Source: Methyloversatilis discipulorum (GTDB lineage Bacteria > Pseudomonadota > Gammaproteobacteria > Burkholderiales > Rhodocyclaceae). From it: a stretch of DNA of 64,000 nt. The translations under genes and the position numbers were made by a program. Of this stretch, positions 1 through 64,000 are shown one piece after another; position 1 is the stretch's first letter, and every line of letters begins with the position of its first letter. A model generated the notes under the pieces. The model worked only from the letters and a program-made list of their open reading frames with translations, made no database searches and was not told where the DNA came from. Where the stretch lies: the NCBI RefSeq assembly GCF_018780585.1, contig NZ_JADMJL010000016.1, positions 220,766 to 284,765 of the forward strand, in the 5' to 3' direction.

Positions 1-84
1 GCGAAGAAGGCTGCACCGGCGAAGGCCGCTGCGAAGCCGGCAGCGAAGAAGGCTGCACCGGCGAAGGCCGCTGCGAAGCCGGCC
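1..84 (+). repeat. Tandem 42-bp coding repeat (14 residues per unit)
   Basis: Bases 1-42 and 43-84 are nearly identical units; only the last base of the unit differs (A versus C). They encode the Ala/Lys/Pro unit of the H1-like protein. The pattern decays after about base 90 into shorter GCGAAGCCGGC-like steps. Repeats of this kind change copy number readily by slippage, so length is likely to differ between strains. Confidence 0.8.
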
Positions 85-318
85 GCGAAGCCTGCCGCAA
101 AGCCGGCTACCAAGCCTGCTGCGAAGAAGGTGGCGGCGCCTGCGGTGACCAAGGCCGTTGCGAAGGCACCGGAGGCCGCGCCGGCCGCTGCCGCAAAGTC
201 GGAAGCGCCCGCTGCTCCGGCGCCGGCAACGCCGTCGACGGCTGCTACGCCGGGTATCAAGTCGTCGCTGAATCCGGCTGCTGCATGGCCCTTCCCGACG
301 GGTTCGCGTCCGTCCTGA
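1..318 (+). CDS. Histone H1-like Ala/Lys/Pro-rich protein, C-terminal part (5' end outside window)
   Basis: The frame is open from base 1 to the TGA at 316-318, giving at least 105 residues; the start lies upstream of the window. The first 45 residues are almost only Ala, Lys and Pro in AAKPAAKKAAPAK-type runs, followed by a less basic Ala/Pro stretch and a C-terminus ending FPTGSRPS. Such low-complexity basic tails occur in bacterial H1-like (HctB/BpH1, AlgP-like) DNA-binding proteins, which condense or bridge DNA in the nucleoid. The composition and tandem DNA repeat support that family; the exact member cannot be told without the N-terminus. A strong terminator follows 23 bases after the stop, so it ends its transcript. 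Confidence 0.6.
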   Translation, partial: AKKAAPAKAAAKPAAKKAAPAKAAAKPAAKPAAKPATKPAAKKVAAPAVTKAVAKAPEAAPAAAAKSEAPAAPAPATPSTAATPGIKSSLNPAAAWPFPTGSRPS

Positions 319-340
319 TCGCGCGTCCTGCGTCATCGAA

Positions 341-377
341 AGCGGCATGGAGATCGTTGTCTCCATGCCGCTTTTTT
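341..377 (+). terminator. Intrinsic terminator of the H1-like gene
   Basis: Perfect 13-bp stem AGCGGCATGGAGA (341-353) / TCTCCATGCCGCT (360-372), six-base loop, then a run of six T. This is a textbook rho-independent terminator 23 bases after the stop codon. Confidence 0.9.
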
Positions 378-720
378 CTTTGACGAGGAGCCCATCCTGA
401 TCCGGTGTTACGAAGCTTTACTTGACCTGTCCCTTGTAAATCAGGAAGATGCGCGCGTCGTTGCTTGATCGCTCCCTCCGGCACACGTAACAGATACGTC
501 GCCACCAGCAGTTTCAGTTTGACCCGGGCCTTAGCCCTGTCCGTCCGGGTTTCCAGAATGTTCCGACCGCCACTGCGGTCCGCGAACTCCGCGATTCAAG
601 CTTTTCCGTACGCTTCGCCACGCTGCGAGGCACGGCAACAGCCCGTTAGCACGGGCTCCTCAGGCGTGCTGCGTCCATCGCTTCTGCGATGTCCGTCGGA
701 ACGCGCGAAAGGAGTGCTGC
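378..720. other. Non-coding stretch before the transglycosylase gene
   Basis: No plus-strand gene with a ribosome site is visible here until the AAAGGAG at 709-715. A small hairpin AGCCCGT/ACGGGCT (640-646, 651-657) lacks a T-run. On the minus strand, 418-595 reads like decayed coding sequence and is listed separately. I see no promoter I would defend. Confidence 0.5.
418..595 (-). pseudogene. Possible relic of a minus-strand gene (frameshifted fragment)
   Basis: From 595 downwards the minus strand reads I-A-E-F-A-D-R-S-G-G-R-N-I-L-E-T, then a basic stretch and LLVATYLLRVPEGAIKQ. In the next frame it continues ARIFLIYKGQVK followed by TAA (420-418). Both halves look like normal protein and join naturally with one frameshift near 455-465. 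The N-terminal end is closed by a TGA at 596-598 and no start with a ribosome site is present. I do not recognise the family. It could also be a structured intergenic element that happens to be open. Confidence 0.25.
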
Positions 721-1437
721 ATGAACAAGGTTTTCTCCGTCCTCAAGGGCACCGCAGCAGTAGTGCTGCACTTTGCGCACGGTGGTCTGCTCGCCGTCGG
801 TCTCATGGTCAGTGTGTTCGTCGTACTGCGTGTGGCCGAAGCGGGTCTGACGCCGCGCATGCTGCCCTCACTGCCCGAGTTCTCGCTGCTGGGCGGTACG
901 CAGCAGGTTTCGGCAGACGCCGATCTGCAGATGCCCGATCTGCCGGCCACCGGCTCGGGTGTCGAACTGACCGCGCAGCAGAAGACGGTCGCTGACCATG
1001 TCTCGCGTCGTCACCGTGTGGCGCGTGTGGCGGTCGAACAGTACGTGACCGACGTCTATGCCGCGGCATCCCGCTACAAGCTCGATCCGCTGTTGCTGAT
1101 CGCGCTGATTTCGGTCGAGTCCGCCTTCAACCCGACGGCGGAGAGCGCCTGGGGTGCGCAGGGGCTGACCCAGGTCATTCCGAAATACCATCCGGAAAAG
1201 CTGGCGCTGTTCGGCCCCGATGCATCGCTGCTCGACCCGACCACCAGCATCTTCGTCGGTGCGCAGGTGCTGCGTGAATACATCCGCCTGTCCGGCTCGG
1301 TCGAGGGCGGTCTGCAGCGCTATGTCGGATCGATCGAGGATCCAGACCAGGTGTATTCGAACAAGGTGCTGACGGAATACCGCCGTCTTTCCGCGACTTT
1401 CGGTCCGCGTCTGCAGACGGCGGAAGTGGCGCTCTGA
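721..1437 (+). CDS. Membrane-anchored lytic transglycosylase (SLT domain)
   Basis: 238 residues. A hydrophobic segment at about residues 11-37 (VVLHFAHGG...VSVFVVLRV) is a signal anchor or uncleaved signal. The SLT (goose-lysozyme-like) domain starts near residue 105 (VEQYVTDVYAAASRYKLDP). The catalytic glutamate is E133 in SVESAFNP, followed by the family motif GAQGLTQVIP (about 144-153) and a Q-R-Y-V-G helix near 205. These enzymes cleave peptidoglycan between MurNAc and GlcNAc to give 1,6-anhydro ends in the periplasm. AAAGGAG at 709-715 fixes the ATG at 721. It stands alone, with non-coding DNA on both sides. Family assignment is firm; a specific mlt name is not justified. Confidence 0.85.
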   Translation: MNKVFSVLKGTAAVVLHFAHGGLLAVGLMVSVFVVLRVAEAGLTPRMLPSLPEFSLLGGTQQVSADADLQMPDLPATGSGVELTAQQKTVADHVSRRHRVARVAVEQYVTDVYAAASRYKLDPLLLIALISVESAFNPTAESAWGAQGLTQVIPKYHPEKLALFGPDASLLDPTTSIFVGAQVLREYIRLSGSVEGGLQRYVGSIEDPDQVYSNKVLTEYRRLSATFGPRLQTAEVAL

Positions 1438-1448
1438 CGCCTCTCCTG

Positions 1449-1466
1449 GCCGGCCGCACGGCCGGC
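1449..1466. other. GC-rich hairpin after the transglycosylase gene
   Basis: GCCGGCCG (1449-1456), CA, CGGCCGGC (1459-1466): an 8-bp perfect stem 12 bases after the stop codon. It has no T-run, so it could help rho-dependent termination or protect the 3' end, but it is not a classical terminator. Confidence 0.35.
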
Positions 1467-1611
1467 GGGTGCGATACAACGGTTATCCACAGCCCGCTGG
1501 GCGCGCCGAACGGCTAAAATCTCCGGTTTTCGCACTGCACCATGTTTCGCCCATCAGGCGCGGCATCGGGTGCAGGGCGATGCAACTCGACCGGAGGAGT
1601 CGCCGTTCACC

Positions 1612-3885
1612 ATGGATGAGCACTTTCGCAACGCTGCACTCGAATACCACCGCAAGCCCACCCCGGGCAAGATTTCCGTCGTTCCCACTAAGGCGCTGAC
1701 CAACCAGCAGGATCTGTCGCTGGCCTACTCGCCCGGCGTCGCCGCCGCCTGCGAGGAGATCGTTGCCGACCCGCTGCAGGTCAGCCAGATGACCGCCCGC
1801 GGCAACCTGATCGGTGTCGTCACCAACGGCACCGCGGTGCTCGGCCTGGGCCCGATCGGCCCTCTGGCCGCCAAACCGGTGATGGAAGGCAAGGGCGTGC
1901 TGTTCAAGAAGTTCGCCAACATCGACGTGTTCGACATCGAGCTGGACGAGCGCGACCCGGACAAGCTGGTCGACATCATCGCGGCGATGGAACCGACCTT
2001 CGGTGGCATCAACCTCGAGGACATCAAGGCACCAGAGTGCTTCTACATCGAGCGCAAGCTGCGCGAGCGGATGAAGATCCCGGTCTTCCACGACGACCAG
2101 CACGGCACCGCGATCGTCGTCGGTGCTGCAGTGCTCAATGGTCTGAAGGCGGTCGGCAAGGACATCAAGGAGGTCAAGCTGGTCACTTCGGGCGCCGGTG
2201 CGGCCGCGCTGGCCTGCCTCGATCTGCTGGTGCTGCTCGGCATGCCGATCGAGAACATCTGGGTGACCGACATCAAGGGCGTGGTGTACGAAGGTCGCAT
2301 CGAGGACATGGAGCCGCTGAAGGCGCGCTACGCGAAGGTGACGGACGCACGTACGCTGGGCGAGGTGATCCATGACGCCGACGTGTTCCTCGGTCTGTCG
2401 GCGGGTGGCGTGCTGAAGGCCGACATGGTCAAGCGCATGGCGCCGAGGCCGCTCATCCTCGCGCTGGCCAACCCGAATCCGGAAATCATGCCGGACGAGG
2501 TGAAGGCGGTACGCGACGACGCTGTGATCGCGACCGGCCGTTCGGACTATCCGAACCAGGTCAACAACGTGCTGTGCTTCCCCTTCATCTTCCGTGGTGC
2601 GCTCGATGTCGGCGCGACCACGATCACTGAAGAGATGAAGCTGGCAGCGGTGCGCGCCATCGCCGATCTGGCCCAGGTCGAGCAGAGCGAAATCGTGCGC
2701 GCCGCCTACGGCGAGCAGCCGATGTCCTTCGGTCCGGAGTACCTGATTCCGAAGCCCTTCGATCCGCGCCTCATCGTCAAGATCGCACCGGCGGTGGCGC
2801 AGGCGGCGATGGATTCGGGCGTGGCGACGCGTCCGATCGAGGATTTCGAGGCTTACCGCCAGCAGCTGAACAACCTGGTGTGGATTTCCGGCCTCGTGAT
2901 GAAGCCGGTGTTCGCCGAAGCGAAGCGCAATCCGAAGCGCATCATCTACGCCGAGGGCGAGGATGAGCGCGTGCTCAGCGCGGTGCGCAACGTGGTTGAC
3001 GAGGGCATGGCGCGCCCCATCCTGATCGGTCGGCGCGACGTGGTGCTGGGCCGCATCCAGAAGCTGGGCCTGCGCCTGCGTCCGGAGATCGACTTCGAAC
3101 TGGTGACGCCGGAGAACGACCCGCGCTACAAGGAGCTGTGGACCACCTACCACGCACTGACCGAGCGCAAGGGCATTTCGGTCGATTACGCGAAGATGGA
3201 AGCGCGTCGTCGCACGACGCTGATCGGCGCGCTGATGGTTCGCCTCGGTTACGCCGATGGCCTGATCTGCGGCACCTTCGGCAACTTCGCGCGCCACCTG
3301 CATTTCGTACGCAACGTGCTCGGCCTGAAGGAAGGGCTGCGCAACTTCTACGCGATGAATCTGCTGAACCTGCCGGGCCGCACGCTGATGCTGTGCGATA
3401 CCTATGTGAACTACGATCCGACGGCGGAGCAGGTGGTCGAGATGACCGTGCTGGCGGCGGAAGAGGCGCGCCGTTTCGGCATCGAGCCGAAGATCGCGCT
3501 GCTGTCGCACTCGAACTTCGGTTCGGACAACACGACGACTTCCGACAAGATGCGCCGCGCGCTGGAGATCCTGCACGCCGATCACCCCGAACTCGAGGTG
3601 GAGGGCGAAATGCACGGTGACGCGGCGCTGGACATCGACATCCGCACCCGCATCTTCCCCAATTCCAGATTGCGGGACGAGGCGAATCTGCTTATCTTCC
3701 CGACGCTGGATGCAGCCAACATTTCCTACAATCTGCTGAAGACCGCCGCCGGCGAGGGCATGACCATCGGCCCCATCCTGCTCGGCGCGAAGCAGCCGGT
3801 GCACATCCTGACGCCGACGGCGACGGTGAGGCGCATCGTGAACATGACTGCACTGACCGTGGTGGAGGCAAGTCACATCCGCTGA
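1612..3885 (+). CDS. maeB: NADP-dependent malic enzyme with phosphotransacetylase-like C-terminal domain
   Basis: 757 residues, the usual MaeB length. The N-terminal 430 residues are the malic enzyme part: [18 protein letters not shown], the [11 protein letters not shown] metal/substrate motif, and a Rossmann loop [16 protein letters not shown]. Residues 430-757 form the PTA-like domain ([15 protein letters not shown], then a C-terminus [18 protein letters not shown]). In the family the C-domain is regulatory and binds acetyl-CoA rather than acting as an enzyme. The reaction is oxidative decarboxylation of malate to pyruvate, making NADPH for growth on C4 acids or acetate. The ATG at 1612 is preceded by CCGGAGGAG (1591-1599); an upstream in-frame ATG at 1570 lacks a ribosome site and would add unconserved residues. 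Confidence 0.95.
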
Positions 3886-3915
3886 CCCACGGCCCGTGCC
3901 CGAAAGGGGGAGGGC

Positions 3916-5094
3916 GTGGAGCAGCACGGGAGGACGGCGCTGGTGTTGTCCGGAGGCGGCGCTCGCGCCGCCTACCAGGTCGGCGTGCTGTCGGCGGTGC
4001 GCGAGTTGCTGCCGGACAAGCGCATCAATCCTTTCCCCATCCTGTGCGGCACTTCGGCTGGCGCCATCAACGCCGCCGCGCTGGGTGTCTTCAGCGAGGA
4101 CTTCGGCGACGCCGTCGACAACCTGCTGTACATCTGGCGCAATTTCGAAGCTGGTCAGGTCTATCGCGCCGACCCCTGGGGCATAGGCAAGACCGGCGCG
4201 CGCTGGCTGATGGCGCTGATGTTCGGCTGGGCGGTGGACCGCTACCCGAAGTCGCTGCTCGACAACACGCCGCTGCGCGAACTGCTGGCTGCCCGGCTCG
4301 ACTTCTCGCGCATCGACCGGGCCATCCAGCGCGGTGCGCTGTACGCGCTGTCGATCACTGCCTCCGGCTATACGTCGGGCGACAGTGTCGCCTTCTTCGA
4401 GGGCGGCGACGGCATCGAGCCGTGGAAGCGCATGCAGCGCGCCGCCTCGCGCACGCCGCTCAAGGTCGAGCATCTGCTGGCCAGCAGCGCGCTGCCCTTC
4501 ATCTTTCCGGCCGTACACATCAACCGCGAGTATTTCGGCGACGGCTCGATGCGCCAGCTGGCGCCGGTCAGTCCGGCAGTGCATCTGGGCGCCGAACGCA
4601 TCTTCATCGTCGGCGTGGGGCGCATGAGCGAGAAGGATCCACGGCGTCGCGGCCACGGCTATCCGTCGCTGGCCCAGGTTGCCGGTCACGCGCTGGCCAG
4701 CATCTTTCTCGACCAGCTGATGATAGACATCGAGCAGTTGCAGCGCGTCAACGACATCCTCGGGCGTATTCCGCCACACGTGATGGCGCAGATGGGCGTG
4801 CCCCTGCGACCGATCGAAACGCTGGTGATCGCGCCCTCGGAGCGGCTGGACGACATCGCCGCCCGCCACGTCGATGCGCTGCCGATAGGGGTGCGTACGC
4901 TGCTCGGCGGCATCGGCGGCACCCGGCGCGCCGGCGGCGGTCTGGCGAGCTACCTGCTGTTCGAAAAGCCCTTCACCCGGGCGCTGATAGACCTCGGTTA
5001 CCGTGACACGATGGCGCGCGCGGACGACGTGGTGAGCTTTCTTGGTCTGAAGTTTGCGGCGGAAATGCCGTCAAGTATTACTTCACGATCGTGA
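3916..5094 (+). CDS. Patatin-like phospholipase
   Basis: 392 residues. The Ser-Asp catalytic dyad of patatins is visible: the oxyanion loop SGGGARAAYQ (12-21), the nucleophile elbow G-T-S47-A-G, and D209-G-S. No signal peptide is seen, so it is likely cytoplasmic or peripherally bound to the inner membrane. It should hydrolyse acyl ester bonds of phospholipids or lysophospholipids. The start is GTG at 3916 with AAAGGGGGAGG (3903-3912) in front, 30 bases after maeB, so the two may share a transcript. The C-terminal third (about 250-392) resembles the DUF3336-less patatins of betaproteobacteria; its role is not known. Confidence 0.85.
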   Translation: MEQHGRTALVLSGGGARAAYQVGVLSAVRELLPDKRINPFPILCGTSAGAINAAALGVFSEDFGDAVDNLLYIWRNFEAGQVYRADPWGIGKTGARWLMALMFGWAVDRYPKSLLDNTPLRELLAARLDFSRIDRAIQRGALYALSITASGYTSGDSVAFFEGGDGIEPWKRMQRAASRTPLKVEHLLASSALPFIFPAVHINREYFGDGSMRQLAPVSPAVHLGAERIFIVGVGRMSEKDPRRRGHGYPSLAQVAGHALASIFLDQLMIDIEQLQRVNDILGRIPPHVMAQMGVPLRPIETLVIAPSERLDDIAARHVDALPIGVRTLLGGIGGTRRAGGGLASYLLFEKPFTRALIDLGYRDTMARADDVVSFLGLKFAAEMPSSITSRS

Positions 5095-5132
5095 ACTCGC
5101 CCTAAGAATACTTTCCAGGCTCTTATTTTCGT

Positions 5133-5160
5133 TTGAGAATTTGATCTCGGGGGGTAAACT
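5133..5160 (+). promoter_or_regulatory. Candidate sigma-70 promoter for the PbpG-like gene
   Basis: TTGAGA (5133-5138), 16-bp spacer, TAAACT (5155-5160), about 35 bases before the ATG at 5197. The spacer crosses an unusually AT-rich patch for this genome. Confidence 0.4.
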
Positions 5161-5196
5161 TCGGCCTCAATCGAACCGCCAGCAGGGGTCACACGC

Positions 5197-6198
5197 ATGT
5201 TTCTGAAGTACCTGATGGTCAGCTGCACCGCGATGGCGCTGAGTTTCGTCGTCGCACCCACCGTCGAAGCCGCTTCCGGCAAGACGACCACCCAGGCCAA
5301 GGCCGGCAAGAAATCGGTCAAGGTCGCCAAATCTTCCAAGTCTGCGCGCATCAAGCAGGCGAGCATCAAAAAGACCTCCCGCAAGTCCGTCGCGGCCGTG
5401 CCGCGCGAGGCCGCCGTGCCCGACATGGATGCGCTCGGCCTGCCGAACGTCAAGTCGACCGCCGTGCTGGTGCAGGACCAGAGCTCGGGCGAGGTGCTGT
5501 TCGAACGCAATTCGTCGGCCATCGTGCCGATCGCCTCGATCACCAAGCTGATGACCGCGATGGTGGCGCTGGACGCCAAACCGGCGCTGGACGAGGTGCT
5601 CGAGGTGAGCGAGGAGGACATCGACCAGCTCAAGGGCACCCGTTCGCGCCTGGCCATCGGTACCCGGCTGACGCGCGAGGAGATGCTGCATCTGGCGTTG
5701 ATGTCGTCGGAAAACCGTGCCTCGTCGGCACTGTCGCGCTACTACCCGGGCGGCCACGCGGCCTTCATCGCAGCGATGAACCGCAAGGCGCACGACCTCG
5801 GCCTGGCTGACACGCAGTTCTTCGACAGCACCGGTCTGAATCCGCGCAATGTGTCGTCGGCGCGCGATCTGGCGAAGATGGTGGCGGCTTCGGCCAGCTA
5901 TCCGCTGATCCGCGAGTTCTCGACCACGCGCGACGGCTACTTCGCCGTCAATGGCCGCATGGTGCATTTCAACAACACCAACGCGCTGGTGTCGAACCCC
6001 GAGTGGGAAATCGGTCTGCAGAAGACCGGTTTCACCAACGAGGCGGGCAAGTGTCTGGTGATGCAGGCCTGGATGAACCAGAAGCCGGTGGTGATCGTGC
6101 TGCTCGATTCCTGGGGCCGGCTCACCCGCATCGGCGACGCGAACCGCATCCGCCGCTGGGTCGAGCAAGTGGCCCAGCAGGGCGCCCGTCAGGGCTGA
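5197..6198 (+). CDS. pbpG: D-alanyl-D-alanine endopeptidase / carboxypeptidase, S11 family (PBP7-like)
   Basis: 333 residues with a signal peptide (MFLKYLMVSCTAMALSFVVA...EA, cleavage about 25). A Lys/Ser-rich linker at 29-66 is unlike the enzyme core and may touch the wall or nucleic acid-like polyanions. The three penicillin-binding motifs are present in order: S114-I-T-K117, S171-E-N173 and K276-T-G278. The enzyme acts in the periplasm on peptidoglycan cross-links. Length and the absence of a C-terminal amphipathic anchor or extra domain fit PbpG rather than DacA/C. Its stop is 4 bases from the lutA ATG, so read-through into lutABC is possible. Confidence 0.85.
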   Translation: MFLKYLMVSCTAMALSFVVAPTVEAASGKTTTQAKAGKKSVKVAKSSKSARIKQASIKKTSRKSVAAVPREAAVPDMDALGLPNVKSTAVLVQDQSSGEVLFERNSSAIVPIASITKLMTAMVALDAKPALDEVLEVSEEDIDQLKGTRSRLAIGTRLTREEMLHLALMSSENRASSALSRYYPGGHAAFIAAMNRKAHDLGLADTQFFDSTGLNPRNVSSARDLAKMVAASASYPLIREFSTTRDGYFAVNGRMVHFNNTNALVSNPEWEIGLQKTGFTNEAGKCLVMQAWMNQKPVVIVLLDSWGRLTRIGDANRIRRWVEQVAQQGARQG

Positions 6199-6202
6199 GC
6201 TC

Positions 6203-6961
6203 ATGGTCGCTCCGGGCAGTCGCGGCGAGGTCGCTCTCTTCGTCACCTGCCTGGTCGACCTGATGCGGCCGTCAATCGCCTTCTCGGCGCTGAAGCTGAT
6301 CGAGGCGGCCGGTTACGTCGCCGTCGTGCCGGAGGCGCAGACCTGTTGCGGACAGCCCGGCTACAACTCGGGCGATACCGCGGCGGCGCGCGCGCTGGCG
6401 CGCAAGTTCATCGCCGAGTTCGAGCGCTTCCCTTATATCGTCGCGCCGTCCGGCTCCTGTGCCGGCACGGTGCGCACGCACTATCCCGACCTGTTTGCCA
6501 ACGAGCCCGAGTGGCGGGCGCGCGCCGAGGCGCTGGCAGCGAAAACCTTCGAACTGACGCAGTTCCTGGTCGATGTCGCCGGCGTGACCGAGGTGCCGGG
6601 CGATTTCAGCGGTTCGGTCACCTATCACGACAGCTGTTCCGGCCTGCGTGAACTGGGCGTGAAGCAGCAGCCGCGCACGCTGCTCGACCGCATGCCCGGC
6701 GTCAAGCGGATCGAAATGCGCGAATGCGAGGAGTGCTGCGGCTTCGGCGGCCTCTTCTCGGTCAAGTATCCGGACATTTCCGGCGCCATCGTGCAGCGCA
6801 AGTGCGACGCGATCCGGGGCAGCGGTGCCTACGCGGTGGCGCTCGGCGACCTCGGCTGCATGATGAATATCGAAGGCCGGCTGCGTCGCAATGGCGACGA
6901 ACTGACGCAGGTGATCCACATCGCCGAACTGCTCGCCGGCGACGTCGGGGGCCAGGGCTGA
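6203..6961 (+). CDS. lutA: L-lactate utilisation protein LutA (cysteine-rich CCG-domain Fe-S subunit)
   Basis: 252 residues made of two CCG domains (DUF224/COG0247). The first carries Q-T-CC-G-Q-P-G-Y near 48-55, the second Y-HDSCSGLREL near 140 and E-E-CC-GFGG near 177-183. These cysteine clusters bind Fe-S centres. With LutB and LutC it forms the LutABC oxidase, which converts L-lactate to pyruvate without a flavin dehydrogenase and feeds electrons to the respiratory chain. The gene begins the tight lutABC set: 1 base to lutB, then a 4-base overlap to lutC. No adjacent lactate permease or LutR is seen. Confidence 0.88.
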   Translation: MVAPGSRGEVALFVTCLVDLMRPSIAFSALKLIEAAGYVAVVPEAQTCCGQPGYNSGDTAAARALARKFIAEFERFPYIVAPSGSCAGTVRTHYPDLFANEPEWRARAEALAAKTFELTQFLVDVAGVTEVPGDFSGSVTYHDSCSGLRELGVKQQPRTLLDRMPGVKRIEMRECEECCGFGGLFSVKYPDISGAIVQRKCDAIRGSGAYAVALGDLGCMMNIEGRLRRNGDELTQVIHIAELLAGDVGGQG

Positions 6962-6962
6962 C

Positions 6963-8381
6963 ATGGAAGTTCGCTCGATGCACTTCGTGTCGCGGGTGCG
7001 TCAGCGGCTCGACGACCCGGAACTGCAGCGCAACCTGAAGCGCACGCGTGGCCGCAATGCGGCGTCGCGCGCCGCCGCCGTTGCCGCCTTCCCCGATTTC
7101 GACGCGGTGCGCGCACGCGCCACCGAAATCCGCGCCTCGGTGCTGCGCGATCTCGACGTCTGGCTGGAGCGTTTCGAGCAGAAGGCGATCGAGCGCGGCG
7201 CCACCGTGCTGTGGGCGCGCGACGGCGACCACGCCTGCGATCTGATCATCGACATCGCGCGCCGTCACGGCGTGCGTACGGTGGTGAAATCCAAGTCCAT
7301 GGTGTCGGAAGAGGCGGGGCTGAACGCCGCGCTCGAGGCTGCCGGCATCCGCCCGGTCGAGACCGACCTCGGCGAGTACATCCTGCAGATCAACGACAAC
7401 GAGCCACCGTCGCACATCATCATGCCGGTGATCCACAAGTCGAAGGAGCAGGTGTCCGAACTGTTCGCGCGCGTGCATGGCACCGCGCCAAAGACCGATA
7501 TCGAAGAGCTGACTCACGAGGCGCGGGCGGTGCTGCGGCCGGAATTCCTCGGCGCCGACATGGGCCTGTCCGGTGGCAACTTCCTGGTCGCCGAAACCGG
7601 CTCGGTCGCCATCGTCACCAACGAGGGTAACGGCCGGCTGTGCACCACGCTGCCGCGCGTGCATGTCGCGCTGACCGGCATCGAGAAGGTGATTCCGACG
7701 CTGGAGGATCTGGCCACGCTGCTGCGCATCCTGCCGCGTTCGGCCACCGGCCAGGCCATCACCAACTACGTGTCGATGCTGACCGGCCCGAAGCAGGCCG
7801 GCGATGCAGACGGTCCGGAGCACATGTATTTCGTGCTGGTCGATGGCGGTCGCGCTGATCTGCTGGGCAGCGAATTCGAAGCCATGTTGCGCTGCATACG
7901 CTGCGGCGCCTGCATGAACCATTGCCCGGTGTACCAGACGATAGGCGGTCATTCCTATGGCTGGGTCTATCCCGGGCCCATGGGTTCGGTACTGACGCCG
8001 CTCTACCAGGGGCTGGACAAGGCGATGGACCTGCCGCACGCGGCGACGCTGTGCAACCAGTGCGGCGTCGTCTGCCCGGTGTCGATTCCGCTGCCGGAGC
8101 TGATGCGCACGCTGCGCGAGAAGCAGGTCGAGCGTGGCCTGCGGCCTTGGTCGGAGCGCATCGCCACCAAGCTGTGGGCCTGGGTCGCGGCGCGACCGAC
8201 GCTGTACGCGCTGGGCACCCGCGTCGCCGTTCGCTATCTGCGCTGGCTGGCCGATGGCCGCGACCGCATACAGGTGATGGGTGTCGCGCCGGGCTGGACC
8301 GCGCAGCGCGACTTTCCGGCGCCGGCGGCGAAGACCTTCCGTGAGCTCTACGCCGAGCGCCGGCGCGGAGGCGGGCAATGA
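6963..8381 (+). CDS. lutB: L-lactate utilisation protein LutB (LUD domain plus ferredoxin-like domain)
   Basis: 472 residues. The LUD domain fills about 60-290 (KSKSMVSEEAGLN, GGNFLVAETGSVAIVTNEGN). Two [4Fe-4S] motifs follow near 305-360: CIRCGACMNHCPVY and CNQCGVVCPVSIPL. A family-typical extension follows. It is the electron-transfer subunit of the lactate oxidase. The ATG at 6963 lies directly after the lutA stop; an in-frame ATG at 6978 (MHFVSRV) is also possible and would match many family starts. The gene overlaps lutC by ATGA. Confidence 0.9.
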   Translation: MEVRSMHFVSRVRQRLDDPELQRNLKRTRGRNAASRAAAVAAFPDFDAVRARATEIRASVLRDLDVWLERFEQKAIERGATVLWARDGDHACDLIIDIARRHGVRTVVKSKSMVSEEAGLNAALEAAGIRPVETDLGEYILQINDNEPPSHIIMPVIHKSKEQVSELFARVHGTAPKTDIEELTHEARAVLRPEFLGADMGLSGGNFLVAETGSVAIVTNEGNGRLCTTLPRVHVALTGIEKVIPTLEDLATLLRILPRSATGQAITNYVSMLTGPKQAGDADGPEHMYFVLVDGGRADLLGSEFEAMLRCIRCGACMNHCPVYQTIGGHSYGWVYPGPMGSVLTPLYQGLDKAMDLPHAATLCNQCGVVCPVSIPLPELMRTLREKQVERGLRPWSERIATKLWAWVAARPTLYALGTRVAVRYLRWLADGRDRIQVMGVAPGWTAQRDFPAPAAKTFRELYAERRRGGGQ

Positions 8382-9022
8382 GCGTGCGCGACGACATCCT
8401 CGGCCGCCTGCGCCGTCAATTGGGCCGCACGGACAGCACGACCTTGGCCGCACGCGAGCGCGTCGAGGCAACGCTGGCGCTCCGGCAGACCGGGCCGCGC
8501 GCCGCTGCGGATGCCTTGCTCGATCGTTTCATCGAGCGCGCACGGGCGATGATTTCCAGCGTGGACCGCTGCGCCACCGAAGCCGAAGTGCCTGCGCACT
8601 GCGCCGACTGGCTGCGCGGGCACGGGCTACCGACGACGGTGGTCGTCGTCCCGGCGCTGGCCGCGCTGGACTGGGCCGGCGCCGGTCTGGAGGCGCGCGT
8701 CGGGGCGGCGACCGGCGACGATCTGGTCGGCGTCACCGGCTGCTTCCGCGCCATCGCCGAAACCGGCACGCTGATGCTCTGTTCGGGGCCGCAGTCGCCG
8801 GCCGTCAACAGCCTGCTGCCGGAAACGCATATCGCGGTGGTTCCGCGCCAGCACATCGTCGCCGACATGGAAGCCGCCTGGGCCGAGGCACGGCGCGAAC
8901 TGTCAGCCTGGCCGCGGGCGGTCAATTTCGTTTCAGGACCGTCGCGCACGGCCGATATCGAACAGACCATCGTGCTTGGCGCCCATGGCCCCTACCGTGT
9001 GCATCTGCTGATCGTCGGCTGA
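8378..9022 (+). CDS. lutC: L-lactate utilisation protein LutC (LUD domain)
   Basis: 214 residues. The single LUD domain is recognisable from VGVTGCFRAIAETGTLMLCSG and RQHIVADMEAAWAEA, ending in SRTADIEQTIVLGAHGP and HLLIVG. It begins inside the last codon of lutB (ATGA), showing translational coupling. It is required with LutA and LutB for lactate growth in organisms where it has been tested. A short stem GACAG/CTGTC follows the stop but has no T-run. Confidence 0.88.
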   Translation: MSVRDDILGRLRRQLGRTDSTTLAARERVEATLALRQTGPRAAADALLDRFIERARAMISSVDRCATEAEVPAHCADWLRGHGLPTTVVVVPALAALDWAGAGLEARVGAATGDDLVGVTGCFRAIAETGTLMLCSGPQSPAVNSLLPETHIAVVPRQHIVADMEAAWAEARRELSAWPRAVNFVSGPSRTADIEQTIVLGAHGPYRVHLLIVG

Positions 9023-9134
9023 GCACGACAGTCCCGGAGGCTGTCGGTCGGGGCGGTTTGCACGGATAATCCGCGCCAAGCGAGGCTCGGCCCGCCAAGA
9101 AGTCACCGAACAAGAATCGCCTGTCCAGCCGCAT

Positions 9135-11177
9135 ATGTCCGCACAGCCAAAAGGTCGTTACGCCCGCCGCCATCTCGCCCTCTGCCTGTTTCCGCTCGCG
9201 TTGGCGATGTCCGACGCGCGGGCGCAGGACGAGCCGGAATCGCCCTTCCTCGACGACGACCTGCCGGTCGTGCTGTCGATGACCCGCATGCCGCAGCGCA
9301 TCGACGACGCGCCGGGTGCGGTCACGTTGTTCACCCGCGAGGATATCGAGCGCCTCGGCTATCGCCGCCTGCCGCAACTGTTGCGTCTGGTGCCGGGCAT
9401 GAACGTGATGAGTGACACCGGGCATTCGCCGGCGCTGTTCTATCACGGCCTCGGCACGCTGAATCCGAACCGGATGCAGGTACTGATCGACGGCCGCTCG
9501 GTCTATTCGCCCTATCTGTACGGCTATGTGGACTGGGATGCGCTGCCGCTGACGATGGACGAGATCGAGCGCATCGAGGTCGTGCGTGGTTCGAATGCGG
9601 CCACCTATGGATCGAACGCGGTGGCGGGCGTGGTCAATATCGTCACCCGTTCCAGCATCGACGGCCCGGCGGCCAGCGTGGCCCTGACCGGCGGCAGCCG
9701 CAATGTGTCCGACCTGTCGGCGCGTATGCGCCGCAGTTTCGGCCCGCTCAGCGTCGCCATCAATGCGCGCACCATGGGCGACGAAGGTTTCGAACACCGC
9801 AACGACGATGCGCGACTGAACGCGTCGACGCTGCGCGCCGACCTGGCGCTGAACGGCTCCGACGAGATCAGCCTGATGGCAGGACAGAGTTCCGGTTGGC
9901 GGGGCGTCGGCTACCCCTTCGGCGTCTCGGGTAATCGCGACAATGGCAATGGATTTCGTGACGTTCGAACCGACAACTGGTTTACCCACATCCGCTTCCG
10001 GCGCATGCTTTCGACCGATAACGAGTGGTCGGTGGGTTACTACCAAAACGAGGATAGAGGCCGCGAGGAATGGTTCGGCGAGGCAGGCCCAGTTTTTGGC
10101 GCGCCGGTGGGTTTTTACGCGCCGATTCCGATCGACTACAACCGTACCGCAACCCGTCAGAACCTGGACTTCCAGCATCTGTTCGTCCCGGTTGCCGATT
10201 GGAGATTGGCATGGGGCGTTGAACTGCGCCGCGAAGAGTTGACATCGGAGCGGATGTTCGCGGTGACCGGCAAGGAATCGCAGGGTCTTTTCCGTGTGTC
10301 GGCGAACGCCGAATGGCGACCGAACGAGTACTGGACCCTGAACTTCGGCAACATGATCGAGCGCTTCCAGAACCAGAGCCCGCAGGCGTCGCCGCGCGTG
10401 TTCGCCACGCTGCACGTGACGCCGCAGCACGCGATCAAGGCCGGCGTGAGCCGCGCCTTCCGCCAACCAGCGCTGATCGAAGCGCGGGGGGATTCCCGCT
10501 TCATCGATGCCCGTTTGCCCTTGCCTGGTGGTCGCATACGGCGAACTTACGTCGGAAATCCGAACCTGCAGCCTGAACGGTTAGACTCTGCAGAACTTGG
10601 ATATGTCGGGCAGTTCGGGTCGTCGACGCTGGATGTACGCGTTTTTTATGAGCGCTTCAATCACCTGATCACGGAAGCCGAATACGACGAGCGGCCCTTC
10701 TATCCTTTTGTGGGCCGCACATATATCGAAGCGCCCGGCGCACGGATATCGGGCATCGAGTACCAGTACCGCTATCGTGGCAACGGCCGCGAAATCTGGT
10801 GGTCGCACGCGATTCCCCGCATCAGCTCCGAGCCGGTGTGCGAACCGGGACAGACCTGCTATGCGGATACGATTCCGACCTCGACCTGGTCGCTGACCTG
10901 GATGGAGCAGTTCAGTCACGACTGGTCGATCGCTGCAACGCTGTTCGGCGCCAACGCAGCCCAGTATCTGAACGATAGTGAGCGAACAGACTCCTATCGG
11001 ACGCTGGATGCGCGGGTGGCGAAGAAATTTCGGAGTGGCAACATGACTTGGGAGGCTGCCTTGGCAGTGACGGATATCGGACCGGGTTACGAAACCTTCA
11101 ACGATAACCGTACCCGCGTGCCGTTCAACCGCGTCGCCCGGCAGACCATGCTGACTTTGCGCTCCAGCTGGTTCTGA
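9135..11177 (+). CDS. TonB-dependent outer membrane receptor
   Basis: 680 residues. Signal peptide MSAQPKGRYARRHLALCLFPLALAMSDARA, then a plug domain (about 45-160: VVLSMTRMPQRIDDAPGAV, FTREDIERLGYRRLPQLLRL, VEVVRGSNAATYGSNAVAGV-type segment) and a 22-strand type barrel ending in LTLRSSWF with the terminal Phe expected for BamA recognition. It uses TonB energy to take up a scarce ligand. The ligand is not evident: there is no Fur box, cobalamin riboswitch or transport operon here. The plug resembles the BtuB/CirA class. No good Shine-Dalgarno precedes the ATG at 9135. Next downstream is a hybrid kinase, 64 bases away. Confidence 0.85.
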   Translation: MSAQPKGRYARRHLALCLFPLALAMSDARAQDEPESPFLDDDLPVVLSMTRMPQRIDDAPGAVTLFTREDIERLGYRRLPQLLRLVPGMNVMSDTGHSPALFYHGLGTLNPNRMQVLIDGRSVYSPYLYGYVDWDALPLTMDEIERIEVVRGSNAATYGSNAVAGVVNIVTRSSIDGPAASVALTGGSRNVSDLSARMRRSFGPLSVAINARTMGDEGFEHRNDDARLNASTLRADLALNGSDEISLMAGQSSGWRGVGYPFGVSGNRDNGNGFRDVRTDNWFTHIRFRRMLSTDNEWSVGYYQNEDRGREEWFGEAGPVFGAPVGFYAPIPIDYNRTATRQNLDFQHLFVPVADWRLAWGVELRREELTSERMFAVTGKESQGLFRVSANAEWRPNEYWTLNFGNMIERFQNQSPQASPRVFATLHVTPQHAIKAGVSRAFRQPALIEARGDSRFIDARLPLPGGRIRRTYVGNPNLQPERLDSAELGYVGQFGSSTLDVRVFYERFNHLITEAEYDERPFYPFVGRTYIEAPGARISGIEYQYRYRGNGREIWWSHAIPRISSEPVCEPGQTCYADTIPTSTWSLTWMEQFSHDWSIAATLFGANAAQYLNDSERTDSYRTLDARVAKKFRSGNMTWEAALAVTDIGPGYETFNDNRTRVPFNRVARQTMLTLRSSWF

Positions 11178-11241
11178 AGCGACCGCTGCGATCCCGTATC
11201 ATGATCGCCGGATAAACAGGCGGTCTACGCAAGGAGGCGGG

Positions 11242-13182
11242 GTGCGGAGTCGGTTCGGACTCAATCGACTCGGATTCCGCAGCCGCGTGCTGGTGGCTGC
11301 GCTGCTGCCATCGGTGGCGATCGCGCTGGCGCTGGCCGTCCATTTCACGTCCACCCGCATCGCCGACATCGAACGCGCGCTGATCGACCGCGCCATGCTG
11401 CTGACCGCCAGCCTGGCGCCGGCCTCCGAGTACGGTCTGTTCGCCGGCAACATCGACATCCTGCAATCGATCGCCGACGCGTCGCTGCGCGAGCGCGATG
11501 TCGACGGGCTGGTCGTGTTCGACCGCGACCACGTGGTGCTGGCGCGGGCCGGGCGCACGCGCATGCCGGAACGCAGTGTGACCGATGGCCTCGGTGCGCC
11601 GGCGCTGCTCGAAAGTACCGACGATTACCATCTGTTCGCCGCGCCCGTGTTCAGCGTGCAGGCGCGACCCGACCCGCTGTTCGACGACGGTGACGCGGCG
11701 CCCGCGGTCAGCCGGCTCGGCGTGGTCGTGGTGCAGGTGTCGCGGCTGGGCAGTGCGCAGGCGCGACGCGAACTGATCGTCAGTGCGGCGCTGATCACTG
11801 CCGGTGGGCTGCTGCTGGCGGGCCTGTTCGCGCGCATCCTGTCCGACGGCGCCACCGCGCCGGTGCGCGCGCTGGCCGATACCGTGCGCCGCATCGAACA
11901 GGGCGACTTCTCGGCGCGGGCGCGCACCGGTGCGCGCGGCATCATGCAGGTGCTGGAGGACGGCATCAACCGGATGGCCGTCACGCTCAGCGGGGCACGG
12001 GCCGACCTCGAACAGCGGGTGCTCGATGCGACCGCTCAGTTGCAGCAGCAGAAGGAGAGGGCCGAGCAGGCGAGCCGGGCCAAGACCCAGTTCGTCGATG
12101 CGCTGCTGCACGACCTGAGCCAGCCGCTGATGGCGATGGGCCTGGACATCCGTACGCTGAAGCTGCGCCTGCGCGACGACGAAAGCAGCGGTCTGCTGAC
12201 CCGGCTCGAGCGCTCGTCGATGAAGCTGGAGAACATGCGCGACGTGCTGCTCGACGTCGCCCGGCTGGAATCCGGCGCCACCCAGCCGCGCATCACCGAC
12301 TTTCCGCTCGGGCGCGTGTTCGAAAGCCTGCGCCTCACCTTCGAGGCACAGGCGGCGGAGAAGGGCCTGCGCTTCGAACTGTATCCGACGCGCGCCTGGT
12401 GCCGTTCCGACCCGCTGCTGCTCGAACGCGTGCTCGCCAATCTGGTGTCGAACGCGCTGCGCTATACCGCACAGGGTGCCGTGTTCGTCGGCGTGCGCTG
12501 GCTCGGCAACGAGGTGCTGCGCATCGAGGTACGCGACAGCGGCCAGGGCATTCCGCCGGAGCGCATCGACGACGTGTTCGACGAGTTCGTGCGCCTGCCC
12601 GGCACCGACCCGGGGAGCGGTGGCCGCGGCATGGGACTGGGGCTCGCCATCGTGCGCCGGTTGTGCACGCTGCTCGGCCATGCGCTGGCGGTGCGTTCGC
12701 GCCCCGGGCGCGGTTCGAACTTCAGCGTGACCGTGCCGCGCGTGCACGCCTTCGTGCCGGCGGAGGTCGAGGATGAACTGCAGGGCCTGCGGCGGCTGGC
12801 CAACCGTCGCGTCGCACTGATCGACGACGATCCGGCCATCCTGCAGTCGCTGCAGTCACTGCTGGCGTCGGTCGGCATCGACGTGGTGTCGGGCACCTCG
12901 CCCGACTTCGTGCTGCGCCAGCTGCGTCAGGCAGGCGCGCCCGATTTCATCATCAGCGACTACCAGCTTGGAGACGGTCTGGATGGTCTGTCGGCGGTGC
13001 TGTCGCTGCGGCGTGAACTGGGCGAGCACATTCCGGCGCTGATCATGACCGGACTGGCGGCCACGCGTGAGCTCGAGATCGAACTGGAGGCGCACGGCAT
13101 TCCGCTGGTCGCCAAACCGGTGCGACCGGTGGTGCTCGACGCGGTCATCGGCGGCCTGCTCGACGCCGCCGAGGACGCCTGA
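11242..13182 (+). CDS. Hybrid sensor histidine kinase with C-terminal receiver (BarA-like sensor)
   Basis: 646 residues, GTG start with AAGGAGG in front. TM1 is about 17-34. A periplasmic sensor (35-175) carries S-E-Y-G-L-F as in BarA-type kinases. TM2 is about 178-197, and HAMP follows (about 200-250). HisKA carries H290 in ALLHDLSQPLMAM. The HATPase domain has NLVSNALRY, DSGQGIPPE and GRGMGLGLAIVRR. A receiver fills about 525-640 (RVALIDDDPAIL, phosphoacceptor in FIISDYQLGDG, Lys in VAKPVR). It should pass phosphate internally and perhaps to the convergent NarL-type regulator 16 bases away. No HPt domain is present, so either the receiver is a sink or an HPt lies elsewhere. Confidence 0.88.
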   Translation: MRSRFGLNRLGFRSRVLVAALLPSVAIALALAVHFTSTRIADIERALIDRAMLLTASLAPASEYGLFAGNIDILQSIADASLRERDVDGLVVFDRDHVVLARAGRTRMPERSVTDGLGAPALLESTDDYHLFAAPVFSVQARPDPLFDDGDAAPAVSRLGVVVVQVSRLGSAQARRELIVSAALITAGGLLLAGLFARILSDGATAPVRALADTVRRIEQGDFSARARTGARGIMQVLEDGINRMAVTLSGARADLEQRVLDATAQLQQQKERAEQASRAKTQFVDALLHDLSQPLMAMGLDIRTLKLRLRDDESSGLLTRLERSSMKLENMRDVLLDVARLESGATQPRITDFPLGRVFESLRLTFEAQAAEKGLRFELYPTRAWCRSDPLLLERVLANLVSNALRYTAQGAVFVGVRWLGNEVLRIEVRDSGQGIPPERIDDVFDEFVRLPGTDPGSGGRGMGLGLAIVRRLCTLLGHALAVRSRPGRGSNFSVTVPRVHAFVPAEVEDELQGLRRLANRRVALIDDDPAILQSLQSLLASVGIDVVSGTSPDFVLRQLRQAGAPDFIISDYQLGDGLDGLSAVLSLRRELGEHIPALIMTGLAATRELEIELEAHGIPLVAKPVRPVVLDAVIGGLLDAAEDA

Positions 13183-13197
13183 CGCCGCCCGGGCACG

Positions 13198-13863
13198 TCA
13201 GGCCTGGGTCTTCGGCGGCCGTCGCGGCAGGCGTATGCCCATCTGCGACAGCGCGAACACCGCCTGCGTGCGGTTCTTCACCCCGAGCAGGCGCAGGATG
13301 GTCGAAATGTGGGTCTTGGCCGTGCCGTCCGAAATGCCCAGTTCGCGGCAGATCAGCTTGTTCGGCATGCCTTCGATCATCAGCCCGAGCACCTGTATCT
13401 GGCGCGGCGTCAGGCCGATGTCGGCGAGGTCCTGTATCGTCGGTCGCGGCGGCTGCGGGTGGATGGCGTCGTCGAGCACCTGCTGCGGCACGTAGATGCC
13501 GCCCTTCAGTACCAGCTGCAGCGCGCTGACCAGCACCGAAGTGGTCGAACTTTTGGAGATGAAACCCATCGCACCCTGGTCGATGGCGTCGGTGATGGTG
13601 TGCCGGTCGTCCTGCGCCGAAATGACCACCACCGGCACGTCCGGGAATTCGCTGCGCAGTTGCGTCAGCAAGGTCGTGCCTTCGGCGTCCGGCAGGTTCA
13701 GGTCGAGCATGACCAGATCGGGACGCAGGCCGCCGCGCAGCATGGTCAGTGCGCGCGAGGCCAGCAGGGCGCAGCGGATGTCCGGCTCGCTGTCGATTTC
13801 GGTCAGCACGCTGCGCAGGCCTTCCACGACGAGCGGCTGGTCTTCGACGATCATTACCTGCAT
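13198..13863 (-). CDS. NarL/FixJ-type response regulator (LuxR HTH)
   Basis: 221 residues from the ATG at 13863 (MQVMIVEDQPLVVEGL); an in-frame ATG at 13878 adds five residues and is less likely. The receiver has acidic residues VEDQ at 6-9, the phosphoacceptor D54 in VMLDLNLPD, and the conserved Lys in GFISKSS. The C-terminal GerE/LuxR helix-turn-helix occupies about 145-205 (LTPRQIQVLGLMIEGMPNKLICRELGISDGTAKTH, broken here only by description). It is a DNA-binding regulator, most simply the partner of the hybrid kinase with which it is convergent. Its targets cannot be read from the window. Confidence 0.88.
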   Translation of the reverse strand: MQVMIVEDQPLVVEGLRSVLTEIDSEPDIRCALLASRALTMLRGGLRPDLVMLDLNLPDAEGTTLLTQLRSEFPDVPVVVISAQDDRHTITDAIDQGAMGFISKSSTTSVLVSALQLVLKGGIYVPQQVLDDAIHPQPPRPTIQDLADIGLTPRQIQVLGLMIEGMPNKLICRELGISDGTAKTHISTILRLLGVKNRTQAVFALSQMGIRLPRRPPKTQA

Positions 13864-13947
13864 GGGCGTTTCTCGCAATCGGGCGACGGACGGATTTTAT
13901 ATGCTGCAGTGTTTGCAATTCTGCCGCAGCGCAACGGAGAACATGTC

Positions 13948-14319
13948 TTGAATCACGGCCTCATCCTGTTTGGACACGGATCGCGCGATCCGGAATGGGC
14001 GCGCCCGCTGCGCGAAGTGGCGGCGCAGGTGGCAGCCGGCGACGGTGCACCGCAGGTCGAGCTGGCCTTTCTCGAATTCCTCGAACCGACGCTGGAGCAG
14101 GCGTGCGACCGGCTCGCCGCGGTCGGCGTCACGCGCATTGCCGTGCTGCCGATGTTCATCGCGCAGAGCGGGCATGTGCGGCGCGACCTGCCGGCGCAGC
14201 TCGACGCGGCGCGCGCCCGTCATCCGTCGCTGCGCATCGACCTCGCCACCGCGGTCGGCGAGGACCCGCGCGTACAGGCGGTGATGGCCGAGGTGGCGCG
14301 CTCTGCGCTGGCCAGTTGA
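13948..14319 (+). CDS. cbiX: Sirohydrochlorin chelatase-like protein, small CbiX type
   Basis: 123 residues, a single CbiX domain: LILFGHGSRD with the metal-binding H10, VELAFLEF, and IAVLPMFIAQSGHVRRDLP with the second His. Small CbiX/SirB proteins insert Co or Fe into sirohydrochlorin for cobalamin or siroheme. The start is TTG at 13948 with GGAGA at 13936-13940; the ATG at 13943 is out of frame and hits a stop at once. Siroheme would serve nitrite and sulfite reductases, which fits the nitrate uptake locus 2.5 kb away, but cobalamin use (CarH, EutBC) is an equal candidate. The metal cannot be told from sequence. Confidence 0.75.
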   Translation: MNHGLILFGHGSRDPEWARPLREVAAQVAAGDGAPQVELAFLEFLEPTLEQACDRLAAVGVTRIAVLPMFIAQSGHVRRDLPAQLDAARARHPSLRIDLATAVGEDPRVQAVMAEVARSALAS

Positions 14320-14421
14320 GCGCGCTCAAGCCGTCGGTTACGTTGCCGTTACAGCTTGCGATGAGCGGGGGGCGACGGACTCCAAGGCCCGCCGCTCGCC
14401 CACAACGCGGAGCACTACCCT

Positions 14422-15327
14422 ATGGTGAGCATGTCGGCCCCGGTCAGACTTCTGGTCGTCGATGACGAGCCCTTCAACCTCGAAATCATCGGCGAGTACC
14501 TCGACGGACAGGGTTACGAGCTGACCATGGCGCGCGACGGTGTCGAGGCCTGGGAATACCTCGACAATGCCGAGATCGATTTCGACCTGCTGGTGCTCGA
14601 CCGCATGATGCCGCGACTCGATGGCATGGAACTGCTGCGGCGCGTGCGCCGCACGCCGCGCCTGAGCGGCCTGCCGGTCATCATGCAGACCGCCGCCGCG
14701 ACGCCCGACCAGGTGCGCGAGGGCTTGCAGGCCGGTGCCCGCTACTACCTCACCAAGCCCTACGAACCGGATGCGCTGCTGGCCATCGTCAAATCGGCGC
14801 TGGAAGAGGCGCACCGCACCCGCGAAATACAGTTGCAGGCCGAGGGCATGCGCCGCGCCATGGCTGCGCTGCGCCGCGCCGAGTTCGAGTTCAGCACGCT
14901 GGGTCAGGCGACCGAGCTGGCCTCGCTGGCCTCGCTGGTAGCGCCCGAGCCCGAGAACATCGTGATGGGCCTGAGCGAACTCATGATCAACGCCGTCGAG
15001 CACGGCAATCTCGGCATCAGCTATGCCGAGAAATCGCGGCTGCGGCTGGAAGATTGCTGGCAGGAAGAGGTCGAACGGCGTCTGCGGCTGCCGGAGTACG
15101 CCGGACGGCGTGCGCGTCTGCAGATCGAATGCAGCGACGAGGCCGTACGCTACACAGTGAGCGACGACGGCGCGGGCTTCGATTTCGCGCGCTACCTCGA
15201 CTTCGACCCCGGGCGCGCCTTCGACCCGAACGGTCGCGGCATCGCGATGGCGCGGCAGCTGTGCTTCCGCAGCCTCGAATACAAGGGCTGCGGCAACGTG
15301 GTCACGGCAACGGTGGAACTGCAATGA
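14422..15327 (+). CDS. Receiver protein with RsbW-like ATP-binding output domain
   Basis: 301 residues. The receiver is at 8-125 (LLVVDDEPFN, phosphoacceptor D60 in LLVLDRMMP, Lys in YLTKPYEP). A helical link is followed by a HATPase_c_2 domain: ELMINAVEHGNLG (N-box), SDDGAGFDF (G1) and NGRGIAMARQL (G2). There is no HisKA, so it is not a normal sensor kinase; the output domain matches anti-sigma/serine kinases of the RsbW/SpoIIAB type. A CGCGGAG site precedes ATG 14422; a second ATG at 14431 is possible. The stop overlaps the next start (ATGA), pairing it with a PP2C phosphatase. The pair suggests a stress or envelope partner switch controlled by phosphorylation. Confidence 0.8.
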   Translation: MVSMSAPVRLLVVDDEPFNLEIIGEYLDGQGYELTMARDGVEAWEYLDNAEIDFDLLVLDRMMPRLDGMELLRRVRRTPRLSGLPVIMQTAAATPDQVREGLQAGARYYLTKPYEPDALLAIVKSALEEAHRTREIQLQAEGMRRAMAALRRAEFEFSTLGQATELASLASLVAPEPENIVMGLSELMINAVEHGNLGISYAEKSRLRLEDCWQEEVERRLRLPEYAGRRARLQIECSDEAVRYTVSDDGAGFDFARYLDFDPGRAFDPNGRGIAMARQLCFRSLEYKGCGNVVTATVELQ

Positions 15328-16496
15328 CTGCAGTCGGCATGGCGCAGCCAGCAACGGCACAGCAGGCTGCCGCGCCGCTGCGGCAGATGACGGTGCTGGT
15401 GGTCGACGACACCCTGGTCGGCCGGGCGACCGTCAGCGCGCTGGTGCGCCGGCTCGGCCACCGCTGCATCGAAGCCTCGGACGGTGCCGGTGCGGTGCAG
15501 GCCTACCGGGCCTACCGCCCCGACGTCGTGCTGATGGACGTGGTGATGCCCGGCATGGACGGACTGGAGGCGACGCGCGAGCTGCGCCGGCTAGCCGCCG
15601 ACACTTTCCTGCCGATACTGCTGCTGTCCGCCCGCTCCGACGACGCCGACATGATTGCCGGCCTTGAAGCCGGCGCCGACGACTACCTGACCAAGCCGAT
15701 CAATTTCGCCATCCTGACCGCCAAACTCGCCAACTGCGCACGCCAGATCGTCATGCACGCCAGCATGGCGAACTACCGCGCCGAGCAGGAGGAGGAAATC
15801 GAGTTCGCGCGACACGTGATAGAGCGCCAGGTGCAGGGCAAGGCGGCCGATGATCGTCGTGTGCGCTACTCGGTCACGCCGACCGCACAGTTCTCCGGCG
15901 ACATCGTCGCGGTGTCGCATTCGCCGTCAGGTGCGCTCTATGCGCTGCTGGCGGACGCCACCGGCCACGGCCTTGCGGCGGCGATCAGCGTGCTGCCGGT
16001 GCTGCAGGTGTTCTTCGGCATGGCCAAGAAAAACCTGTCGCTCGGCCTGATGGCCAGCGAAATCAATCGCCACCTGATGTCCACGCTGCCGGTCGGTCGT
16101 TTCGTCGCGGCCACCATGGTGCGTCTGGACGCCGGAGAGGGCGAGGTCTGGGTGGGCGGTACGCCCGAGGTGCTGTGGCTGGATCGCAGCGGCGCAGTGA
16201 TCGAGCGCTTCGCGTCGGCCAATCTGCCGCTCGGCATCGACGTCGACGACGCGATGGACGTGCCGCCGCAGCGCTTCACCTGGACGCCCGGCGACCAGCT
16301 GGTGCTGTGTTCGGATGGACTGGTCGAGGCGCTGGGCATCGGCGGTGACGCCTTCGGCCAGCAGCGGTTCGAGCAGGTGCTGCACGACAATGCGCCGGCT
16401 CGGCGCCACGATGCGGTGCGCGCCGCACTCGCCATGCATCTGGACGGGGCGCTGGCGCACGACGACGTGTCGCTGATGGTGATCGACCTCGATTGA
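15324..16496 (+). CDS. Receiver protein with SpoIIE/RsbU-type PP2C phosphatase domain
   Basis: 390 residues. An Ala/Gln-rich leader is followed by a receiver (about 22-140: VLVVDDTLVG, phosphoacceptor D72 in VLMDVVMPGMDG, Lys in YLTKPINF), a coiled linker (AEQEEEIEFARHVIERQ) and a PP2C/SpoIIE domain (about 195-390). The metal-binding aspartates are in FSGDIVAV, LADATGHG, CSDGLVEA and HDDVSLMVIDL. It should dephosphorylate a Ser/Thr-phosphorylated STAS protein when its receiver is phosphorylated. No STAS gene is adjacent. It is translationally coupled to the RsbW-like protein (4-base overlap). Confidence 0.88.
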   Translation: MTAVGMAQPATAQQAAAPLRQMTVLVVDDTLVGRATVSALVRRLGHRCIEASDGAGAVQAYRAYRPDVVLMDVVMPGMDGLEATRELRRLAADTFLPILLLSARSDDADMIAGLEAGADDYLTKPINFAILTAKLANCARQIVMHASMANYRAEQEEEIEFARHVIERQVQGKAADDRRVRYSVTPTAQFSGDIVAVSHSPSGALYALLADATGHGLAAAISVLPVLQVFFGMAKKNLSLGLMASEINRHLMSTLPVGRFVAATMVRLDAGEGEVWVGGTPEVLWLDRSGAVIERFASANLPLGIDVDDAMDVPPQRFTWTPGDQLVLCSDGLVEALGIGGDAFGQQRFEQVLHDNAPARRHDAVRAALAMHLDGALAHDDVSLMVIDLD

Positions 16497-16549
16497 GGCC
16501 CGCGCGCAAGTCCTTGTCGCAGCTTGATTTGCGGCGCGCCGGGCGGAGC

Positions 16550-16566
16550 TTGGCACGGCGATTGCA
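16550..16566 (+). promoter_or_regulatory. Sigma-54 promoter of nasT
   Basis: TGGCACG-GCGA-TTGCA (16551-16566) matches the sigma-54 consensus at every conserved base. The -24 GG (16552-16553) and -12 GC (16564-16565) are exactly 10 bases apart. Transcription would start near 16577, 25 bases before the nasT ATG. It lies in the 105-bp gap after the PP2C gene and suggests NtrC-type nitrogen control. Confidence 0.8.
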
Positions 16567-16601
16567 TCGCCTTGGTCCGGAATTCCTTTCCTGACTGAAC
16601 A

Positions 16602-17183
16602 ATGGCCGTTCTCAATGTCCTGGTGGTAGACGAATCGCGCAAGCGCGCCGCTGAAATCTGCGCCGGGCTCGCCTGCGCCGGTTACCAGGTGGCCGCGGTA
16701 CTGTCGAGCGCCTACGACCTGCACATGAAGGTCGAGGAAATCAAGCCGGACGTCATCCTGATCCAGACCGATTCGCCGTCGCGCGACACGCTGGAGAACA
16801 TGGCGGCGATGGACCGCGAAATGCCGCGCCCGGTCGTGGTGTTCGCCAATGATTCGGACAGCAAGACCATACGCCGCGCGATGAAGGCAGGCGTTTCGGC
16901 CTATGTGGTCGATGGCCTGGAGCCGAAGCGCATCAAGCCGGTGATCGATGTGGCGCTGGCCCGTTTCGAAGAGCACCAGGAACTGCGCCGCTCGCGCGAC
17001 GAGGCGCGGCAGAAGCTGAGCGAGCGCATTTCGGTCGACCGCGCCAAGGGCATCCTGATGAAGTTGCGGGGTATCGACGAGGACGCCGCCTATCACACGC
17101 TGCGCAAACTCGCGATGGAGCGCGGCAAGACCATCGCCGCCGTGTCCGAAGACTTCATCGCCACCGCACGCCTGCTCGGCTGA
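16602..17183 (+). CDS. nasT: NasT-type nitrate antiterminator (pseudo-receiver plus ANTAR RNA-binding domain)
   Basis: 193 residues. The N-terminal receiver-like domain (1-125) begins VLVVDESRK and keeps an aspartate in LIQTDSPS. The C-terminal ANTAR domain (about 138-193) is clear: LSERISVDRAKGILMKLRG and AYHTLRKLAMERGKTIA. In Azotobacter and Paracoccus, NasT binds a nitrate leader RNA and prevents termination when released by the nitrate sensor NasS. The leader it should act on lies 300 bases downstream, before nrtA. No NasS gene (a cytoplasmic NrtA homologue) is visible beside it. Expression from a sigma-54 promoter adds nitrogen-limitation control. Confidence 0.9.
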   Translation: MAVLNVLVVDESRKRAAEICAGLACAGYQVAAVLSSAYDLHMKVEEIKPDVILIQTDSPSRDTLENMAAMDREMPRPVVVFANDSDSKTIRRAMKAGVSAYVVDGLEPKRIKPVIDVALARFEEHQELRRSRDEARQKLSERISVDRAKGILMKLRGIDEDAAYHTLRKLAMERGKTIAAVSEDFIATARLLG

Positions 17184-17339
17184 CCGGCTGAGCCCTTCCT
17201 TCTTCCCTTTGCAGACCTTTCCGTCGGCGCGGCGTATCGCTGCGCCGTGCATGGGCCATCCGCCATTGCCGCGCACCCTCGCGAGTAGGCCGACGGCGGA
17301 TGGCGTCACGCCCTCGGCATGCATGCGCCGGTTCGACAT

Positions 17340-17395
17340 GGTGCGTACGCACGCTGCTGTCGCACCGCACAAGTGCGGTCGTATCGGACCGCACC
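17340..17395. promoter_or_regulatory. Possible upstream activating region of the nrt promoter
   Basis: The region holds GTGCGTACGCAC (17341-17352, perfect 12-bp palindrome), ACCGCAC-AA-GTGCGGT (17364-17379) and half-sites GGTGC (17340) and GCACC (17362, 17391). It lies 75-130 bp upstream of the sigma-54 element, the usual place for NtrC. No full TGCACC-N5-GGTGCA site is present, so NtrC binding is only a guess. Confidence 0.35.
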
Positions 17396-17464
17396 TTCGT
17401 GTCCAGTTTTCGGTTTGGCTTTCAAGCCATTGAAAAAAAACGTGTTTGTTCTTGATTTTCAGGG

Positions 17465-17481
17465 TTGGCACGCCCCGTGCT
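17465..17481 (+). promoter_or_regulatory. Sigma-54 promoter of the nrt leader and operon
   Basis: TTGGCACG-CCCC-GTGCT, with GG (17467-17468) and GC (17479-17480) ten bases apart. Predicted start near 17492, so the RNA begins about five bases before the first leader hairpin. Klebsiella nasF has the same arrangement (sigma-54/NtrC promoter plus antiterminated leader). Confidence 0.8.
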
Positions 17482-17491
17482 AATCACCGTT

Positions 17492-17595
17492 CAAGGCGCA
17501 ACAACGTGGTTGCGGCCAGCGAGGCGAGAAGCCTCCATAAGGGACAAGGGTGTCCATCCGGTCGGCTTCTCAGCCGCGGATGCACACCCTTTTTT
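17492..17595 (+). ncRNA. ANTAR-responsive nitrate leader RNA
   Basis: The leader folds into three elements. P1 is CGCAAC (17497-17502), a six-base loop AACGTG and GTTGCG (17509-17514); the loop has A at position 1 and G at position 4, the ANTAR recognition rule. A second hairpin GAGGC (17521-17525), loop GAGAA and GCCTC (17531-17535) follows. Then comes the terminator at 17546-17595. ANTAR binding should stop the terminator from forming and open nrtABD. The second loop has five bases where the classical model has six. Confidence 0.8.
17546..17595 (+). terminator. Regulated leader terminator before nrtA
   Basis: AAGGGTGT-C-CATCCG (17546-17560) pairs with CGGATG-C-ACACCCTT (17577-17591), a 14-bp stem with one C/C mismatch and an inner CGGCT/AGCCG stem, followed by six T. 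It ends 37 bases before the nrtA ATG. Confidence 0.85.
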
Positions 17596-17631
17596 CATTC
17601 TGGAATCGATCATGAAACTACGGAGAACACG

Positions 17632-18918
17632 ATGGCTGAGCATCCGAAGCAGGCAGACAGCGTCATTGACACCAGCGCGACGCGCCGCAGCTTTCTCAAG
17701 CAGGGCGCCGCACTCGGTGTGGGAGCTTCGCTGATGAGCATGGTGCCCCCCGGCGTGCGTTCGGCGGCCTGGGCCGCCGGTTCCGACGCCCCCGAGAAGA
17801 AGGAAGTGCGCATCGGCTTCATCCCGCTGACCGACTGTTCCAGCGTCGTGATGGCGGCGGTGGAGAAGTTCGACGAGAAGTACGGCATCAAGATCATCCC
17901 GTCGAAGGAAGCGTCGTGGGCTGCGGTGCGCGACAAGCTGGTGAATGGCGAACTGGATGCCGCGCACGTGCTGTACGGCCTGATCTACGGCGTGCATCTG
18001 GGCGTTGGCGGTCCGAAGAAGGACATGGCCAACCTGATGACGCTGAACAACAACGGTCAGGCCATCACGCTCGCCAACAAGCTGAAGGACCAGGGTGTGA
18101 CCGACGGCGCCAGCCTGCAGAAGCTGATCGCCGCCAAGCCGGGTGAATACACCTTCGCCCAGACCTTCCCGACCGGCACCCACGCGATGTGGCTGTACTA
18201 CTGGCTGGCGGCCAATGGCATCAACCCGATGAAGGACGTCAAGGTGATCACCGTGCCGCCTCCGCAGATGGTGGCCAATATGCGGGTCGGCAACATGGAC
18301 GGCTTCTGCGTCGGCGAGCCGTGGAACAACCGCGCCATCATCGACAAGATCGGCTTCACCGCGGTCACCACCCAGGACATCTGGGTCGATCACCCGGAAA
18401 AGGTGCTGGGCACGACGGCGGAGTGGGTGAGCAAGTACCCGAACACCGCGCGTGCGATGACCTCGGCCGTGCTCGAAGCGTCGCGCTGGATCGACGCCTC
18501 GCTCGCCAACCGTCGCAAGACCGCCGAAACGGTGGCCGCCAAGTCCTACATCAACACCGACATGGACGTCATCCTGGAACGCATGCTGGGCCGCTATTCC
18601 AATGGTCTGGGCAAGAGCTGGGACGACAAGAACGCGATGAAATTCTTCAATGACGGCGCGGTGAACTTCCCCTACCTGTCGGACGGCATGTGGTTCCTGA
18701 CCCAGCACAAGCGCTGGGGCCTGATCAAGACCGACCCCGACTACCTGGCGGTGGCCAAGGCGATCAACCGCACCGACATCTACAAGCAGGCCGCCACCGC
18801 GGTCGGCGTGTCGCTGCCGAAGAGCGACATGCGGACGCACAAGCTGATCGACGGCGTCGTGTGGGACGGCAAGGACCCGAAGAAGTACGCCGGCAGCTTC
18901 AAGATCAACGCCGCGTAA
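17632..18918 (+). CDS. nrtA: Nitrate/nitrite ABC transporter, substrate-binding protein (Tat-exported)
   Basis: 428 residues, NrtA/CmpA family. A twin-arginine signal T-RR-S-F-L-K-Q at 17-24 precedes a hydrophobic stretch and an A-W-A-A cleavage area near 48. The mature protein starts VRIGFIPLTDCSSVVMAA and contains FAQTFPTGTHAMWLYYW and GFCVGEPWNNRAI, typical of nitrate-binding NrtA/NasS proteins. It captures nitrate in the periplasm for NrtB/D. The ATG at 17632 has GGAG in front; the ATG at 17612 is in another frame. Expression is controlled by the leader terminator just upstream. The strong Tat signal excludes it being the cytoplasmic sensor NasS. Confidence 0.9.
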   Translation: MAEHPKQADSVIDTSATRRSFLKQGAALGVGASLMSMVPPGVRSAAWAAGSDAPEKKEVRIGFIPLTDCSSVVMAAVEKFDEKYGIKIIPSKEASWAAVRDKLVNGELDAAHVLYGLIYGVHLGVGGPKKDMANLMTLNNNGQAITLANKLKDQGVTDGASLQKLIAAKPGEYTFAQTFPTGTHAMWLYYWLAANGINPMKDVKVITVPPPQMVANMRVGNMDGFCVGEPWNNRAIIDKIGFTAVTTQDIWVDHPEKVLGTTAEWVSKYPNTARAMTSAVLEASRWIDASLANRRKTAETVAAKSYINTDMDVILERMLGRYSNGLGKSWDDKNAMKFFNDGAVNFPYLSDGMWFLTQHKRWGLIKTDPDYLAVAKAINRTDIYKQAATAVGVSLPKSDMRTHKLIDGVVWDGKDPKKYAGSFKINAA

Positions 18919-18971
18919 TGTTCCCGGCGCGGGGCCTGCTCCGCGCCGACCGGTACTGAAAGGAATCCGTC

Positions 18972-19886
18972 ATGAGTGCAGCAACCCTCACATCAGACAA
19001 GGTCGTGTCCATGCATGCCACCCCGTCCGCGGTGCCGGCCCCGGCCGCCAACGAAGCGGCTGCGCCGGTCGCGAAGGCCGCGCCGCGCGAGCCGCGCACG
19101 CCGATCTCCGAAATCCTGCTCGCGGTGTTCAAGGCGGTGTTCCCACCGATCGCCGGCATGGCGCTGCTGGTTGCCGTGTGGGCGCTGCTGGCGGCCAAGG
19201 GCGGCAGCATTCCGGGTCCGCTCGCCGTATGGGACGCGGCCAAAGTGCTGTTCGCCGATCCCTTCTACAACAACGGCCCCAACGACATGGGCATAGGCTG
19301 GAACGTGCTGTCCTCGCTGCAGCGCGTCGGCATCGGCTTCGGCTTCGCGGCGCTGGTGGGCATTCCGCTCGGCTTCATCATCGGCCGCTTCGCCTTCATG
19401 AACGCGATGTTCGATCCGGTCATTTCGCTGCTGCGCCCGGTCAGTCCGCTGGCCTGGCTGCCGATCGGCCTGCTGGTGTTCAAGCAGGCGGACCCGGCAG
19501 CGACCTGGACCATCTTCATCTGTTCGATCTGGCCGATGATCATCAACACCGCGGTCGGCGTGCAGCGCGTGCCGCAGGACTACATGAACGTGGCCCGCGT
19601 GCTCGACCTCGACGAGTGGAAGATCGTCACCAAGATCCTGTTCCCGTCGGTGCTGCCCTACATGCTGACCGGCATCCGCCTGTCCATCGGCACCGCCTGG
19701 CTGGTCATCGTTGCCGCGGAGATGCTGACCGGCGGCGTGGGCATCGGTTTCTGGGTGTGGGACGAGTGGAACAACCTGAAGGTGGAGCACATCATCATCG
19801 CCATCTTCGTCATCGGCATCGTCGGCCTGCTGCTCGAACAGGCGCTGCTGCTGCTCGCCCGCCGCTTCTCGTACGGCAACAGCTGA
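18972..19886 (+). CDS. nrtB: Nitrate ABC transporter permease
   Basis: 304 residues. An Ala/Pro-rich cytoplasmic extension (1-45) precedes about six membrane helices (first at about 57-75). The EAA loop of binding-protein permeases is present (ARVLDLDEWKIVTKILFPSVLPYMLTGIR-type segment near 210-235), which contacts the ATPase. It forms the membrane pore for nitrate. AAAGGAAT precedes the ATG, and it is 53 bases from nrtA and 67 from the ATPase gene. Confidence 0.9.
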   Translation: MSAATLTSDKVVSMHATPSAVPAPAANEAAAPVAKAAPREPRTPISEILLAVFKAVFPPIAGMALLVAVWALLAAKGGSIPGPLAVWDAAKVLFADPFYNNGPNDMGIGWNVLSSLQRVGIGFGFAALVGIPLGFIIGRFAFMNAMFDPVISLLRPVSPLAWLPIGLLVFKQADPAATWTIFICSIWPMIINTAVGVQRVPQDYMNVARVLDLDEWKIVTKILFPSVLPYMLTGIRLSIGTAWLVIVAAEMLTGGVGIGFWVWDEWNNLKVEHIIIAIFVIGIVGLLLEQALLLLARRFSYGNS

Positions 19887-19953
19887 TCCCGTCCAAACGA
19901 TTGCATTGAACTGAGGCGGCCGGTGCCACGCACCGGCCCGCGAGGAGACCACC

Positions 19954-20748
19954 ATGAGCAAGACCATCGTGAAAGTCGAGAACGCAGGCATGACCTTCGA
20001 TACCAAGAAGGGCAAGTTCGTCGCGCTGCGCGACATCGACCTCACCATTGCCGAAGGCGAGTTCGTCACGCTGATCGGCCACTCCGGCTGCGGCAAGTCC
20101 ACGCTGCTGAACCTGATCGCCGGCCTGACCCTGCCCACCTCCGGCAACCTGATCTGCGACGGCCGCGAGATCGCCGGTCCGGGGCCGGAGCGCGCCGTGG
20201 TGTTCCAGAACCACTCGCTGCTGCCCTGGCTCACCTGCTTCGAGAACGTGCTGCTCGCGGTCGAGCGCGTGTTCGGCAAGAAGGAAGGCAAGATCAAGCT
20301 GAAGGCGCGTGCCGAGGCGGCCCTGGACATGGTGCACATGACCCACGCGCTGCATAAGTATCCGCACGAGATTTCCGGCGGCATGAAGCAGCGCGTCGGC
20401 ATCGCCCGTGCCTTCGCGATGGAGCCGAAGATCCTGCTGATGGACGAGCCCTTCGGTGCGCTCGACGCGCTGACCCGCGCCAGCCTGCAGGACGAGCTGA
20501 ATGGCGTGATGGAAAAGACCGGCGCCACCGTGGTGATGGTGACGCACGACGTCGATGAAGCCGTGCTGCTGTCCGACCGCATCGTCATGATGACCAACGG
20601 TCCGGCCGCCACCATAGGCGAAATCCTCGACGTGAAGCTGGCGCGCCCGCGCGACCGGCTGAAGCTCGCGCATGACGCCGACTTCGTCGAGTACCGCGCC
20701 GCGCTGCTCGAGTTCCTGTACCAGAAGCAGGTGAAGAAGGCGGCCTGA
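19954..20748 (+). CDS. nrtD: Nitrate ABC transporter ATP-binding protein
   Basis: 264 residues with Walker A GHSGCGKST (about 46-54), Q-loop VVFQNHSLLPWLT, signature SGGMKQRVGIARA and Walker B LLMDEPFGALDALTR, then the switch His in VTHDVDEA. It drives nitrate import through NrtB. It has a single domain, so it is NrtD-like; the fused NrtC form (with a binding domain) is absent. GAGGAGA is present before the ATG. The nitrate and nitrite reductase genes are not in the window; a terminator follows. Confidence 0.88.
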   Translation: MSKTIVKVENAGMTFDTKKGKFVALRDIDLTIAEGEFVTLIGHSGCGKSTLLNLIAGLTLPTSGNLICDGREIAGPGPERAVVFQNHSLLPWLTCFENVLLAVERVFGKKEGKIKLKARAEAALDMVHMTHALHKYPHEISGGMKQRVGIARAFAMEPKILLMDEPFGALDALTRASLQDELNGVMEKTGATVVMVTHDVDEAVLLSDRIVMMTNGPAATIGEILDVKLARPRDRLKLAHDADFVEYRAALLEFLYQKQVKKAA

Positions 20749-20772
20749 AGGCCTGGTTGCCACGGCGCCGGG

Positions 20773-20797
20773 AAGGGCGGGCTGAGGTCCGCCTTTT
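20773..20797 (+). terminator. Terminator of the nrt operon
   Basis: AAGGGCGG (20773-20780) pairs with CCGCCTTT (20789-20796), including one G-U pair, around an eight-base loop and into TTTT. Confidence 0.65.
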
Positions 20798-20919
20798 CCA
20801 TTTGTGTCATCGTCTCGCGCTCGGCGCGGAAATGAACCGTGGCGCGGGCGGTATCCCGCCCATCGCAGCAGTCTCCGGCGCTTATCATCGCCGTCATCGA
20901 ATACAGGTGAGGCATGCCG

Positions 20920-21621
20920 ATGACGGCCGACGCAAACAGGGTTCTGCTGATCGACGACGACGCCGAGCTCAGTGCGATGCTCGGCGAGTACATCGCCAAT
21001 GAAGGGTACGCGGTCGAGCGCGCGGCCGATGGAGAAAGCGGTCTGACGCTGCTGCGCCAGGGCGACTTCGCCATCGTCGTGCTCGACGTGATGATGCCGC
21101 GCGTGTCCGGCATCGAAGTGCTGCGCCGGCTGCGCGCCTTCTCCGGCGTGCCGGTGCTGATGCTCACCGCGCGTGGCGACGATATCGACTGCGTGCTCGC
21201 GCTCGAACTGGGCGCCGACGACTACGTGCAGAAGCCATGCACGCCGCGCGAACTGGTGGCGCGGCTGCGCGCGATTCTGCGGCGCATCGGCGGCGCGCGC
21301 ACCCAGGCGGCCAGCGACGACGCCATCGTCGTCGGCGCGCTGGCCGTGTGGCCGCAGCGGCGCTGCGCCGAGTACGGCAACACGCTGCTCACCCTCACCA
21401 GTTCCGAATACGGCCTGCTCGAAGTGCTGGCGCGCAACGCCGGCAGCGTGGTGTCCAAGGCCGAGCTGTCGCTGCAGGCGCTGGGCCGGCCGATGGGCCC
21501 TTACGACCGCAACATCGATGTGCACGTGAGCGCCATCCGGCAGAAGCTGGCGCCGCTCAGCGGCGGTCGCCCGCTGATACAGACGGTGCGGGGCGTCGGC
21601 TACCAGCTGGTGCGCGCCTAG
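20920..21621 (+). CDS. OmpR/PhoB-type response regulator (CpxR-like)
   Basis: 233 residues from ATG 20920, which has GAGG eight bases upstream; ATG 20914 (two residues longer) is too close to it. The receiver has IDDDAELS, phosphoacceptor D56 in IVVLDVMMP, and Lys in YVQKPCTP. The winged-helix domain (about 135-230) shows LTSSEYGLLEVLARN and DRNIDVHVSAIRQKL, ending VRGVGYQLVRA. It is a DNA-binding transcription factor paired with the kinase encoded next, whose GTG start overlaps its TAG. The closest family by eye is CpxR/RstA; the signal is unknown. Confidence 0.88.
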   Translation: MTADANRVLLIDDDAELSAMLGEYIANEGYAVERAADGESGLTLLRQGDFAIVVLDVMMPRVSGIEVLRRLRAFSGVPVLMLTARGDDIDCVLALELGADDYVQKPCTPRELVARLRAILRRIGGARTQAASDDAIVVGALAVWPQRRCAEYGNTLLTLTSSEYGLLEVLARNAGSVVSKAELSLQALGRPMGPYDRNIDVHVSAIRQKLAPLSGGRPLIQTVRGVGYQLVRA

Positions 21622-22907
21622 TGGGCCGGCTGTTCTGGAAGCTGTTCTTCGCCTTCGTCGCCGCGCTGGCGGTGGCGGCGCTGCTGGTCGCGCTGGCGCT
21701 GTCGCTGATCTGGCCACGGGAGGGCCGCGGGCCACGGCCACAATCGGCGCTCATGGCCGACACGGTCGAGGTGTTGCTGCGCGAGCAGGGGCCGCCGGCG
21801 ACCGTCGCGCTGCTTGAGATCTGGCGTGCGCAGCAGGTGCCGCTGCCACTGCTTGTGCGGCCTGACGGCAGTGAGCTGTTCGGACGTACGGTGAGCGCGG
21901 AACGACTGGACACTGCGCGGGTCGTGTCCATCGAAGGCGCGCAGTGGAGAGTGCTGGTGGCCGCGCGCGGCGATCGACCGCCGTCGGTAGCTGGCGGACT
22001 GCCACTGCCGCCGCCGCCCTTCCTCGAAGTGGTCGCGCTGCTGATCGGCGCGCTCACCTTCAGCGCCGCGTTGGCATGGTATCTGTCGCGCCCGGTGCGT
22101 CACCTCAGCCAGGCGTTCGATGCACTGGCCGGCGGCGATCTGGGCGTACGTACGGCGGCACGGATCGGCCGCCGTCGCGACGAGATCGCCGATCTCGGCC
22201 GCGGTTTCGACCGCATGGCGGCACGCATCGAACAGCTGGTCGACGCGCAGCGCCGGCTGCTGCACGACGTGTCGCACGAACTGCGTTCGCCGCTCGCACG
22301 GATGAGTGCGGCCATCGGTCTGGCACGGCAGGATCCGTCGCGGATCGAAGCGATGCTGGAGCGCGTCGAGCGCGAGACGGCGCGGCTGGACACCCTGGTC
22401 AGCGAACTGCTGGGTCTGGCGAGGCTGGAGCACGACGCCGCGCACACGCTGCCGCAGCCGGTGGCGCTCGACGCCCTGCTGCACGATGTCGCCGGCGATG
22501 CGCGGTTCGAGGCGGCTGCGCGCGACGTCGAGGTCGTGCTGTCGACCGACGGCGCGGGGCCGGTCGTCAAGGGGCAGGTCGAACTCCTGCGCCGCACCTT
22601 CGACAACGTGCTGCGCAACGCGGTGAAGTACGCGCCGGCCGGTTCGGTGGTGCACATCGCGCTGGACCGGGCCGATGGGCGCGCCCGCGTCAGCATCAGC
22701 GACGGCGGTTGCGGCGTCGCCGACGGCGAACTGGAGCGCATCTTCGACCCCTTTTTCCGCGGCGAACGCCGTGACGGCAGTGCCGGCGCCGGACTTGGCC
22801 TGTCGATCGCGCGGCGCGCCGTCGAGGCGCATGGCGGAGACATCCGCGCGTCGAATGCCGAAGGCGGGGGCCTGCGCGTCGACATCCGGCTGCCGGCCGA
22901 GGACTGA
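21621..22907 (+). CDS. Sensor histidine kinase (CpxA-like)
   Basis: 428 residues, starting at a GTG that shares a base with the regulator stop codon. TM1 at about 8-28, a short periplasmic loop (about 30-130), TM2 at about 136-154, then HAMP with the RPVRHLSQAFDALAGGD segment. HisKA carries the phosphorylated His in LLHDVSHELRSPLARM. The HATPase has NVLRNAVKYAP, SDGGCGV and GAGLGLSIARR. It senses an envelope signal and phosphorylates the upstream regulator. The loop is too small for a large ligand domain. Confidence 0.88.
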   Translation: MGRLFWKLFFAFVAALAVAALLVALALSLIWPREGRGPRPQSALMADTVEVLLREQGPPATVALLEIWRAQQVPLPLLVRPDGSELFGRTVSAERLDTARVVSIEGAQWRVLVAARGDRPPSVAGGLPLPPPPFLEVVALLIGALTFSAALAWYLSRPVRHLSQAFDALAGGDLGVRTAARIGRRRDEIADLGRGFDRMAARIEQLVDAQRRLLHDVSHELRSPLARMSAAIGLARQDPSRIEAMLERVERETARLDTLVSELLGLARLEHDAAHTLPQPVALDALLHDVAGDARFEAAARDVEVVLSTDGAGPVVKGQVELLRRTFDNVLRNAVKYAPAGSVVHIALDRADGRARVSISDGGCGVADGELERIFDPFFRGERRDGSAGAGLGLSIARRAVEAHGGDIRASNAEGGGLRVDIRLPAED

Positions 22908-23227
22908 CGCGTCTTTACACAGTCGCCCGCCGGCAGTGCTTGCCGCTGCGCCGGTCGACCGCCGCGTCGGTGAAGGCCATCGGCGCTTCCGCACGATGCG
23001 GACGGCGGCGAAACTTGCCGGCGCATGACGAAAGGGGCGCTGCGGCACGCGACGCGGTGTCGCCGTGTAAAGAGGGCGGCGCAACGCAGCCCTTTTCCTT
23101 TACGTACGCTCACGCGGTTTTACCCGAAACGGCCGATTGGCGCGCCGTTTCGGGCCGATAACTTGCCCTGTGACCGGTGGCTGCCGATGCCGGCGGCCGC
23201 ATTTCTCATACACACAGGAGCATGGAC
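22908..23227. other. Non-coding stretch before the EF-hand gene, with a 10-bp inverted repeat
   Basis: No gene is seen. CCCGAAACGG (23123-23132) and CCGTTTCGGG (23145-23154) form a perfect 10-bp stem around 12 bases. Directly after it, GCCGATAA (23154-23161) is the perfect -10 of a flagellar sigma-28 promoter, but the -35 position (23135-23138) reads GATT, not TAAA, so promoter activity is doubtful. Confidence 0.45.
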
Positions 23228-23926
23228 ATGAGCATATCGGGTGTGGGCAGCAACATGGCCTCGGCGATGCAGTCGGCAATGCAGGCCAACCGGCCGCAGA
23301 AACCGGATGCGTCCGCGATGGCGGCGGACGTTTTCGCGCTGCTGGACAGCAGCGGCAAGGGCTATATCGACAGCAGCGATCTGGCCGGGGCGCTGGAATC
23401 GACCGGCAGCAGTGCCTCGGCCGAGGACCTGCTCGGCGCGATGGACGGCGACGGCGACGGCAAGGTGACCGAGCAGGAACTGGGCAGCCTGCTGCAGAAA
23501 GTGGCCGACCAGCTGGAGGACAGTTTCGGCGCGTCGCGCGTCGGCCAGGCGATGGGCAACCGTCCGCCGCCGCCGCCCCCGCCGCCGGCGGGCGAGGACG
23601 AAGGCATGAGCGTAGAGCAGCTGGGCGCGATGGCGGAAGAGGCCGAGGCATCGGGCAGCGCGGAGGCGAGCGAACTGGCAGCGCTGGTCGAGTCCTTCGA
23701 CGAGGCGGACACCGACGGCGACGGCAAGGTGAGCTTCCAGGAGGCGATGGCGTTCCGCGAATCCGAAGAGGCCGCGTCAGGCGCGTCGTCCGACAGTCGT
23801 CCGCCGCCGCCGGACGAGACCGCGCGCGACGAACGCATGCTGGCGCGCGTGTTTCAGATGCTGCAGGAATACACCGGCGACAGCAGCACGGCGAGTACCG
23901 GATCGACGCTGTCGGTCAGCGCCTGA
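23228..23926 (+). CDS. EF-hand calcium-binding protein with proline-rich linkers
   Basis: 232 residues from the ATG at 23228, which has AGGAG seven bases in front; the ATG at 23222 is too close to that site. Three EF-hand loops are visible: D-S-S-G-K-G-Y-I-D (about 39-47), D-G-D-G-D-G-K-V-T (about 74-82) and D-T-D-G-D-G-K-V-S (about 159-167). An eight-proline run (about 115-122) and a second PPPP patch separate acidic helical parts. The N-terminus SGVGSNMASAMQSAMQ is Ser/Ala/Met-rich and is not a classical signal peptide. Calcium binding is well supported; the role and location are unknown. Similar EF-hand proteins occur singly in many beta- and gammaproteobacteria. Confidence 0.7.
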   Translation: MSISGVGSNMASAMQSAMQANRPQKPDASAMAADVFALLDSSGKGYIDSSDLAGALESTGSSASAEDLLGAMDGDGDGKVTEQELGSLLQKVADQLEDSFGASRVGQAMGNRPPPPPPPPAGEDEGMSVEQLGAMAEEAEASGSAEASELAALVESFDEADTDGDGKVSFQEAMAFRESEEAASGASSDSRPPPPDETARDERMLARVFQMLQEYTGDSSTASTGSTLSVSA

Positions 23927-23931
23927 GTACA

Positions 23932-23968
23932 GCATGTCCGTTCCAGCCCCGCGCCGGAACGGACATGC
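23932..23968. terminator. Perfect 13-bp stem-loop after the EF-hand gene
   Basis: GCATGTCCGTTCC (23932-23944) and GGAACGGACATGC (23956-23968) around an 11-base loop, six bases after the stop codon. There is no T-run, so termination may be weak or rho-assisted; a 3'-end stabiliser is the alternative. Confidence 0.5.
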
Positions 23969-23987
23969 CGGGCGATCGACGACAGGC

Positions 23988-24031
23988 TTGACGAAGGGCC
24001 GTTGTTATATAAAATGAGAATCGTTCTCATA
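23988..24031 (+). promoter_or_regulatory. Sigma-70 promoter overlapped by a Fur box
   Basis: TTGACG (23988-23993), 16-bp spacer, TAAAAT (24010-24015). The -10 is overlapped by AATGAGAATCGTTCTCATA (24013-24031), a near-perfect palindrome that matches the Fur box pattern of betaproteobacteria. Iron-loaded Fur would block the promoter. The next gene starts 149 bases after the box. Confidence 0.75.
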
Positions 24032-24179
24032 AACGTACGGGCATGGCCTGGGCGTTGACGGGAATCCACTCTGGCATCCGGCGGCAGGTCCGGTCCGGAG
24101 CCAGTACCTCGAATTGCCTCCCAGCGAAGACAGAAGGCCAGGCCGGGCAAACACCTTCGTTCATCGGGAGATACATTCA

Positions 24180-24854
24180 ATGAAGCAGTCAGTCCTCGTC
24201 CGTTCCGTCGTCAGCGTTGTCCTGATCTCGGCATCCGCCTTCGCCCATGCCAACGGCACCCATGAGCAGTTCGTCGATCCGGAGGCGTCGCTGTCCTTCG
24301 ATGGCTGGAACGAACTGAACCGCAACCGCACCGGCGGTGCGCTGACCGTCGACGAGCTGGTCGCCGGCAGCGGCTCGAATGTCGCGGGGTCGGGCGACGC
24401 GATATTCACCCGCGTCAGCGGCGACCACTACCCGGCCGGTTTCGGCCTGTACGGCGGCGCCTCCACTTTCACCTTCACCGACACCACCGTCGATGCCGGC
24501 GCGACCGCGCTGGTGTTCCAGGGCATCATCAACGACTTCGACGGCCAGTTCGGCGGCACGCCCTTCAGCCTGACGCTGAGCTACAACGGCGGCAGCCAGG
24601 CCATCGCCGGCACGCTGGTCGACAGCACGCTGAACGGTGGCGTCAGCGACTACTTCCGCTACACGTGGGATCTGGCGGCGCTGGGCGTGCCGGTCGGTGC
24701 CTACACCGTGACGTTGAACGCAGGCTTCTCGCAGATGCTGGCGTTCCAGATCGACCAGGTCGCTGCCGTGCCGGAACCGGAAACCTATGCGCTGATGCTG
24801 TCCGGCCTCGGCCTGATCGCGCTGTCGGTGCGTCGGCGGATGCGCGGCGTCTGA
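24180..24854 (+). CDS. PEP-CTERM protein behind an iron-regulated promoter
   Basis: 224 residues. Signal peptide MKQSVLVRSVVSVVLISASAFAHA, a beta-rich Gly/Thr/Ser/Asp body with no cysteine, and a C-terminal sorting signal VPEPETYALMLSGLGLIAL followed by RRRMRG. PEP-CTERM proteins are exported, cut by exosortase and usually linked to exopolysaccharide or the cell surface. GGAGA precedes the ATG. The upstream Fur box implies expression in low iron. The body gives no family I know and has no obvious iron-binding motif. Confidence 0.75.
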   Translation: MKQSVLVRSVVSVVLISASAFAHANGTHEQFVDPEASLSFDGWNELNRNRTGGALTVDELVAGSGSNVAGSGDAIFTRVSGDHYPAGFGLYGGASTFTFTDTTVDAGATALVFQGIINDFDGQFGGTPFSLTLSYNGGSQAIAGTLVDSTLNGGVSDYFRYTWDLAALGVPVGAYTVTLNAGFSQMLAFQIDQVAAVPEPETYALMLSGLGLIALSVRRRMRGV

Positions 24855-24901
24855 TCGCCGGTCCGCCAACCGCCGTCTCGACGGCGGTTGCGGTAAATCG
24901 A

Positions 24902-24927
24902 AGGGCGCCGCATGCGGCGCCCTTTTT
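24902..24927. terminator. Terminator between convergent genes
   Basis: AGGGCGCCGC-AT-GCGGCGCCCT followed by TTTTT; a second stem CAACCGCCG/CGGCGGTTG lies just before it (about 24867-24890). It serves the PEP-CTERM gene on the plus strand. Confidence 0.85.
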
Positions 24928-24944
24928 ACCTTCAGCGATCGGCG

Positions 24945-26207
24945 TCAGCGCAGGTTGCCGCGCAGTCTCTGCACGTCGAGCGAACTGACTGGCGCCGCGG
25001 TGTTGCCCCAGCTGCCGCGGATGTGCGACACCACCAGCGCCACTTCATCGTCGCTGAGCGCGGCGGCGAAGGGCGGCATGCCGTAGGGACGCGGGTTGCC
25101 GCGCGTGGCGGGCGCGTAGCCGCCGCCCAGCACGATACGCACGGTGTTCGCCGGCGGGTCCATCGTCACCGCGCGGTTACCTGCCAGCGCCGGCCAGATG
25201 CCCGGCTTGCCCTCGCCGCGTTCGCCGTGACAGTCGGCGCAGTGCTCGCCGTAGAGCTGAGTACCGCGCTCGCGCCGCAGTTCGTCCAGTACGCCGGTCG
25301 ACTCCGCCTTCACCGACTGCGTCACCGGCAGCGACTTCAGATAGACCGCCATCGCGTCGAGATCGGCCGCCGACAGGTATTGCGTGCTGCCGAACACCAC
25401 CTCGGCCATCGGCCCGGCGGCGGTCGCGTTGCCGCTCACGCCGTCGCGCAGCAGGGCCACGATGTCCTTCTGTGCCCAGTCCGCCACGCCGGCTTCGTGC
25501 GGCGAGGTGAGCGATGGCGCGTACCAGTTCTGCACCGGCATCAGTCCGCCGGCCAGCGCGTCCGGATCGCTGCTCGCACCGAGTGCGTTGCGCGGCGCGT
25601 GGCAGGCGCTGCAGTGACCCAGACCCTGCACCAGATAGGCGCCGCGGTTCCAGTCCTCGGACTTCGTCGCGTCGGCCACGAACACGCCCGGCTTGAAATA
25701 GAGCGCCCGCCAGGCCAGCAGCGCCGCCTGCGTGTCGTAGGGGAAGCGCAGCGCGTGCGGCCGGTTCGGCTGTTCGACCGGCGGCAGCGTCTGCAGCCAG
25801 GCCCAGATCGCGTCGGCATCGGCGCGCGTGACGCGGGTGTAGCTGGTGTAGGGGAAGGCCGGATAGAGCAGGCGACCGTCGCGTGTGCGACCTTCGTGCA
25901 GCGCCTTCCAGAAGTCGTCGGCCGTCCATTGTCCGAGCCCGGTTGTCGGGTCCGGCGTCAGGTTGCTGGTGTAGATCGTGCCGAAGGGCGTGTCCATCGC
26001 CCGGCCGCCGGCCCAGGGCGTGCCGCCGGGCGCGGTGTGGCAGGCCATGCAGTTGCCGGCGCGCGCGAGGTATTCACCGCGCGCGACCTGTGCAGCGCGG
26101 TCTTCACCCGCGGCGCCGGTGGCCGGCTGATCCGCTGCCGGTTGCAGCGCGAGATAGACGCCTGCCGACGCGGCGAGCAGCAGCGCTGCGATCAGGAGGC
26201 GCTTCAT
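24945..26207 (-). CDS. Triheme cytochrome c (alcohol/aldehyde dehydrogenase cytochrome subunit type)
   Basis: 420 residues. An N-terminal hydrophobic segment (3-21) is a signal or anchor. Three heme sites are visible: CMACH at 53-57, CSACH near the middle and CADCH in the last third. The phrase TPFGTIYTSNLTPD after heme 1 is typical of the membrane cytochrome subunits of periplasmic alcohol, aldehyde or gluconate dehydrogenases (AdhB, Gdh). It should carry electrons from a periplasmic oxidation to quinone or a terminal oxidase. No dehydrogenase subunit is adjacent, so the partner is unknown. It overlaps the upstream diheme gene by four bases. Confidence 0.85.
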   Translation of the reverse strand: MKRLLIAALLLAASAGVYLALQPAADQPATGAAGEDRAAQVARGEYLARAGNCMACHTAPGGTPWAGGRAMDTPFGTIYTSNLTPDPTTGLGQWTADDFWKALHEGRTRDGRLLYPAFPYTSYTRVTRADADAIWAWLQTLPPVEQPNRPHALRFPYDTQAALLAWRALYFKPGVFVADATKSEDWNRGAYLVQGLGHCSACHAPRNALGASSDPDALAGGLMPVQNWYAPSLTSPHEAGVADWAQKDIVALLRDGVSGNATAAGPMAEVVFGSTQYLSAADLDAMAVYLKSLPVTQSVKAESTGVLDELRRERGTQLYGEHCADCHGERGEGKPGIWPALAGNRAVTMDPPANTVRIVLGGGYAPATRGNPRPYGMPPFAAALSDDEVALVVSHIRGSWGNTAAPVSSLDVQRLRGNLR

Positions 26208-26914
26208 CGCGCGCCCTCCTGTACACCGCCACAGCGTATCGGCAGCGGCTTGTCGAGACGGGCGGCTGGCTTGCCGCCCCCGGTGACCGCTTGCGACGAC
26301 AGCCAGTGGGCAACCGCCTGGATGTCGTCGGCGCTCATGCGCTGGGCGATCTGCGCCATGCAGTCCGGCGCGTGCGCCTGACGGATGCCGCTCTTCCAGC
26401 CGGCGAGCTGGGCCGCCAGATAGTCGCGCGGCAGACCGAGCAGGCCGGGTATCGCCGGGGCGACGCCGGTCAGTGCGTTGCCGTGGCAGCTCTCGCAGGC
26501 GGGAATGTCGCGCGTCGCGTCGCCGCGGCGCACCAGTGCCTCGCCGCGGGCCAGTGTCGCGGCCTTCGGCGTGCTGCGCGCCGGCGGCGGGTAGGGCAGT
26601 TCGAGTGCCGCGAAGTGGCCGGCCATTTCACGCAGGTAGTCGTCGCTGAGCGTCTGCAGCAGACCGGTCATCAGCGGGTACTGACGACGGCCGTCGCGGA
26701 AGTTCAGCAGCTGGTTGTACAGATAGCCGGCCGGCTTGCCGGCGATGCGTGGGTAGTAGCCGTCGGCGGCGGCGCGGCCCTCGGCGCCGTGGCAGCCGGT
26801 ACAGGCGAGTACGCGTTGTTCGATATCGGTCGTGGTGTCCGGTGCGGCGTGAGCTGCGGTGCAGATCAGTGCGGCGCCGATCAGCAGGGCAGGGAGGGCG
26901 GTGAATCGAATCAT
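26204..26914 (-). CDS. Diheme cytochrome c (c4-like)
   Basis: 236 residues with signal peptide MIRFTALPALLIGAALICTAAHA. Two heme sites, CTGCH near 38-42 and CESCH near 142-146, lie in two related halves, each with a downstream Met candidate (YPLMTG; HAPDCM). This matches cytochrome c4-like soluble or loosely bound carriers. It is first in a two-gene unit with the triheme cytochrome and would pass its electrons on. A good inverted repeat matching the NtrC consensus lies 76 bases upstream. Confidence 0.85.
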   Translation of the reverse strand: MIRFTALPALLIGAALICTAAHAAPDTTTDIEQRVLACTGCHGAEGRAAADGYYPRIAGKPAGYLYNQLLNFRDGRRQYPLMTGLLQTLSDDYLREMAGHFAALELPYPPPARSTPKAATLARGEALVRRGDATRDIPACESCHGNALTGVAPAIPGLLGLPRDYLAAQLAGWKSGIRQAHAPDCMAQIAQRMSADDIQAVAHWLSSQAVTGGGKPAARLDKPLPIRCGGVQEGAR

Positions 26915-26989
26915 GACCAGGCGGGAAGCAGTGCGACGATGCGTCCCGATGATAAGCGCAGTCTCGGCAAGCGCCGGGTTATGACCAGA

Positions 26990-27006
26990 TGCACCGTAAC
27001 GGTGCA
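26990..27006. promoter_or_regulatory. NtrC-type inverted repeat
   Basis: TGCACC-GTAAC-GGTGCA matches the enteric NtrC consensus TGCACC-N5-GGTGCA at all twelve bases. It sits immediately after the rfaE2 stop and 76 bases upstream of the diheme cytochrome start. It could be a hairpin at the 3' end of rfaE2 instead; no T-run follows on either strand. Confidence 0.4.
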
Positions 27007-27007
27007 G

Positions 27008-27496
27008 TCACAGGCTGCGTATCTTACGGAGCAGCGCGGTGGTCGAACGCTCGTGTTCGAAGGCGATCGATTCGACCCGGCCGCCGCGCGCCAGCACCTC
27101 GGTAGCACCGACGATGCGCTCGACCGGCCAGTCGCCACCCTTGACCAGCACGTCCGGCGTGCAGGCCTTGATCAGGTCGAGCGGCGTGTCGGCATCGAAC
27201 CAGGTGACCAGACTGACCGATTCCAGCGCGGCGATCACCGCCGCGCGGTCTTCCAGCGCATTGACCGGACGGTCCTCGCCCTTGCCCTGGCGCTTCACCG
27301 ACGCGTCGGTGTTCAGCGCGACGATGAGCGAGCCGCCGAGCGCACGCGCCTGCGCCAGGCAGGTGACGTGGCCGCGGTGCAGGATGTCGAAACAGCCGTT
27401 GGTGAACACCACCGGACCCGGCAGCTCACGGCGGCGCGCCGTGAGCTCGTCCGGCGAGCAGATCTTGGCTTCGAAGGCCGGCGTGCCGCCCTGCAT
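27008..27496 (-). CDS. rfaE2: D-glycero-beta-D-manno-heptose 1-phosphate adenylyltransferase
   Basis: 162 residues, the length of the stand-alone HldE C-domain. The nucleotidyltransferase signature is [14 protein letters not shown] (about 31-44), and the C-terminal motif is [11 protein letters not shown]. It transfers AMP from ATP to heptose-1-phosphate, giving ADP-heptose for the LPS inner core. The kinase half (RfaE1) is not in the window. Its ATG shares one base with the TGA of the diiron protein gene upstream, so translation is coupled. Confidence 0.9.
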
Positions 27497-28326
27497 CAGG
27501 CGGCGCCGGCGTACTGCTTGCGGAAGCGGTTCAGGTCGCCCACCGTCTTGAAGCTTTCGCCGAACAGCGAACTGAGGTTGCGCAGGATGCCGCCGATCAC
27601 GCGTGCCTCGCAGTCCTTGTCGAAGCGGATCTGCTCGTCCAGCCAGCGCTCCAGCCACTCCGGATCGGGCAGGCGCGACTGCACGGTGTCGCGCGGGAAG
27701 TGCGCCTTGCTCACGTGCAGATTGGTCGGGTGCATCGGCTTGCCGGCGCGGCCGCTGGCGGCCATCAGCATGCCGATCTTCGAGAACGCGGCGCGCGCGG
27801 CGTCGCCCGCCTGATCGATCGCCCGCTTCATGTACTTCAGATAGGCGCCGCCATGACGCGCCTCGTCGCGCGACAGCAGGTCGTAGATGTGCTTGATCAC
27901 CGGCTCGGTATGCCACTCGGAGGCGCGGCGGTACCACTGGGTCAGGCGCACCTCGCCGCAGAAGTGCAGCATCAGCGTTTCCAGCGCCGGCGCCGGGTCG
28001 AACTCGAAGCGCACCTCGTGCAGTTCCTCTTCGGTCGGCGCCAGTTCCGGGCGGAAGCGGCGCAGGTATTCGATCAGCACCAGCGAGTGCTTCTGTTCCT
28101 CGTAGAACCAGATCGACATGAAGGCCGAGAAGTCGGAATCGTCGCGGTTGTCGCGCAGGAACATTTCGGTGGCCGGCAGCGCCGACCATTCGGTGATGGC
28201 GTTCATCTTGATCGTCATCGCCTGCTCGTCGGACAGCAGGGCGGCGTCGAAACTGTCCCAGGGCACGTCTTTCGCCATGTCCCAGCGGGCGGATTCGAGT
28301 GACTTGAACAGTTCGGGATAGAGCAT
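27496..28326 (-). CDS. Ferritin-like diiron protein (acyl-ACP desaturase-like)
   Basis: 276 residues, start ATG 28326 with AGGAG. Two diiron ligand pairs are visible: EEQKHS (about 75-80) and DEARHGG (about 153-159), with further acidic residues in NAITEW and [13 protein letters not shown]. The E-E-x-x-H and D-E-x-R-H-G spacing resembles stearoyl-ACP desaturases and related oxygen-using diiron enzymes. The likely chemistry is O2 activation on a fatty acyl or similar substrate; the substrate is unknown. It is coupled to rfaE2, perhaps linking it to envelope lipid work. Confidence 0.65.
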
Positions 28327-28526
28327 GAAGGGCTCCTGAAGAAAAAAGCATTTTACGCGAGCAGAAGTCAGGCCGATGACAGCTTGTGGCCGCATCCCGC
28401 TTCCGTCGTCCGCGTGGCGAGGTCCGCGCATGCGCGACGCAAGCCGGCCGCTACGCAGCTGCCTATTCAATCATGGATGGACGCCGGCGGATCGCCGGAA
28501 AAGCGCGTGTTTCCCGTCGTCCCGGT

Positions 28527-29441
28527 TCAGTGGCTGGCGTGGGCGTCCCGCCAGGCGCGGACAGCGGGCCCGACGTCGCCGATGCCGCGTATCACGCGCA
28601 CGCCCGCTTCGTTGCGCAGCTTGTCGCGCGCACCGGCACCGCCGACCCACAGTTCCACTGTCGGCAGCAGCGCTTCGCGCAGCGTGCGGATGCCGGCAAT
28701 GGCCTGGCGCACCGGGAAGGCGGAACTGAAGGACAGCGCCACGATGTCGGCGCTGGCAGTGAGGGCAGAGGTGCGGATGTCGGCCAGTGGCATGCGAGGC
28801 CCGAGCGAACAGCACTGCGCACCTTCGGCGGTCAGCATCACCTCGACCATCAGCAGGCCCAGCGCGTGTTCCTCCTCCGGCAGCGTGGTCAGCAGCACGC
28901 GCGGCGGCTTGCCGGTGCGCGCGTAACTGGCCAGCGTTCCGCGCAGGAAGGACTGCGTCTGTTCGGTGTAGAAGTGCTCGTCCGGCACCCCGATGTCGCC
29001 GCGCATCCACGCTTCACCGATGTCCACGTTGAGCGGCGCGACCAGATCGGTGACCAGCCCCTGCAAGCCCTTTTCCAGCAGCGTCTGCTGGAACACCCGG
29101 CGCAATGCCTCGACGTCGTGGCTGCGAATGGCGTCGAGTATTTCGCCGGCCAGCAGCGCCGGCACGCGTGAGGCCTGCTCGGCCTCGATGATGAGCTGCA
29201 GTTCGGCCGCGCTGGCCGCCAGCAGCTTGCCGGGGCGCCAGCCCTGGTCCATCAGGCGGCGTATCAGGCGCAGCTTGCCGACGTCTTCGAGCGAGTACAG
29301 CCGCTCGCCGGCCTCGTCGCGGATGGGTTTGGGGAAACCGTAGCGACGTTCCCATACGCGCAGCGTGTCTTTCAGAAGGCCGGTCTCCCGCTCCACCGCG
29401 CTGATGGTCAGCAGGGACAGTCCTGATGCGTGAGCACTCAT
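28527..29441 (-). CDS. carH: CarH/LitR-type MerR regulator with B12 photoreceptor domain
   Basis: 304 residues. The MerR helix-turn-helix is at about 10-80 (LTISAVERETG, LRVWERRYGFP, RLYSLEDVGKLRLIRRL). A four-helix cap at about 90-170 contains the W-x9-E-H signature: W145, nine residues, E155-H156. The cobalamin-binding Rossmann domain follows with E190-x-H192-x-x-G195 giving the lower axial His. In Thermus and Myxococcus CarH, adenosylcobalamin holds a DNA-bound tetramer in the dark and light releases it. The residue after W145 is Met, where Thermus CarH has the His that forms the light-state adduct. The gene faces the lipid operon across two operators, one of which abuts its own start codon. 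Confidence 0.88.
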   Translation of the reverse strand: MSAHASGLSLLTISAVERETGLLKDTLRVWERRYGFPKPIRDEAGERLYSLEDVGKLRLIRRLMDQGWRPGKLLAASAAELQLIIEAEQASRVPALLAGEILDAIRSHDVEALRRVFQQTLLEKGLQGLVTDLVAPLNVDIGEAWMRGDIGVPDEHFYTEQTQSFLRGTLASYARTGKPPRVLLTTLPEEEHALGLLMVEVMLTAEGAQCCSLGPRMPLADIRTSALTASADIVALSFSSAFPVRQAIAGIRTLREALLPTVELWVGGAGARDKLRNEAGVRVIRGIGDVGPAVRAWRDAHASH

Positions 29442-29456
29442 TTTGTCCTGGACAAA
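29442..29456. promoter_or_regulatory. Operator 1 (CarH candidate), touching the carH start codon
   Basis: TTTGTCC-T-GGACAAA, a perfect 7-1-7 palindrome directly next to the carH ATG (29441). On the minus strand it supplies the only ribosome-site-like AGGA, so binding would also hide translation initiation. Confidence 0.75.
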
Positions 29457-29459
29457 TCG

Positions 29460-29488
29460 TTGACATGGCGACTCATGAGTCCTAGATT
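29460..29488 (+). promoter_or_regulatory. Sigma-70 promoter of the light-stress operon
   Basis: TTGACA (29460-29465, perfect -35), 17-bp spacer, TAGATT (29483-29488). It lies between the two operators, with the start predicted near 29495. Confidence 0.75.
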
Positions 29489-29503
29489 ACGGCTTGAGTC
29501 TTG

Positions 29504-29520
29504 TTTTGTCCAGGACAAAA
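29504..29520. promoter_or_regulatory. Operator 2 (CarH candidate), downstream of the predicted start
   Basis: TTTTGTCC-A-GGACAAAA, a perfect 8-1-8 palindrome with the same core as operator 1 and 63 bp from it centre to centre (six helical turns). The two sites flank the promoter, so a tetramer bound at both could loop or block RNA polymerase. Confidence 0.75.
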
Positions 29521-29530
29521 AGGGGGCGGT

Positions 29531-29797
29531 ATGAAGACAATGAAAAGTGCAGGAAGCGCGATGGCGATGCTGTTCAGCGTGTCCGCGTGGGCAGTCATGC
29601 CGTCGGCCGGCGAGCCGGTCGTGCACGAGCCCGCGGCGGCGCCAACGTCGAACACGTCTGCGACGACGCGGCCGGCATCGAGCCAGACCGATGCGCTGGT
29701 TCATCTGCACCGCGCCGCAACCGGTGCCTACTTCCCGGCGCACCTCATCGTCGATGCTTCGGCGCGCTGCTGCGAGTCGGCCCGTGCTGCGCGCTGA
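29531..29797 (+). CDS. Small exported protein of unknown function, first gene of the light-stress operon
   Basis: 88 residues with signal peptide MKTMKSAGSAMAMLFSVSAWA. The mature part is Pro/Ala/Thr-rich, then ALVHLHRAATGAYFPAHLIVDASARCC. I do not recognise a family. GGGGG (29522-29526) precedes the ATG. The end overlaps the predicted GTG of the peroxidase gene by 14 bases. The two adjacent cysteines near the C-terminus could form a disulfide or bind metal. It is the first cistron behind the putative CarH-controlled promoter. Confidence 0.55.
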   Translation: MKTMKSAGSAMAMLFSVSAWAVMPSAGEPVVHEPAAAPTSNTSATTRPASSQTDALVHLHRAATGAYFPAHLIVDASARCCESARAAR

Positions 29798-30344
29798 CGG
29801 TCTGCGCATCGTCTTCGCGCTGATGACGACCTTGACTTCGATGACTGCGGCTGCGGCCGACGCCTGTCCGACGCTGCTCGATCGTTCGATTCCCGGCCTG
29901 CTCGACGGCAAGCCGCGTTCGCTGTGCGAATACAGCGGCCGCGTGCTGCTGGTGGTCAACACCGCCAGTCGCTGTGGCTATACCGGCCAGTACGCCGGGC
30001 TGGAGAAGCTGCAGGACAGCTACGGCAAACGCGGCCTGACCGTGCTCGGCTTCCCGTCGAACGACTTCGGCAACCAGGAGCCGGGAAGCGACAAGGACAT
30101 CGCCGAGTTCTGCAGCATGACCTATGGCGTCAAGTTTCCGATGTTCTCGAAGACCTCGGTCAGGGGCGCGCAGCGCCACCCCTTCTACGCCGATCTGGCG
30201 AAGGCCTCGGGTTCGGAGCCGGCGTGGAACTTCCACAAATACCTGATCGGGCGCGACGGCCGGACGGTGACCGCTTTCCCCAGCAACGTGGCACCCGATT
30301 CGAACGTGCTGCTGCGCGAGATCGAAGCGGCTCTGGGCAGATGA
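29784..30344 (+). CDS. Glutathione peroxidase-like protein, exported
   Basis: 186 residues from GTG 29784, which gives a signal peptide (VLRADGLRIVFALMTTLTSMTAAAADA); ATG 29823 would cut into it. The peroxidase motifs are VVNTASRCGYTGQYAGLE with the peroxidatic Cys, LGFPSNDFGNQEPGSD with the conserved Gln, and WNFHKYLIGRDG with the Trp. It reduces organic or lipid peroxides using a thiol, here in the periplasm. Placement in the light-stress operon fits repair of photo-oxidised lipids. A 102-base gap with no terminator separates it from the next gene. Confidence 0.82.
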   Translation: MLRADGLRIVFALMTTLTSMTAAAADACPTLLDRSIPGLLDGKPRSLCEYSGRVLLVVNTASRCGYTGQYAGLEKLQDSYGKRGLTVLGFPSNDFGNQEPGSDKDIAEFCSMTYGVKFPMFSKTSVRGAQRHPFYADLAKASGSEPAWNFHKYLIGRDGRTVTAFPSNVAPDSNVLLREIEAALGR

Positions 30345-30446
30345 CGCAGATCGGCGGATCGCACACGCAAATTCGAGCGGGTGAATCCGCGCAGGTGAAT
30401 CCATAACGCGCGTTCGCGTGTAGCGGTGGGCTGGAGGCAGAAAAGA

Positions 30447-31730
30447 ATGAAGATTGCGGTCGTGGGGGCAGGCATTTCGGGCCTGTCGGCAGCCTGGTTG
30501 CTGTCGCGCCGGCACGAGGTGACGCTGTATGAGCAGGAGGGCCGCCTGGGCGGTCACTCGAACACGGTGGATGTCGAGATCGACGGCGTGAGCCATCCGG
30601 TCGACACCGGCTTCATCGTGTTCAATCGCGACACCTATCCGCATTTGTGCGGACTGTTCTCGCTGCTCGGCGTGTCGATCGCCGACAGCGACATGTCCTT
30701 CGGCGTGTCGCTGCGCGAGCCGGACATCGAGTGGGCCGGTACCAATCTGGCCAGCGTGTTCGCGCAGCCAGCGAACCTGGCGCGCCCGCGCTTCTGGGGC
30801 ATGCTGCAGGACATCCTGCGCTTCAATTCGTCAGTCACCGAGAGGGCGGCCAATGGCACCGCCGAACACATTTCGCTCGGCGAGTTCCTGGTGCGCAACC
30901 GTTACGGCGACGCTTTCCGCGACTGGTATCTGCTGCCGATGGCGGCGGCCATCTGGTCCTGTCCGACGCAGACCATGATGAGCTATCCGCTCGCCACCTT
31001 TGCGCGCTTCTGTCACAACCACGGTCTGCTGCGGGTGAACGACCGGCCGCAATGGCTCACCGTGCGCGGCGGGTCGCGCGAGTATGTGAAGCGCCTGGCG
31101 GCCTCGCTGCAGGACGTGCGCCGTGCGTCGGCCGTAAAGGGTCTGCAGCGCGTATCCGATGGCGTGCTGGTGCAGGCGGCTGGCGTGCTCGAACGCTACG
31201 ACCAGGTGGTGCTGGCCTGTCATTCGGACGAGGCGCTGGCGCTGCTCGGCGATACGGCGACGGCGTCCGAGCGGCGTCTGCTGGGCGCCATCCGCTACCA
31301 GCCCAATCATGCGGTGCTGCACACCGACACGGCGTTGCTGCCGCGCAACCGCCGCGTCTGGTCGTCGTGGAACTACATGGCAGGCGTCGGCGCGCCGGAC
31401 AGCCGGCCGGTCAGCGTGTCCTACCTGATGAACCGGCTGCAGCCGCTGCCTTTCGAGCAGCCGGTGGTGGTGTCGCTGAACCCGTTCATCGAGCCGGACC
31501 CCGCCCGCGTGATCGCCCGCATCGATTACGCGCATCCGCTGTTCGATGGTCCGGCCATCGACGCGCAGGCGCGGCTGCCGGAAATCCAGGGGCGCGATCG
31601 CCTGTGGTACTGCGGCGCGTGGACCGGCTACGGCTTCCACGAAGACGGCCTCGCCTCGGCGGTGCGCGTCGCCCGTCACCTGGGCGCAGACATTCCGTGG
31701 CAGCGCAGCGGCGAGGTGCTGGCCGCATGA
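30447..31730 (+). CDS. FAD-dependent amine oxidase/desaturase-like protein (COG2907)
   Basis: 427 residues, no signal peptide. The N-terminus is a Rossmann FAD site, IAVVGAGISGLSAAWLL, followed by E-Q-E-G-R-LGGHSNTV and DTGFIVFN. The C-terminal FAD motif is near 395-415 (WYCGAWTGYGFHEDGLASA). This COG2907 family is related to phytoene desaturase and is nearly always next to DUF1365 and Cfa-like genes, as here. In Rhodobacter-type clusters, such proteins have been linked to fatty-acid modification under singlet oxygen. GGAGG at 30433-30437 supports the ATG. Its end overlaps the DUF1365 start (ATGA). Confidence 0.8.
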   Translation: MKIAVVGAGISGLSAAWLLSRRHEVTLYEQEGRLGGHSNTVDVEIDGVSHPVDTGFIVFNRDTYPHLCGLFSLLGVSIADSDMSFGVSLREPDIEWAGTNLASVFAQPANLARPRFWGMLQDILRFNSSVTERAANGTAEHISLGEFLVRNRYGDAFRDWYLLPMAAAIWSCPTQTMMSYPLATFARFCHNHGLLRVNDRPQWLTVRGGSREYVKRLAASLQDVRRASAVKGLQRVSDGVLVQAAGVLERYDQVVLACHSDEALALLGDTATASERRLLGAIRYQPNHAVLHTDTALLPRNRRVWSSWNYMAGVGAPDSRPVSVSYLMNRLQPLPFEQPVVVSLNPFIEPDPARVIARIDYAHPLFDGPAIDAQARLPEIQGRDRLWYCGAWTGYGFHEDGLASAVRVARHLGADIPWQRSGEVLAA

Positions 31731-32497
31731 GCGATGTGGTGGCGGTCAGCCTCTGTCGCGGCGCGGTCATGCACGCCCGCGCGACGCCGGTGCGCACCCG
31801 CTTCGCCTACCGCCTGTTCTTCCTGCGCATCGCGCTGAGCCGTCTTGGCCGGCAGCCGGTGCCGATGCTGGCGCTGAACCGCTGGGCGCCGCTGTCCTTT
31901 CACTACCGCGACCACGGCGCGCGCGACGGCTCACACCCGTTGCTCTGGATACGCGCGCTGCTGGCACGTGAAGGTCTGGGCTGCGCCGACGGCGAAGTGG
32001 TGCTGCAGACCATGCCGCGGCTGTTCGGCTACGTGTTCAACCCGGTCAGCTTCTGGTTCTGCCATGACCGTGCCGGTGCGCTGCGCGCTGTGCTGTGCGA
32101 AGTGAACAACACCTTCGGCGAGCGTCACGATTACCTGGTCGCGCACGCCGACGGTCGGCCGATCGGCGACGGCGAGTGGATGGAGACGCGCAAGGTGTTT
32201 CACGTATCGCCCTTCTTCCCGGTCAGCGGCAGCTACCGCTTCCGCTTCGATCGGCGGGGTGATCTGCACGCGGTGGCCATCGACTACCACGACGGCGGTG
32301 AACGCCGGCTGCGCACACGCGTGTCCGGTCGTGCCGAAACCATGAGCCGGGCTGCCGCCTGGCGCGCACTGGCCGCGCACCCGCTGATGACGCTGGCGGT
32401 GATCGCGCGCATCCACGTGCAGGCCTTCCATCTGTGGCGCGCGCGCGTGCCCTTCTTCAGCAAACCGCAACCTCCCGTACAGGAAATGACCCGATGA
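31727..32497 (+). CDS. DUF1365 family protein
   Basis: 256 residues. Typical DUF1365 segments are visible: ATPVRTRFAYRLFFLRI, LGYVFNPVSFWFCHDR-like text (MPRLFGYVFNPVSFWFC), EVNNTFGERHDYLV and KVFHVSPFFPVSGSYRF. The biochemical activity is not known to me; co-occurrence with the FAD oxidase and the methyltransferase is strict in proteobacteria and points to a shared lipid product. It overlaps both neighbours by four bases. Confidence 0.8.
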   Translation: MSDVVAVSLCRGAVMHARATPVRTRFAYRLFFLRIALSRLGRQPVPMLALNRWAPLSFHYRDHGARDGSHPLLWIRALLAREGLGCADGEVVLQTMPRLFGYVFNPVSFWFCHDRAGALRAVLCEVNNTFGERHDYLVAHADGRPIGDGEWMETRKVFHVSPFFPVSGSYRFRFDRRGDLHAVAIDYHDGGERRLRTRVSGRAETMSRAAAWRALAAHPLMTLAVIARIHVQAFHLWRARVPFFSKPQPPVQEMTR

Positions 32498-33708
32498 ATC
32501 AGCCCGACGTCCTGATTTCGCTCGAGCGCCGGAATGCGCTGCCGTTCGCCGCACGTCAGGTGTGCCGGCTGCTGGAGCGCATCGAACACGGCTGGCTGCT
32601 GATGACGCTGCCTAACGGCGAACTGCTGTCCTTCGGCCACCACGGCGAGCCGGTGGAGATGCGGGTGAAAGACTGGGCCACCTTCGATCACGTCATCGCG
32701 CGCGGTGACATCGGCCTTGGCGAAGCCTGGTTCGACGGGTTGTGGGACAGCGACCACCTGGCGCGCGTGCTCACACTGTTCGCGCTGAACCGGGAGGCGC
32801 TCGGGCGCGCCATACACGGCAATCTGCTGGCGCTGGCGCTGGCCCGCATCCGCCACCTCTGCCGCGCCAACACGCGCAGCGGAAGCCGCCGCAACATCAT
32901 GGCGCACTACGATCTGGGCAACGATTTCTACGCGCTGTGGCTGGACCGCAGCATGACGTACTCGAGCGCCTTGTTCGAAGGCGACGCCCAGCGCGATCTG
33001 GCGGCCGCCCAACACGCCAAGTACGCGCGCATCGCCCGCGTGCTGCGCCTGCAGCGCGATCAGCCGGTGATCGAGATCGGTTGCGGCTGGGGCGGCTTTG
33101 CCGAAGTGGCGGCGCGGGACAACGGCGCCTACGTGCACGGCGTGACGCTGTCGCCGGCGCAACTGGCGTGGGCGCGCGAACGGGCCCAGCGCGGCGGCTT
33201 CGCCGACCGGGCCAGCTTCGAACTGTGTGACTACCGCGACCTGCGTGGCCAGGTCAGCCGCATCGTGTCGATCGAAATGCTGGAGGCGGTCGGCGAGCGC
33301 TGGTGGCCGACCTATTTCGCCAAGCTGAACGGCCTGCTCACGGTCGGCGGCGAAGCGGTGGTGCAGACCATAAGCATCGCCGACGATCTGTTCCCGCGTT
33401 ACCGCAAGGGCACCGACTTCATCCAGCAGTACGTGTTCCCCGGCGGCATGCTGCCGTCGCCGTCGGTGTTCGTGGACCGGGCACAGCGCGCCGGTCTGAA
33501 GCTGCGTGACGACTACCGCTTCGGCATCGACTACGCGATCACGCTGGCACGCTGGCGCGAAACCTTCGAGCAGCACACCGACGCCTTGCGCGCGCTCGGC
33601 TTCGATACCCGCTTCCAGCGGCTGTGGCGCTTCTACCTCGCGTACTGCGAGGCGGGCTTCCGCGCCGGGTCGATCGACGTGCACCAGTTCCACCTGGTGA
33701 AGCCGTGA
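32494..33708 (+). CDS. cfa: Cyclopropane-fatty-acyl-phospholipid synthase-like methyltransferase
   Basis: 404 residues. The SAM-binding fold is marked by VIEIGCGWGGFAEVAA (about 190-205), preceded by the family motif AHYDLGNDFYALWLDRSMTYSSA and followed by GVTLSPAQLAWA and VSIEMLEAVGERWWPTYF; the bicarbonate-site Glu of Cfa proteins is in that last stretch. It adds a methylene or methyl group from SAM to double bonds of membrane phospholipids. In stress clusters of this layout the product may be a branched or furan fatty acid rather than a simple cyclopropane. It is coupled to DUF1365 (ATGA) and to the next gene (GTGA). Confidence 0.85.
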   Translation: MNQPDVLISLERRNALPFAARQVCRLLERIEHGWLLMTLPNGELLSFGHHGEPVEMRVKDWATFDHVIARGDIGLGEAWFDGLWDSDHLARVLTLFALNREALGRAIHGNLLALALARIRHLCRANTRSGSRRNIMAHYDLGNDFYALWLDRSMTYSSALFEGDAQRDLAAAQHAKYARIARVLRLQRDQPVIEIGCGWGGFAEVAARDNGAYVHGVTLSPAQLAWARERAQRGGFADRASFELCDYRDLRGQVSRIVSIEMLEAVGERWWPTYFAKLNGLLTVGGEAVVQTISIADDLFPRYRKGTDFIQQYVFPGGMLPSPSVFVDRAQRAGLKLRDDYRFGIDYAITLARWRETFEQHTDALRALGFDTRFQRLWRFYLAYCEAGFRAGSIDVHQFHLVKP

Positions 33709-34232
33709 TCAGGCGTCTGCTCTGCGCGCTGCTGTTCGCTTCGGCCTGCGCATTCGCACAGCCGCCGGCGGGCGTGGTCGATCTGCTCGACGATCCGAAG
33801 CCGCTGGGTAGCGGCGAGATGCGCTGGTTCGGTCTCAAGCTGTACGACGCGACGCTGTGGGTGAGTGGTGGCCGTTACCAGCCGGATGGCGGCTTCGCGC
33901 TGAGCCTGCGCTACGCCCGCGACTTCGACGGCGTGCGGCTGGCGCGCGCCAGCATCGACGAAATCCGCCGCCTGGGCGAGCGCGACGACGCGAAGATCGC
34001 GCGCTGGCACGAGGTGCTGGCCCGCGTATTTCCGGACGTGAAGGCGGGCGAGGTGATCACCGGCGTCAAGCTGGCCGACGGCAGCGCACGCTTCTTTCAC
34101 CAGGGGCGGGCGCTGCCGGCGGTCGACGATCGCGCGCTGTCGGACGCCTTCTTCGCGATCTGGCTCGATCCGCGCACGCGCGAGCCAGCGCTGCGCGCGA
34201 AGCTGCTGGCCGAGGCCGGGCAGGCGCGGTGA
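33705..34232 (+). CDS. Chalcone-isomerase-like exported protein
   Basis: 175 residues, GTG start inside the cfa stop. Signal peptide MIRRLLCALLFASACAFA. The body (GEMRWFGLKLYDATLWV, FALSLRYARDFDG, GEVITGVKLADGSARFFHQG, FFAIWLDPRT) matches the CHI-like fold proteins that bind fatty acids or similar ligands. A periplasmic lipid-binding role beside the methyltransferase and the carrier is reasonable. It overlaps the next gene by GTGA. Confidence 0.75.
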   Translation: MIRRLLCALLFASACAFAQPPAGVVDLLDDPKPLGSGEMRWFGLKLYDATLWVSGGRYQPDGGFALSLRYARDFDGVRLARASIDEIRRLGERDDAKIARWHEVLARVFPDVKAGEVITGVKLADGSARFFHQGRALPAVDDRALSDAFFAIWLDPRTREPALRAKLLAEAGQAR

Positions 34233-35485
34233 ACACCGCGCGGGTATTCGCCTACGGCCTGCTCGGTGCGCCACTGGCGGCCGCCGCGCTGCCGATCTAC
34301 ATCCATATTCCGAAGCTGTATGCCGAACATTACGGCGTGTCGCTGACGCTGCTGGGCGTCGTGCTGTTCGCCGCGCGTCTGGTCGATGCGCTGGCCGACC
34401 CGTTGATCGGCGCCGCTGGCGATCGCGCGCGCGGGCGTCGCCTCATCGTGCTGCTCGGGCTGCTGCCGCTGGCGGTCGGACTGCCCGCGCTGGTGAAACC
34501 GCTGGCCGGCATCGACCCGCTGCTCTGGCTGGTCGGCGCGCTGCTGCTGGTCTATGCCGGCTACAGCATCGCCACGATTAATTACTCGGCCTGGGGCGCC
34601 GAGCTGTCGACCACGCCGGCGCTGGGTACGCGCCTGGTGGCCTCGCGCGAGGGCTGGGCACTGGTCGGCGTGGTCGCGGCGTCGGTCGCACCCGGTCTGC
34701 TGGCCGACGACGCACCGACCGGCCTGTGGCGCGCAGCGCTGTACTGGTTGCCCTGGCTGGCGCTGGCCGCGCTGCTGACCACGACCACGGTACCTGATCT
34801 GCGGCCGCAGGCAGTCGCGCAGCCGCTGCTGGTGACCCTGCGCGAGGTGATGCGGCACGCGCGCTTCCGCCGCCTGCTCGCGGTGTTCGCGCTCAATGGC
34901 ATCGCTGCGGCGGTGCCCGGCACGCTGGTGCTCTTCTTCATCGCCGACGTGCTGCAGGCGCCGGAGCGCGAAGGTCTTTTCCTGGCGCTCTACTTCGTCG
35001 CCGGCGTGCTGGCGCTGCCGCTGTGGACGCGGCTGGCCGACCGCATCGGCCGCGCGCGCAGCTGGGCCGCGTCGATGCTGCTGGCGATCGCCGTGTTCGG
35101 CTGGGCATGGACGCTCGGACCGGGCGACGCCACCGCCTTCATGCTCATCTGCGTCGGCTCGGGCATCGCATTGGGCGCCGACCTCGCGCTGCCGCCAGCG
35201 CTGCTGGCGGGTCTGATCGCGCGGCGCGAGGAGCCGCTGCCGGCCGGCGGCAGCTTCGGTGTATGGACCTTCGTCACCAAGCTCAACCTTGCGCTGGCCG
35301 CCGGCGTCGCCTTGCCTGCGCTGGCGCTGCTCGGCTACCGGCCGGGTGAGCAGGGCGACGAGGCGCGCGCCGCGCTGACCGCCGTCTATGCGCTGTTGCC
35401 GCTGCTGCTGAAGGCGGCGGCGCTCTGTCTGCTGTGGGCCGGCACGCGCCGGCTCGAACCCGATCTGCAAGGAGCTTCATCATGA
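34229..35485 (+). CDS. MFS carrier, GPH/MelB-like
   Basis: 418 residues with about twelve hydrophobic helices. The loop VDALADPLIGAAGDRARGRR between helices 2 and 3 is the MelB-type motif A. It lacks a substrate clue. Within this cluster, MFS genes of the same type are regularly found, so it may move a lipid precursor or head group across the inner membrane. The start is GTG at 34229 overlapping the previous stop; the stop overlaps the ATG of the lipoprotein gene. Confidence 0.78.
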   Translation: MNTARVFAYGLLGAPLAAAALPIYIHIPKLYAEHYGVSLTLLGVVLFAARLVDALADPLIGAAGDRARGRRLIVLLGLLPLAVGLPALVKPLAGIDPLLWLVGALLLVYAGYSIATINYSAWGAELSTTPALGTRLVASREGWALVGVVAASVAPGLLADDAPTGLWRAALYWLPWLALAALLTTTTVPDLRPQAVAQPLLVTLREVMRHARFRRLLAVFALNGIAAAVPGTLVLFFIADVLQAPEREGLFLALYFVAGVLALPLWTRLADRIGRARSWAASMLLAIAVFGWAWTLGPGDATAFMLICVGSGIALGADLALPPALLAGLIARREEPLPAGGSFGVWTFVTKLNLALAAGVALPALALLGYRPGEQGDEARAALTAVYALLPLLLKAAALCLLWAGTRRLEPDLQGASS

Positions 35486-36021
35486 AGAAAATGCTGTGCC
35501 GGCTGTTGTCGGTGCTCGGGCTGGCCGCGTTGGCCGGCTGCGGTGGTGTGCCGGTGGAGAAGTACGCGGCGCAGAAGCCGGTGCTCGATCTGAAGCAGTA
35601 TTTCAACGGCCCGGTGACCGGTTGGGGCATGTTCCAGGACCGCAGCGGCGAGGTGATCAAGCGTTTCGTCGTCCGCATCGACGCCCGCTGGCAGGGTGAC
35701 ACCGGCACGCTGGACGAGCGCTTCGAGTGGAGCGACGGCACGCAGACGCGGCGGGTGTGGACGCTGCGCCATCTGGGCGATGGCCGCTACAGCGGTCGGG
35801 CCGACGACGTGGTCGGCGAGGCGACCGGCGAGGCGAGCGGCAATGCGCTGCGCTGGCGCTACGTGCTCGCGCTGCCGGTGGACGACAAGGTCTACAACGT
35901 CGACTTCGACGACTGGATGTATCTGATCGACGACAAGGTGATGCTGAACCGCTCGGCGATGAGCAAGTTCGGCGTCCATCTGGGCGAGGTGACGCTGTCC
36001 TTCACCCGCGGCGCGCCGTGA
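35482..36021 (+). CDS. DUF3833 lipoprotein
   Basis: 179 residues. The signal peptide ends in the lipobox L-A-G-C (Cys19), so the protein is lipid-anchored. The DUF3833 body is recognisable by YFNGPVTGWGMFQDRSGEV, FEWSDGT and NVDFDDWMYLIDDKVMLNRS. It is likely attached to the outer membrane. AAGGAG precedes its ATG. The function is not known; it always travels with the Cfa/DUF1365/SDR set. Confidence 0.8.
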   Translation: MKKMLCRLLSVLGLAALAGCGGVPVEKYAAQKPVLDLKQYFNGPVTGWGMFQDRSGEVIKRFVVRIDARWQGDTGTLDERFEWSDGTQTRRVWTLRHLGDGRYSGRADDVVGEATGEASGNALRWRYVLALPVDDKVYNVDFDDWMYLIDDKVMLNRSAMSKFGVHLGEVTLSFTRGAP

Positions 36022-36800
36022 TGTTCGCGCCGCTGAATCCGCCCTTGAAGGATTGGGCAGGCAAGCGCGTCTGGCTGATCGGCGCGTCGAGCGGCATTGG
36101 CGCCGCACTGGCGCGCCGGCTGATCGACGCCGGCGCGCGCGTCGCCCTGACCGCGCGCGACGCGGCGCGACTGGCCGAGGTGGCCGGTCGCGCGCCGAAC
36201 GTGCTGCAGCTTCCGATGGATGTGAGCGAGCCGGGGGCGCTGGCCCGAGGCGCCGCCGAGTTGTGGGCGTGCTGGGGCGGCATCGACGCGGTGTTCTTCG
36301 TCGCTGCGCGCTACCGTCCGGTACGCGCCTGGGAACTGGACGACGACGATGTCGACGCCACGCTGCGCACCAACGTCGCCGCCGTCATGCACGGCTGCGC
36401 CGCGGTGCTGCCCGGCATGCTGGTGCAGCAGTCCGGTGCGCTGGTCATCGTGTCCAGCGTCGCTGGCTACCGGGGATTGCCGAAGGCGCTGGTCTACGGC
36501 GCGAGCAAGGCGGCGCTGATCAACTTCGCCGAGGTGCTGTACATGGACGTGCGTCCGCGCGGGCTGGGTGTGCATCTCGTGTGCCCGGGCTTCGTCGAAA
36601 CGCCGCTGACCGCGCAGAATGACTTCACGATGCCGGCGCTGATCAGCGCCGACGAGGCCGCCGGCCACATCCTCACCGGCCTGGCGCGTGGCGATTTCCA
36701 CATCCATTTTCCGAAGCGCTTCACTGGCTGGCTGCGCGTGCTGCGGCTGCTGCCCTACCGGCTGTACTTCGCCGCGGTCAGGCGAATGACCGGCCTGTGA
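36021..36800 (+). CDS. Short-chain dehydrogenase/reductase, last gene of the light-stress operon
   Basis: 259 residues. NAD(P) site G-A-S-S-G-I-G-A (about 21-28), the N-V-A-A stabilising motif near 117, the catalytic Ser in IVSSVAGYRG, Tyr-x3-Lys in YGASKAAL, and VCPGFVETPLT. The C-terminal tail is basic and hydrophobic (KRFTGWLRVLRLLPYRLYFAAVRRM), suggesting peripheral membrane contact. It should reduce or oxidise a hydroxyl or keto group, plausibly on a lipid. It starts on the base after the lipoprotein TG, sharing one base. No T-run terminator follows; the next gene is convergent 16 bases away. Confidence 0.85.
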   Translation: MFAPLNPPLKDWAGKRVWLIGASSGIGAALARRLIDAGARVALTARDAARLAEVAGRAPNVLQLPMDVSEPGALARGAAELWACWGGIDAVFFVAARYRPVRAWELDDDDVDATLRTNVAAVMHGCAAVLPGMLVQQSGALVIVSSVAGYRGLPKALVYGASKAALINFAEVLYMDVRPRGLGVHLVCPGFVETPLTAQNDFTMPALISADEAAGHILTGLARGDFHIHFPKRFTGWLRVLRLLPYRLYFAAVRRMTGL

Positions 36801-36816
36801 GCGCGGCGCCCGCCGT

Positions 36817-38319
36817 TCAGCGATCGACGCGGGGGCGCGTCAGGCGTCGGGCGGCGATCGCCACGGCGCTGACCGACAGGGTGAGGCCGGCCAGCGCGGC
36901 CAGCCACAGCAGCGCGTAGCGCAGGGCGGGGCGCCCGGCCAGCGCCGGCAGTTCGAAGCTGTGCGGCGCATTGAACAGCCAGCGGCGCAGGCGGGCGTCG
37001 CGGTCCAGCGTGCCGAGCAGGCGACCGTCGAGCGCGTCGATATGCACCCAGGTCTCCGCGTCGTCCTCCAGTTTCACGCGCCACACCGGCAGCTCCTTCG
37101 CGTCGCGTCGGGCGTACCACCAGGCGTCCTCGTGGATCAGGCGTTCGATCGCCGCCAGCCGCGCGTCCGGGATCAGCGCGCGTGCCACCGCCTCGGCGTG
37201 GTGTTCGGTCACGTCGGGGTGGCCGAGGTCGGGCATGTCCACGCTGCGCCGGAAGCCGTTGCCGGCGGTGAGCGTCATGCGAGCCTGACCGCGCACCCAG
37301 TAGAGCTGCACCTCCTTCCAGTCCGCCTCGGCGAACAGCGGCGCCAGCGCCTGTGTCTCGTGCGGCCACGGAAACGTGGCGGCCACGCTGCCGGTGTAGC
37401 GTGCCATCGCTGCGTTGCCCGGCGGCGTGTTGCGCAGCCAGTCGCCGGGCGACATCGACAGCCAGCCGCTGACCATCCAGGCGAGCACGAACAGACCGCC
37501 GCCCAGACCGACCAGATGGTGCAGCTTCATCCAGCCGGAGAAGGGGCTGAGCGGCGCCCGCCGGCGCAGCCGCAGCACCCCCAGCAGCAGTCCGCTCAAT
37601 GCCGAAATGCAGCAGATGCCGGACACCCACAGCAGCGTCTGCCGCCACAGCGCCGACTGTTCGCGTAGCGGCGTGAAGTAGAACCAGTGTGGCACGGCGC
37701 CGACCCAGTTCCAGAGGCGCTCGCGCTGGGTGCTGTCGCGCACCACCTCGCCGCTGCGTGCCGACACGTAGAGCTCGGTGCCGGCGTCGTCGTCCAGCGC
37801 GATGCGGTGGAAGGGGCGCTGGCGGTCCAGCGTCGCCAGCACCGTCCATTGGTCGCGTTCGACGATGCCCACGTGGCGCGCGCCCGGCTGGTCGGAGAAG
37901 GCGCGTGCGATGGCTTCGGCCCGGGCGGCGTCGATGGCGGTGATGCGTGCGCCGCTGCGCGCGCTGATGGCATGTCGTCCGCCGTCGGCCATGGCCATGC
38001 GCCAGACCGGTTCGCTGCCGCCATCCTCGCGCGGCAGCGCCTCCAGCCACAGGCGACGCGGGAAACTGTGCACGTCGGCCGCCTGCAACGCCGCGGTCGG
38101 CGACACCCTGATCTGCGCCGCGTCGAGCACGCCCAGACCGTGCAGGCGTTCGGCGTCGCTCAGCGCGGGGAAGCCGACCACGCTCATCACCAGTCCGGAG
38201 CCGAACCACATGACGAACAGCAGGCAGCCGGCGATGCCCAGCCAGCGGTGCACGGTGGCGAGGGCGCCCGGCAGGCGGCGAGCGAGGGCGGGCAGGGAGG
38301 CGCTGAGCGGTGGGAACAT
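36817..38319 (-). CDS. PepSY-associated TM protein
   Basis: 500 residues. Helices are visible near 22-48 (VHRWLGIAGCLLFVMWFGSGLVM), 225-250, 275-295 and 460-485. The region between holds PepSY-like repeats (RAEAIARAFSDQ; HAEAVARALIPDARL). PepSY-TM proteins (DUF2271 neighbours, PiuB family) are linked to siderophore or iron reduction at the inner membrane. H-R-W-L-G and H-H-L-V-G histidines inside or next to helices could bind heme. Transcribed with the small membrane protein upstream (12 bases apart). The substrate is unknown. Confidence 0.75.
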   Translation of the reverse strand: MFPPLSASLPALARRLPGALATVHRWLGIAGCLLFVMWFGSGLVMSVVGFPALSDAERLHGLGVLDAAQIRVSPTAALQAADVHSFPRRLWLEALPREDGGSEPVWRMAMADGGRHAISARSGARITAIDAARAEAIARAFSDQPGARHVGIVERDQWTVLATLDRQRPFHRIALDDDAGTELYVSARSGEVVRDSTQRERLWNWVGAVPHWFYFTPLREQSALWRQTLLWVSGICCISALSGLLLGVLRLRRRAPLSPFSGWMKLHHLVGLGGGLFVLAWMVSGWLSMSPGDWLRNTPPGNAAMARYTGSVAATFPWPHETQALAPLFAEADWKEVQLYWVRGQARMTLTAGNGFRRSVDMPDLGHPDVTEHHAEAVARALIPDARLAAIERLIHEDAWWYARRDAKELPVWRVKLEDDAETWVHIDALDGRLLGTLDRDARLRRWLFNAPHSFELPALAGRPALRYALLWLAALAGLTLSVSAVAIAARRLTRPRVDR

Positions 38320-38331
38320 GCGCTCTGCGGA

Positions 38332-39006
38332 TCAGCCGGCGCGCCGGGCGTCGGCAAGCGGCGCGGTGCGCGTCCTCGCGCGGCGCGCGTACAGACCGGT
38401 CAGCCAGTCGAGTGCGCAGTAGAAGGCGCCGGCCGCCAGCGGCGGGTTGGCAGCCGTCAGCGGCAGGCCGGGCACTTCGGACCGCCAGGTCCAGCAGCCG
38501 AGCGCGGTGCCGTACAGTTCCATCGCCAGCGCCAGCACGAACATGGTCGAGTACAGCCGCGGCGACGGGCCGAAGCGCAGCGCGAGCAGGTAGAGCGCGA
38601 ACAGCGGCAGGCTGATGCCGTCGGCCCCGAACAGCGCCCAGGCAGCCACCAGGCCGAGCGCCAGCGGCGGCACGGCGTCGGTCACACCGTGCGGCAGGCG
38701 TTCGCTTAGCCACACGCCGAGCGCGTAAAGCAGCACGTGGCCCGGCGGCACGAACAGCGGCAGATTGCCGAGGCGGTAGTCGTACACCCCCCACCACAGC
38801 GACAGCACGATCTCGCCGAAGGTGGCCCAGGCGAGGCAGACCATCCACTGTGCGCGCTGCTCGGGCGCGGCGCGCAGACAGAGCACGCCGAGCAATGCCC
38901 AGGTCCACAGTGCGACGACGTGCGGCGCCCAGGTGGCGCCGTGCGCGTCCAGCCAGAGGCCGCCGACGATGGTCAGCACGATGGCGAGGGCGAAGGGCGT
39001 GGTCAT
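38332..39006 (-). CDS. Integral membrane protein of unknown function
   Basis: 224 residues with six or seven hydrophobic helices and few charged residues. Motif-like parts are [22 protein letters not shown] and [19 protein letters not shown], which recall carotenoid-type or uncharacterised membrane proteins of proteobacteria; I cannot name it. The ATG at 39006 has no ribosome site. TATACAT six to seven bases upstream looks like a -10 element, so a leaderless start is possible. It is probably co-transcribed with the PepSY-TM gene. Confidence 0.6.
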
Positions 39007-39088
39007 CTATATGTATACGGTCGGGCCGGGCGGGGCCGGCCGGGCCTGCATGGTAGACTCTGCGCCTCGAAAAATCGCGGGTTTTCCC

Positions 39089-40258
39089 ATGTCCGGCAAT
39101 ACTTTGGGCACGCTTTTCTGTGTCACCTCCTTCGGTGAATCGCATGGCCCGGCCATCGGCTGCGTGGTCGACGGCTGTCCGCCGGGGCTGGCGCTGAGCG
39201 CCGCCGACATCCAGGCCGAACTGGACCGGCGCAAGCCCGGCACCTCGCGCCATGTGACGCAGCGGCGCGAGCCCGACGAAGTGGAAATCCTGTCCGGCGT
39301 GTTCGAGGGCGTCACCACCGGCACGCCGATCGCACTGCTCATCCGCAACCAGGACCAGCGCTCGAAGGATTACGGCAACATCGCCGAAACCTTCCGCCCG
39401 GGCCATGCCGACTACGGCTACTGGCAGAAGTACGGCATCCGCGATCACCGTGGCGGCGGCCGCTCGTCGGCGCGCGAGACCGCGGTGCGCGTGGCGGCCG
39501 GCGCGATCGCCCGCAAGTGGCTGCGTGAGCGCTACGGCATCGATATCCACGGCTGGATGAGCCAGCTCGGCCCGATCCGCATCGAATACCGCGACCGCGA
39601 CGCGATCGCCAACAACCCCTTCTTCGCGCCGGACGCCACCATCGTCCCCGAGCTCGAACTGTTCATGGACCAGCTGCGCAAGTCGGGCGATTCCTGCGGT
39701 GCCCGGATCGATGTCGTTGCCAGCGGCGTGCCGGTCGGTTGGGGCGAACCGGTGTACGACCGTCTCGACGCCGACATCGCGCACGCGATGATGGGCATCA
39801 ACGCGGTCAAGGGTGTGGAGATCGGCGCCGGTTTCGCCAGCGTCGAACAGCGCGGCACCGAGCACTCGGACGAAATGTCGCCGCAGGGCTTCCTGTCGAA
39901 CAACGCCGGCGGCGTGCTCGGCGGCATTTCGACCGGGCAGGACGTGCGCGTGTCGATCGCCATCAAGCCCACCTCCAGCATCCGCCTGGACCGCCATTCG
40001 ATCGACAAGGTCGGCAACCCGGTCATCGTGAACACGCACGGCCGGCACGACCCCTGCGTCGGCATCCGCGCCACGCCGGTGGCGGAAGCCATGCTGGCAC
40101 TGGTGCTGATGGACCACGCGCTGCGCCACCGCGCGCAGTGCGGCGACGTCGACTGCCCGACGCCGCGCATTCCGGCGGCCGCCCCGGCCGACGTGATCGA
40201 ACGGCTGCGCGCGCAACGCGACGCCGCCGTGGACGACCCGGAGCCGGACGAAGCCTGA
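39089..40258 (+). CDS. aroC: Chorismate synthase
   Basis: 389 residues. Signature segments: [11 protein letters not shown]-like [19 protein letters not shown] at the N-terminus, [35 protein letters not shown] and NVLCG-type ending region with [19 protein letters not shown]. It converts EPSP to chorismate with reduced FMN, the last common step to aromatic amino acids. It is slightly longer than the 360-residue norm because of an Asp/Glu/Ala tail. The ATG at 39089 begins [10 protein letters not shown] as usual. A large GC-rich stem-loop follows (GCCGTCGCTGC at 40268, GCAGCGACGGC at 40292). Confidence 0.95.
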
Positions 40259-40509
40259 GCGGTGTTCGCCGTCGCTGCGCCTGCCCCGGGTGCAGCGACG
40301 GCAGTCTGGCCGGCGGCGACGGCCGTCGCCATGATCGCGCCGGCGCCTGTCGACCTGCCCTGATACGCCCGGCCGGATGCCCCCCGCGCAGCCGCCTCCC
40401 CTCCCTCCCGTCCTTTTTCCCTTCAGCACCGACCGTCCGACCGAACCGCTGGCGAACCGCGTTTGCGCTGAATCGACGGCCGCTGCCATGAGGTATGTCG
40501 TCACCCTAT

Positions 40510-40700
40510 CGGGAATGTTCCCGTCAATGCCGGGATGATGTCCCGGTCAGCGCCGCCGACCCGCCTTCCGCACCAGGCCGCGGCCCGCGCGCGATCGACG
40601 CTACGCCTTCGGCATGCGTTCATTCCCCGGGAATGAAACCGGCGAACGGGAAGTTTTCCCCTTGTTATCCGCACGGGATGTTTTCCCTGTTTCCGGGTGA
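40510..40700. promoter_or_regulatory. Array of GGGAA...TTCCC inverted repeats upstream of a TonB receptor
   Basis: Four related sites: CGGGAA-TG-TTCCCG (40510-40523), TTCATTCCC-C-GGGAATGAA (40619-40637, perfect 9-1-9), GGGAA-GTT-TTCCC (40648-40660) and GGGATGTTTTCCC (40676-40688). The shared half-site and the closeness to the receptor start suggest a cooperative regulator binding site. No regulator gene lies next to it. Confidence 0.5.
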
Positions 40701-40741
40701 GGCGCCTCGGTACAAGACGGGAAACAAATAGCCCGTGGCGC

Positions 40742-40760
40742 TGTAGGAGTCCGTCCTACA
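40742..40760 (+). promoter_or_regulatory. Leader hairpin before the receptor start
   Basis: TGTAGGA (40742-40748), GTCCG, TCCTACA (40754-40760), ending nine bases before the ATG at 40770. It borders the GAGG ribosome site (40763-40766) and could affect translation. Confidence 0.4.
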
Positions 40761-40769
40761 TCGAGGTCG

Positions 40770-43415
40770 ATGACAAGGCATACAAGAAGAGGAGGGGCGA
40801 GGTCGCTTGCGGCACTCGCTCTGGCCGCAGGGCCGTTCGCCGGTACCGCAATCGCGCAGGAGGAAGAGGTGATCGAGCTGGCACCGGTCGAGATTCGCGC
40901 ACCGCGCATCATCACGCCCCTGCCGGGCGTGGTGATCGATCAGGAGCAGACGACCAGCAATGTGCAAAGCGCCACCTCGGAGGATATTTCCCGATCGCAG
41001 TCAATTGGCCTGACCGACTTTCTGAATAATCAGATGCAGTCGGTCAGCGTGAACGACTACCAGGGCAATCCGTTTCAACAGGATCTCGTCTTCCGGGGCT
41101 TTTCAGCCTCGCCGCTGATCGGAACCCCACAAGGGCTTTCGGTGTATTTCGACGGCGTCCGTATAAACGAGCCGTTCGGCGAAGTGGTGAATTGGGACAT
41201 GATTCCGCTCAATGCCATTTCAAGAATGGACTTGATGCCGGGCTCGAATCCGCTTTTTGGTCTCAATACGCTCGGCGGCGCGCTGTCGCTTTCTCCGAAA
41301 ACGGGGTTCACTGAGGAGAAATTCTCGGCTGCCGTCACGACAGGCCGCTGGGGGCGTCTTCAGCGACAGATGTCGATCGGCGGGAACGACGGTTCGATCG
41401 GTGGATTCTTCGCGTTGAACCATTTCGAGGAAGATGGCTGGAGGCAGAACTCGCCGTCGAATGTCGCGCAATATTACGGTCGAGTCGATAAAAAAACGTC
41501 CTTTGGCGCGGTCGGTGTGTCGGGCATGTTTGCCGACAATCGTCTTACCGGAAACGGGACCGTTCCAATCGAGAGCTACGCTTCAAACCCGGGTCAAGTA
41601 TTTACGTCGCCTGATCGCGTGTCGAATGAACTTGCACATTTTACGGTCTCCAGCCGTTTCGATGTCTCCGACAACTCGACACTGTCTGCACAGATCTATA
41701 AGAGAAACGTTACGCAGAATTCATTCAGTGGCGATTTCTGGGACGAGTGGTCGCAGGCAATAAGGCGTGCGGGTGCAATGGATGTGTCGGTGTGCCCGGA
41801 CGGATTCAGTGCCATTGATGGTGCAATCGAGGTTGACGGGACGGGTTGTGGTGGCCTCACGCCAAACGGCCTCGTCAATTTCGGAAAGTCGAGCCAGAAG
41901 TCCTACGGAATTTCCCTCCAGTATTCGCACGTTACAGAAACGAACCAGCTTGTTCTCGGTGCAACGGCGGACAGGAATTCGGTTGATTTTCAGCAGTCGC
42001 AGATGTTGGGCTTCATTCAGGACGACCGGAGTGTGATCCTGGAACCTTACAGGTTCGACGATATCGGGCTGGAAGCCCTGCGTCGAAAGATCATCCGGAA
42101 CAACTTGACCGGCAGCAGTGATTCGAAATCTGTTTTCTTCAACAACATCTGGAGCATCCGTCCGAATCTTCATCTGAATTTTGGTCTCAGACATAACCGG
42201 ACAAACGTCAAGAACTATCTCGTTTCCGACAGGCCGCGGCCGCTCTATCAGTTCAATGAAGCATATTTCAATCGCCCAAATTACGAAAGGTGCGGCGCAG
42301 AGAATGACGATGCTGGCGCACGCTATTACTGTACATCGGGTGATTACGTCTACCGGAGCCTGAACCCCTCCGTTGGCGTGTCCTGGTTGCCGGAGCCGGA
42401 CCTGAATCTGTATTCAAACTACAGCCAGGGGACGCGTGTGCCGTCGGCGATCGAGCTCGGCTGTGCGCGGGACCGTGAGTCCGAGAGCTCGGATGGTATC
42501 AATCAGGGCAGCTCGCCCGGATGTTCTATTCCCACTGCGCTTTCGAGTGACCCTTTCCTCCCACAGGTCTGGTCGCACACGGTGGAATTGGGTGTTCGAG
42601 GTTCGTCCTCCATCCCCGACGGTTCGATAAGGTGGAACGCATCGGTTTACCGCACTGAACTCAAGGACGACATTCTTTTTGTTTCGATGGGTTCGCGTAA
42701 CCGAGGTGTTTTCGACACCTTCGGCGAAACGCTCCGTCAGGGGTTCGAACTTTCGGTTGAGGGCAAGTCGGGCAAACACTCTTTCCGAGCGTCCTGGTCA
42801 CGGATCGATGCGACTTACGAATCCGAAGCGGTGCTTGTCAACCGCTCGAACTCCAGTTCCGAGACACGAGCTGGGCTGCTCAACACCTTCAATATCTCAC
42901 CCGGTGATCGGATTCCGGGAATTCCCCGGGATTCGTTCCGCCTGAATTGGGGCTACCAGGTTTCGGACAAGTTCGAGATCGGGCTGTCGATGATTGCTCA
43001 TTCCTCCGCATTTGTTCGGGGTAATGAAAATAACGAACATGAGCCGGTAGGGACGGATTCAAACGGGCAACCCACAGCGGCACTCAATGATCCGACCATT
43101 ACCATGGAGCCTGGTCGGCGCTATGTGGGACGCGGAAAGAACCCCGGGTACGCCTTCTTCAACTTCATCTCTTCCTACAGGTTCAGCCCCTCACTGCTGT
43201 TGAGTGTTCGCGTCGATAACGTGTTCAACAAGGACTACGTAACGGCAGGAGACCTGGGCCTGAATCCTTTCGCGCCAACACGCTGGGGTGTGCGTGATGG
43301 AGCCGGATTCAATTACAACTCGAATGACTGGTTGCACACCACTTTTGTCGGACCTGGAGCTCCCCGTGCGATCTGGCTGACCATGAACTACACGCTGGAT
43401 TTGCCGGGCAGGTGA
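40770..43415 (+). CDS. TonB-dependent receptor in a lower-GC block
   Basis: 881 residues. Signal peptide MTRHTRRGGARSLAALALAAGPFAGTAIA. The plug follows (VEIRAPRI; IGLTDFLNNQMQSVSVNDY; GLSVYFDGVRINEPFGEV; MDLMPGSNPLFGLNTLGGAL), then a large barrel ending LTMNYTLDLPGR, so the usual final Phe is absent. Phe/Asn/Ser-rich loops and codons such as AAT, TTT and AAA are far more common than in neighbouring genes, suggesting transfer or relaxed selection. Length and domain order fit heme, sugar or peptide receptors; the substrate is unknown. Two PEP-CTERM genes follow 32 and 27 bases apart and are probably in the same operon. Confidence 0.8.
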   Translation: MTRHTRRGGARSLAALALAAGPFAGTAIAQEEEVIELAPVEIRAPRIITPLPGVVIDQEQTTSNVQSATSEDISRSQSIGLTDFLNNQMQSVSVNDYQGNPFQQDLVFRGFSASPLIGTPQGLSVYFDGVRINEPFGEVVNWDMIPLNAISRMDLMPGSNPLFGLNTLGGALSLSPKTGFTEEKFSAAVTTGRWGRLQRQMSIGGNDGSIGGFFALNHFEEDGWRQNSPSNVAQYYGRVDKKTSFGAVGVSGMFADNRLTGNGTVPIESYASNPGQVFTSPDRVSNELAHFTVSSRFDVSDNSTLSAQIYKRNVTQNSFSGDFWDEWSQAIRRAGAMDVSVCPDGFSAIDGAIEVDGTGCGGLTPNGLVNFGKSSQKSYGISLQYSHVTETNQLVLGATADRNSVDFQQSQMLGFIQDDRSVILEPYRFDDIGLEALRRKIIRNNLTGSSDSKSVFFNNIWSIRPNLHLNFGLRHNRTNVKNYLVSDRPRPLYQFNEAYFNRPNYERCGAENDDAGARYYCTSGDYVYRSLNPSVGVSWLPEPDLNLYSNYSQGTRVPSAIELGCARDRESESSDGINQGSSPGCSIPTALSSDPFLPQVWSHTVELGVRGSSSIPDGSIRWNASVYRTELKDDILFVSMGSRNRGVFDTFGETLRQGFELSVEGKSGKHSFRASWSRIDATYESEAVLVNRSNSSSETRAGLLNTFNISPGDRIPGIPRDSFRLNWGYQVSDKFEIGLSMIAHSSAFVRGNENNEHEPVGTDSNGQPTAALNDPTITMEPGRRYVGRGKNPGYAFFNFISSYRFSPSLLLSVRVDNVFNKDYVTAGDLGLNPFAPTRWGVRDGAGFNYNSNDWLHTTFVGPGAPRAIWLTMNYTLDLPGR

Positions 43416-43447
43416 TCTTTTGTTGTTGATTTTTAAAGGAGGGTGCT

Positions 43448-44305
43448 GTGAATTGTATCAAGATAATTTTTCCGTCTTTGCTCGTGTCGATGTCCGTATC
43501 GGTGCACGCGGGTGACTTTCAACTGCTCCCGACGACGCCTTCCAATAACGTAGGTTTTGTCGCCGGCCAAAATTCACAGTTCGACGACCCGCTGTATCTT
43601 TCAGCGCCGCGGGGGCAGTTCGTGCGTTCGGATTCGGATCCCGAAGTTATCCTGACCATAAATTACCAGGCATTTCAACCGGAAACATTGTCTCCCATTG
43701 GGTCGGGCACGCTCACGCTGCTCGATTTCGTCTATACGCCGGACATCACGTTTGCAGGCAGCAGCACCAAGATCGGTCATCTCTACGATTTTGTTTACCG
43801 CGATTCGCGGGATAACAAACTCGTTTTTGGCACCCGCGTACTTCTTGGGGTAGAGGACGACCACCAGAAGAACGCCGAGCTGAATTTCTTGTATCGCTTT
43901 GGCTTCGAGGAAGACGGCACTGCTTTCTCTGCCGCGGCGGCATGGCTCTTCACCGTTCCGTCCGACCTGCGCATGTACAACGCAGCACAAACCGCGAGTA
44001 CTTCACTGACGGGGATCCGTCGCTATGACGCTGACACCGTGCGCATGCAGTCGGACGTCAATCGTGCCGAGGGCAATCAGACGAGCGGACTATTCCTCGT
44101 GAAGACAGATGCCGAGTACTACACGCTGGCCAACAGGGCTGTAGGCATCTTCCAAGCCGGCGAAGAAGGTCAGCCGCTGGTCGGGAACGAGTTCTATGGT
44201 TTTGTGCCGACCAACGTACCTGCCGTGCCGGAGCCCTCGACCTACGGAATGCTGCTTGGCGGTCTCGCGCTGACGGCGTGGGCGGCATGCAAGCGCAAGG
44301 CTTAA
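43448..44305 (+). CDS. PEP-CTERM protein A, coupled to the TonB receptor
   Basis: 285 residues, GTG start with AAAGGAGG (43436-43443), a very strong site. Signal peptide MNCIKIIFPSLLVSMSVSVHA. The body has YDFVYRDSRDNKLVFGTRV and RAEGNQTSGLFLVKTDAEYY, both matched in the next gene. The C-terminus is VPEPSTYGMLLGGLALTAW then KRKA, a PEP-CTERM sorting signal. No known domain is seen. The GC content is lower than average. The gene position after a TonB receptor suggests a surface ligand-capture or donor role. Confidence 0.72.
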   Translation: MNCIKIIFPSLLVSMSVSVHAGDFQLLPTTPSNNVGFVAGQNSQFDDPLYLSAPRGQFVRSDSDPEVILTINYQAFQPETLSPIGSGTLTLLDFVYTPDITFAGSSTKIGHLYDFVYRDSRDNKLVFGTRVLLGVEDDHQKNAELNFLYRFGFEEDGTAFSAAAAWLFTVPSDLRMYNAAQTASTSLTGIRRYDADTVRMQSDVNRAEGNQTSGLFLVKTDAEYYTLANRAVGIFQAGEEGQPLVGNEFYGFVPTNVPAVPEPSTYGMLLGGLALTAWAACKRKA

Positions 44306-44332
44306 TTACCCCGAAGTTCTCAGGAGATAAAA

Positions 44333-45103
44333 ATGAAAATCAAGGTTCTCGCTCTTTCCCTTATTGCTGCCTTCGCATCGAGCTCCGCTCTCGCATTCGT
44401 TGCACTGCCTGAATCCGGACAGCTTCGCATCACTGCTCAGAACGATGTGACCGAAGATCCGTTGTGGCTGGGTTTTGGTTGGAGTCCGACGTCAGAAGGC
44501 TATACGCGTGCTGCAGCCCGGGTAAGTTCGGTGTTGTACGACGGTATCGATGTCGGCAACTTCTACGACTATGTTTTCCGCAGCGACAGCGACAACACTT
44601 TGCTGTTTGCGTCGCGCTTCGAGCTCCTCGTTGGCGAAGTCGAAGTGGGCGACCTTGAGTACGAAGTCGAGATCAACGACATTTTCCGACGCGGCTTCGC
44701 CGGCTACGACGTGTCGGTCGGCTGGTATTTCCAGACGGGGTCTGACTTCGGCGTTTCGAGCGTCGCGCACTCCAACTCGCCGCGTACGCGCCCGGCGAAT
44801 CTGGCGGACGTTTTTGATGACAACGTGGTCGATTTCCGCACTGACATTTCGGTCGAGGAGGGTAATCCGACCACTGCGTGGTATGTCATCAAGACCAACG
44901 CGACTCAATTCGACTACCTCGCGAATGCCGTCAGCATTCGACAGGCGCCGAGCGTTTCGGGTGACGATCCTCCGTTGCGCAACGCGATGTTCGAAGGCTT
45001 CGCGCCGATCCCGGCCGTGCCGGAACCGTCCGAGTACGCGATGTTCCTGGCCGGTCTGGGCATGGTCGGCTTCGTTGCCCGCCGCCGCATGAACCGCATC
45101 TGA
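44333..45103 (+). CDS. PEP-CTERM protein B, paralogue of protein A
   Basis: 256 residues with signal peptide MKIKVLALSLIAAFASSSALA. It shares with protein A the stretches YDYVFRSDSDNTLLFASRF and EEGNPTTAWYVIKTNATQF in the same order and distance, so the two came from a tandem duplication. The C-terminus VPEPSEYAMFLAGLGMVGF plus RRRM is a PEP-CTERM signal. AGGAGA precedes its ATG. Exported and probably exosortase-processed. A strong terminator follows 38 bases after the stop, ending the unit. Confidence 0.75.
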   Translation: MKIKVLALSLIAAFASSSALAFVALPESGQLRITAQNDVTEDPLWLGFGWSPTSEGYTRAAARVSSVLYDGIDVGNFYDYVFRSDSDNTLLFASRFELLVGEVEVGDLEYEVEINDIFRRGFAGYDVSVGWYFQTGSDFGVSSVAHSNSPRTRPANLADVFDDNVVDFRTDISVEEGNPTTAWYVIKTNATQFDYLANAVSIRQAPSVSGDDPPLRNAMFEGFAPIPAVPEPSEYAMFLAGLGMVGFVARRRMNRI

Positions 45104-45141
45104 GTTTCACGCCTCGACCCGGGCAACCGGGCGTTTCTTTG

Positions 45142-45168
45142 AGCCAGGCCTCGTGCCTGGCTTTTTTT
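45142..45168 (+). terminator. Terminator of the receptor/PEP-CTERM unit
   Basis: AGCCAGGC (45142-45149), five-base loop, GCCTGGCT (45155-45162), then seven T. It ends exactly at the stop codon of the convergent Old Yellow Enzyme gene. Confidence 0.88.
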
Positions 45169-46262
45169 CATCCGAACAGCCTGGCGACCTCACGCGGTGC
45201 GCAGCGCAGATACTGTGGCGCTACCTTGATCTGCGCGCCGAGCTTGGCTGCGGCATGCCAGGGCCAGCGCGGGTCGTACAGCATCGCGCGGGCGACGCCG
45301 ATCAGGTCGGCCTGGCCGGCGGCGAGTATGGCTTCGGCGTGCTCCGGCTCGGTGATCAGGCCGACCGCGATGGTCGGCAGTCCTGTTTCGGCGCGGATGC
45401 GTTCGGCGAAGGCGACCTGATAGCCCGGCGTGAGCGGAATCTGCTGCGCGGTCGATACGCCGCCGCTCGATACGTGGATGAAGCTCGCGCCGCGCGCCTT
45501 GAGCGCCTGCGCGAGGACCACGCTCTGTTCGATGTCCCAGCCGCCGTCCACCCAGTCGCTGGCGGAAATGCGCATGCCGACCGGCCGGTCGTGAGGGAAG
45601 GCTTCGCGCACCGCGTCGAACACCTCGAGCGGAAAGCGCAGCCGGTTCTCGAGCGTGCCGCCGTAGGCGTCATCACGTGCATTGGCCAGCGGCGACAGGA
45701 ACTGGTGCAGCAGATAGCCGTGTGCGCCGTGCACCTCGATGGCGTCCAGTTCGAGCCGCGCCGCGCGCTTTGCCGCGTCGGCGAAGGCGGTGCGCACCCG
45801 GCGCAGGCCGTCGGCGTCGAGTGAATGTGGCGGGTTCTCGTGCGCGGCGTGCGGGATCGAGGAGGGCGCCACGGTCTGCCAGCCGCCGGCGGTCGGCGCG
45901 ATCTGTGCGCCACCCTCCCAAGGTCGTGCCACCGAAGCCTTGCGGCCGGCATGGCCGAGCTGGATCGCGATCGGCATGCTGGAGTGGGCACGCACACCGT
46001 CGAGCACGCGACGCAGTGCGGCTTCGTTGTCATCGTTCCACAGGCCGAGGTCGGCGGCAGAAATCCGACCGTCGGCTTCGACCGCAGTCGCCTCGATCAC
46101 GAACAGGCCGGCGCCCGACAGCGCCATTTGGCCGATGTGCATCAGGTGCCAGTCGGTCGCGTTGCCGTCGCTGGCCGAGTACTGGCACATCGGCGCGATG
46201 ACGATGCGGTTGGACAGCCTGAGGCCGCCGAGGTCGTAGGGCTGGAAGAGCGGGCTGGACAT
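45168..46262 (-). CDS. NADH:flavin oxidoreductase, Old Yellow Enzyme family (YqjM/NamA-like)
   Basis: 364 residues, no signal. FMN site residues are in NRIVIAPMCQYSA (with the YqjM-type Cys), IQLGHAGRKAS, IEVHGAHGYLLHQFLSP (His pair for substrate) and GLITEPEHAEAILAAGQADLIGVARAML. It should reduce activated C=C bonds of alpha,beta-unsaturated carbonyls or nitro compounds with NAD(P)H. It lies downstream of the DUF1348 gene on the same strand, behind a TetR regulator with paired operators, the usual arrangement for electrophile-stress response. Confidence 0.88.
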   Translation of the reverse strand: MSSPLFQPYDLGGLRLSNRIVIAPMCQYSASDGNATDWHLMHIGQMALSGAGLFVIEATAVEADGRISAADLGLWNDDNEAALRRVLDGVRAHSSMPIAIQLGHAGRKASVARPWEGGAQIAPTAGGWQTVAPSSIPHAAHENPPHSLDADGLRRVRTAFADAAKRAARLELDAIEVHGAHGYLLHQFLSPLANARDDAYGGTLENRLRFPLEVFDAVREAFPHDRPVGMRISASDWVDGGWDIEQSVVLAQALKARGASFIHVSSGGVSTAQQIPLTPGYQVAFAERIRAETGLPTIAVGLITEPEHAEAILAAGQADLIGVARAMLYDPRWPWHAAAKLGAQIKVAPQYLRCAPREVARLFG

Positions 46263-46371
46263 GAATGGGATCTCGCGGTCGTTGAAGGGCGGGCGGCGCG
46301 GCCGCAGCGCCCTGCAATCTACCGCCGACCGCCGGCCCGCGTCGACTTTCGCGACACCGGCGGCTGCATCG

Positions 46372-46845
46372 TCAGAGCCCCAGTTCGGACAGGCCGGGAT
46401 GATCGTCGGGACGCCGTCCCTGCGGCCAGCGGAACAGGCGTTCCGACTCGCTGATCGCCAGGTCGTTGATGCTGGCGTGGCGGTGCGCCATCAGGCCCTT
46501 GTCGTCGAATTCCCAGTTCTCGTTGCCGTAGGAGCGGAACCAGTTGCCGGCGTCGTCCTGCCATTCGTAGGCGAAGCGCACGGCGATGCGGTTGCCGGCG
46601 GTGCACCACAGTTCCTTGATCAGCCGGTACTCGCGCTCCTTCGCCCACTTGCGGGTCAGGAAGTCGACGATCTCGGCGCGGCCGCGCAGGAACTCCGAGC
46701 GGTTGCGCCAGCGGCTGTCGGCGGTGTAGGCGAGCGATACGCGTTGCGGGTCGCGGCTGTTCCAGCCGTCTTCGGCGGCGCGCACCTTCTGCGCAGCGGT
46801 TTCGGACGTGAAGGGCGGCAGGGGCGGGCGGGGGGCGTCGGTCAT
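46372..46845 (-). CDS. DUF1348 (NTF2/SnoaL-like) protein
   Basis: 157 residues. DUF1348 is recognisable by [34 protein letters not shown] and [24 protein letters not shown]. The fold is a small alpha/beta barrel cone; function unknown, possibly handling small electrophiles. It is the first gene behind the operators and shares a strand with the Old Yellow Enzyme gene 109 bases further on. Confidence 0.85.
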
Positions 46846-46870
46846 GGCAAAGGCTCCGGGGGTTGAAAAG

Positions 46871-46911
46871 AGACAGGTCTGTCTACATACTTGAACAAGA
46901 CAGGTCTGTCT
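46871..46911. promoter_or_regulatory. Two TetR-type operators between divergent genes
   Basis: AGACAG-GT-CTGTCT occurs twice (46871-46884 and 46898-46911), 27 bp apart centre to centre. They fill the 80-bp gap between the DUF1348 and tetR starts and should be bound by the adjacent TetR protein. Confidence 0.85.
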
Positions 46912-46925
46912 GTCAACATGAATGG

Positions 46926-47528
46926 ATGTTCACATCTCTCGACGATCTCGCCGGACCCGGTCCGCTGCCCGAACAGGATGCGCGGACCCGCGTACTCGAA
47001 TGCGCCTACCGGCTGTTCTACCGCCACGGCCTGCGCGCCACCGGCATCGACCGCATCATTGCCGAGTCGGGTGTCGCCAAGGCGTCGTTCTACCGCCACT
47101 TTCCGACCAAGCAGGCGCTGGTCGAGGCCTATCTGGACCTGCGCCACGCGCGCTGGATGGGCTGGCTGGAAAGCCGGCTTGCTGCTGCGCCGGATGCCCG
47201 CGCCTGGTTGGCTGCGCTGCCCGATGCGCTGGACGACTGGTTCCGCGCGCCCGGCTTTCGCGGCTGCGCCTTCATCAATGGTCACGCCGAAGCCGGCACG
47301 GACGCGCCGCCGATGACGGTGACGCACAAGCGGGAACTGGCGGCGCGGATCGAAGCGGCCTGTCGCGAGGCGGGTTTCGTTCGACCGGACGAGGTTGCCG
47401 CCGATCTGCTGCTGCTCATCGAGGGCGCCATCGTGCGCGCGCAGATGGAAGGTGCGGACGCGGCCCGCGCGCCGCTGGCACGGGTGTTTGCGCGGGTGCT
47501 CGCCGGGGCGGAGCGCGCATGCGTCTGA
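46926..47528 (+). CDS. TetR family regulator
   Basis: 200 residues from ATG 46926; upstream in-frame starts fall in the operators. The HTH is at about 18-63 ([30 protein letters not shown] then [19 protein letters not shown], described here in parts). The C-terminal ligand domain is alpha-helical and family-typical of regulators next to flavin reductases and DUF1348 genes. It should repress itself and the divergent pair until an electrophile binds. The ribosome site is weak. Confidence 0.88.
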
Positions 47529-47562
47529 CACCTGATTCGTGGCCGGAGTCAGGGCCGGGGTT

Positions 47563-47773
47563 CTGTGGGAGGGGTCTTGACGCCGACAGCAGCCCGCATC
47601 GAAGCCCGAGGACTGCAGCGGCCGTGTCGCGGCCAAGGCCACCCCCACAGGGATCGCGCCTGACTCGTGACTGGAACCAGGGCCGGGGTTCTGTGGGAGG
47701 GGTCTTGACCCCGACAGCAGCCCGCATCGAAGTCCGCAAAGGCCCTGTCGCTGCCAAGGCCGCTCTCACAGGG
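47563..47773. repeat. REP-like palindromic repeat, two tandem copies (R1, R2)
   Basis: R1 (47563-47652) and R2 (47691-47773) begin CTGTGGGAGGGGTCTTGAC and end in CCACAGGG-type complements, so each is a long imperfect hairpin. The 128-bp period includes the flank (AGGGCCGGGGTT), so the whole unit was duplicated. They fill the 286-bp gap between tetR and the convergent gene and recur at 49771-50053. Confidence 0.8.
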
Positions 47774-47814
47774 AGAGGTGGTGTGCGCGGTAAGTACAGC
47801 GACGGGGCTTGTCG

Positions 47815-48591
47815 TCAGCGGCGGGCGTTACCGCTGCGCCACCACGCCTGCATCGTTCGGCCGGTCGGCTCGATGGTTTCGCCGGCAGGGTTCAGTGGCC
47901 AGTGCCAGCGGGGACCGGCAGCCCAGCCGTCGGCGACGAGGCGCTCCGGCAGACCCGGCAGCAGCACTTCGTCCGGCGCATTCGCTCGGGTCTGCGCGTA
48001 CTCGATGATCAGGCAGGCGTGCCGCACGCGGCCGAGTGCATCGATGTGCGCCTGCGGTATCGCCGCGCCGTAGCGCTCGACGGCCGACTCGGCCTCGCCG
48101 CGCTCCAGAAGCGTCGCGCACGGCAGCAGCGGCAGTTGCGACAGCAGGTTCACCGAGGCGCACCAGGCGTCGGCCGGCATCGCGGGTGCGGCGCGCAGCG
48201 GATCGCGCGACAGGTCCTCCAGCACGCCGCTCACGTCCTGCCGTACACAGCGCACCCGCCCTGAGTACTTGCGAACGGCAGCACGCGCAGCCGGGCCGAA
48301 GCACACGTCTACGAGGTCTACGGTTTCGAACAGGTCGAGCAGTTCGCGCAGTGGCACGTCCTGCAGCAGACCTGCGCCCATGATCCACGCGCGCCGCGGT
48401 GCATCCGGTGCTGCGGCGGAAAGGCGGGCGGCGGCGAGCAAGGCGGCGCGCGTCTGCGCGATGTGGTCTGCCCAGTGCGTGCGCAGCCGGCGGTGGCGCA
48501 CGGCGAGCGCGGCCGCCTCGCGGCGCAGACCAAGGCGCTGCGCCGCCGGCAGACAGTCTAGGCGTGCCCAGGCAATCAGTTCCTCGATCAT
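47815..48591 (-). CDS. Hypothetical protein, coupled to mtfA
   Basis: 258 residues, no signal peptide or clear membrane helix. It starts MIEELIAWARLDCLP, with an Arg/Ala-rich helical first third, then WIMGAGLLQDVPLRELL and VDLVDVCFGPAAR, which look like a weak SAM-binding (Rossmann-like) fold, and a cysteine-containing NLLSQLPLL segment. I cannot assign a family. It overlaps the mtfA stop by four bases, so the two are translated together. High Arg content and lack of motifs leave the function open. Confidence 0.6.
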   Translation of the reverse strand: MIEELIAWARLDCLPAAQRLGLRREAAALAVRHRRLRTHWADHIAQTRAALLAAARLSAAAPDAPRRAWIMGAGLLQDVPLRELLDLFETVDLVDVCFGPAARAAVRKYSGRVRCVRQDVSGVLEDLSRDPLRAAPAMPADAWCASVNLLSQLPLLPCATLLERGEAESAVERYGAAIPQAHIDALGRVRHACLIIEYAQTRANAPDEVLLPGLPERLVADGWAAGPRWHWPLNPAGETIEPTGRTMQAWWRSGNARR

Positions 48592-49373
48592 GCGGCGTCC
48601 GGCGGGAACAGCGCGCGGGCGCGTGGTGCCGGGTCGAGCCGATAGAAGCGGGCCAACTGCTCGTACAGATCCGGCCAGGCCTGCTGTATCAGGTCAGGGA
48701 TTTCGAAGAAGCACTCCGACATGACGGCGAAGAACTCGGCCGGGCTTTCCGCGGCGTATTCGTCGATGCCGGTGTCCACGCCGGCGTCGACGTCGGCACA
48801 GAAGCGCTCGTAGGCGGTCGACCACACGGCCGCCCAGCGCTGCACGCTCATGCCGGCATGCAGCGGCGGCAGACCGTCAGGCTCGCCGTTGCGCATGTCC
48901 AGCTTGTGCGCGAACTCGTGGATGACCACATTGATGCCGTCGGCCGCCAGCGATTCCGGCTGCCAGGACAGCAGTACCGGGCCGCCTTCCCACGCCTCGC
49001 CGACCAGCGTGTCCTCGTATTCGTGCACGACGCCGGCGTCGTCGGTGACCCGGCGCGGCACGACGAAGTCGCCCGGGTAGACCACCACGCCGACCCAGTC
49101 GTCGTACCAGTCCAGCCCCAGGTTGAGCACCGGCACGCAGGCCTGCAGCGCGATCTCGAGCAGCATGTCGTCGGTCAGCACGGTGTCGTGGGCGCCGTGG
49201 AATTCCTTGCTCGCGATGAACTGCCGCGCCAGTTCACGCAGGCGCGGCCGGTCGGCGGGGTCGAGGAAATCGAGCCAGGGCAGGCGGGCCTCGATGCGGG
49301 CCCACTGTTCGTCGGGTACGTCGGGCAGTTCGGGTTCGACGGCGGAAACGAGTCGGCGCAGCCAGTGCAACAT
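48588..49373 (-). CDS. mtfA: MtfA-type zinc peptidase (Mlc titration factor A family)
   Basis: 261 residues. The zinc motif is VVIHEFAHKLDMRNG (about 150-164) with the third ligand Glu downstream in the ESPAEFFAVMSECFFE stretch. Family text also includes LSWQPESLAADG and YPGDFVVPR. In E. coli MtfA binds and inactivates the glucose repressor Mlc and has aminopeptidase activity. No Mlc or glucose PTS gene is in this window, so its partner here is unknown. It is the first gene of a two-gene unit with the hypothetical gene downstream. Confidence 0.88.
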   Translation of the reverse strand: MLHWLRRLVSAVEPELPDVPDEQWARIEARLPWLDFLDPADRPRLRELARQFIASKEFHGAHDTVLTDDMLLEIALQACVPVLNLGLDWYDDWVGVVVYPGDFVVPRRVTDDAGVVHEYEDTLVGEAWEGGPVLLSWQPESLAADGINVVIHEFAHKLDMRNGEPDGLPPLHAGMSVQRWAAVWSTAYERFCADVDAGVDTGIDEYAAESPAEFFAVMSECFFEIPDLIQQAWPDLYEQLARFYRLDPAPRARALFPPDAA

Positions 49374-49390
49374 CCGGAAGTAATCCTCTC

Positions 49391-49419
49391 TTGCGCGGGG
49401 TGGGGGCAGCGCCTATTGT
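49391..49419 (+). promoter_or_regulatory. Candidate sigma-70 promoter for the 42-residue gene
   Basis: TTGCGC (49391-49396), 17-bp spacer, TATTGT (49414-49419), 36 bases before the start codon. Confidence 0.4.
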
Positions 49420-49437
49420 GAAGGCTCTGCAACCACG

Positions 49438-49451
49438 AAAGGAGGTGATCC
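49438..49451 (+). promoter_or_regulatory. Extended Shine-Dalgarno, 14-base match to the 16S tail
   Basis: AAAGGAGGTGATCC is complementary to the whole 3' tail of proteobacterial 16S rRNA (GGATCACCTCCTTT). GGAGG is nine bases from the ATG at 49455. Typical sites in this window match five to eight bases. Confidence 0.85.
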
Positions 49452-49454
49452 GTG

Positions 49455-49583
49455 ATGAAACGTCTCGCGATCCTGCTGGGGCTGGCGATGTTTGCGTCGT
49501 CCAGTGCCGTTCTTGCATGCCCGGGCGAAAAGCACGGCGACGCCAAACCCCAGAGCTCCCAGCCGGAGAAGCCAAAGACCTGA
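49455..49583 (+). CDS. 42-residue exported peptide
   Basis: MKRLAILLGLAMFASSSAVLA is a complete signal peptide, followed by CPGEKHGDAKPQSSQPEKPKT. The Cys directly after the cleavage point makes a lipoprotein possible, though V-L-A-C is not the standard lipobox. The mature part is only about 21 residues, Lys/Pro/Ser-rich and charged. The gene is bounded by a promoter-like site, an extreme ribosome site and a strong terminator, so it is likely real and well translated. GTG at 49452 is an alternative start. No family is recognised. Confidence 0.7.
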   Translation: MKRLAILLGLAMFASSSAVLACPGEKHGDAKPQSSQPEKPKT

Positions 49584-49616
49584 TTCCGCGCAACTGTCGT
49601 GAGACAGGTGTGCGAG

Positions 49617-49645
49617 GGGCGACCGCGAAAGCGGTCGCCCTTTTT
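49617..49645 (+). terminator. Terminator of the 42-residue gene
   Basis: GGGCGACCGC (49617-49626), GAAA tetraloop, GCGGTCGCCC (49631-49640), TTTTT. Perfect 10-bp stem with a stable loop. Confidence 0.92.
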
Positions 49646-49770
49646 CGTTGACCTGGTGCGTCGGGAGCTCGCCGTGCGGAGGGGGGGAGTGAATGGCGTG
49701 GGGGCGTCCCTGGCAATCACCGGGCTCCGACTGCGCGGTGTATCGAATATCTTAGGTCCGCTGCGGTTGC

Positions 49771-50053
49771 ATCGCGGCCAAGGCCGCTCCCACAGGAATT
49801 GCGCCCAATCGGTGATCGGAGCGGGCGTTCTGTGGGAGGGGTCTTCCGACCCCGACAGCGGCTTGTATCGAAGCCGACGGCCCGCAACCGCCGCGTCGCG
49901 GTCAGAAGACCGCTCCCACAGGGGAATGCGCCAGACCCGCGGCCCGAGCCCGGGTGGGTCCTCTGTGGGAGGGGTCTTCCGACCCCGACAGCGGCCTGTA
50001 TCGAAGCCGGTGGCCTGCAACCGCCGCGTCGCGGTCAGAACACCGCTCCCACA
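49771..50053. repeat. REP-like palindromic repeats R3, R4 and a right-half fragment
   Basis: R3 (49830-49923) and R4 (49963-50053) begin CTGTGGGAGGGGTCTTCCGA and end in GACCGCTCCCACAG or a close variant. They are arranged in tandem with a 133-bp period. A right-half copy (49771-49796, CGCGGCCAAGGCCGCTCCC) lies before them. They fill most of the 495-bp gap between the peptide gene terminator and eutR; nothing else is seen there. Confidence 0.8.
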
Positions 50054-50078
50054 ACGACGGCGCTCACTGCCGCCCGCT

Positions 50079-51098
50079 TCAGAAAGTCCCGTTCAGCGCC
50101 CGCCGCAGCGTACTGGACGGCAGTTCGCCGAACAGTTCGCGGTAGTCGTGCGAGAAGTGGCCGAGGTGCCAGAAGCCCCATTGCATCGCGATGTCGTGCA
50201 CGCTGCGCGCCGGGTCGCTGCCGTGCTGCAGCGCGCGCCGCACGGCGTTCAGCCGCACGCGTTTCAGGTAATCCTTCGGCGCCATGCCGAGCACGCTGTT
50301 GAAGTGGTTCTGCAGCGCGCGGCGCGTGACGTGCAGGCGTTCGCACAGTTCGTCTACGCCGTCGACCGAGCTTTCCGGCTTCAGCGCGATGCGCCGCGCC
50401 TGCATCACGATGTCGAAGCGGCGCTGTTCGAGTGCTGTGCGCGATGGCGGCGCCGGGTCGTCGCCGAGGCTGTCGAGCAGCAGATCGACCAGATCGGCGC
50501 ACAGATCGCCGGACGGGGTGGTGGCACCGACCGGTTCCAGCAGGCCTTCGATCAGGAAACACAGTTCGCTGTGCCGCGATGGACTGAGCGCGCGGCTGGC
50601 GACCGAGCCGTGCAGCAGCAGCTGTTCGAGCTTGTGTCCGTGGCGGCCGGTCAGGCGCGAGGCGAGCCAGCCTTCGTCGGCGACGATGCCGTAGATGCCG
50701 AAGTCGCGCGGCGTGCGCAGCGTGAAGCCGCTGCTGGCGCGCGCCATCATCAGATGCACCCCATCGCTGTGCGGCCGGCCGCAGAAGCGCACTTCACCGG
50801 TGCGCGACAGATCGGGCAGGCCCATCCACACCGAGCCCGACCACGGGCCGCACTGCTGGCTGGTTTCCTGTTCGGTGTATTCGTGGAACACCTGCAAGCG
50901 CGGGCCGTTCTCGACCAGCATTTCGCGGATGCAGCCGCTGAACACGCCACCCGACAACTGCTCGTATTCCTGATGCCAGCGCGAAATATTGTCCGCGTGC
51001 TCCGCGACGTCGTCGCTGCGGCACACGCGGATTCCGTCCTTCGGGGCGCTTCTGGTGGCGTCCTCCGCGGTCGGGGCTGGCGCGATGTCATGTCCCAT
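50079..51098 (-). CDS. eutR: AraC family regulator of ethanolamine utilisation
   Basis: 339 residues. The C-terminal AraC domain (about 235-335) holds both helix-turn-helix units: CERLHVTRRALQNHFNSVLG and IAMQWGFWHLGHFSHDYRELFGE. The N-terminal 220 residues are the sensing part. Position beside eat-eutBC argues for EutR, which in enteric bacteria needs ethanolamine plus adenosylcobalamin. GGAGGAGAGG precedes the ATG. A sigma-54-like promoter 50-75 bases upstream is unusual for an AraC-type gene. Two direct repeats in the divergent gap are its likely sites. Confidence 0.82.
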   Translation of the reverse strand: MGHDIAPAPTAEDATRSAPKDGIRVCRSDDVAEHADNISRWHQEYEQLSGGVFSGCIREMLVENGPRLQVFHEYTEQETSQQCGPWSGSVWMGLPDLSRTGEVRFCGRPHSDGVHLMMARASSGFTLRTPRDFGIYGIVADEGWLASRLTGRHGHKLEQLLLHGSVASRALSPSRHSELCFLIEGLLEPVGATTPSGDLCADLVDLLLDSLGDDPAPPSRTALEQRRFDIVMQARRIALKPESSVDGVDELCERLHVTRRALQNHFNSVLGMAPKDYLKRVRLNAVRRALQHGSDPARSVHDIAMQWGFWHLGHFSHDYRELFGELPSSTLRRALNGTF

Positions 51099-51157
51099 GT
51101 TCTGCCTCTCCTCCTGTCGCTCGCGCGAACAGGAATGTACCGTGATTGCAGGGACTT

Positions 51158-51174
51158 AGCATTCCCCGTGCCAA
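51158..51174 (-). promoter_or_regulatory. Sigma-54 promoter for eutR
   Basis: On the minus strand, TTGGCACG-GGGA-ATGCT with GG at 51172-51171 and GC at 51160-51159, exactly ten bases apart. The predicted start is near 51147, 49 bases before the eutR ATG. Confidence 0.6.
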
Positions 51175-51187
51175 CTGCCGCAAACAG

Positions 51188-51240
51188 CTTTTCCGATTCG
51201 GGATAGTGCACTGCCGCGACTTTTCCGATTCCGGATAGTG
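51188..51240 (+). promoter_or_regulatory. Direct repeat pair, candidate EutR binding site
   Basis: CTTTTCCGATTCGGGATAGT at 51188 and CTTTTCCGATTCCGGATAGT at 51220, each followed by G; one mismatch in 21 bases, period 32 bp (three helical turns). AraC-type regulators bind such direct repeats. It is about 70 bp upstream of the eat ATG. Confidence 0.7.
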
Positions 51241-51311
51241 GGGACGCCTTCCCGGTGATCGAATGAAAAAGAGGTTCCGCGCCGGGCGGAACAGATCCGG
51301 GAGAGGAAAAC

Positions 51312-52715
51312 ATGTCGTCAACACTGAATGCGACCGGGGCGGGCGGCCCGCAGTCGCTGAAGAAGGTGCTGGGTCCGCTGCAGCTGTGGGGCATCGCGGT
51401 CGGACTGGTCATTTCGGGCGAGTACTTCGGCTGGAGCTATGGCTGGAACTCGGCCGGCACGCTGGGCTTCCTGTGCGCCACCGTGCTGGTTGCGGCCATG
51501 TACGCGACCTTCATCTTCAGCTTCACCGAACTGTCTACCGCCATCCCGCACGCCGGCGGTCCCTTCGCCTACGCGCGGCGCGCCTTCGGACCCTTCGGCG
51601 GCTTCATCGCCGGTTTCGCCACGCTGGTCGAATTCGTGTTCGCGCCGCCGGCGATCTCGCTGGCCATCGGCGCCTATCTCAATGTGCAGTTCCCCAGCGT
51701 CGATCCGAAGATGATCGCGCTCGGCGCCTACGTCGTGTTCATCGCGCTGAACTGGGTGGGGGTGAGCATCGCCGCCACCTTTGAACTGTTCGTGACGTTG
51801 CTCGCCATCTTCGAACTGCTGCTGTTCATGGGCATCGTCGCGCCCGGCTGGAGCATGGCGAACTTCGTCGCCAATGGCTGGGCCGGCCAGAACGAGTTCT
51901 CCGGCGTTGCGCTGGCGGGCATCTTCGCGTCCATCCCGTTCGCCATCTGGTTCTTCCTGGCGATCGAGGGCGCGGCGATGGCGGCCGAGGAGGCACGCGA
52001 CCCGAAGCGCACGATTCCGGTCGCCTACGTGGCCGGCATCCTTACCCTGCTGGTGCTCGCCTTCGGTGTCATGATCTTTGCCGGCGGCGTCGGCGACTGG
52101 CGCCAGATCGCCAACATCAACGATCCGCTGCCGCAGGCGATGAAGGCGGTGGTGGGCGAGAACAGCGGCTGGCTGCACATGCTGGTGTGGATCGGCCTGT
52201 TCGGCCTGATCGCCTCCTTCCACGGCATCATCATGGGCTACTCGCGGCAGATCTTCGCGCTCGCCCGTGCCGGCTACCTGCCGCGCTACTTCGCCGCACT
52301 CAGCCCGCGTTTCCAGACGCCGCACCGCGCACTGCTGGCGGGGGGCGTGATCGGCGTGGTCGCCATCTTCAGCGACTCGTGGATCAGCTTCGGCGGCCAG
52401 ACGCTGACCGCCAACATCGTCACGATGTCGGTATTCGGTGCCATCGTCATGTACATCATGTCCATGGCCTCGCTGTTCAAGCTGCGCAAGAGCGAGCCGC
52501 TGCTGGAACGTTCGTACCGCGCGCCGTTCTATCCGGTATTCCCGGCCATCGCGCTGGCGCTGGGCGTGTTCTGCCTCGGCGCGATGGTGTGGTTCAACAC
52601 GCTGCTGGCCGGCGTCTTCCTCGGCCTGTTCGCGCTCGCCTCGGCCTACTTCTTCCTGACCGGCCAGCAGCGCGCCGACGCACCGGAAGACGTGATGCTG
52701 GCCGGCAGCCGCTGA
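51312..52715 (+). CDS. eat: Ethanolamine permease
   Basis: 467 residues with about twelve helices, APC family. Segments typical of ethanolamine permeases are LGPLQLWGIAVGLVISGEYFGWSYGW at the N-terminus, FTELSTAIPHAGGPFAYARR, and FFLAIEGAAMAAEEARDPKRT. It imports ethanolamine for EutBC. GAGAGG lies before the ATG. It is followed ten bases after its stop by eutB, so they share a transcript. Confidence 0.92.
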   Translation: MSSTLNATGAGGPQSLKKVLGPLQLWGIAVGLVISGEYFGWSYGWNSAGTLGFLCATVLVAAMYATFIFSFTELSTAIPHAGGPFAYARRAFGPFGGFIAGFATLVEFVFAPPAISLAIGAYLNVQFPSVDPKMIALGAYVVFIALNWVGVSIAATFELFVTLLAIFELLLFMGIVAPGWSMANFVANGWAGQNEFSGVALAGIFASIPFAIWFFLAIEGAAMAAEEARDPKRTIPVAYVAGILTLLVLAFGVMIFAGGVGDWRQIANINDPLPQAMKAVVGENSGWLHMLVWIGLFGLIASFHGIIMGYSRQIFALARAGYLPRYFAALSPRFQTPHRALLAGGVIGVVAIFSDSWISFGGQTLTANIVTMSVFGAIVMYIMSMASLFKLRKSEPLLERSYRAPFYPVFPAIALALGVFCLGAMVWFNTLLAGVFLGLFALASAYFFLTGQQRADAPEDVMLAGSR

Positions 52716-52725
52716 GGAGAGCGCC

Positions 52726-54132
52726 ATGGCTTATCGCGTGACGGTGGGCGGGGAGGCGTTCAGCTTCCCCGACCTGAAGACGGTGATGGCCTGCGCCAGC
52801 CCGGCCCGCTCCGGCGACGTGCTGGCCGGCGTGGCAGCAGGCTCCGCGCTGCGCCGTGTGGCGGCGCGGCACGCGCTGGCCGACATCCCGCTGGCCACCT
52901 TCCTGAACGAGGCGCTGGTGCCGTACGAGGAGGACGAGATCACGCGCCTCATCGTCGACAGCCATGACCGCGCCGCCTTCGCGACGATCGCCCATCTGAC
53001 GGTGGGCGGTTTCCGCGAGTGGCTGCTCGACGACGCGGCCGACGCTGACGCGCTGACCGCGGTATCGCCGGGCCTGACGCCGGAAATGGTCGCGGCGGTA
53101 AGCAAGCTCATGCGCAACCAGGACCTGATCGCGGTGGCGCGCAAATGCCGCGTGGTGACGCAGTTCCGCAACACGATAGGCCTGCCCGGCCATCTGGCGG
53201 TGCGGCTGCAGCCGAACCACCCGACCGACGATCTGCGCGGCGTGGCGGCCTCGACGCTGGACGGTCTGCTGTGCGGCGCCGGTGATGCGGTGATCGGCAT
53301 CAATCCGGCCTCCGACAGCCTGCCCGCCATCGCCAGCCTGCTGCACATGCTGGACGAGCTGATCGAACGCTTCGACATTCCGACCCAGAGCTGCGTGCTG
53401 ACGCACGTGACCAATACGGTGAAGCTGATCGAGCAGGGCGCGCCGGTCGATCTGGTGTTCCAGTCGGTCGGCGGCACCGAAAAGACGAACGCCTCGTTCG
53501 GCGTCAGTCTGGCGGTACTCGACGAGGCGTATGACGCAGCGCTGTCGCTCGGCCGCGGCACGCTCGGCGACAACGTCATGTATTTCGAGACCGGGCAGGG
53601 CAGCGCATTGTCCGCCAACGCCCACCACGGCGTGGACCAGCAGACCTGCGAGGCGCGCGCCTACGCGGTGGCGCGCCGCTACAAGCCGCTGCTGATCAAT
53701 ACCGTGGTCGGCTTCATCGGCCCGGAGTACCTGTACGACGGTAAGCAGATCATCCGCGCCGGGCTGGAGGATCACTTCTGCGGCAAGCTGCTCGGCCTGC
53801 CGCTGGGCTGCGACGTCTGCTACACCAATCACGCCGAAGCCGACCAGGACGACATGGACACGCTGCTGGTGCTGCTCGGCGCCGCCGGCATTCCGTTCGT
53901 GATTGGCGTGCCGGGGGCGGACGACATCATGCTCAACTACCAGAGCACCTCCTTCCACGACGCGCTGTTCCTGCGCCGCACGCTGGGCCTGAAGCGCGCG
54001 CCCGAATTCGAGCGCTGGCTGCAGTCCATCGGCCTCACCGATCCGAACGGCGAACTGCTGCGCGGCAGCGGCCGCGCGCTGGTCGACGGCATCACCTCGC
54101 TGGCTGCGTTGCCCTCGCCGCGCGCCGCATGA
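52726..54132 (+). CDS. eutB: Ethanolamine ammonia-lyase, large subunit
   Basis: 468 residues. Family segments: VSPGLTPEMVAAVSKLMRNQDL, VTQFRNTIGLPGHLAVRLQPNHPTD, GINPASDSLPAIASLLHMLDEL, the QSVGGTEKTNASFGV segment, and FETGQGSALSANAHHGVDQQT. It binds ethanolamine in a TIM barrel and, with EutC and adenosylcobalamin, gives acetaldehyde and ammonia. GAGGAGA precedes the ATG. No eutA reactivase or microcompartment genes are near, so this is the short cytosolic form of the pathway. Confidence 0.95.
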   Translation: MAYRVTVGGEAFSFPDLKTVMACASPARSGDVLAGVAAGSALRRVAARHALADIPLATFLNEALVPYEEDEITRLIVDSHDRAAFATIAHLTVGGFREWLLDDAADADALTAVSPGLTPEMVAAVSKLMRNQDLIAVARKCRVVTQFRNTIGLPGHLAVRLQPNHPTDDLRGVAASTLDGLLCGAGDAVIGINPASDSLPAIASLLHMLDELIERFDIPTQSCVLTHVTNTVKLIEQGAPVDLVFQSVGGTEKTNASFGVSLAVLDEAYDAALSLGRGTLGDNVMYFETGQGSALSANAHHGVDQQTCEARAYAVARRYKPLLINTVVGFIGPEYLYDGKQIIRAGLEDHFCGKLLGLPLGCDVCYTNHAEADQDDMDTLLVLLGAAGIPFVIGVPGADDIMLNYQSTSFHDALFLRRTLGLKRAPEFERWLQSIGLTDPNGELLRGSGRALVDGITSLAALPSPRAA

Positions 54133-54170
54133 GATCCACATCCATTTCAAACAGACCGGGAGCTTTCTTC

Positions 54171-55016
54171 ATGACTTCGATCCGCCACACCACGCTGCTC
54201 TGTGCAGCCCTGTTCGCCGCCGCACCGCTGGCACACGCCGAAGAGGCCGCGCCGGCCTCCGACTGGACGGTGCCGATGAGCGTCACGCTGGTCAGCGACT
54301 ACATCTTCCGCGGCCAGTCGCAGACCTGGGGCGGTCCGGCGCTGCAGTTCAGCATCGAGGCGGTGCACAGTTCGGGCTTCTACGCCGGCTTCTTCGCGTC
54401 GAACGTGTCCGATCACTGGCTGCCGGGCGCAGCGGTCGAAACCGACCTCTACGGTGGCTACCGCACCAAGGTGGCGGACACGATAGGCGTCGATGTCGGC
54501 GCCGTGTATTACATGTACCCGGGAGCCAACTGGGACGATTCGCCCTTCACCGGCTTCAACGCACGCAACCGTCTCGACACTGCCGAAGCCTATGTCGCGC
54601 TGAACTGGGAATGGCTCACCTTCAAGACCGGGCGCACGCTGAACGAATACTTCGGCTGGAGCACCAACAATTCGCCGGTCAATGGTGGCTTCTTCGGCGA
54701 CCTGTCGGCTGGCGTCACCGGCAATACGCGCGGTTCGCATTACTTCGAACTGAACGCTGCCTACGACGTGGCCGAAGGGTGGAACGTCAGCGGTCAGATC
54801 GGTCGCCAGATCGTGCGTAATTCGACCGGACTGGACATCACCTACTACAAGATCGGCGTCACCCGCGCGCTGCCGGATGGCTGGTCGGCCGGCGTGTTCT
54901 ACTCGGCATAGAGCGAGCCGAACGCGTACAAGGACTTCGTCAGCCTGGACAACGGGCGGTCGGATTCCGACATTGCGAAGGACAAGCTGTTCGTCAGCGT
55001 GACCAAGGCCTTCTGA
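54171..55016 (+). pseudogene. TorF-family porin gene interrupted by an in-frame TAG
   Basis: The frame starts at ATG 54171 (GGGAG upstream) with signal peptide MTSIRHTTLLCAALFAAAPLAHA. The body is a beta-barrel of the Gcw_chp/TorF porin family (VTLVSDYIFRGQSQTWGGPA, DTAEAYVALNWEWLTF). At 54909-54911 a TAG stops it after FYSA (246 residues). The same frame then runs on for 34 codons, SEPNAYKDFVSLDNGRSDS... KLFVSVTKAF, to TGA at 55014-55016, ending in the Phe required by barrel proteins. So the true gene is 282 codons with one amber change, most simply from CAG. It sits between eutB and eutC and may carry ethanolamine across the outer membrane. Confidence 0.8.
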
Positions 55017-55078
55017 GATGGCGTCGGCCCCGGGCAGCGACGGCCGGGGCCGGCGCGAGGAACGTGAAGAGATGTGCG

Positions 55079-55882
55079 ATGAAGGATGAAGACAAGGACG
55101 GCGCGCTGAGCGACAGCACGGATGCCTGGGCGCTGTGGCGCAGTTTCACGTCGGCGCGCATCGGCCTGGGCCGCGTCGGCAACGCCGTGCCCACCGCGGA
55201 AGCGCTGGGCTGCGGTCTGGCCCACGCGCTGGCCCGCGACGCCATCCACACGCCGCTCGATGTGGCGGCGCTGGCCTCCGAACTGAACGCGCAGGACTGG
55301 CCGGCACTGCCGGTGAAAAGCCGTGCGCCCGACCGCGAAACCTATCTGCGCCGGCCTGATCTCGGCCGCCGGCTCGACCCCGATGACCGCGTACGGCTGG
55401 ATGGCATGCGCGGCGAGGGCTGCGATCTGGCGGTGGTGATCGGCGACGGCCTCTCGTCGGCGGCGGTGGCGCGGCACGCGGTGCCGCTGCTCGCGGCGCT
55501 GTATCCGCTGCTGCCAGAAGAGTGGTGCATCGCGCCGGTGGTGATCGCCACCCAGGCGCGCGTGGCGCTGGCCGACGAGGTCGGCGAGGCGCTGGGCGCA
55601 CGCATGGTGGCCATGCTGATCGGCGAGCGGCCGGGGCTCAGTTCGCCGGACAGCCTCGGCGTCTACCTGACCTGGGCGCCGCGCGTCGGCCGGTCGGACG
55701 CTGAGCGCAACTGCATATCGAATGTGCGGCCCGAGGGCCAGCCCTATGGTGCCGCCGCCTATCGCCTGAACTGGCTGATGCAGCAGGCGAGTGCACTGCG
55801 CCTGACCGGCGTCGGACTGAAGGACGAGAGCGACCACACGCTGCCGCTGATCGACCGGGCAGGCGCGCCGCGGCTCGACTGA
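55079..55882 (+). CDS. eutC: Ethanolamine ammonia-lyase, small subunit
   Basis: 267 residues from ATG 55079 (MKDEDKDGAL); a GTG at 55064 adds five residues and has GAGG too close. Family segments: FTSARIGLGRVGNAVPTAE, RPDLGRRL, LAVVIGDGLSSAAVARHAVPLL, IGERPGLSSPDSLGVYLTW and ERNCISNVRPEG. EutC contributes to the adenosylcobalamin-binding interface with EutB. It is 62 bases after the end of the porin gene and closes the operon before a hairpin terminator. Confidence 0.93.
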   Translation: MKDEDKDGALSDSTDAWALWRSFTSARIGLGRVGNAVPTAEALGCGLAHALARDAIHTPLDVAALASELNAQDWPALPVKSRAPDRETYLRRPDLGRRLDPDDRVRLDGMRGEGCDLAVVIGDGLSSAAVARHAVPLLAALYPLLPEEWCIAPVVIATQARVALADEVGEALGARMVAMLIGERPGLSSPDSLGVYLTWAPRVGRSDAERNCISNVRPEGQPYGAAAYRLNWLMQQASALRLTGVGLKDESDHTLPLIDRAGAPRLD

Positions 55883-55900
55883 GAGCAAGGCGCGGCGGCA

Positions 55901-55931
55901 AAGAAAAAGGGCGACGCATCTGCGTCGCCCT
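55901..55931 (-). terminator. Terminator of the flagellar operon (shared stem with the eut end)
   Basis: AGGGCGACGCA (55908-55918) and TGCGTCGCCCT (55921-55931) form an 11-bp stem. On the minus strand it runs into TTTTTCTTT, a proper terminator 46 bases after fliN. On the plus strand it lies 25 bases after eutC but lacks a T-run. Confidence 0.85.
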
Positions 55932-55976
55932 GAAACCCGATTCAATCTGGTCGAATCAGGAGGAGGTTCGTAGGCT

Positions 55977-56423
55977 TCAGCGCTTGAGCTTCTTCATGCG
56001 CTCGGCCGGGGTGATGATGTCGGTGAGGCGGATGCCGAACTTGTCGTTCACCACCACCACCTCGCCCTGCGCAATCAGCGTGCCATTGACCAGCACGTCC
56101 ATCGGCTCGCCCGCCATGCCGTCGAGCTCGACCACCGAGCCGTGGCCCAGTTGCAGCAGGTTGCGGATCGAAATCTTGGTACGGCCCAGTTCCACGGTCA
56201 GCTGCACCGGGATGTCGAGGATCATTTCGAAGTCGCGCAGGCCTTCGGCAGGCTTGTTCGCGCTTTCCCCGAATTGCTGGAATATGTTCGCCGGCTGCGC
56301 CTCCACCGTTGCGTGGTCGGCGTCCAGTGCGGCGAGTGCTTCGTCTGCGGTGGTCTGTTCCGCCATCGCGGCGGCCCAGTCATCGTCACTGACTTGTTCT
56401 TCGGCTTCGGCCAGATCGCTCAT
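55977..56423 (-). CDS. fliN: Flagellar motor switch protein FliN
   Basis: 148 residues. An acidic, Ala-rich extension (1-65) precedes the SpoA/SurfACE domain (about 68-148: ILDIPVQLTVELGRTKISIRNLL, LGHGSVVELD, and DVLVNGTLIAQGEVVVV). FliN rings the bottom of the C-ring and helps set switch and export. It overlaps fliM by four bases. It is the last gene of the operon visible in this window. Confidence 0.93.
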   Translation of the reverse strand: MSDLAEAEEQVSDDDWAAAMAEQTTADEALAALDADHATVEAQPANIFQQFGESANKPAEGLRDFEMILDIPVQLTVELGRTKISIRNLLQLGHGSVVELDGMAGEPMDVLVNGTLIAQGEVVVVNDKFGIRLTDIITPAERMKKLKR

Positions 56424-57445
56424 GGTTTTTCCTCACCTGTCTTCTTGCCCTGGGCGTTCAGGGCGTGCTCGATCAACTCTTCCTCGCCGGCCATGAAACG
56501 CTCGATGCGCAATGCGTAGTGCCCGTTCTGAACGCCGTACTTGCACTGCAACACGTCTATGCCATCGACCGCGGCCGTCACCGTCTCTGGGATAGTTATC
56601 GGAATGATGTCGCCAACCTTTAGGTTGTTGAGGCCGCCCAGGGTCAGCGAGCCGTCGCCGAGGTTCACCGACAGTTCGACCGCGGCGTCCTGCACCTGAC
56701 GGGTCAGCAGCTTGATCCAGCGGTTGTCCGAACTGACGCTGTCGCTCTGCATCGACGAATTCAGGATGTCGCGCAGCGGCTCGACCATCGAATAGGGCAG
56801 GCAGATGTGCATCTCCGCCGACACACCGCCCAGCTCGACGGTGAAGGTCGAGGCGACGACGATTTCCGACGGCGTGGCGATGTTGGCGAACTGCGAGTTC
56901 ATTTCCGAGCGCATGTACTCGAACTTGATCTTGTGCACCGGCTCCCACGAGCGCTCGTACTCGGCGAAGAACACGTCGAGCAGGCCGTGGATGATGCGCT
57001 GCTCGGTCGCCGTGAAATCGCGCCCTTCGACCCGAGTATGGAAGCGTCCGTCGCCGCCGAACATGTTGTCGATGACCAGGAACACCAGGTTCGGGTCGAA
57101 CACGACGAGACCCGTACCGCGCAGCGGCTTCACCTGGACCAGGTTCAGGTTGGTCGGTACCACCAGATTGCGGATGAATTCCGAGTACTTCTGCAGGCGG
57201 ATCGGGCCGAGCGAAATCTCGGCGCTGCGCTGCATGAAATTGAACAGGCCGATGCGCAGGTAACGGGCGAAACGCTCGTGGATCAGCTCCAGCGTGGGCA
57301 TGCGCCCGCGGACGATTCTTTCCTGGGTGCCGAGGTTGTATGGGCGAATGCCGCCGGTGTCGTCCTCCTGGACGGCTTCGTCGGTTTCGCCGGTGACGCC
57401 CTTCAGCAGGGCATCGACCTCTTCCTGGGAAAGAAAGTCGGACAT
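56420..57445 (-). CDS. fliM: Flagellar motor switch protein FliM
   Basis: 341 residues. The N-terminal CheY-P-binding peptide is LSQEEVDALLKGV (4-16), then the CheC-like middle domain with GGDGRFHTRVEGRDFTATEQ (GGxG switch motif) and a C-terminal SpoA domain (LTLGGLNNLKVGDIIPI). It links CheY-phosphate to motor reversal. It lies 26 bases after fliL and overlaps fliN. Confidence 0.95.
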   Translation of the reverse strand: MSDFLSQEEVDALLKGVTGETDEAVQEDDTGGIRPYNLGTQERIVRGRMPTLELIHERFARYLRIGLFNFMQRSAEISLGPIRLQKYSEFIRNLVVPTNLNLVQVKPLRGTGLVVFDPNLVFLVIDNMFGGDGRFHTRVEGRDFTATEQRIIHGLLDVFFAEYERSWEPVHKIKFEYMRSEMNSQFANIATPSEIVVASTFTVELGGVSAEMHICLPYSMVEPLRDILNSSMQSDSVSSDNRWIKLLTRQVQDAAVELSVNLGDGSLTLGGLNNLKVGDIIPITIPETVTAAVDGIDVLQCKYGVQNGHYALRIERFMAGEEELIEHALNAQGKKTGEEKP

Positions 57446-57471
57446 GATCTTCCTCGCTGTTCTCTTCGGCG

Positions 57472-58080
57472 CTACTGCACGATGAAGGAGGTGAAGAGCA
57501 CCGATTCGACCGGACCTATCGGTTCCTCGGGCTCGCCCTTGCGGTTACGCGGTACCTCGCCGACGATGGCATTGACCGCGTGCTTGATGTCTTCCGCCAG
57601 TTGCTCGCGGCCTTCCGCGCTGCCAAGTTCCGAGGCTTTCTTGCCGGACAGCAGCATCAGCACGCGGTGGCGGATTTCCGGCATGTAGGCCTTCAGGTTG
57701 TCGGCCGCAGGTTGTTCATCGACGCGCAGCGTCGCCTTGACCTGCAAGTACTGGTCGACTGCGGTTTCGGGCTGCAGATTGACGGTGAAGGGGTCGAGTT
57801 CGACGAAGACCGGCGGCAGGCCCTTGGCTTCCGCATCCTTCTTCTTCTTCAGCTTGGCCTTCTTCGCTTCCTTGGCGGCTGCCTCATGATCGTCCTCGGC
57901 AACGACTTCCTCGCCGTCCTCGCCTTCGTCGGCGTGACTGCCACCCATCATGAAGAAGGCCGCGGCGCCGCCCAGTATCACCACCACCAGCAAGGCGATG
58001 ATGATGACGAGCATCTTGTTGCCCTTCTTCTTCGGTGCGTCTGCTCCGGCTTCGTCCGGGGTGGCGGCTGCTTTGGCCAT
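57472..58080 (-). CDS. fliL: Flagellar basal body-associated protein FliL
   Basis: 202 residues from ATG 58080 with AGGAG. Lys-rich cytoplasmic start, one membrane helix (about 23-46, LVIIIALLVVVILGGAAAFFMM), a long charged stalk of Glu/Asp then Lys (50-85), and the periplasmic FliL domain (VFVELDPFTVNLQPE, YLQVKATLRV, RHRVLMLLSGK). FliL supports stators at the motor. The stalk is longer and more polarised in charge than in enteric FliL. Confidence 0.92.
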   Translation of the reverse strand: MAKAAATPDEAGADAPKKKGNKMLVIIIALLVVVILGGAAAFFMMGGSHADEGEDGEEVVAEDDHEAAAKEAKKAKLKKKKDAEAKGLPPVFVELDPFTVNLQPETAVDQYLQVKATLRVDEQPAADNLKAYMPEIRHRVLMLLSGKKASELGSAEGREQLAEDIKHAVNAIVGEVPRNRKGEPEEPIGPVESVLFTSFIVQ

Positions 58081-58140
58081 ATTCGATGCTCCTGTCTGAT
58101 TCGGAATTGTCGGCGGGCACACATGCCTTTCAATGTCCGA

Positions 58141-58167
58141 ATAACGGCTGATTGATCCGTTTTTTTA
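58141..58167 (-). promoter_or_regulatory. Possible sigma-28 promoter before fliL
   Basis: On the minus strand TAAA (58167-58164), 15-bp spacer, GCCGTTAT (58148-58141); the flagellar sigma-28 consensus is TAAA-N15-GCCGATAA. It lies 60 bases before the fliL ATG, in the longest gap of the operon (157 bp). Confidence 0.35.
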
Positions 58168-58237
58168 GTGCCGGAGCGGTTTTTTGCTCGACAGGTGCAT
58201 CCCGACCTTTGCGGCTGCCACGGATTTCGGGGGGCAG

Positions 58238-59248
58238 TCAGGCGAACAGATCGACCAGACCGGTGCCGCGCCGCGCGGTCTGGCTGACCGCGAGCTCGCC
58301 GCTGTCGCGACCACGCTGGCCGCGCTGTTCTCCGCCCTGGCCTTCGCGCGAGGGCTGGTCGCTGCTGACGTTCGCCTCGCCCAGCGAAATACCGCCTTCG
58401 GCCAGCATTTCACGCAGACGGGGCATGGCCTGTTCGAGCGCTTCACGCACCAGCGGATTGGCCGATACGAATTGTGCAGTGCTGAGGTCGGAGCCGATCT
58501 CCAGCGTGATTTCGATGCGACCCAGATGCGGCGGCGTCAGCACCAGTTCGGCCTTGCTCATGCCCTGATCGGCCAGCCAGCTGATCTGGTGGCCGACGTC
58601 GTCGGCCCAGCCCGGCTGGCTCACCGGCGTGGCGACCGTCATCTCGGTCTTCGGCTGCTGGGCTGCCGCCATATGGGCGCGGAAGTCGGCGTGCTGTGCC
58701 TGCTGCATCGTGCCGGTGGTGTTGTCGGCGAAGGCGTCGGGCAGCACGTCGGCAGCGAGGTCGAAGTCCGGCAGCGTTTTGCCGTCTACCTCCACGTCGC
58801 TGCCGGCCTGGGCGGCAATCCCTGCCGCCAGCGGGTCCGCATTGCCCTTTGCCGCTTTGCCGCCATTGCCGCCGGTGAGGTCGGACAACGCCGTCGTGGC
58901 TTCGCTTTCGCTCGAAGCCGCCGCTTTCAGCGCGTCGGCCAGCTGCAGCACAGGTGTCAGCAGCAGGCCGGCGGCGAGCATGTCGGCGCCGCTCTGTGGG
59001 GTTTCGGTGGTGATCAGTTCCTGCGCGTCCTCGTCCGGCTTGATGGCGTCGGCCATCAGGTCGGCCAGCAGCTCGGGCGGAAGTTCGCGCCCCTGTCCGC
59101 TGGCCAGCAGGTTGTCCTTGAGCAGGTTGGCGAAGGCGGCGGCGTCTTCGCCGCTCAGTTCGCCAGCAATGCCGCGGATCTCTCCGACCGGGCCGGACGT
59201 GGCGAGCGGGTTCGATGAAGTGGGCAGGTTAAGCGTCGGTGCCGGCAT
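58238..59248 (-). CDS. fliK: Flagellar hook-length control protein FliK
   Basis: 336 residues with the usual two parts: a flexible Ala/Gly/Gln-rich N-terminal half, used as a molecular ruler, and a compact C-terminal Flg_hook domain (about 225-305: KAELVLTPPHLGRIEITLEIGSDL, then a MPRLREMLAEGGISLGEANV). It measures hook length and switches export through FlhB. It is the first gene behind a sigma-54-like promoter and begins a fliKLMN sub-unit of the operon. Confidence 0.88.
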   Translation of the reverse strand: MPAPTLNLPTSSNPLATSGPVGEIRGIAGELSGEDAAAFANLLKDNLLASGQGRELPPELLADLMADAIKPDEDAQELITTETPQSGADMLAAGLLLTPVLQLADALKAAASSESEATTALSDLTGGNGGKAAKGNADPLAAGIAAQAGSDVEVDGKTLPDFDLAADVLPDAFADNTTGTMQQAQHADFRAHMAAAQQPKTEMTVATPVSQPGWADDVGHQISWLADQGMSKAELVLTPPHLGRIEITLEIGSDLSTAQFVSANPLVREALEQAMPRLREMLAEGGISLGEANVSSDQPSREGQGGEQRGQRGRDSGELAVSQTARRGTGLVDLFA

Positions 59249-59277
59249 GGTGATCTCTCCTGTGACGGAGGGACCAC

Positions 59278-59293
59278 AGCACTATCCGTGCCA
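59278..59293 (-). promoter_or_regulatory. Sigma-54 promoter before fliK
   Basis: On the minus strand TGGCACG-GATA-GTGCT: GG at 59292-59291 and GC at 59280-59279, ten bases apart. The start would be near 59267, 19 bases before the fliK ATG. Sigma-54 control of flagellar class II genes is usual in Pseudomonas- and Vibrio-type cascades. Confidence 0.65.
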
Positions 59294-59316
59294 GTTGCCG
59301 GCAAGGGTGGAGCAGT

Positions 59317-59754
59317 TCAGTCGTCGTTGACCTGACGGCCTGAACGGTCGTCGTTCACCCGCTGCTCGGCACGTGCCTGTTTGCGGGCGACGCCTGCGTG
59401 GTGGCGGTCGGACAGCGTTTCGAACGCCTTGACCCGGGTACGCGTGTCCAGCCACTCGCGCTGGCCTGCTTGGGCGAGATCGCGTGAGCGCTCGACCTGA
59501 CGCTGCTGGTGACAGATGGCGTCATCGATGCGGGCAAGGAAGGCGCGGTAATTGGACCACTGGTTGGGCGTCAGGCCGCTGCGTGCAGCTGCCATGAACT
59601 GGCCCTGGTACTCGTTGCGGTACTGCTCGAGCATGTCGAGCTTGCGCGTGTTGTCCTGTTCGCTGGCCATCAGCGCAGCCAGCGCACGGGCGGCTTCGTC
59701 CATGCGCGTGACGCTGAGATCCAGGATGGATTGGAGTCGGAATTGTTCAGCCAT
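59317..59754 (-). CDS. fliJ: Flagellar export chaperone FliJ
   Basis: 145 residues, almost entirely alpha-helical with heptad-like spacing (FRLQSILDLSVTRMDEAARALA), the antiparallel coiled coil of FliJ. It binds FliI and FlhA and escorts export. The C-terminus repeats NDDRSGRQVNDD, an odd short duplication. It is 80 bases after fliI. Confidence 0.88.
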   Translation of the reverse strand: MAEQFRLQSILDLSVTRMDEAARALAALMASEQDNTRKLDMLEQYRNEYQGQFMAAARSGLTPNQWSNYRAFLARIDDAICHQQRQVERSRDLAQAGQREWLDTRTRVKAFETLSDRHHAGVARKQARAEQRVNDDRSGRQVNDD

Positions 59755-59788
59755 GACTTGAAAGCATCGTTCCGATCATCGGGGCCGG

Positions 59789-59806
59789 GCGTGATCCAGA
59801 TCACGC
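59789..59806. promoter_or_regulatory. CRP-like palindrome between fliI and fliJ
   Basis: GCGTGATC-CA-GATCACGC, a perfect 8-2-8 palindrome that contains GTGA-N6-TCAC, the core of CRP/FNR-family sites. It lies 35-52 bases before the fliJ ATG on the minus strand. Confidence 0.5.
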
Positions 59807-59834
59807 ATTTTCGGCCAGTGACGGATTTTTGCAA

Positions 59835-61307
59835 TCATGGCGTCTGACCGAAGATCTGGTGCAGCTTCATGACCGCATCCTCGTAGCCTTCGCGCTCGTC
59901 CATGCGCTGCTGCAGGAAGGCCTCCAGCGTCGGGAACATGTTCACCGCCTGGTCCAGTTGCGGGTCGGAGCCGGGGGCATAGGCGCCGACGGCGATCAGG
60001 TCGCGTGCACGCTGATAGCGTGACCAGTAGCCCTTGAAGCGGCGCACCAGATCGAAATGACTGGGTTTGACCAGGCCGTGCATGGCGCGCGATACGGACT
60101 GTTCGATATCGATCGCCGGGTAGTGGCCGGAGTCGGCCAGCTGGCGCGTGAGCACGAAGTGGCCGTCGAGGATGGCGCGTGCCGAGTCGGCGATCGGGTC
60201 CTGCTGGTCGTCGCCTTCGGCCAGCACGGTGTAGAAGGCGGTGATCGAACCACCACCTTCCGGGCCGTTGCCGGCGCGCTCGACCAGCTGTGGCAGCCGC
60301 GCGAACACGCTCGGCGGGTAACCGCGGGTGACGGGCGGCTCGCCGATGGCCAGCGCGATTTCGCGTTGCGCCATCGCATAGCGGGTCAGCGAATCCATGA
60401 TGAGCAGCACGTGCCGCCCCTGGTCGCGGAACCATTCCGCCACCGTCGTCGCATAGGCGGCACCTTGCAGCCGCATCAGCGGGCTGGTGTCGGCAGGTGC
60501 TGCGACCACCACCGAACGCTTCAGTCCGGCGGCGCCGAGAATCTGTTCGATGAATTCCTTCACCTCGCGGCCCCGTTCGCCGATCAGCCCGACCACCACG
60601 ACCTCGGCGGAAGTGAAGCGCGCCATCATGCCCAGCAGCACCGACTTGCCGACGCCGGAGCCGGCGAACAGGCCGACGCGCTGGCCGCGGCCGACGGTGA
60701 GCAGCGAATTGATCGAGCGGATGCCGGTGTCCATCGTGCGCTTGATCGGCTCGCGCAGCAGCGGGTTGACCGCGCGGCTGGCGACCGAGCGCGAATGGCG
60801 GGTGACGATGGGCCCCATGCCGTCGAGCGGACGGCCAGCGCCGTCGACCACGCGGCCGAGCAGGGCATCGCCGACCGGCAGGTGCTTGGCGCGGTCGGAG
60901 GCGCGACGTCGCGGCTCCAGCCGCTCGGTCGGTGTTGGTCGTTGCGGAGCGGTTTCGAGCGGGATGACCTGGGCACCCGGTGCGAGGCCGACCACGTCGT
61001 CGGTTGGCATCATGAACAGCTTTTCGCCGTTGAAGCCGACCACCTCCGCTTCGCAGCTGTTGCCGCCCGGCACCATGATGCGGCAGCCGGAACCCAGCGG
61101 CAGTTTGAGGCCGGCCGCTTCCATCACCAGACCGTTGATGCGGGTCAGGCGACCGGCGTGCTGATACGGATTGACGCGTCCGGCGAGCGTGCCGCAGTCG
61201 GTCAGGAAGCCGGACCACTTGCGCACATGCACATTCGGTTTGCCGGCCGCCTCCGGTTGCTCGTCCGTGCTGTCCGCGCTGTCCGGCTCCAACGTCGATT
61301 CAGTCAT
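59835..61307 (-). CDS. fliI: Flagellum-specific ATPase FliI
   Basis: 490 residues from ATG 61307 ([10 protein letters not shown]); ATG 61328 would add seven residues. Walker A is [11 protein letters not shown], and the F1-ATPase-like Walker B and following text are [21 protein letters not shown]. It has an acidic N-terminal tail of about 30 residues. It hydrolyses ATP to load substrates into the flagellar type III export gate. It overlaps fliH by eight bases. Confidence 0.95.
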
Positions 61308-61986
61308 GTTCCAGCCACTCCGCGCCATCGACCAGCGATTCGACGATGCGGTCCCAGCGCGTCGGGACCGTGGCGTCGATCTGGCTGCCGCCGGATTCGA
61401 CCTTGCAGCCGCCGCGCGCGATGGCGCCGTCCTCGAAGATGCGGTGGCCGGCGTGCGTGAGCTGGTCGCCGATATGGCTGCGCACGACCGAGGCGTCTTC
61501 GGGGTTCAGATAGATGGCGGTGTGCTGGTGCGGCAACTGGTTGATCGCTTCGCGCACGACGGCGACCACCACCTCGGGATTCACACGTATGGTCTGGCGC
61601 ACGACGTTGCGCGCGATTTCGACGCCGAGGTTCAGTACCTCGCGGGCGATCGAATTGTCCAGTGCGGCGAGCGCCTCTTCCAGCTGCTCGACCACGCTGT
61701 GCAGGCGCATCGCTTCCATGCGCACGCGCGCCGTGCCCTCCTCGTAGCCGGCGGCATAACCCTCGCGGTGCGCCTCCTGCTGCAGCTTCTCGATGTCGTC
61801 CGCGGTGGGAAAGCGGAAGGGCGCCGGCGTCTCGTCGTCCGTGTCGGCCGCAGCCGCCTCCTCCGGCGCCATCGCGGGGGGAGGCGCTGGGTCGGCGTCG
61901 ACAGCCGGTTCGGGTGCCGGCGCAGGTGCCGACTCCGGCGTATCGAACACCGGCATCTGCCAGGCAGTGAAGGATTCGCTGTTCAT
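61300..61986 (-). CDS. fliH: Flagellar assembly protein FliH
   Basis: 228 residues. The N-terminal 60 residues are Pro/Ala/Glu-rich and disordered. A YEEGTARV helix with the G-x3-G-like [13 protein letters not shown] pattern starts near 72, and the C-terminal domain (about 110-228) ends [19 protein letters not shown]. FliH holds FliI inactive and ties it to the C-ring through FliN. Overlaps fliI by eight bases; 31 bases after fliG. Confidence 0.9.
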
Positions 61987-62017
61987 CGTGCGCAGCCTGC
62001 CTCAGAGCGGGCCATCG

Positions 62018-63010
62018 TCAAAGCATTTCCTCGCCACCCTTGCCGCCCATGACGATCTGGCCTTCCTCGGCCAGACGGCGGGCGATCTTCAGGATTTCCT
62101 TCTGTTCGGCCTCGACTTCCGACAGCTTCACCGGACCGCGACCTTCGAGGTCTTCGCGCAGCGCCTCGGCGGCGCGCGAGGACATGTTCTTGAATATCTT
62201 CTCGCGCAACTCCGGCGAGGCACCCTTGAGCGACAGCACCAGCTGATCGCCGCTGACTTCGCGCAGCAGCGTCTGGATGCCGCGGTCGTCGATGTCCAGC
62301 AGGTTCTCGAACACGAACATTTCGTCGACGATCTTCTGCGCCAGATCGGCGTCGTATTCCTTCACCGCATCGAGGATGGCCGACTCGTTGGCGCTGCCGA
62401 CGAAGCCGAGGATTTCCGCGGTGGCCTTGATGCCGCCCAGCGTCGTCTTCTTCATCTTGGCCGAACCCGACAGCACGCGCGACATCGCTTCGTTCAACTC
62501 GCGCAGCGCGACCGGCTGCACGCCGTCCAGCGTGGCGATGCGCAGCACGACGTCGTTGCGCAGCCGCTCCACGAAGAGCTTGAGCACTTCGGCCGCCTGG
62601 TCGAATTCCAGGTGGGTCAGGATGGTGGCGATGATCTGCGGGTGCTCGTTCTTGATCAGGTTGGCGATGGTGGCGGCATCGAGCCACTTCAGGCCCTCGA
62701 TGCCGGCGGTGTCGGAGTCGTTCAGGATGCGCGACAGCAGGTGACCGGCGCGTTCCTCGCCCAGCGCCTTGGTGAGCATGTTGCGGATCAGCGTCTCGTC
62801 GGCCGACACGCGGCTGCCGGCGGCGGTCGCCTCGTCGAACAGGTCGAGCACGGCCTGCACCTTCTCACGCGGCACGTTCTTCAGTCCGGCCATCGCAGTG
62901 CCGATCTTCTGCACCTCTCGCGGGCCGAGGTGGCGCAGCACCTCGGCGGCGGCGTCCTCGCCCAGCGTCACCAGCAGCAGGGCACTGCGTTCGATTCCAT
63001 CGTCATTCAT
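62018..63010 (-). CDS. fliG: Flagellar motor switch protein FliG
   Basis: 330 residues, the usual length. N-terminal domain near 1-100 (RSALLLVTLGEDAAAEVLRHLGPREVQKIG), the middle domain with the EHPQ motif (LIKNEHPQIIATILTHL), and the C-terminal domain with torque helix charged residues (AIREDL-like SRAAEALREDLEGRGPVKLSEVEAEQ). It couples stator ion flow to rotor movement. It overlaps the fliF end by eight bases. Confidence 0.95.
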   Translation of the reverse strand: MNDDGIERSALLLVTLGEDAAAEVLRHLGPREVQKIGTAMAGLKNVPREKVQAVLDLFDEATAAGSRVSADETLIRNMLTKALGEERAGHLLSRILNDSDTAGIEGLKWLDAATIANLIKNEHPQIIATILTHLEFDQAAEVLKLFVERLRNDVVLRIATLDGVQPVALRELNEAMSRVLSGSAKMKKTTLGGIKATAEILGFVGSANESAILDAVKEYDADLAQKIVDEMFVFENLLDIDDRGIQTLLREVSGDQLVLSLKGASPELREKIFKNMSSRAAEALREDLEGRGPVKLSEVEAEQKEILKIARRLAEEGQIVMGGKGGEEML

Positions 63011-64000
63011 CGCCGCTCACCCAGTGCTTGATCACTTCGGCCACCGCCTTCGGATCGTTCTTCGCGAATTCGCGCGCCGATTCGAGCTTCGTTTCGAAGT
63101 CGAGCTGGGCCCGCGCTTCCGGAGACATTTCGATCTGCGCCGCCGAGCCGCCGGCCAGAGCGCCCGGGATGGGCTGGCCGTTCTCGTCGAGTGTCACGTC
63201 GCGAACTTCCGGCTCGTTCTCGTCCGCTTCTGCCGGCGTGGTCAGATTGCGCACCAGCGGGCGCAGCACGCCGAGCAGCAGGTAGGCGGCGACGCCAGCG
63301 ACCAGCAGATACTTCAGCAGTTCGCGCGCGAAGCCCATGGTTTCCGGGTCTTTCCACAGCGGCGTTTCGGGCGCTGCATCGACCACTTCGGTGAAAGGCG
63401 CGGAGGCGACATTGATCGTGTCGCCACGACCTTCGTTGAAGCCCATCGCCTCACGCGTCAGCGCGGTGATGCGCTGGATCTCCTCCTCGTTCAACGGCAC
63501 CTGTACCACCTTGCCGTCCTTGTCGGTCTCGGTCTTGTGGTTCACCAGCACCGCCACCGACAGCCGCTTGATCTGGCCGACCGACTGGCGGACGTGCTGC
63601 ACCGTCTTGTCGAGCTCGTAATTGGTGGTCGAATCCTTGCGCGTATTGATCGGCAGCATTGCCGGCTGGCCGTTGGCGCCTTCGACCGCCGGCGTGCCCG
63701 GCGCGGGCGGCGTGGTGACCGGCGCGGTGGCCGGTGTCGGCGGCTGGTTGGTCAGCGCGCCCGGCACGCCGGCGGCATTCGGCTGATTGGTTTCCGACTC
63801 GCTGAGCTGCTGGCTGCGAATGGCCGCGTTCGGCGTCGGGTTGGGTTTGTAGGTTTCCGCCGTCTGTTCGGCCTGGTTGAAGTCGATGTCGGCCGCCGTC
63901 TGCACGCGGTAATTGCCGCGGCCGACCAGCGGTTCGAGGATGCCTTCGATACGCCGTACGGTGGCTGCCTCGATCTCGCTCACATACTTCAGCTGAGTCG
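63003..64000 (-). CDS. fliF: Flagellar MS-ring protein FliF, C-terminal part (5' end outside window)
   Basis: The frame is open to the window edge, giving at least 332 residues of the usual 550. The visible part starts LKYVSEIEAATVRRIEGILEPLVG, continues through the periplasmic ring-building fold and a Pro/Gln/Thr-rich insertion, and has the second membrane helix near 225-245 from the first visible residue (LLKYLLVAGVAAYLLLGVLRPLV). The cytoplasmic tail binds FliG. GTG 63983 is an internal codon, not the start. Confidence 0.93.
   Translation of the reverse strand, partial: TQLKYVSEIEAATVRRIEGILEPLVGRGNYRVQTAADIDFNQAEQTAETYKPNPTPNAAIRSQQLSESETNQPNAAGVPGALTNQPPTPATAPVTTPPAPGTPAVEGANGQPAMLPINTRKDSTTNYELDKTVQHVRQSVGQIKRLSVAVLVNHKTETDKDGKVVQVPLNEEEIQRITALTREAMGFNEGRGDTINVASAPFTEVVDAAPETPLWKDPETMGFARELLKYLLVAGVAAYLLLGVLRPLVRNLTTPAEADENEPEVRDVTLDENGQPIPGALAGGSAAQIEMSPEARAQLDFETKLESAREFAKNDPKAVAEVIKHWVSGDE

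Follow-up and report, generated by a model that had tools for sequence, protein, structure and literature searches.

Paired palindromes around an overlapping two-way promoter as probable operators of a CarH-type regulator and an adjacent, putatively furan-fatty-acid-type operon

Introduction

Which protein reads the two near-identical palindromes that separate a carH-like gene from a divergent multigene operon in Methyloversatilis discipulorum, and what would it control from there? The locus lies in a 64-kb stretch of genomic DNA, analyzed here as a whole and referred to as the window. In the CarH operators described so far, 11-bp units of the form nnnnTnnACAn stand in tandem as direct repeats, three in Thermus and four in Bacillus; some myxobacteria have one or two full repeats plus degenerate ones, and the CarA site of Myxococcus, at first taken to be palindromic, was later reread as direct repeats (PMC9304148). 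Class II LitR proteins bind TGTACA-N12-TGTACA (PMC9758184). Text searches, with figure logos and most subscription papers outside their scope, found no mention in print of the palindrome of this locus as a CarH operator.

Materials and Methods

We compared 78 named carH loci and 30 carH loci from a survey of 150 family genomes (108 in total, partly overlapping), 99 of which have distinct promoter stretches. Distinct loci with two sites number 65, and 53 of these have a spacing of 63 bp. In the family survey, presence of carH was defined as a homologue at E ≤1e-20, which holds for 60 of the 150 genomes; ten genomes with weaker matches only were counted as carH-less. The protein alignment comprises 106 of the 108 homologues (L015 and L097 were too short and were dropped), 98 of them distinct. 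The set of nine ufa promoters that are not divergent from carH was hand-picked; L075 (58 bp, carH-side pair) was left out. The papers PMC9304148, PMC7380195, PMC10442372, and PMC9758184 are cited from parts of their text.

Results

The Palindromes and Their Rarity

Palindrome 1 (op1, TTTGTCCTGGACAAA, i.e., TTTGTCC-T-GGACAAA) occupies positions 29442–29456 of the window, and palindrome 2 (op2, TTTTGTCCAGGACAAAA, read from the sequence as TTTTGTCC-A-GGACAAAA) occupies positions 29504–29520; neither has a strand of its own. The 15-mers that they have in common start 63 bp apart, that is, 6.0 turns at 10.5 bp per turn. The carH gene lies on the minus strand; its ATG starts at 29441 and abuts op1, with AGGA 4 nt upstream in the carH sense. 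The twin palindromes around TTGACA-17-TAGATT, beside a gene for a B12-type MerR protein, are thus present as the original prediction described them.

Perfect palindromes with a one-base centre and arms of at least 7 are common per se, the window containing 17 of them. The 15-mer at up to three mismatches has two sites only in the window, op1 and op2; 20 of 100 shuffles also reached at least two such matches, hence, this test alone is weak. Throughout the 4.56-Mb genome, the exact 15-mer is found twice, at op1 and op2 only, with one further match at one mismatch and three at two mismatches. The palindrome is thus rare in the genome, with both exact copies at carH. Despite the weak shuffle test, we rejected a chance origin: the co-occurrence with carH and the conservation in relatives, given below, are decisive.

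The single one-mismatch copy (C69:32741, L004 5742–5756) lies near an open reading frame that is integrase-like by eye. About one such match is expected in the genome, as estimated from base counts, and when up to two mismatches are allowed, a reversed control pattern gives four matches and the 15-mer six; a mobile or repeat element was rejected on these grounds, this copy being probably due to chance.

Co-Occurrence With carH

The exact palindrome is found in 31 of the 150 family genomes, spanning 21 of 68 genera. Every one of the 31 has carH, whereas the exact palindrome is missing from all 90 carH-less genomes (Fisher 9e-16, kinship ignored); it is absent from 29 of the 60 carH genomes. Exact sites fall within 400 bp upstream of carH in 33 of 45 cases. 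A one-mismatch search of the same genomes matched 84 of 150, and the control pattern matched in many as well; being too near background, it was dropped. The 78 named loci (876 kb) yield 152 hits of the positional weight matrix (PWM, threshold 19.5), 137 of them upstream of carH. Since the matrix was trained on carH-upstream sites, only the other 15 are independent, and each of these lies in the stretch leading up to the ufa/GPx operon.

The palindromes track carH and the operon separately. In Thauera-type genomes, where the two are apart, the 12 carH loci chosen for comparison keep one palindrome with TGGACA-17-TAnnnT. Among 20 chosen non-divergent or odd carH loci, T(G/A)GACA-17-TAnnnT stands at the palindrome in 15, and the leftward promoter is not at the expected place in five (L096, L098, L075, and L077; L080 has the −10 only). 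Conversely, both palindromes are retained at the nine ufa or GPx-ufa promoters without a divergent carH; they are 61–63 bp apart (63 bp in six) and surround TTGAC(A/G)-17-TAnnnT.

Seven genomes contain the DUF1365 operon without carH, and in six of these the palindrome was not found in the stretches fetched (best PWM score 12.2). The carH-less genome G056, which is 85% complete and has a weak carH-like match, carries a site of score 22.9 before the operon; a second site, of score 30.3, is on a different contig. The ufa operon of G013 and G075 still has as its neighbour a gene for a protein like that encoded at 27496–28470 of the window; neither a carH match nor a palindrome beside that operon was found in these two genomes.

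This distribution agrees with the proposal that the neighbouring B12-type MerR protein uses the palindromes as its operators. By co-occurrence and placement, op1 and op2 are very probably operators of CarH that control both carH and the ufa-type operon.

Layout in Relatives

At least two sites at up to three mismatches are found in 74 of the 99 distinct loci; two loci, L094 and L097, show no site at this threshold. The 65 distinct two-site loci have one order in common, palindrome 1, ufa promoter, palindrome 2. The two sites nearest carH in the 74 loci are 63 bp apart in 50, 64 bp in two, 72–75 bp in 12, and at other distances in ten; spacings of 52, 58, and 77 bp are also seen. In the 72–75-bp class, the additional turn is placed between op1 and the −35 of the ufa promoter. 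The named carH loci nearest to that of the window are from Methyloversatilis, at about 70% identity.

A Probable Two-Way Promoter

The predicted promoter of the ufa operon, TTGACA (29460–29465)-17-TAGATT (29483–29488), on the plus strand, is the sole sigma70-like promoter found by the scan within 28300–30600 (shuffle mean 0.2). It is conserved in relatives, every base of TTGAC and of TA...T being kept in 51–52 of the 53 loci with 63-bp spacing. A likely carH promoter runs back to back with it on the minus strand (29512–29484): its −35, TGGACA (29512–29507), would lie in op2, followed after 17 nt by the −10, TAATCT (29489–29484), which overlaps the ufa −10 and in the window is weak, matching three of six bases of TATAAT. 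The comparison of loci argues for this assignment. At the place of the carH −35 in op2, the 65 two-site loci have TGGACA (37), TAGACA (21), or near forms (7), and 61 of the 65 have TAnnnT 17 nt past it. Opposite the first T of the carH −10, the operon-sense strand has A in 51 of the 53 divergent loci vs. none of the nine ufa promoters without a divergent carH. The centre base of op2 is A in 53/53 loci with 63-bp spacing, and this base corresponds to the T of the carH −35.

The consensus of the 63-bp class (53 distinct loci, operon sense) is TTTGTCcTGGACAAA-NNN-TTGACa-N17-TAt.tT-A-N15-tTTGTC.AGGACAaA, TTGTC of op1 being identical in all 53. A perfect 12-bp palindrome, GACTCATGAGTC, is seen inside the promoter spacer at 29470–29481; it was not seen at the equivalent place in the aligned promoters of the relatives compared.

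Half-Sites and Their Register

Each palindrome contains one TnnACA, pointing inward. On the plus strand, two TnnACA half-sites stand 11 bp apart at 29449–29465, TGGACA starting at 29449 in op1 and TTGACA, which is also the ufa −35, at 29460. This second repeat is full in 35 of the 53 loci with 63-bp spacing, and no third one is conserved. Operator and promoter elements would thus overlap at both ends of the region, if the promoters read from sequence are correct: op2 contains the likely carH −35, and the ufa −35 doubles as the second TnnACA repeat. Among 130 oriented sites, GTC in the left half is found in 130 and a central T in 119. The history of the Myxococcus CarA palindrome calls for caution; conservation of the inverted half across the group argues that it is used here. 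TGTACA does not occur within 29430–29535.

The original prediction held that the core might represent a new recognition rule. The differences from described CarH sites are the partner half in inverted orientation and the arrangement as a pair; the TnnACA half-site and the 11-bp register are already those of known CarH proteins. The idea of a wholly new rule was accordingly given up in favour of an extension of the known one.

A Third Site in the First Gene

A third palindrome-like site (PWM score at least 14) lies inside 31 of 53 small open reading frames after op2 (those of L016, L033, L059, and 28 further loci); the small open reading frame of the window has none. In all 31 the site is in frame, mostly encoding V-x-D-(K/N). 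When V-x-D sites are chosen by peptide, the codons are GTC for Val and GAC for Asp in 30/30, vs. GTC for 132 of 336 Val and GAC for 74 of 150 Asp elsewhere in the same reading frames (counts uncorrected for relatedness). This fixation of GTC and GAC points to selection on the DNA.

The CarH-Like Protein

The carH/litR gene (28527–29441, minus strand) encodes 304 amino acids with a MerR domain, a four-helix B12-binding domain, and a Rossmann-type B12-binding domain (Pfam MerR_1, B12-binding_2, and B12-binding). The nearest solved structure is Thermus CarH (PDB 5c8d, E 1.6e-35). An AF2 model (35 alignment rows; mean pLDDT 91.3, pTM 0.70) has the CarH–DNA complex 5c8e as its best PDB match (E 2.5e-19), and by this match the protein is predicted to have the CarH fold. 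Identity to 5c8e/5c8d is 30–32%, with whole-chain TM-scores of 0.56–0.58 and large rmsd reflecting the domain arrangement; the target TM-score is at least 0.8 for most of the cobalamin-domain chains listed. The score against the NCBIfam CarH equivalog NF052513 is 146 bits at a cut-off of 400, which places the protein outside that narrow equivalog.

The recognition helix, R28-V-W-E-R-R-Y34, has the form RxWERRY, with R28, W30, E31, R33, and Y34 invariant in the 106 aligned rows. The class I B12 motif is D/ExHx2G/P-x41-SxT/V-x22-27-GG (PMC9304148). Here, ExHxxG is E190xH192x2G195, its E, H, and G being conserved in 106/106 rows; the SxT/V element reads SFS, and GG is at 267–268. W145, E155, and H156 of the Wx9EH motif are likewise invariant (106/106). 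The genome encodes two families of cobalamin adenosyltransferases, which could supply AdoCbl.

The exception concerns the residue after the Trp of Wx9EH. This motif contacts the adenosyl group, and a His following its Trp is common to many CarH proteins (PMC9304148). It is absent from all 106 aligned homologues (98 distinct), the position being occupied by Met (50, including the protein of the window), Leu (37), Val (7), Ile (4), or other residues (8). In Thermus CarH, this His132 forms the bis-His light-state cobalamin and is reported to be critical for tetramer release in light; the H132A mutant mostly remains tetrameric in light, although an earlier report cited in the same paper has it still disassembling (PMC10442372). 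With no His132 equivalent in 106/106 rows, light release cannot use the exact Thermus route. Since PMC9304148 gives the His for many CarH proteins, not all, we class the protein as CarH-like and note the missing His as an exception; to judge from the alignment, this CarH branch either switches differently or responds less well to light.

The ufa-Type Operon and Other Sites

The first gene after op2 on the plus strand is a small open reading frame of 88 amino acids (29531–29797). Relatives have a small open reading frame at the equivalent place, in most cases of about 66–97 amino acids, with a hydrophobic N-terminus and a C-terminal stretch like LKLFLHR; five that were tested have no Pfam match above cut-off. 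Then follow, all on the plus strand, a glutathione peroxidase (29823–30344; Pfam GSHPx; start codon approximate), an FAD amine-oxidase/phytoene-desaturase-like protein, UfaD-like by context (30447–31730; Amino_oxidase, NAD_binding_8), a DUF1365 protein with the domain of UfaO (31727–32497; PMC7380195), a cyclopropane-fatty-acid-synthase-like methyltransferase, UfaM-like by context (32494–33708; CMAS), and, by Pfam, a chalcone-isomerase-like protein (below cut-off), an MFS transporter, a DUF3833 protein, and a short-chain dehydrogenase (together 33705–36800). The gene order is repeated in many relatives, as far as the flanks extend. We term the operon ufa-type because, in the furan fatty acid pathway, UfaO carries DUF1365 and has UfaD and UfaM as partners (PMC7380195); its function in the window is putatively of the furan-fatty-acid type.

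Three places in the window's own genome encode photolyases (PF03441). No site above a PWM score of 6 was found there, with flanks of about 1.5 kb scanned as far as the contigs reach, and these photolyases are not predicted to be CarH targets. In one relative (G067, L149 2826–2914), an exact palindrome and one with three mismatches, spaced by 74 bp, lie ahead of a photolyase gene. Two related genomes have an exact palindrome where a PAS-LytTR regulator gene begins (L155 3008, L156 2045). In relatives, exact palindromes are also seen near a chemotaxis receptor (L158 3038) and an alpha/beta hydrolase (L159 3091), and near an ABC1 kinase gene (L151 1543) and an amine-oxidase-like gene (L157 3040); thus, several exact sites are near genes without an evident light role.

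Discussion

Proposed Regulation

The reading that we consider probable is that op1 and op2 are operators of an AdoCbl-type CarH/LitR that represses both promoters in the dark and is released by light. In the dark, AdoCbl-bound CarH would occupy op1 and op2. On op1 it would abut the ufa −35, and may extend over it via the 11-bp TnnACA register; on op2 it would cover the likely carH −35, just past the start site expected for ufa from its promoter. The overlapping back-to-back promoters of carH and ufa would thus be shut together. In light, cleavage of the Co–C bond would take CarH off the DNA and allow transcription both ways. We infer the binding, the dark repression, the light release, the oligomeric state of CarH, and the transcription start sites from the arrangement of sites, promoters, and protein motifs. 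The control of both directions that had been predicted fits this anatomy, op2 holding the likely carH −35 and op1 and op2 flanking the ufa promoter. The likely carH promoter with its −35 in op2, the 11-bp TnnACA register, and the absence of a His132 equivalent go beyond the original prediction.

Alternative Readings

A stronger form of this reading has a CarH tetramer, a dimer of dimers, bridging op1 and op2 in a same-face loop or wrap, so that the 63 bp would itself be functional. We regard it as possible but somewhat doubtful. The prevalence of the 63-bp spacing, with a lesser class longer by a turn that falls between op1 and the ufa −35, would suit a bridge, as would the at least three steps of change between 63- and 74-type spacing on a quick CarH tree (98 proteins), the 61–63 bp held by the nine ufa promoters without a divergent carH, and the third site that in many loci lies about 150, 160, or 170 bp further. 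However, in divergent loci the geometry alone yields 63 bp, since op1 keeps a distance of 11 bp to the ufa −35 and op2 holds the carH −35, and the spacings of 52, 58, and 77 bp argue against a fixed distance. Strict helical phasing is not established by Rayleigh tests on distinct spacings, which for op1–op2 do not reach significance (p 0.54 at 10.5 bp) and for op2–op3 give mixed results (p 0.07 at 10.5 bp, 0.0035 at 10.0 bp, 0.015 at 11.0 bp), and the CarH of Cystobacter is a dimer (PMC9304148). It is unlikely, in our estimate, that the protein binds the operators but senses cobalamin or redox instead of light: the missing His132 ligand and the mostly light-stable H132A tetramer favour this, but Wx9EH keeps its Trp, Glu, and His in every aligned row, the earlier H132A report points the other way, and the ufa-type operon, together with the photolyase in one relative, makes a regulon of a type that fits light stress.

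That a transcription factor other than CarH acts on the palindromes is very improbable. CarH binding is deduced from sequence, and palindromes do stand near a few other genes and in G056, which has no good carH match; against this, the palindrome co-occurs with carH in 31/31 genomes vs. 0/90, remains with carH when the operon is elsewhere, was not found in six of the seven carH-less operon genomes, and retains the TnnACA signature and 11-bp register of CarH sites. We give still less weight, next to none, to a role of the palindromes in RNA, as Shine–Dalgarno bases or hairpins for translation of carH and the small open reading frame. AGGA of op2 is present in 63 of 65 loci and lies 4–10 nt before the small open reading frame in 44 of 53, and the first in-frame start of carH directly follows op1 in 30 of 65. 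Yet AGGA of op1, in the carH sense, is intact in 40 of the 65 two-site loci, and the single palindrome of Thauera-type loci is at least 70 bases from the carH start codon and upstream of the likely carH transcription start site; moreover, a DNA-binding regulator is encoded next door. The same two observations tell against the predicted autoregulation of carH at translation initiation, which we do not retain.

Relation to Known Systems

Dark repression by CarH, released by light, accordingly stays the preferred account, and the locus can be set beside other systems in its terms. With the CarH proteins of Thermus, Bacillus, and myxobacteria and with class I LitR it has in common RxWERRY, Wx9EH, ExHx2G, the predicted fold, the TnnACA half-sites, and a likely −35 in the operator. 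It differs in having a palindrome on each side of the promoter, with two direct repeats in register, vs. tandem repeats in known CarH operators (PMC9304148). It also differs in its target, a ufa-type operon and not the carotenoid genes of known CarH proteins, and in lacking a His132 equivalent.

The class II LitR proteins PplR1 and PmlR2 of Pseudomonas are similar as LitR proteins of light genes, including ufaM and a photolyase gene, and PmlR2 is a repressor that binds at the −35 and, at a second site, between start site and start codon; the P. putida LitR proteins control phrB, ufaM, folE, and cryB (PMC9758184). Class II LitR proteins are, however, thought not to bind B12 and to be switched through a LOV partner, and they bind TGTACA-N12-TGTACA, whereas the CarH of the window retains Wx9EH and ExHxxG and its probable site is TTTGTCC-N-GGACAAA (PMC9758184 for class II). 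The Rhodobacter ufa genes (RSP1091–1087 and ufaM) share UfaD-, UfaO (DUF1365)-, and UfaM-type genes with the operon of the window (PMC7380195). Their regulation seems to be of another kind. ChrR is a regulator with a role in singlet-oxygen signalling. Its loss in Rhodobacter raises the product (PMC7380195); the operon of the window instead faces a divergent CarH-type regulator.

Implications

More speculative, and as a whole unlikely to hold in every part, is a general model for a betaproteobacterial CarH branch without His132. Its operators would be in-phase palindromes on both sides of overlapping divergent promoters, in many cases joined by a third one within the first gene; one AdoCbl-built oligomer would clamp or loop both promoters, and light release would proceed without bis-His ligation.

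The comparison offers a precise candidate operator for a CarH-type regulator across Methyloversatilis, Zoogloea, Azoarcus, Thauera, Accumulibacter, and others. If the proposed regulation is true, B12-type light sensing would in these bacteria be tied to lipid modification of the furan-fatty-acid type instead of to carotenoids. The group would also provide a natural test of how CarH leaves DNA in light without His132, the residue judged critical in Thermus CarH.
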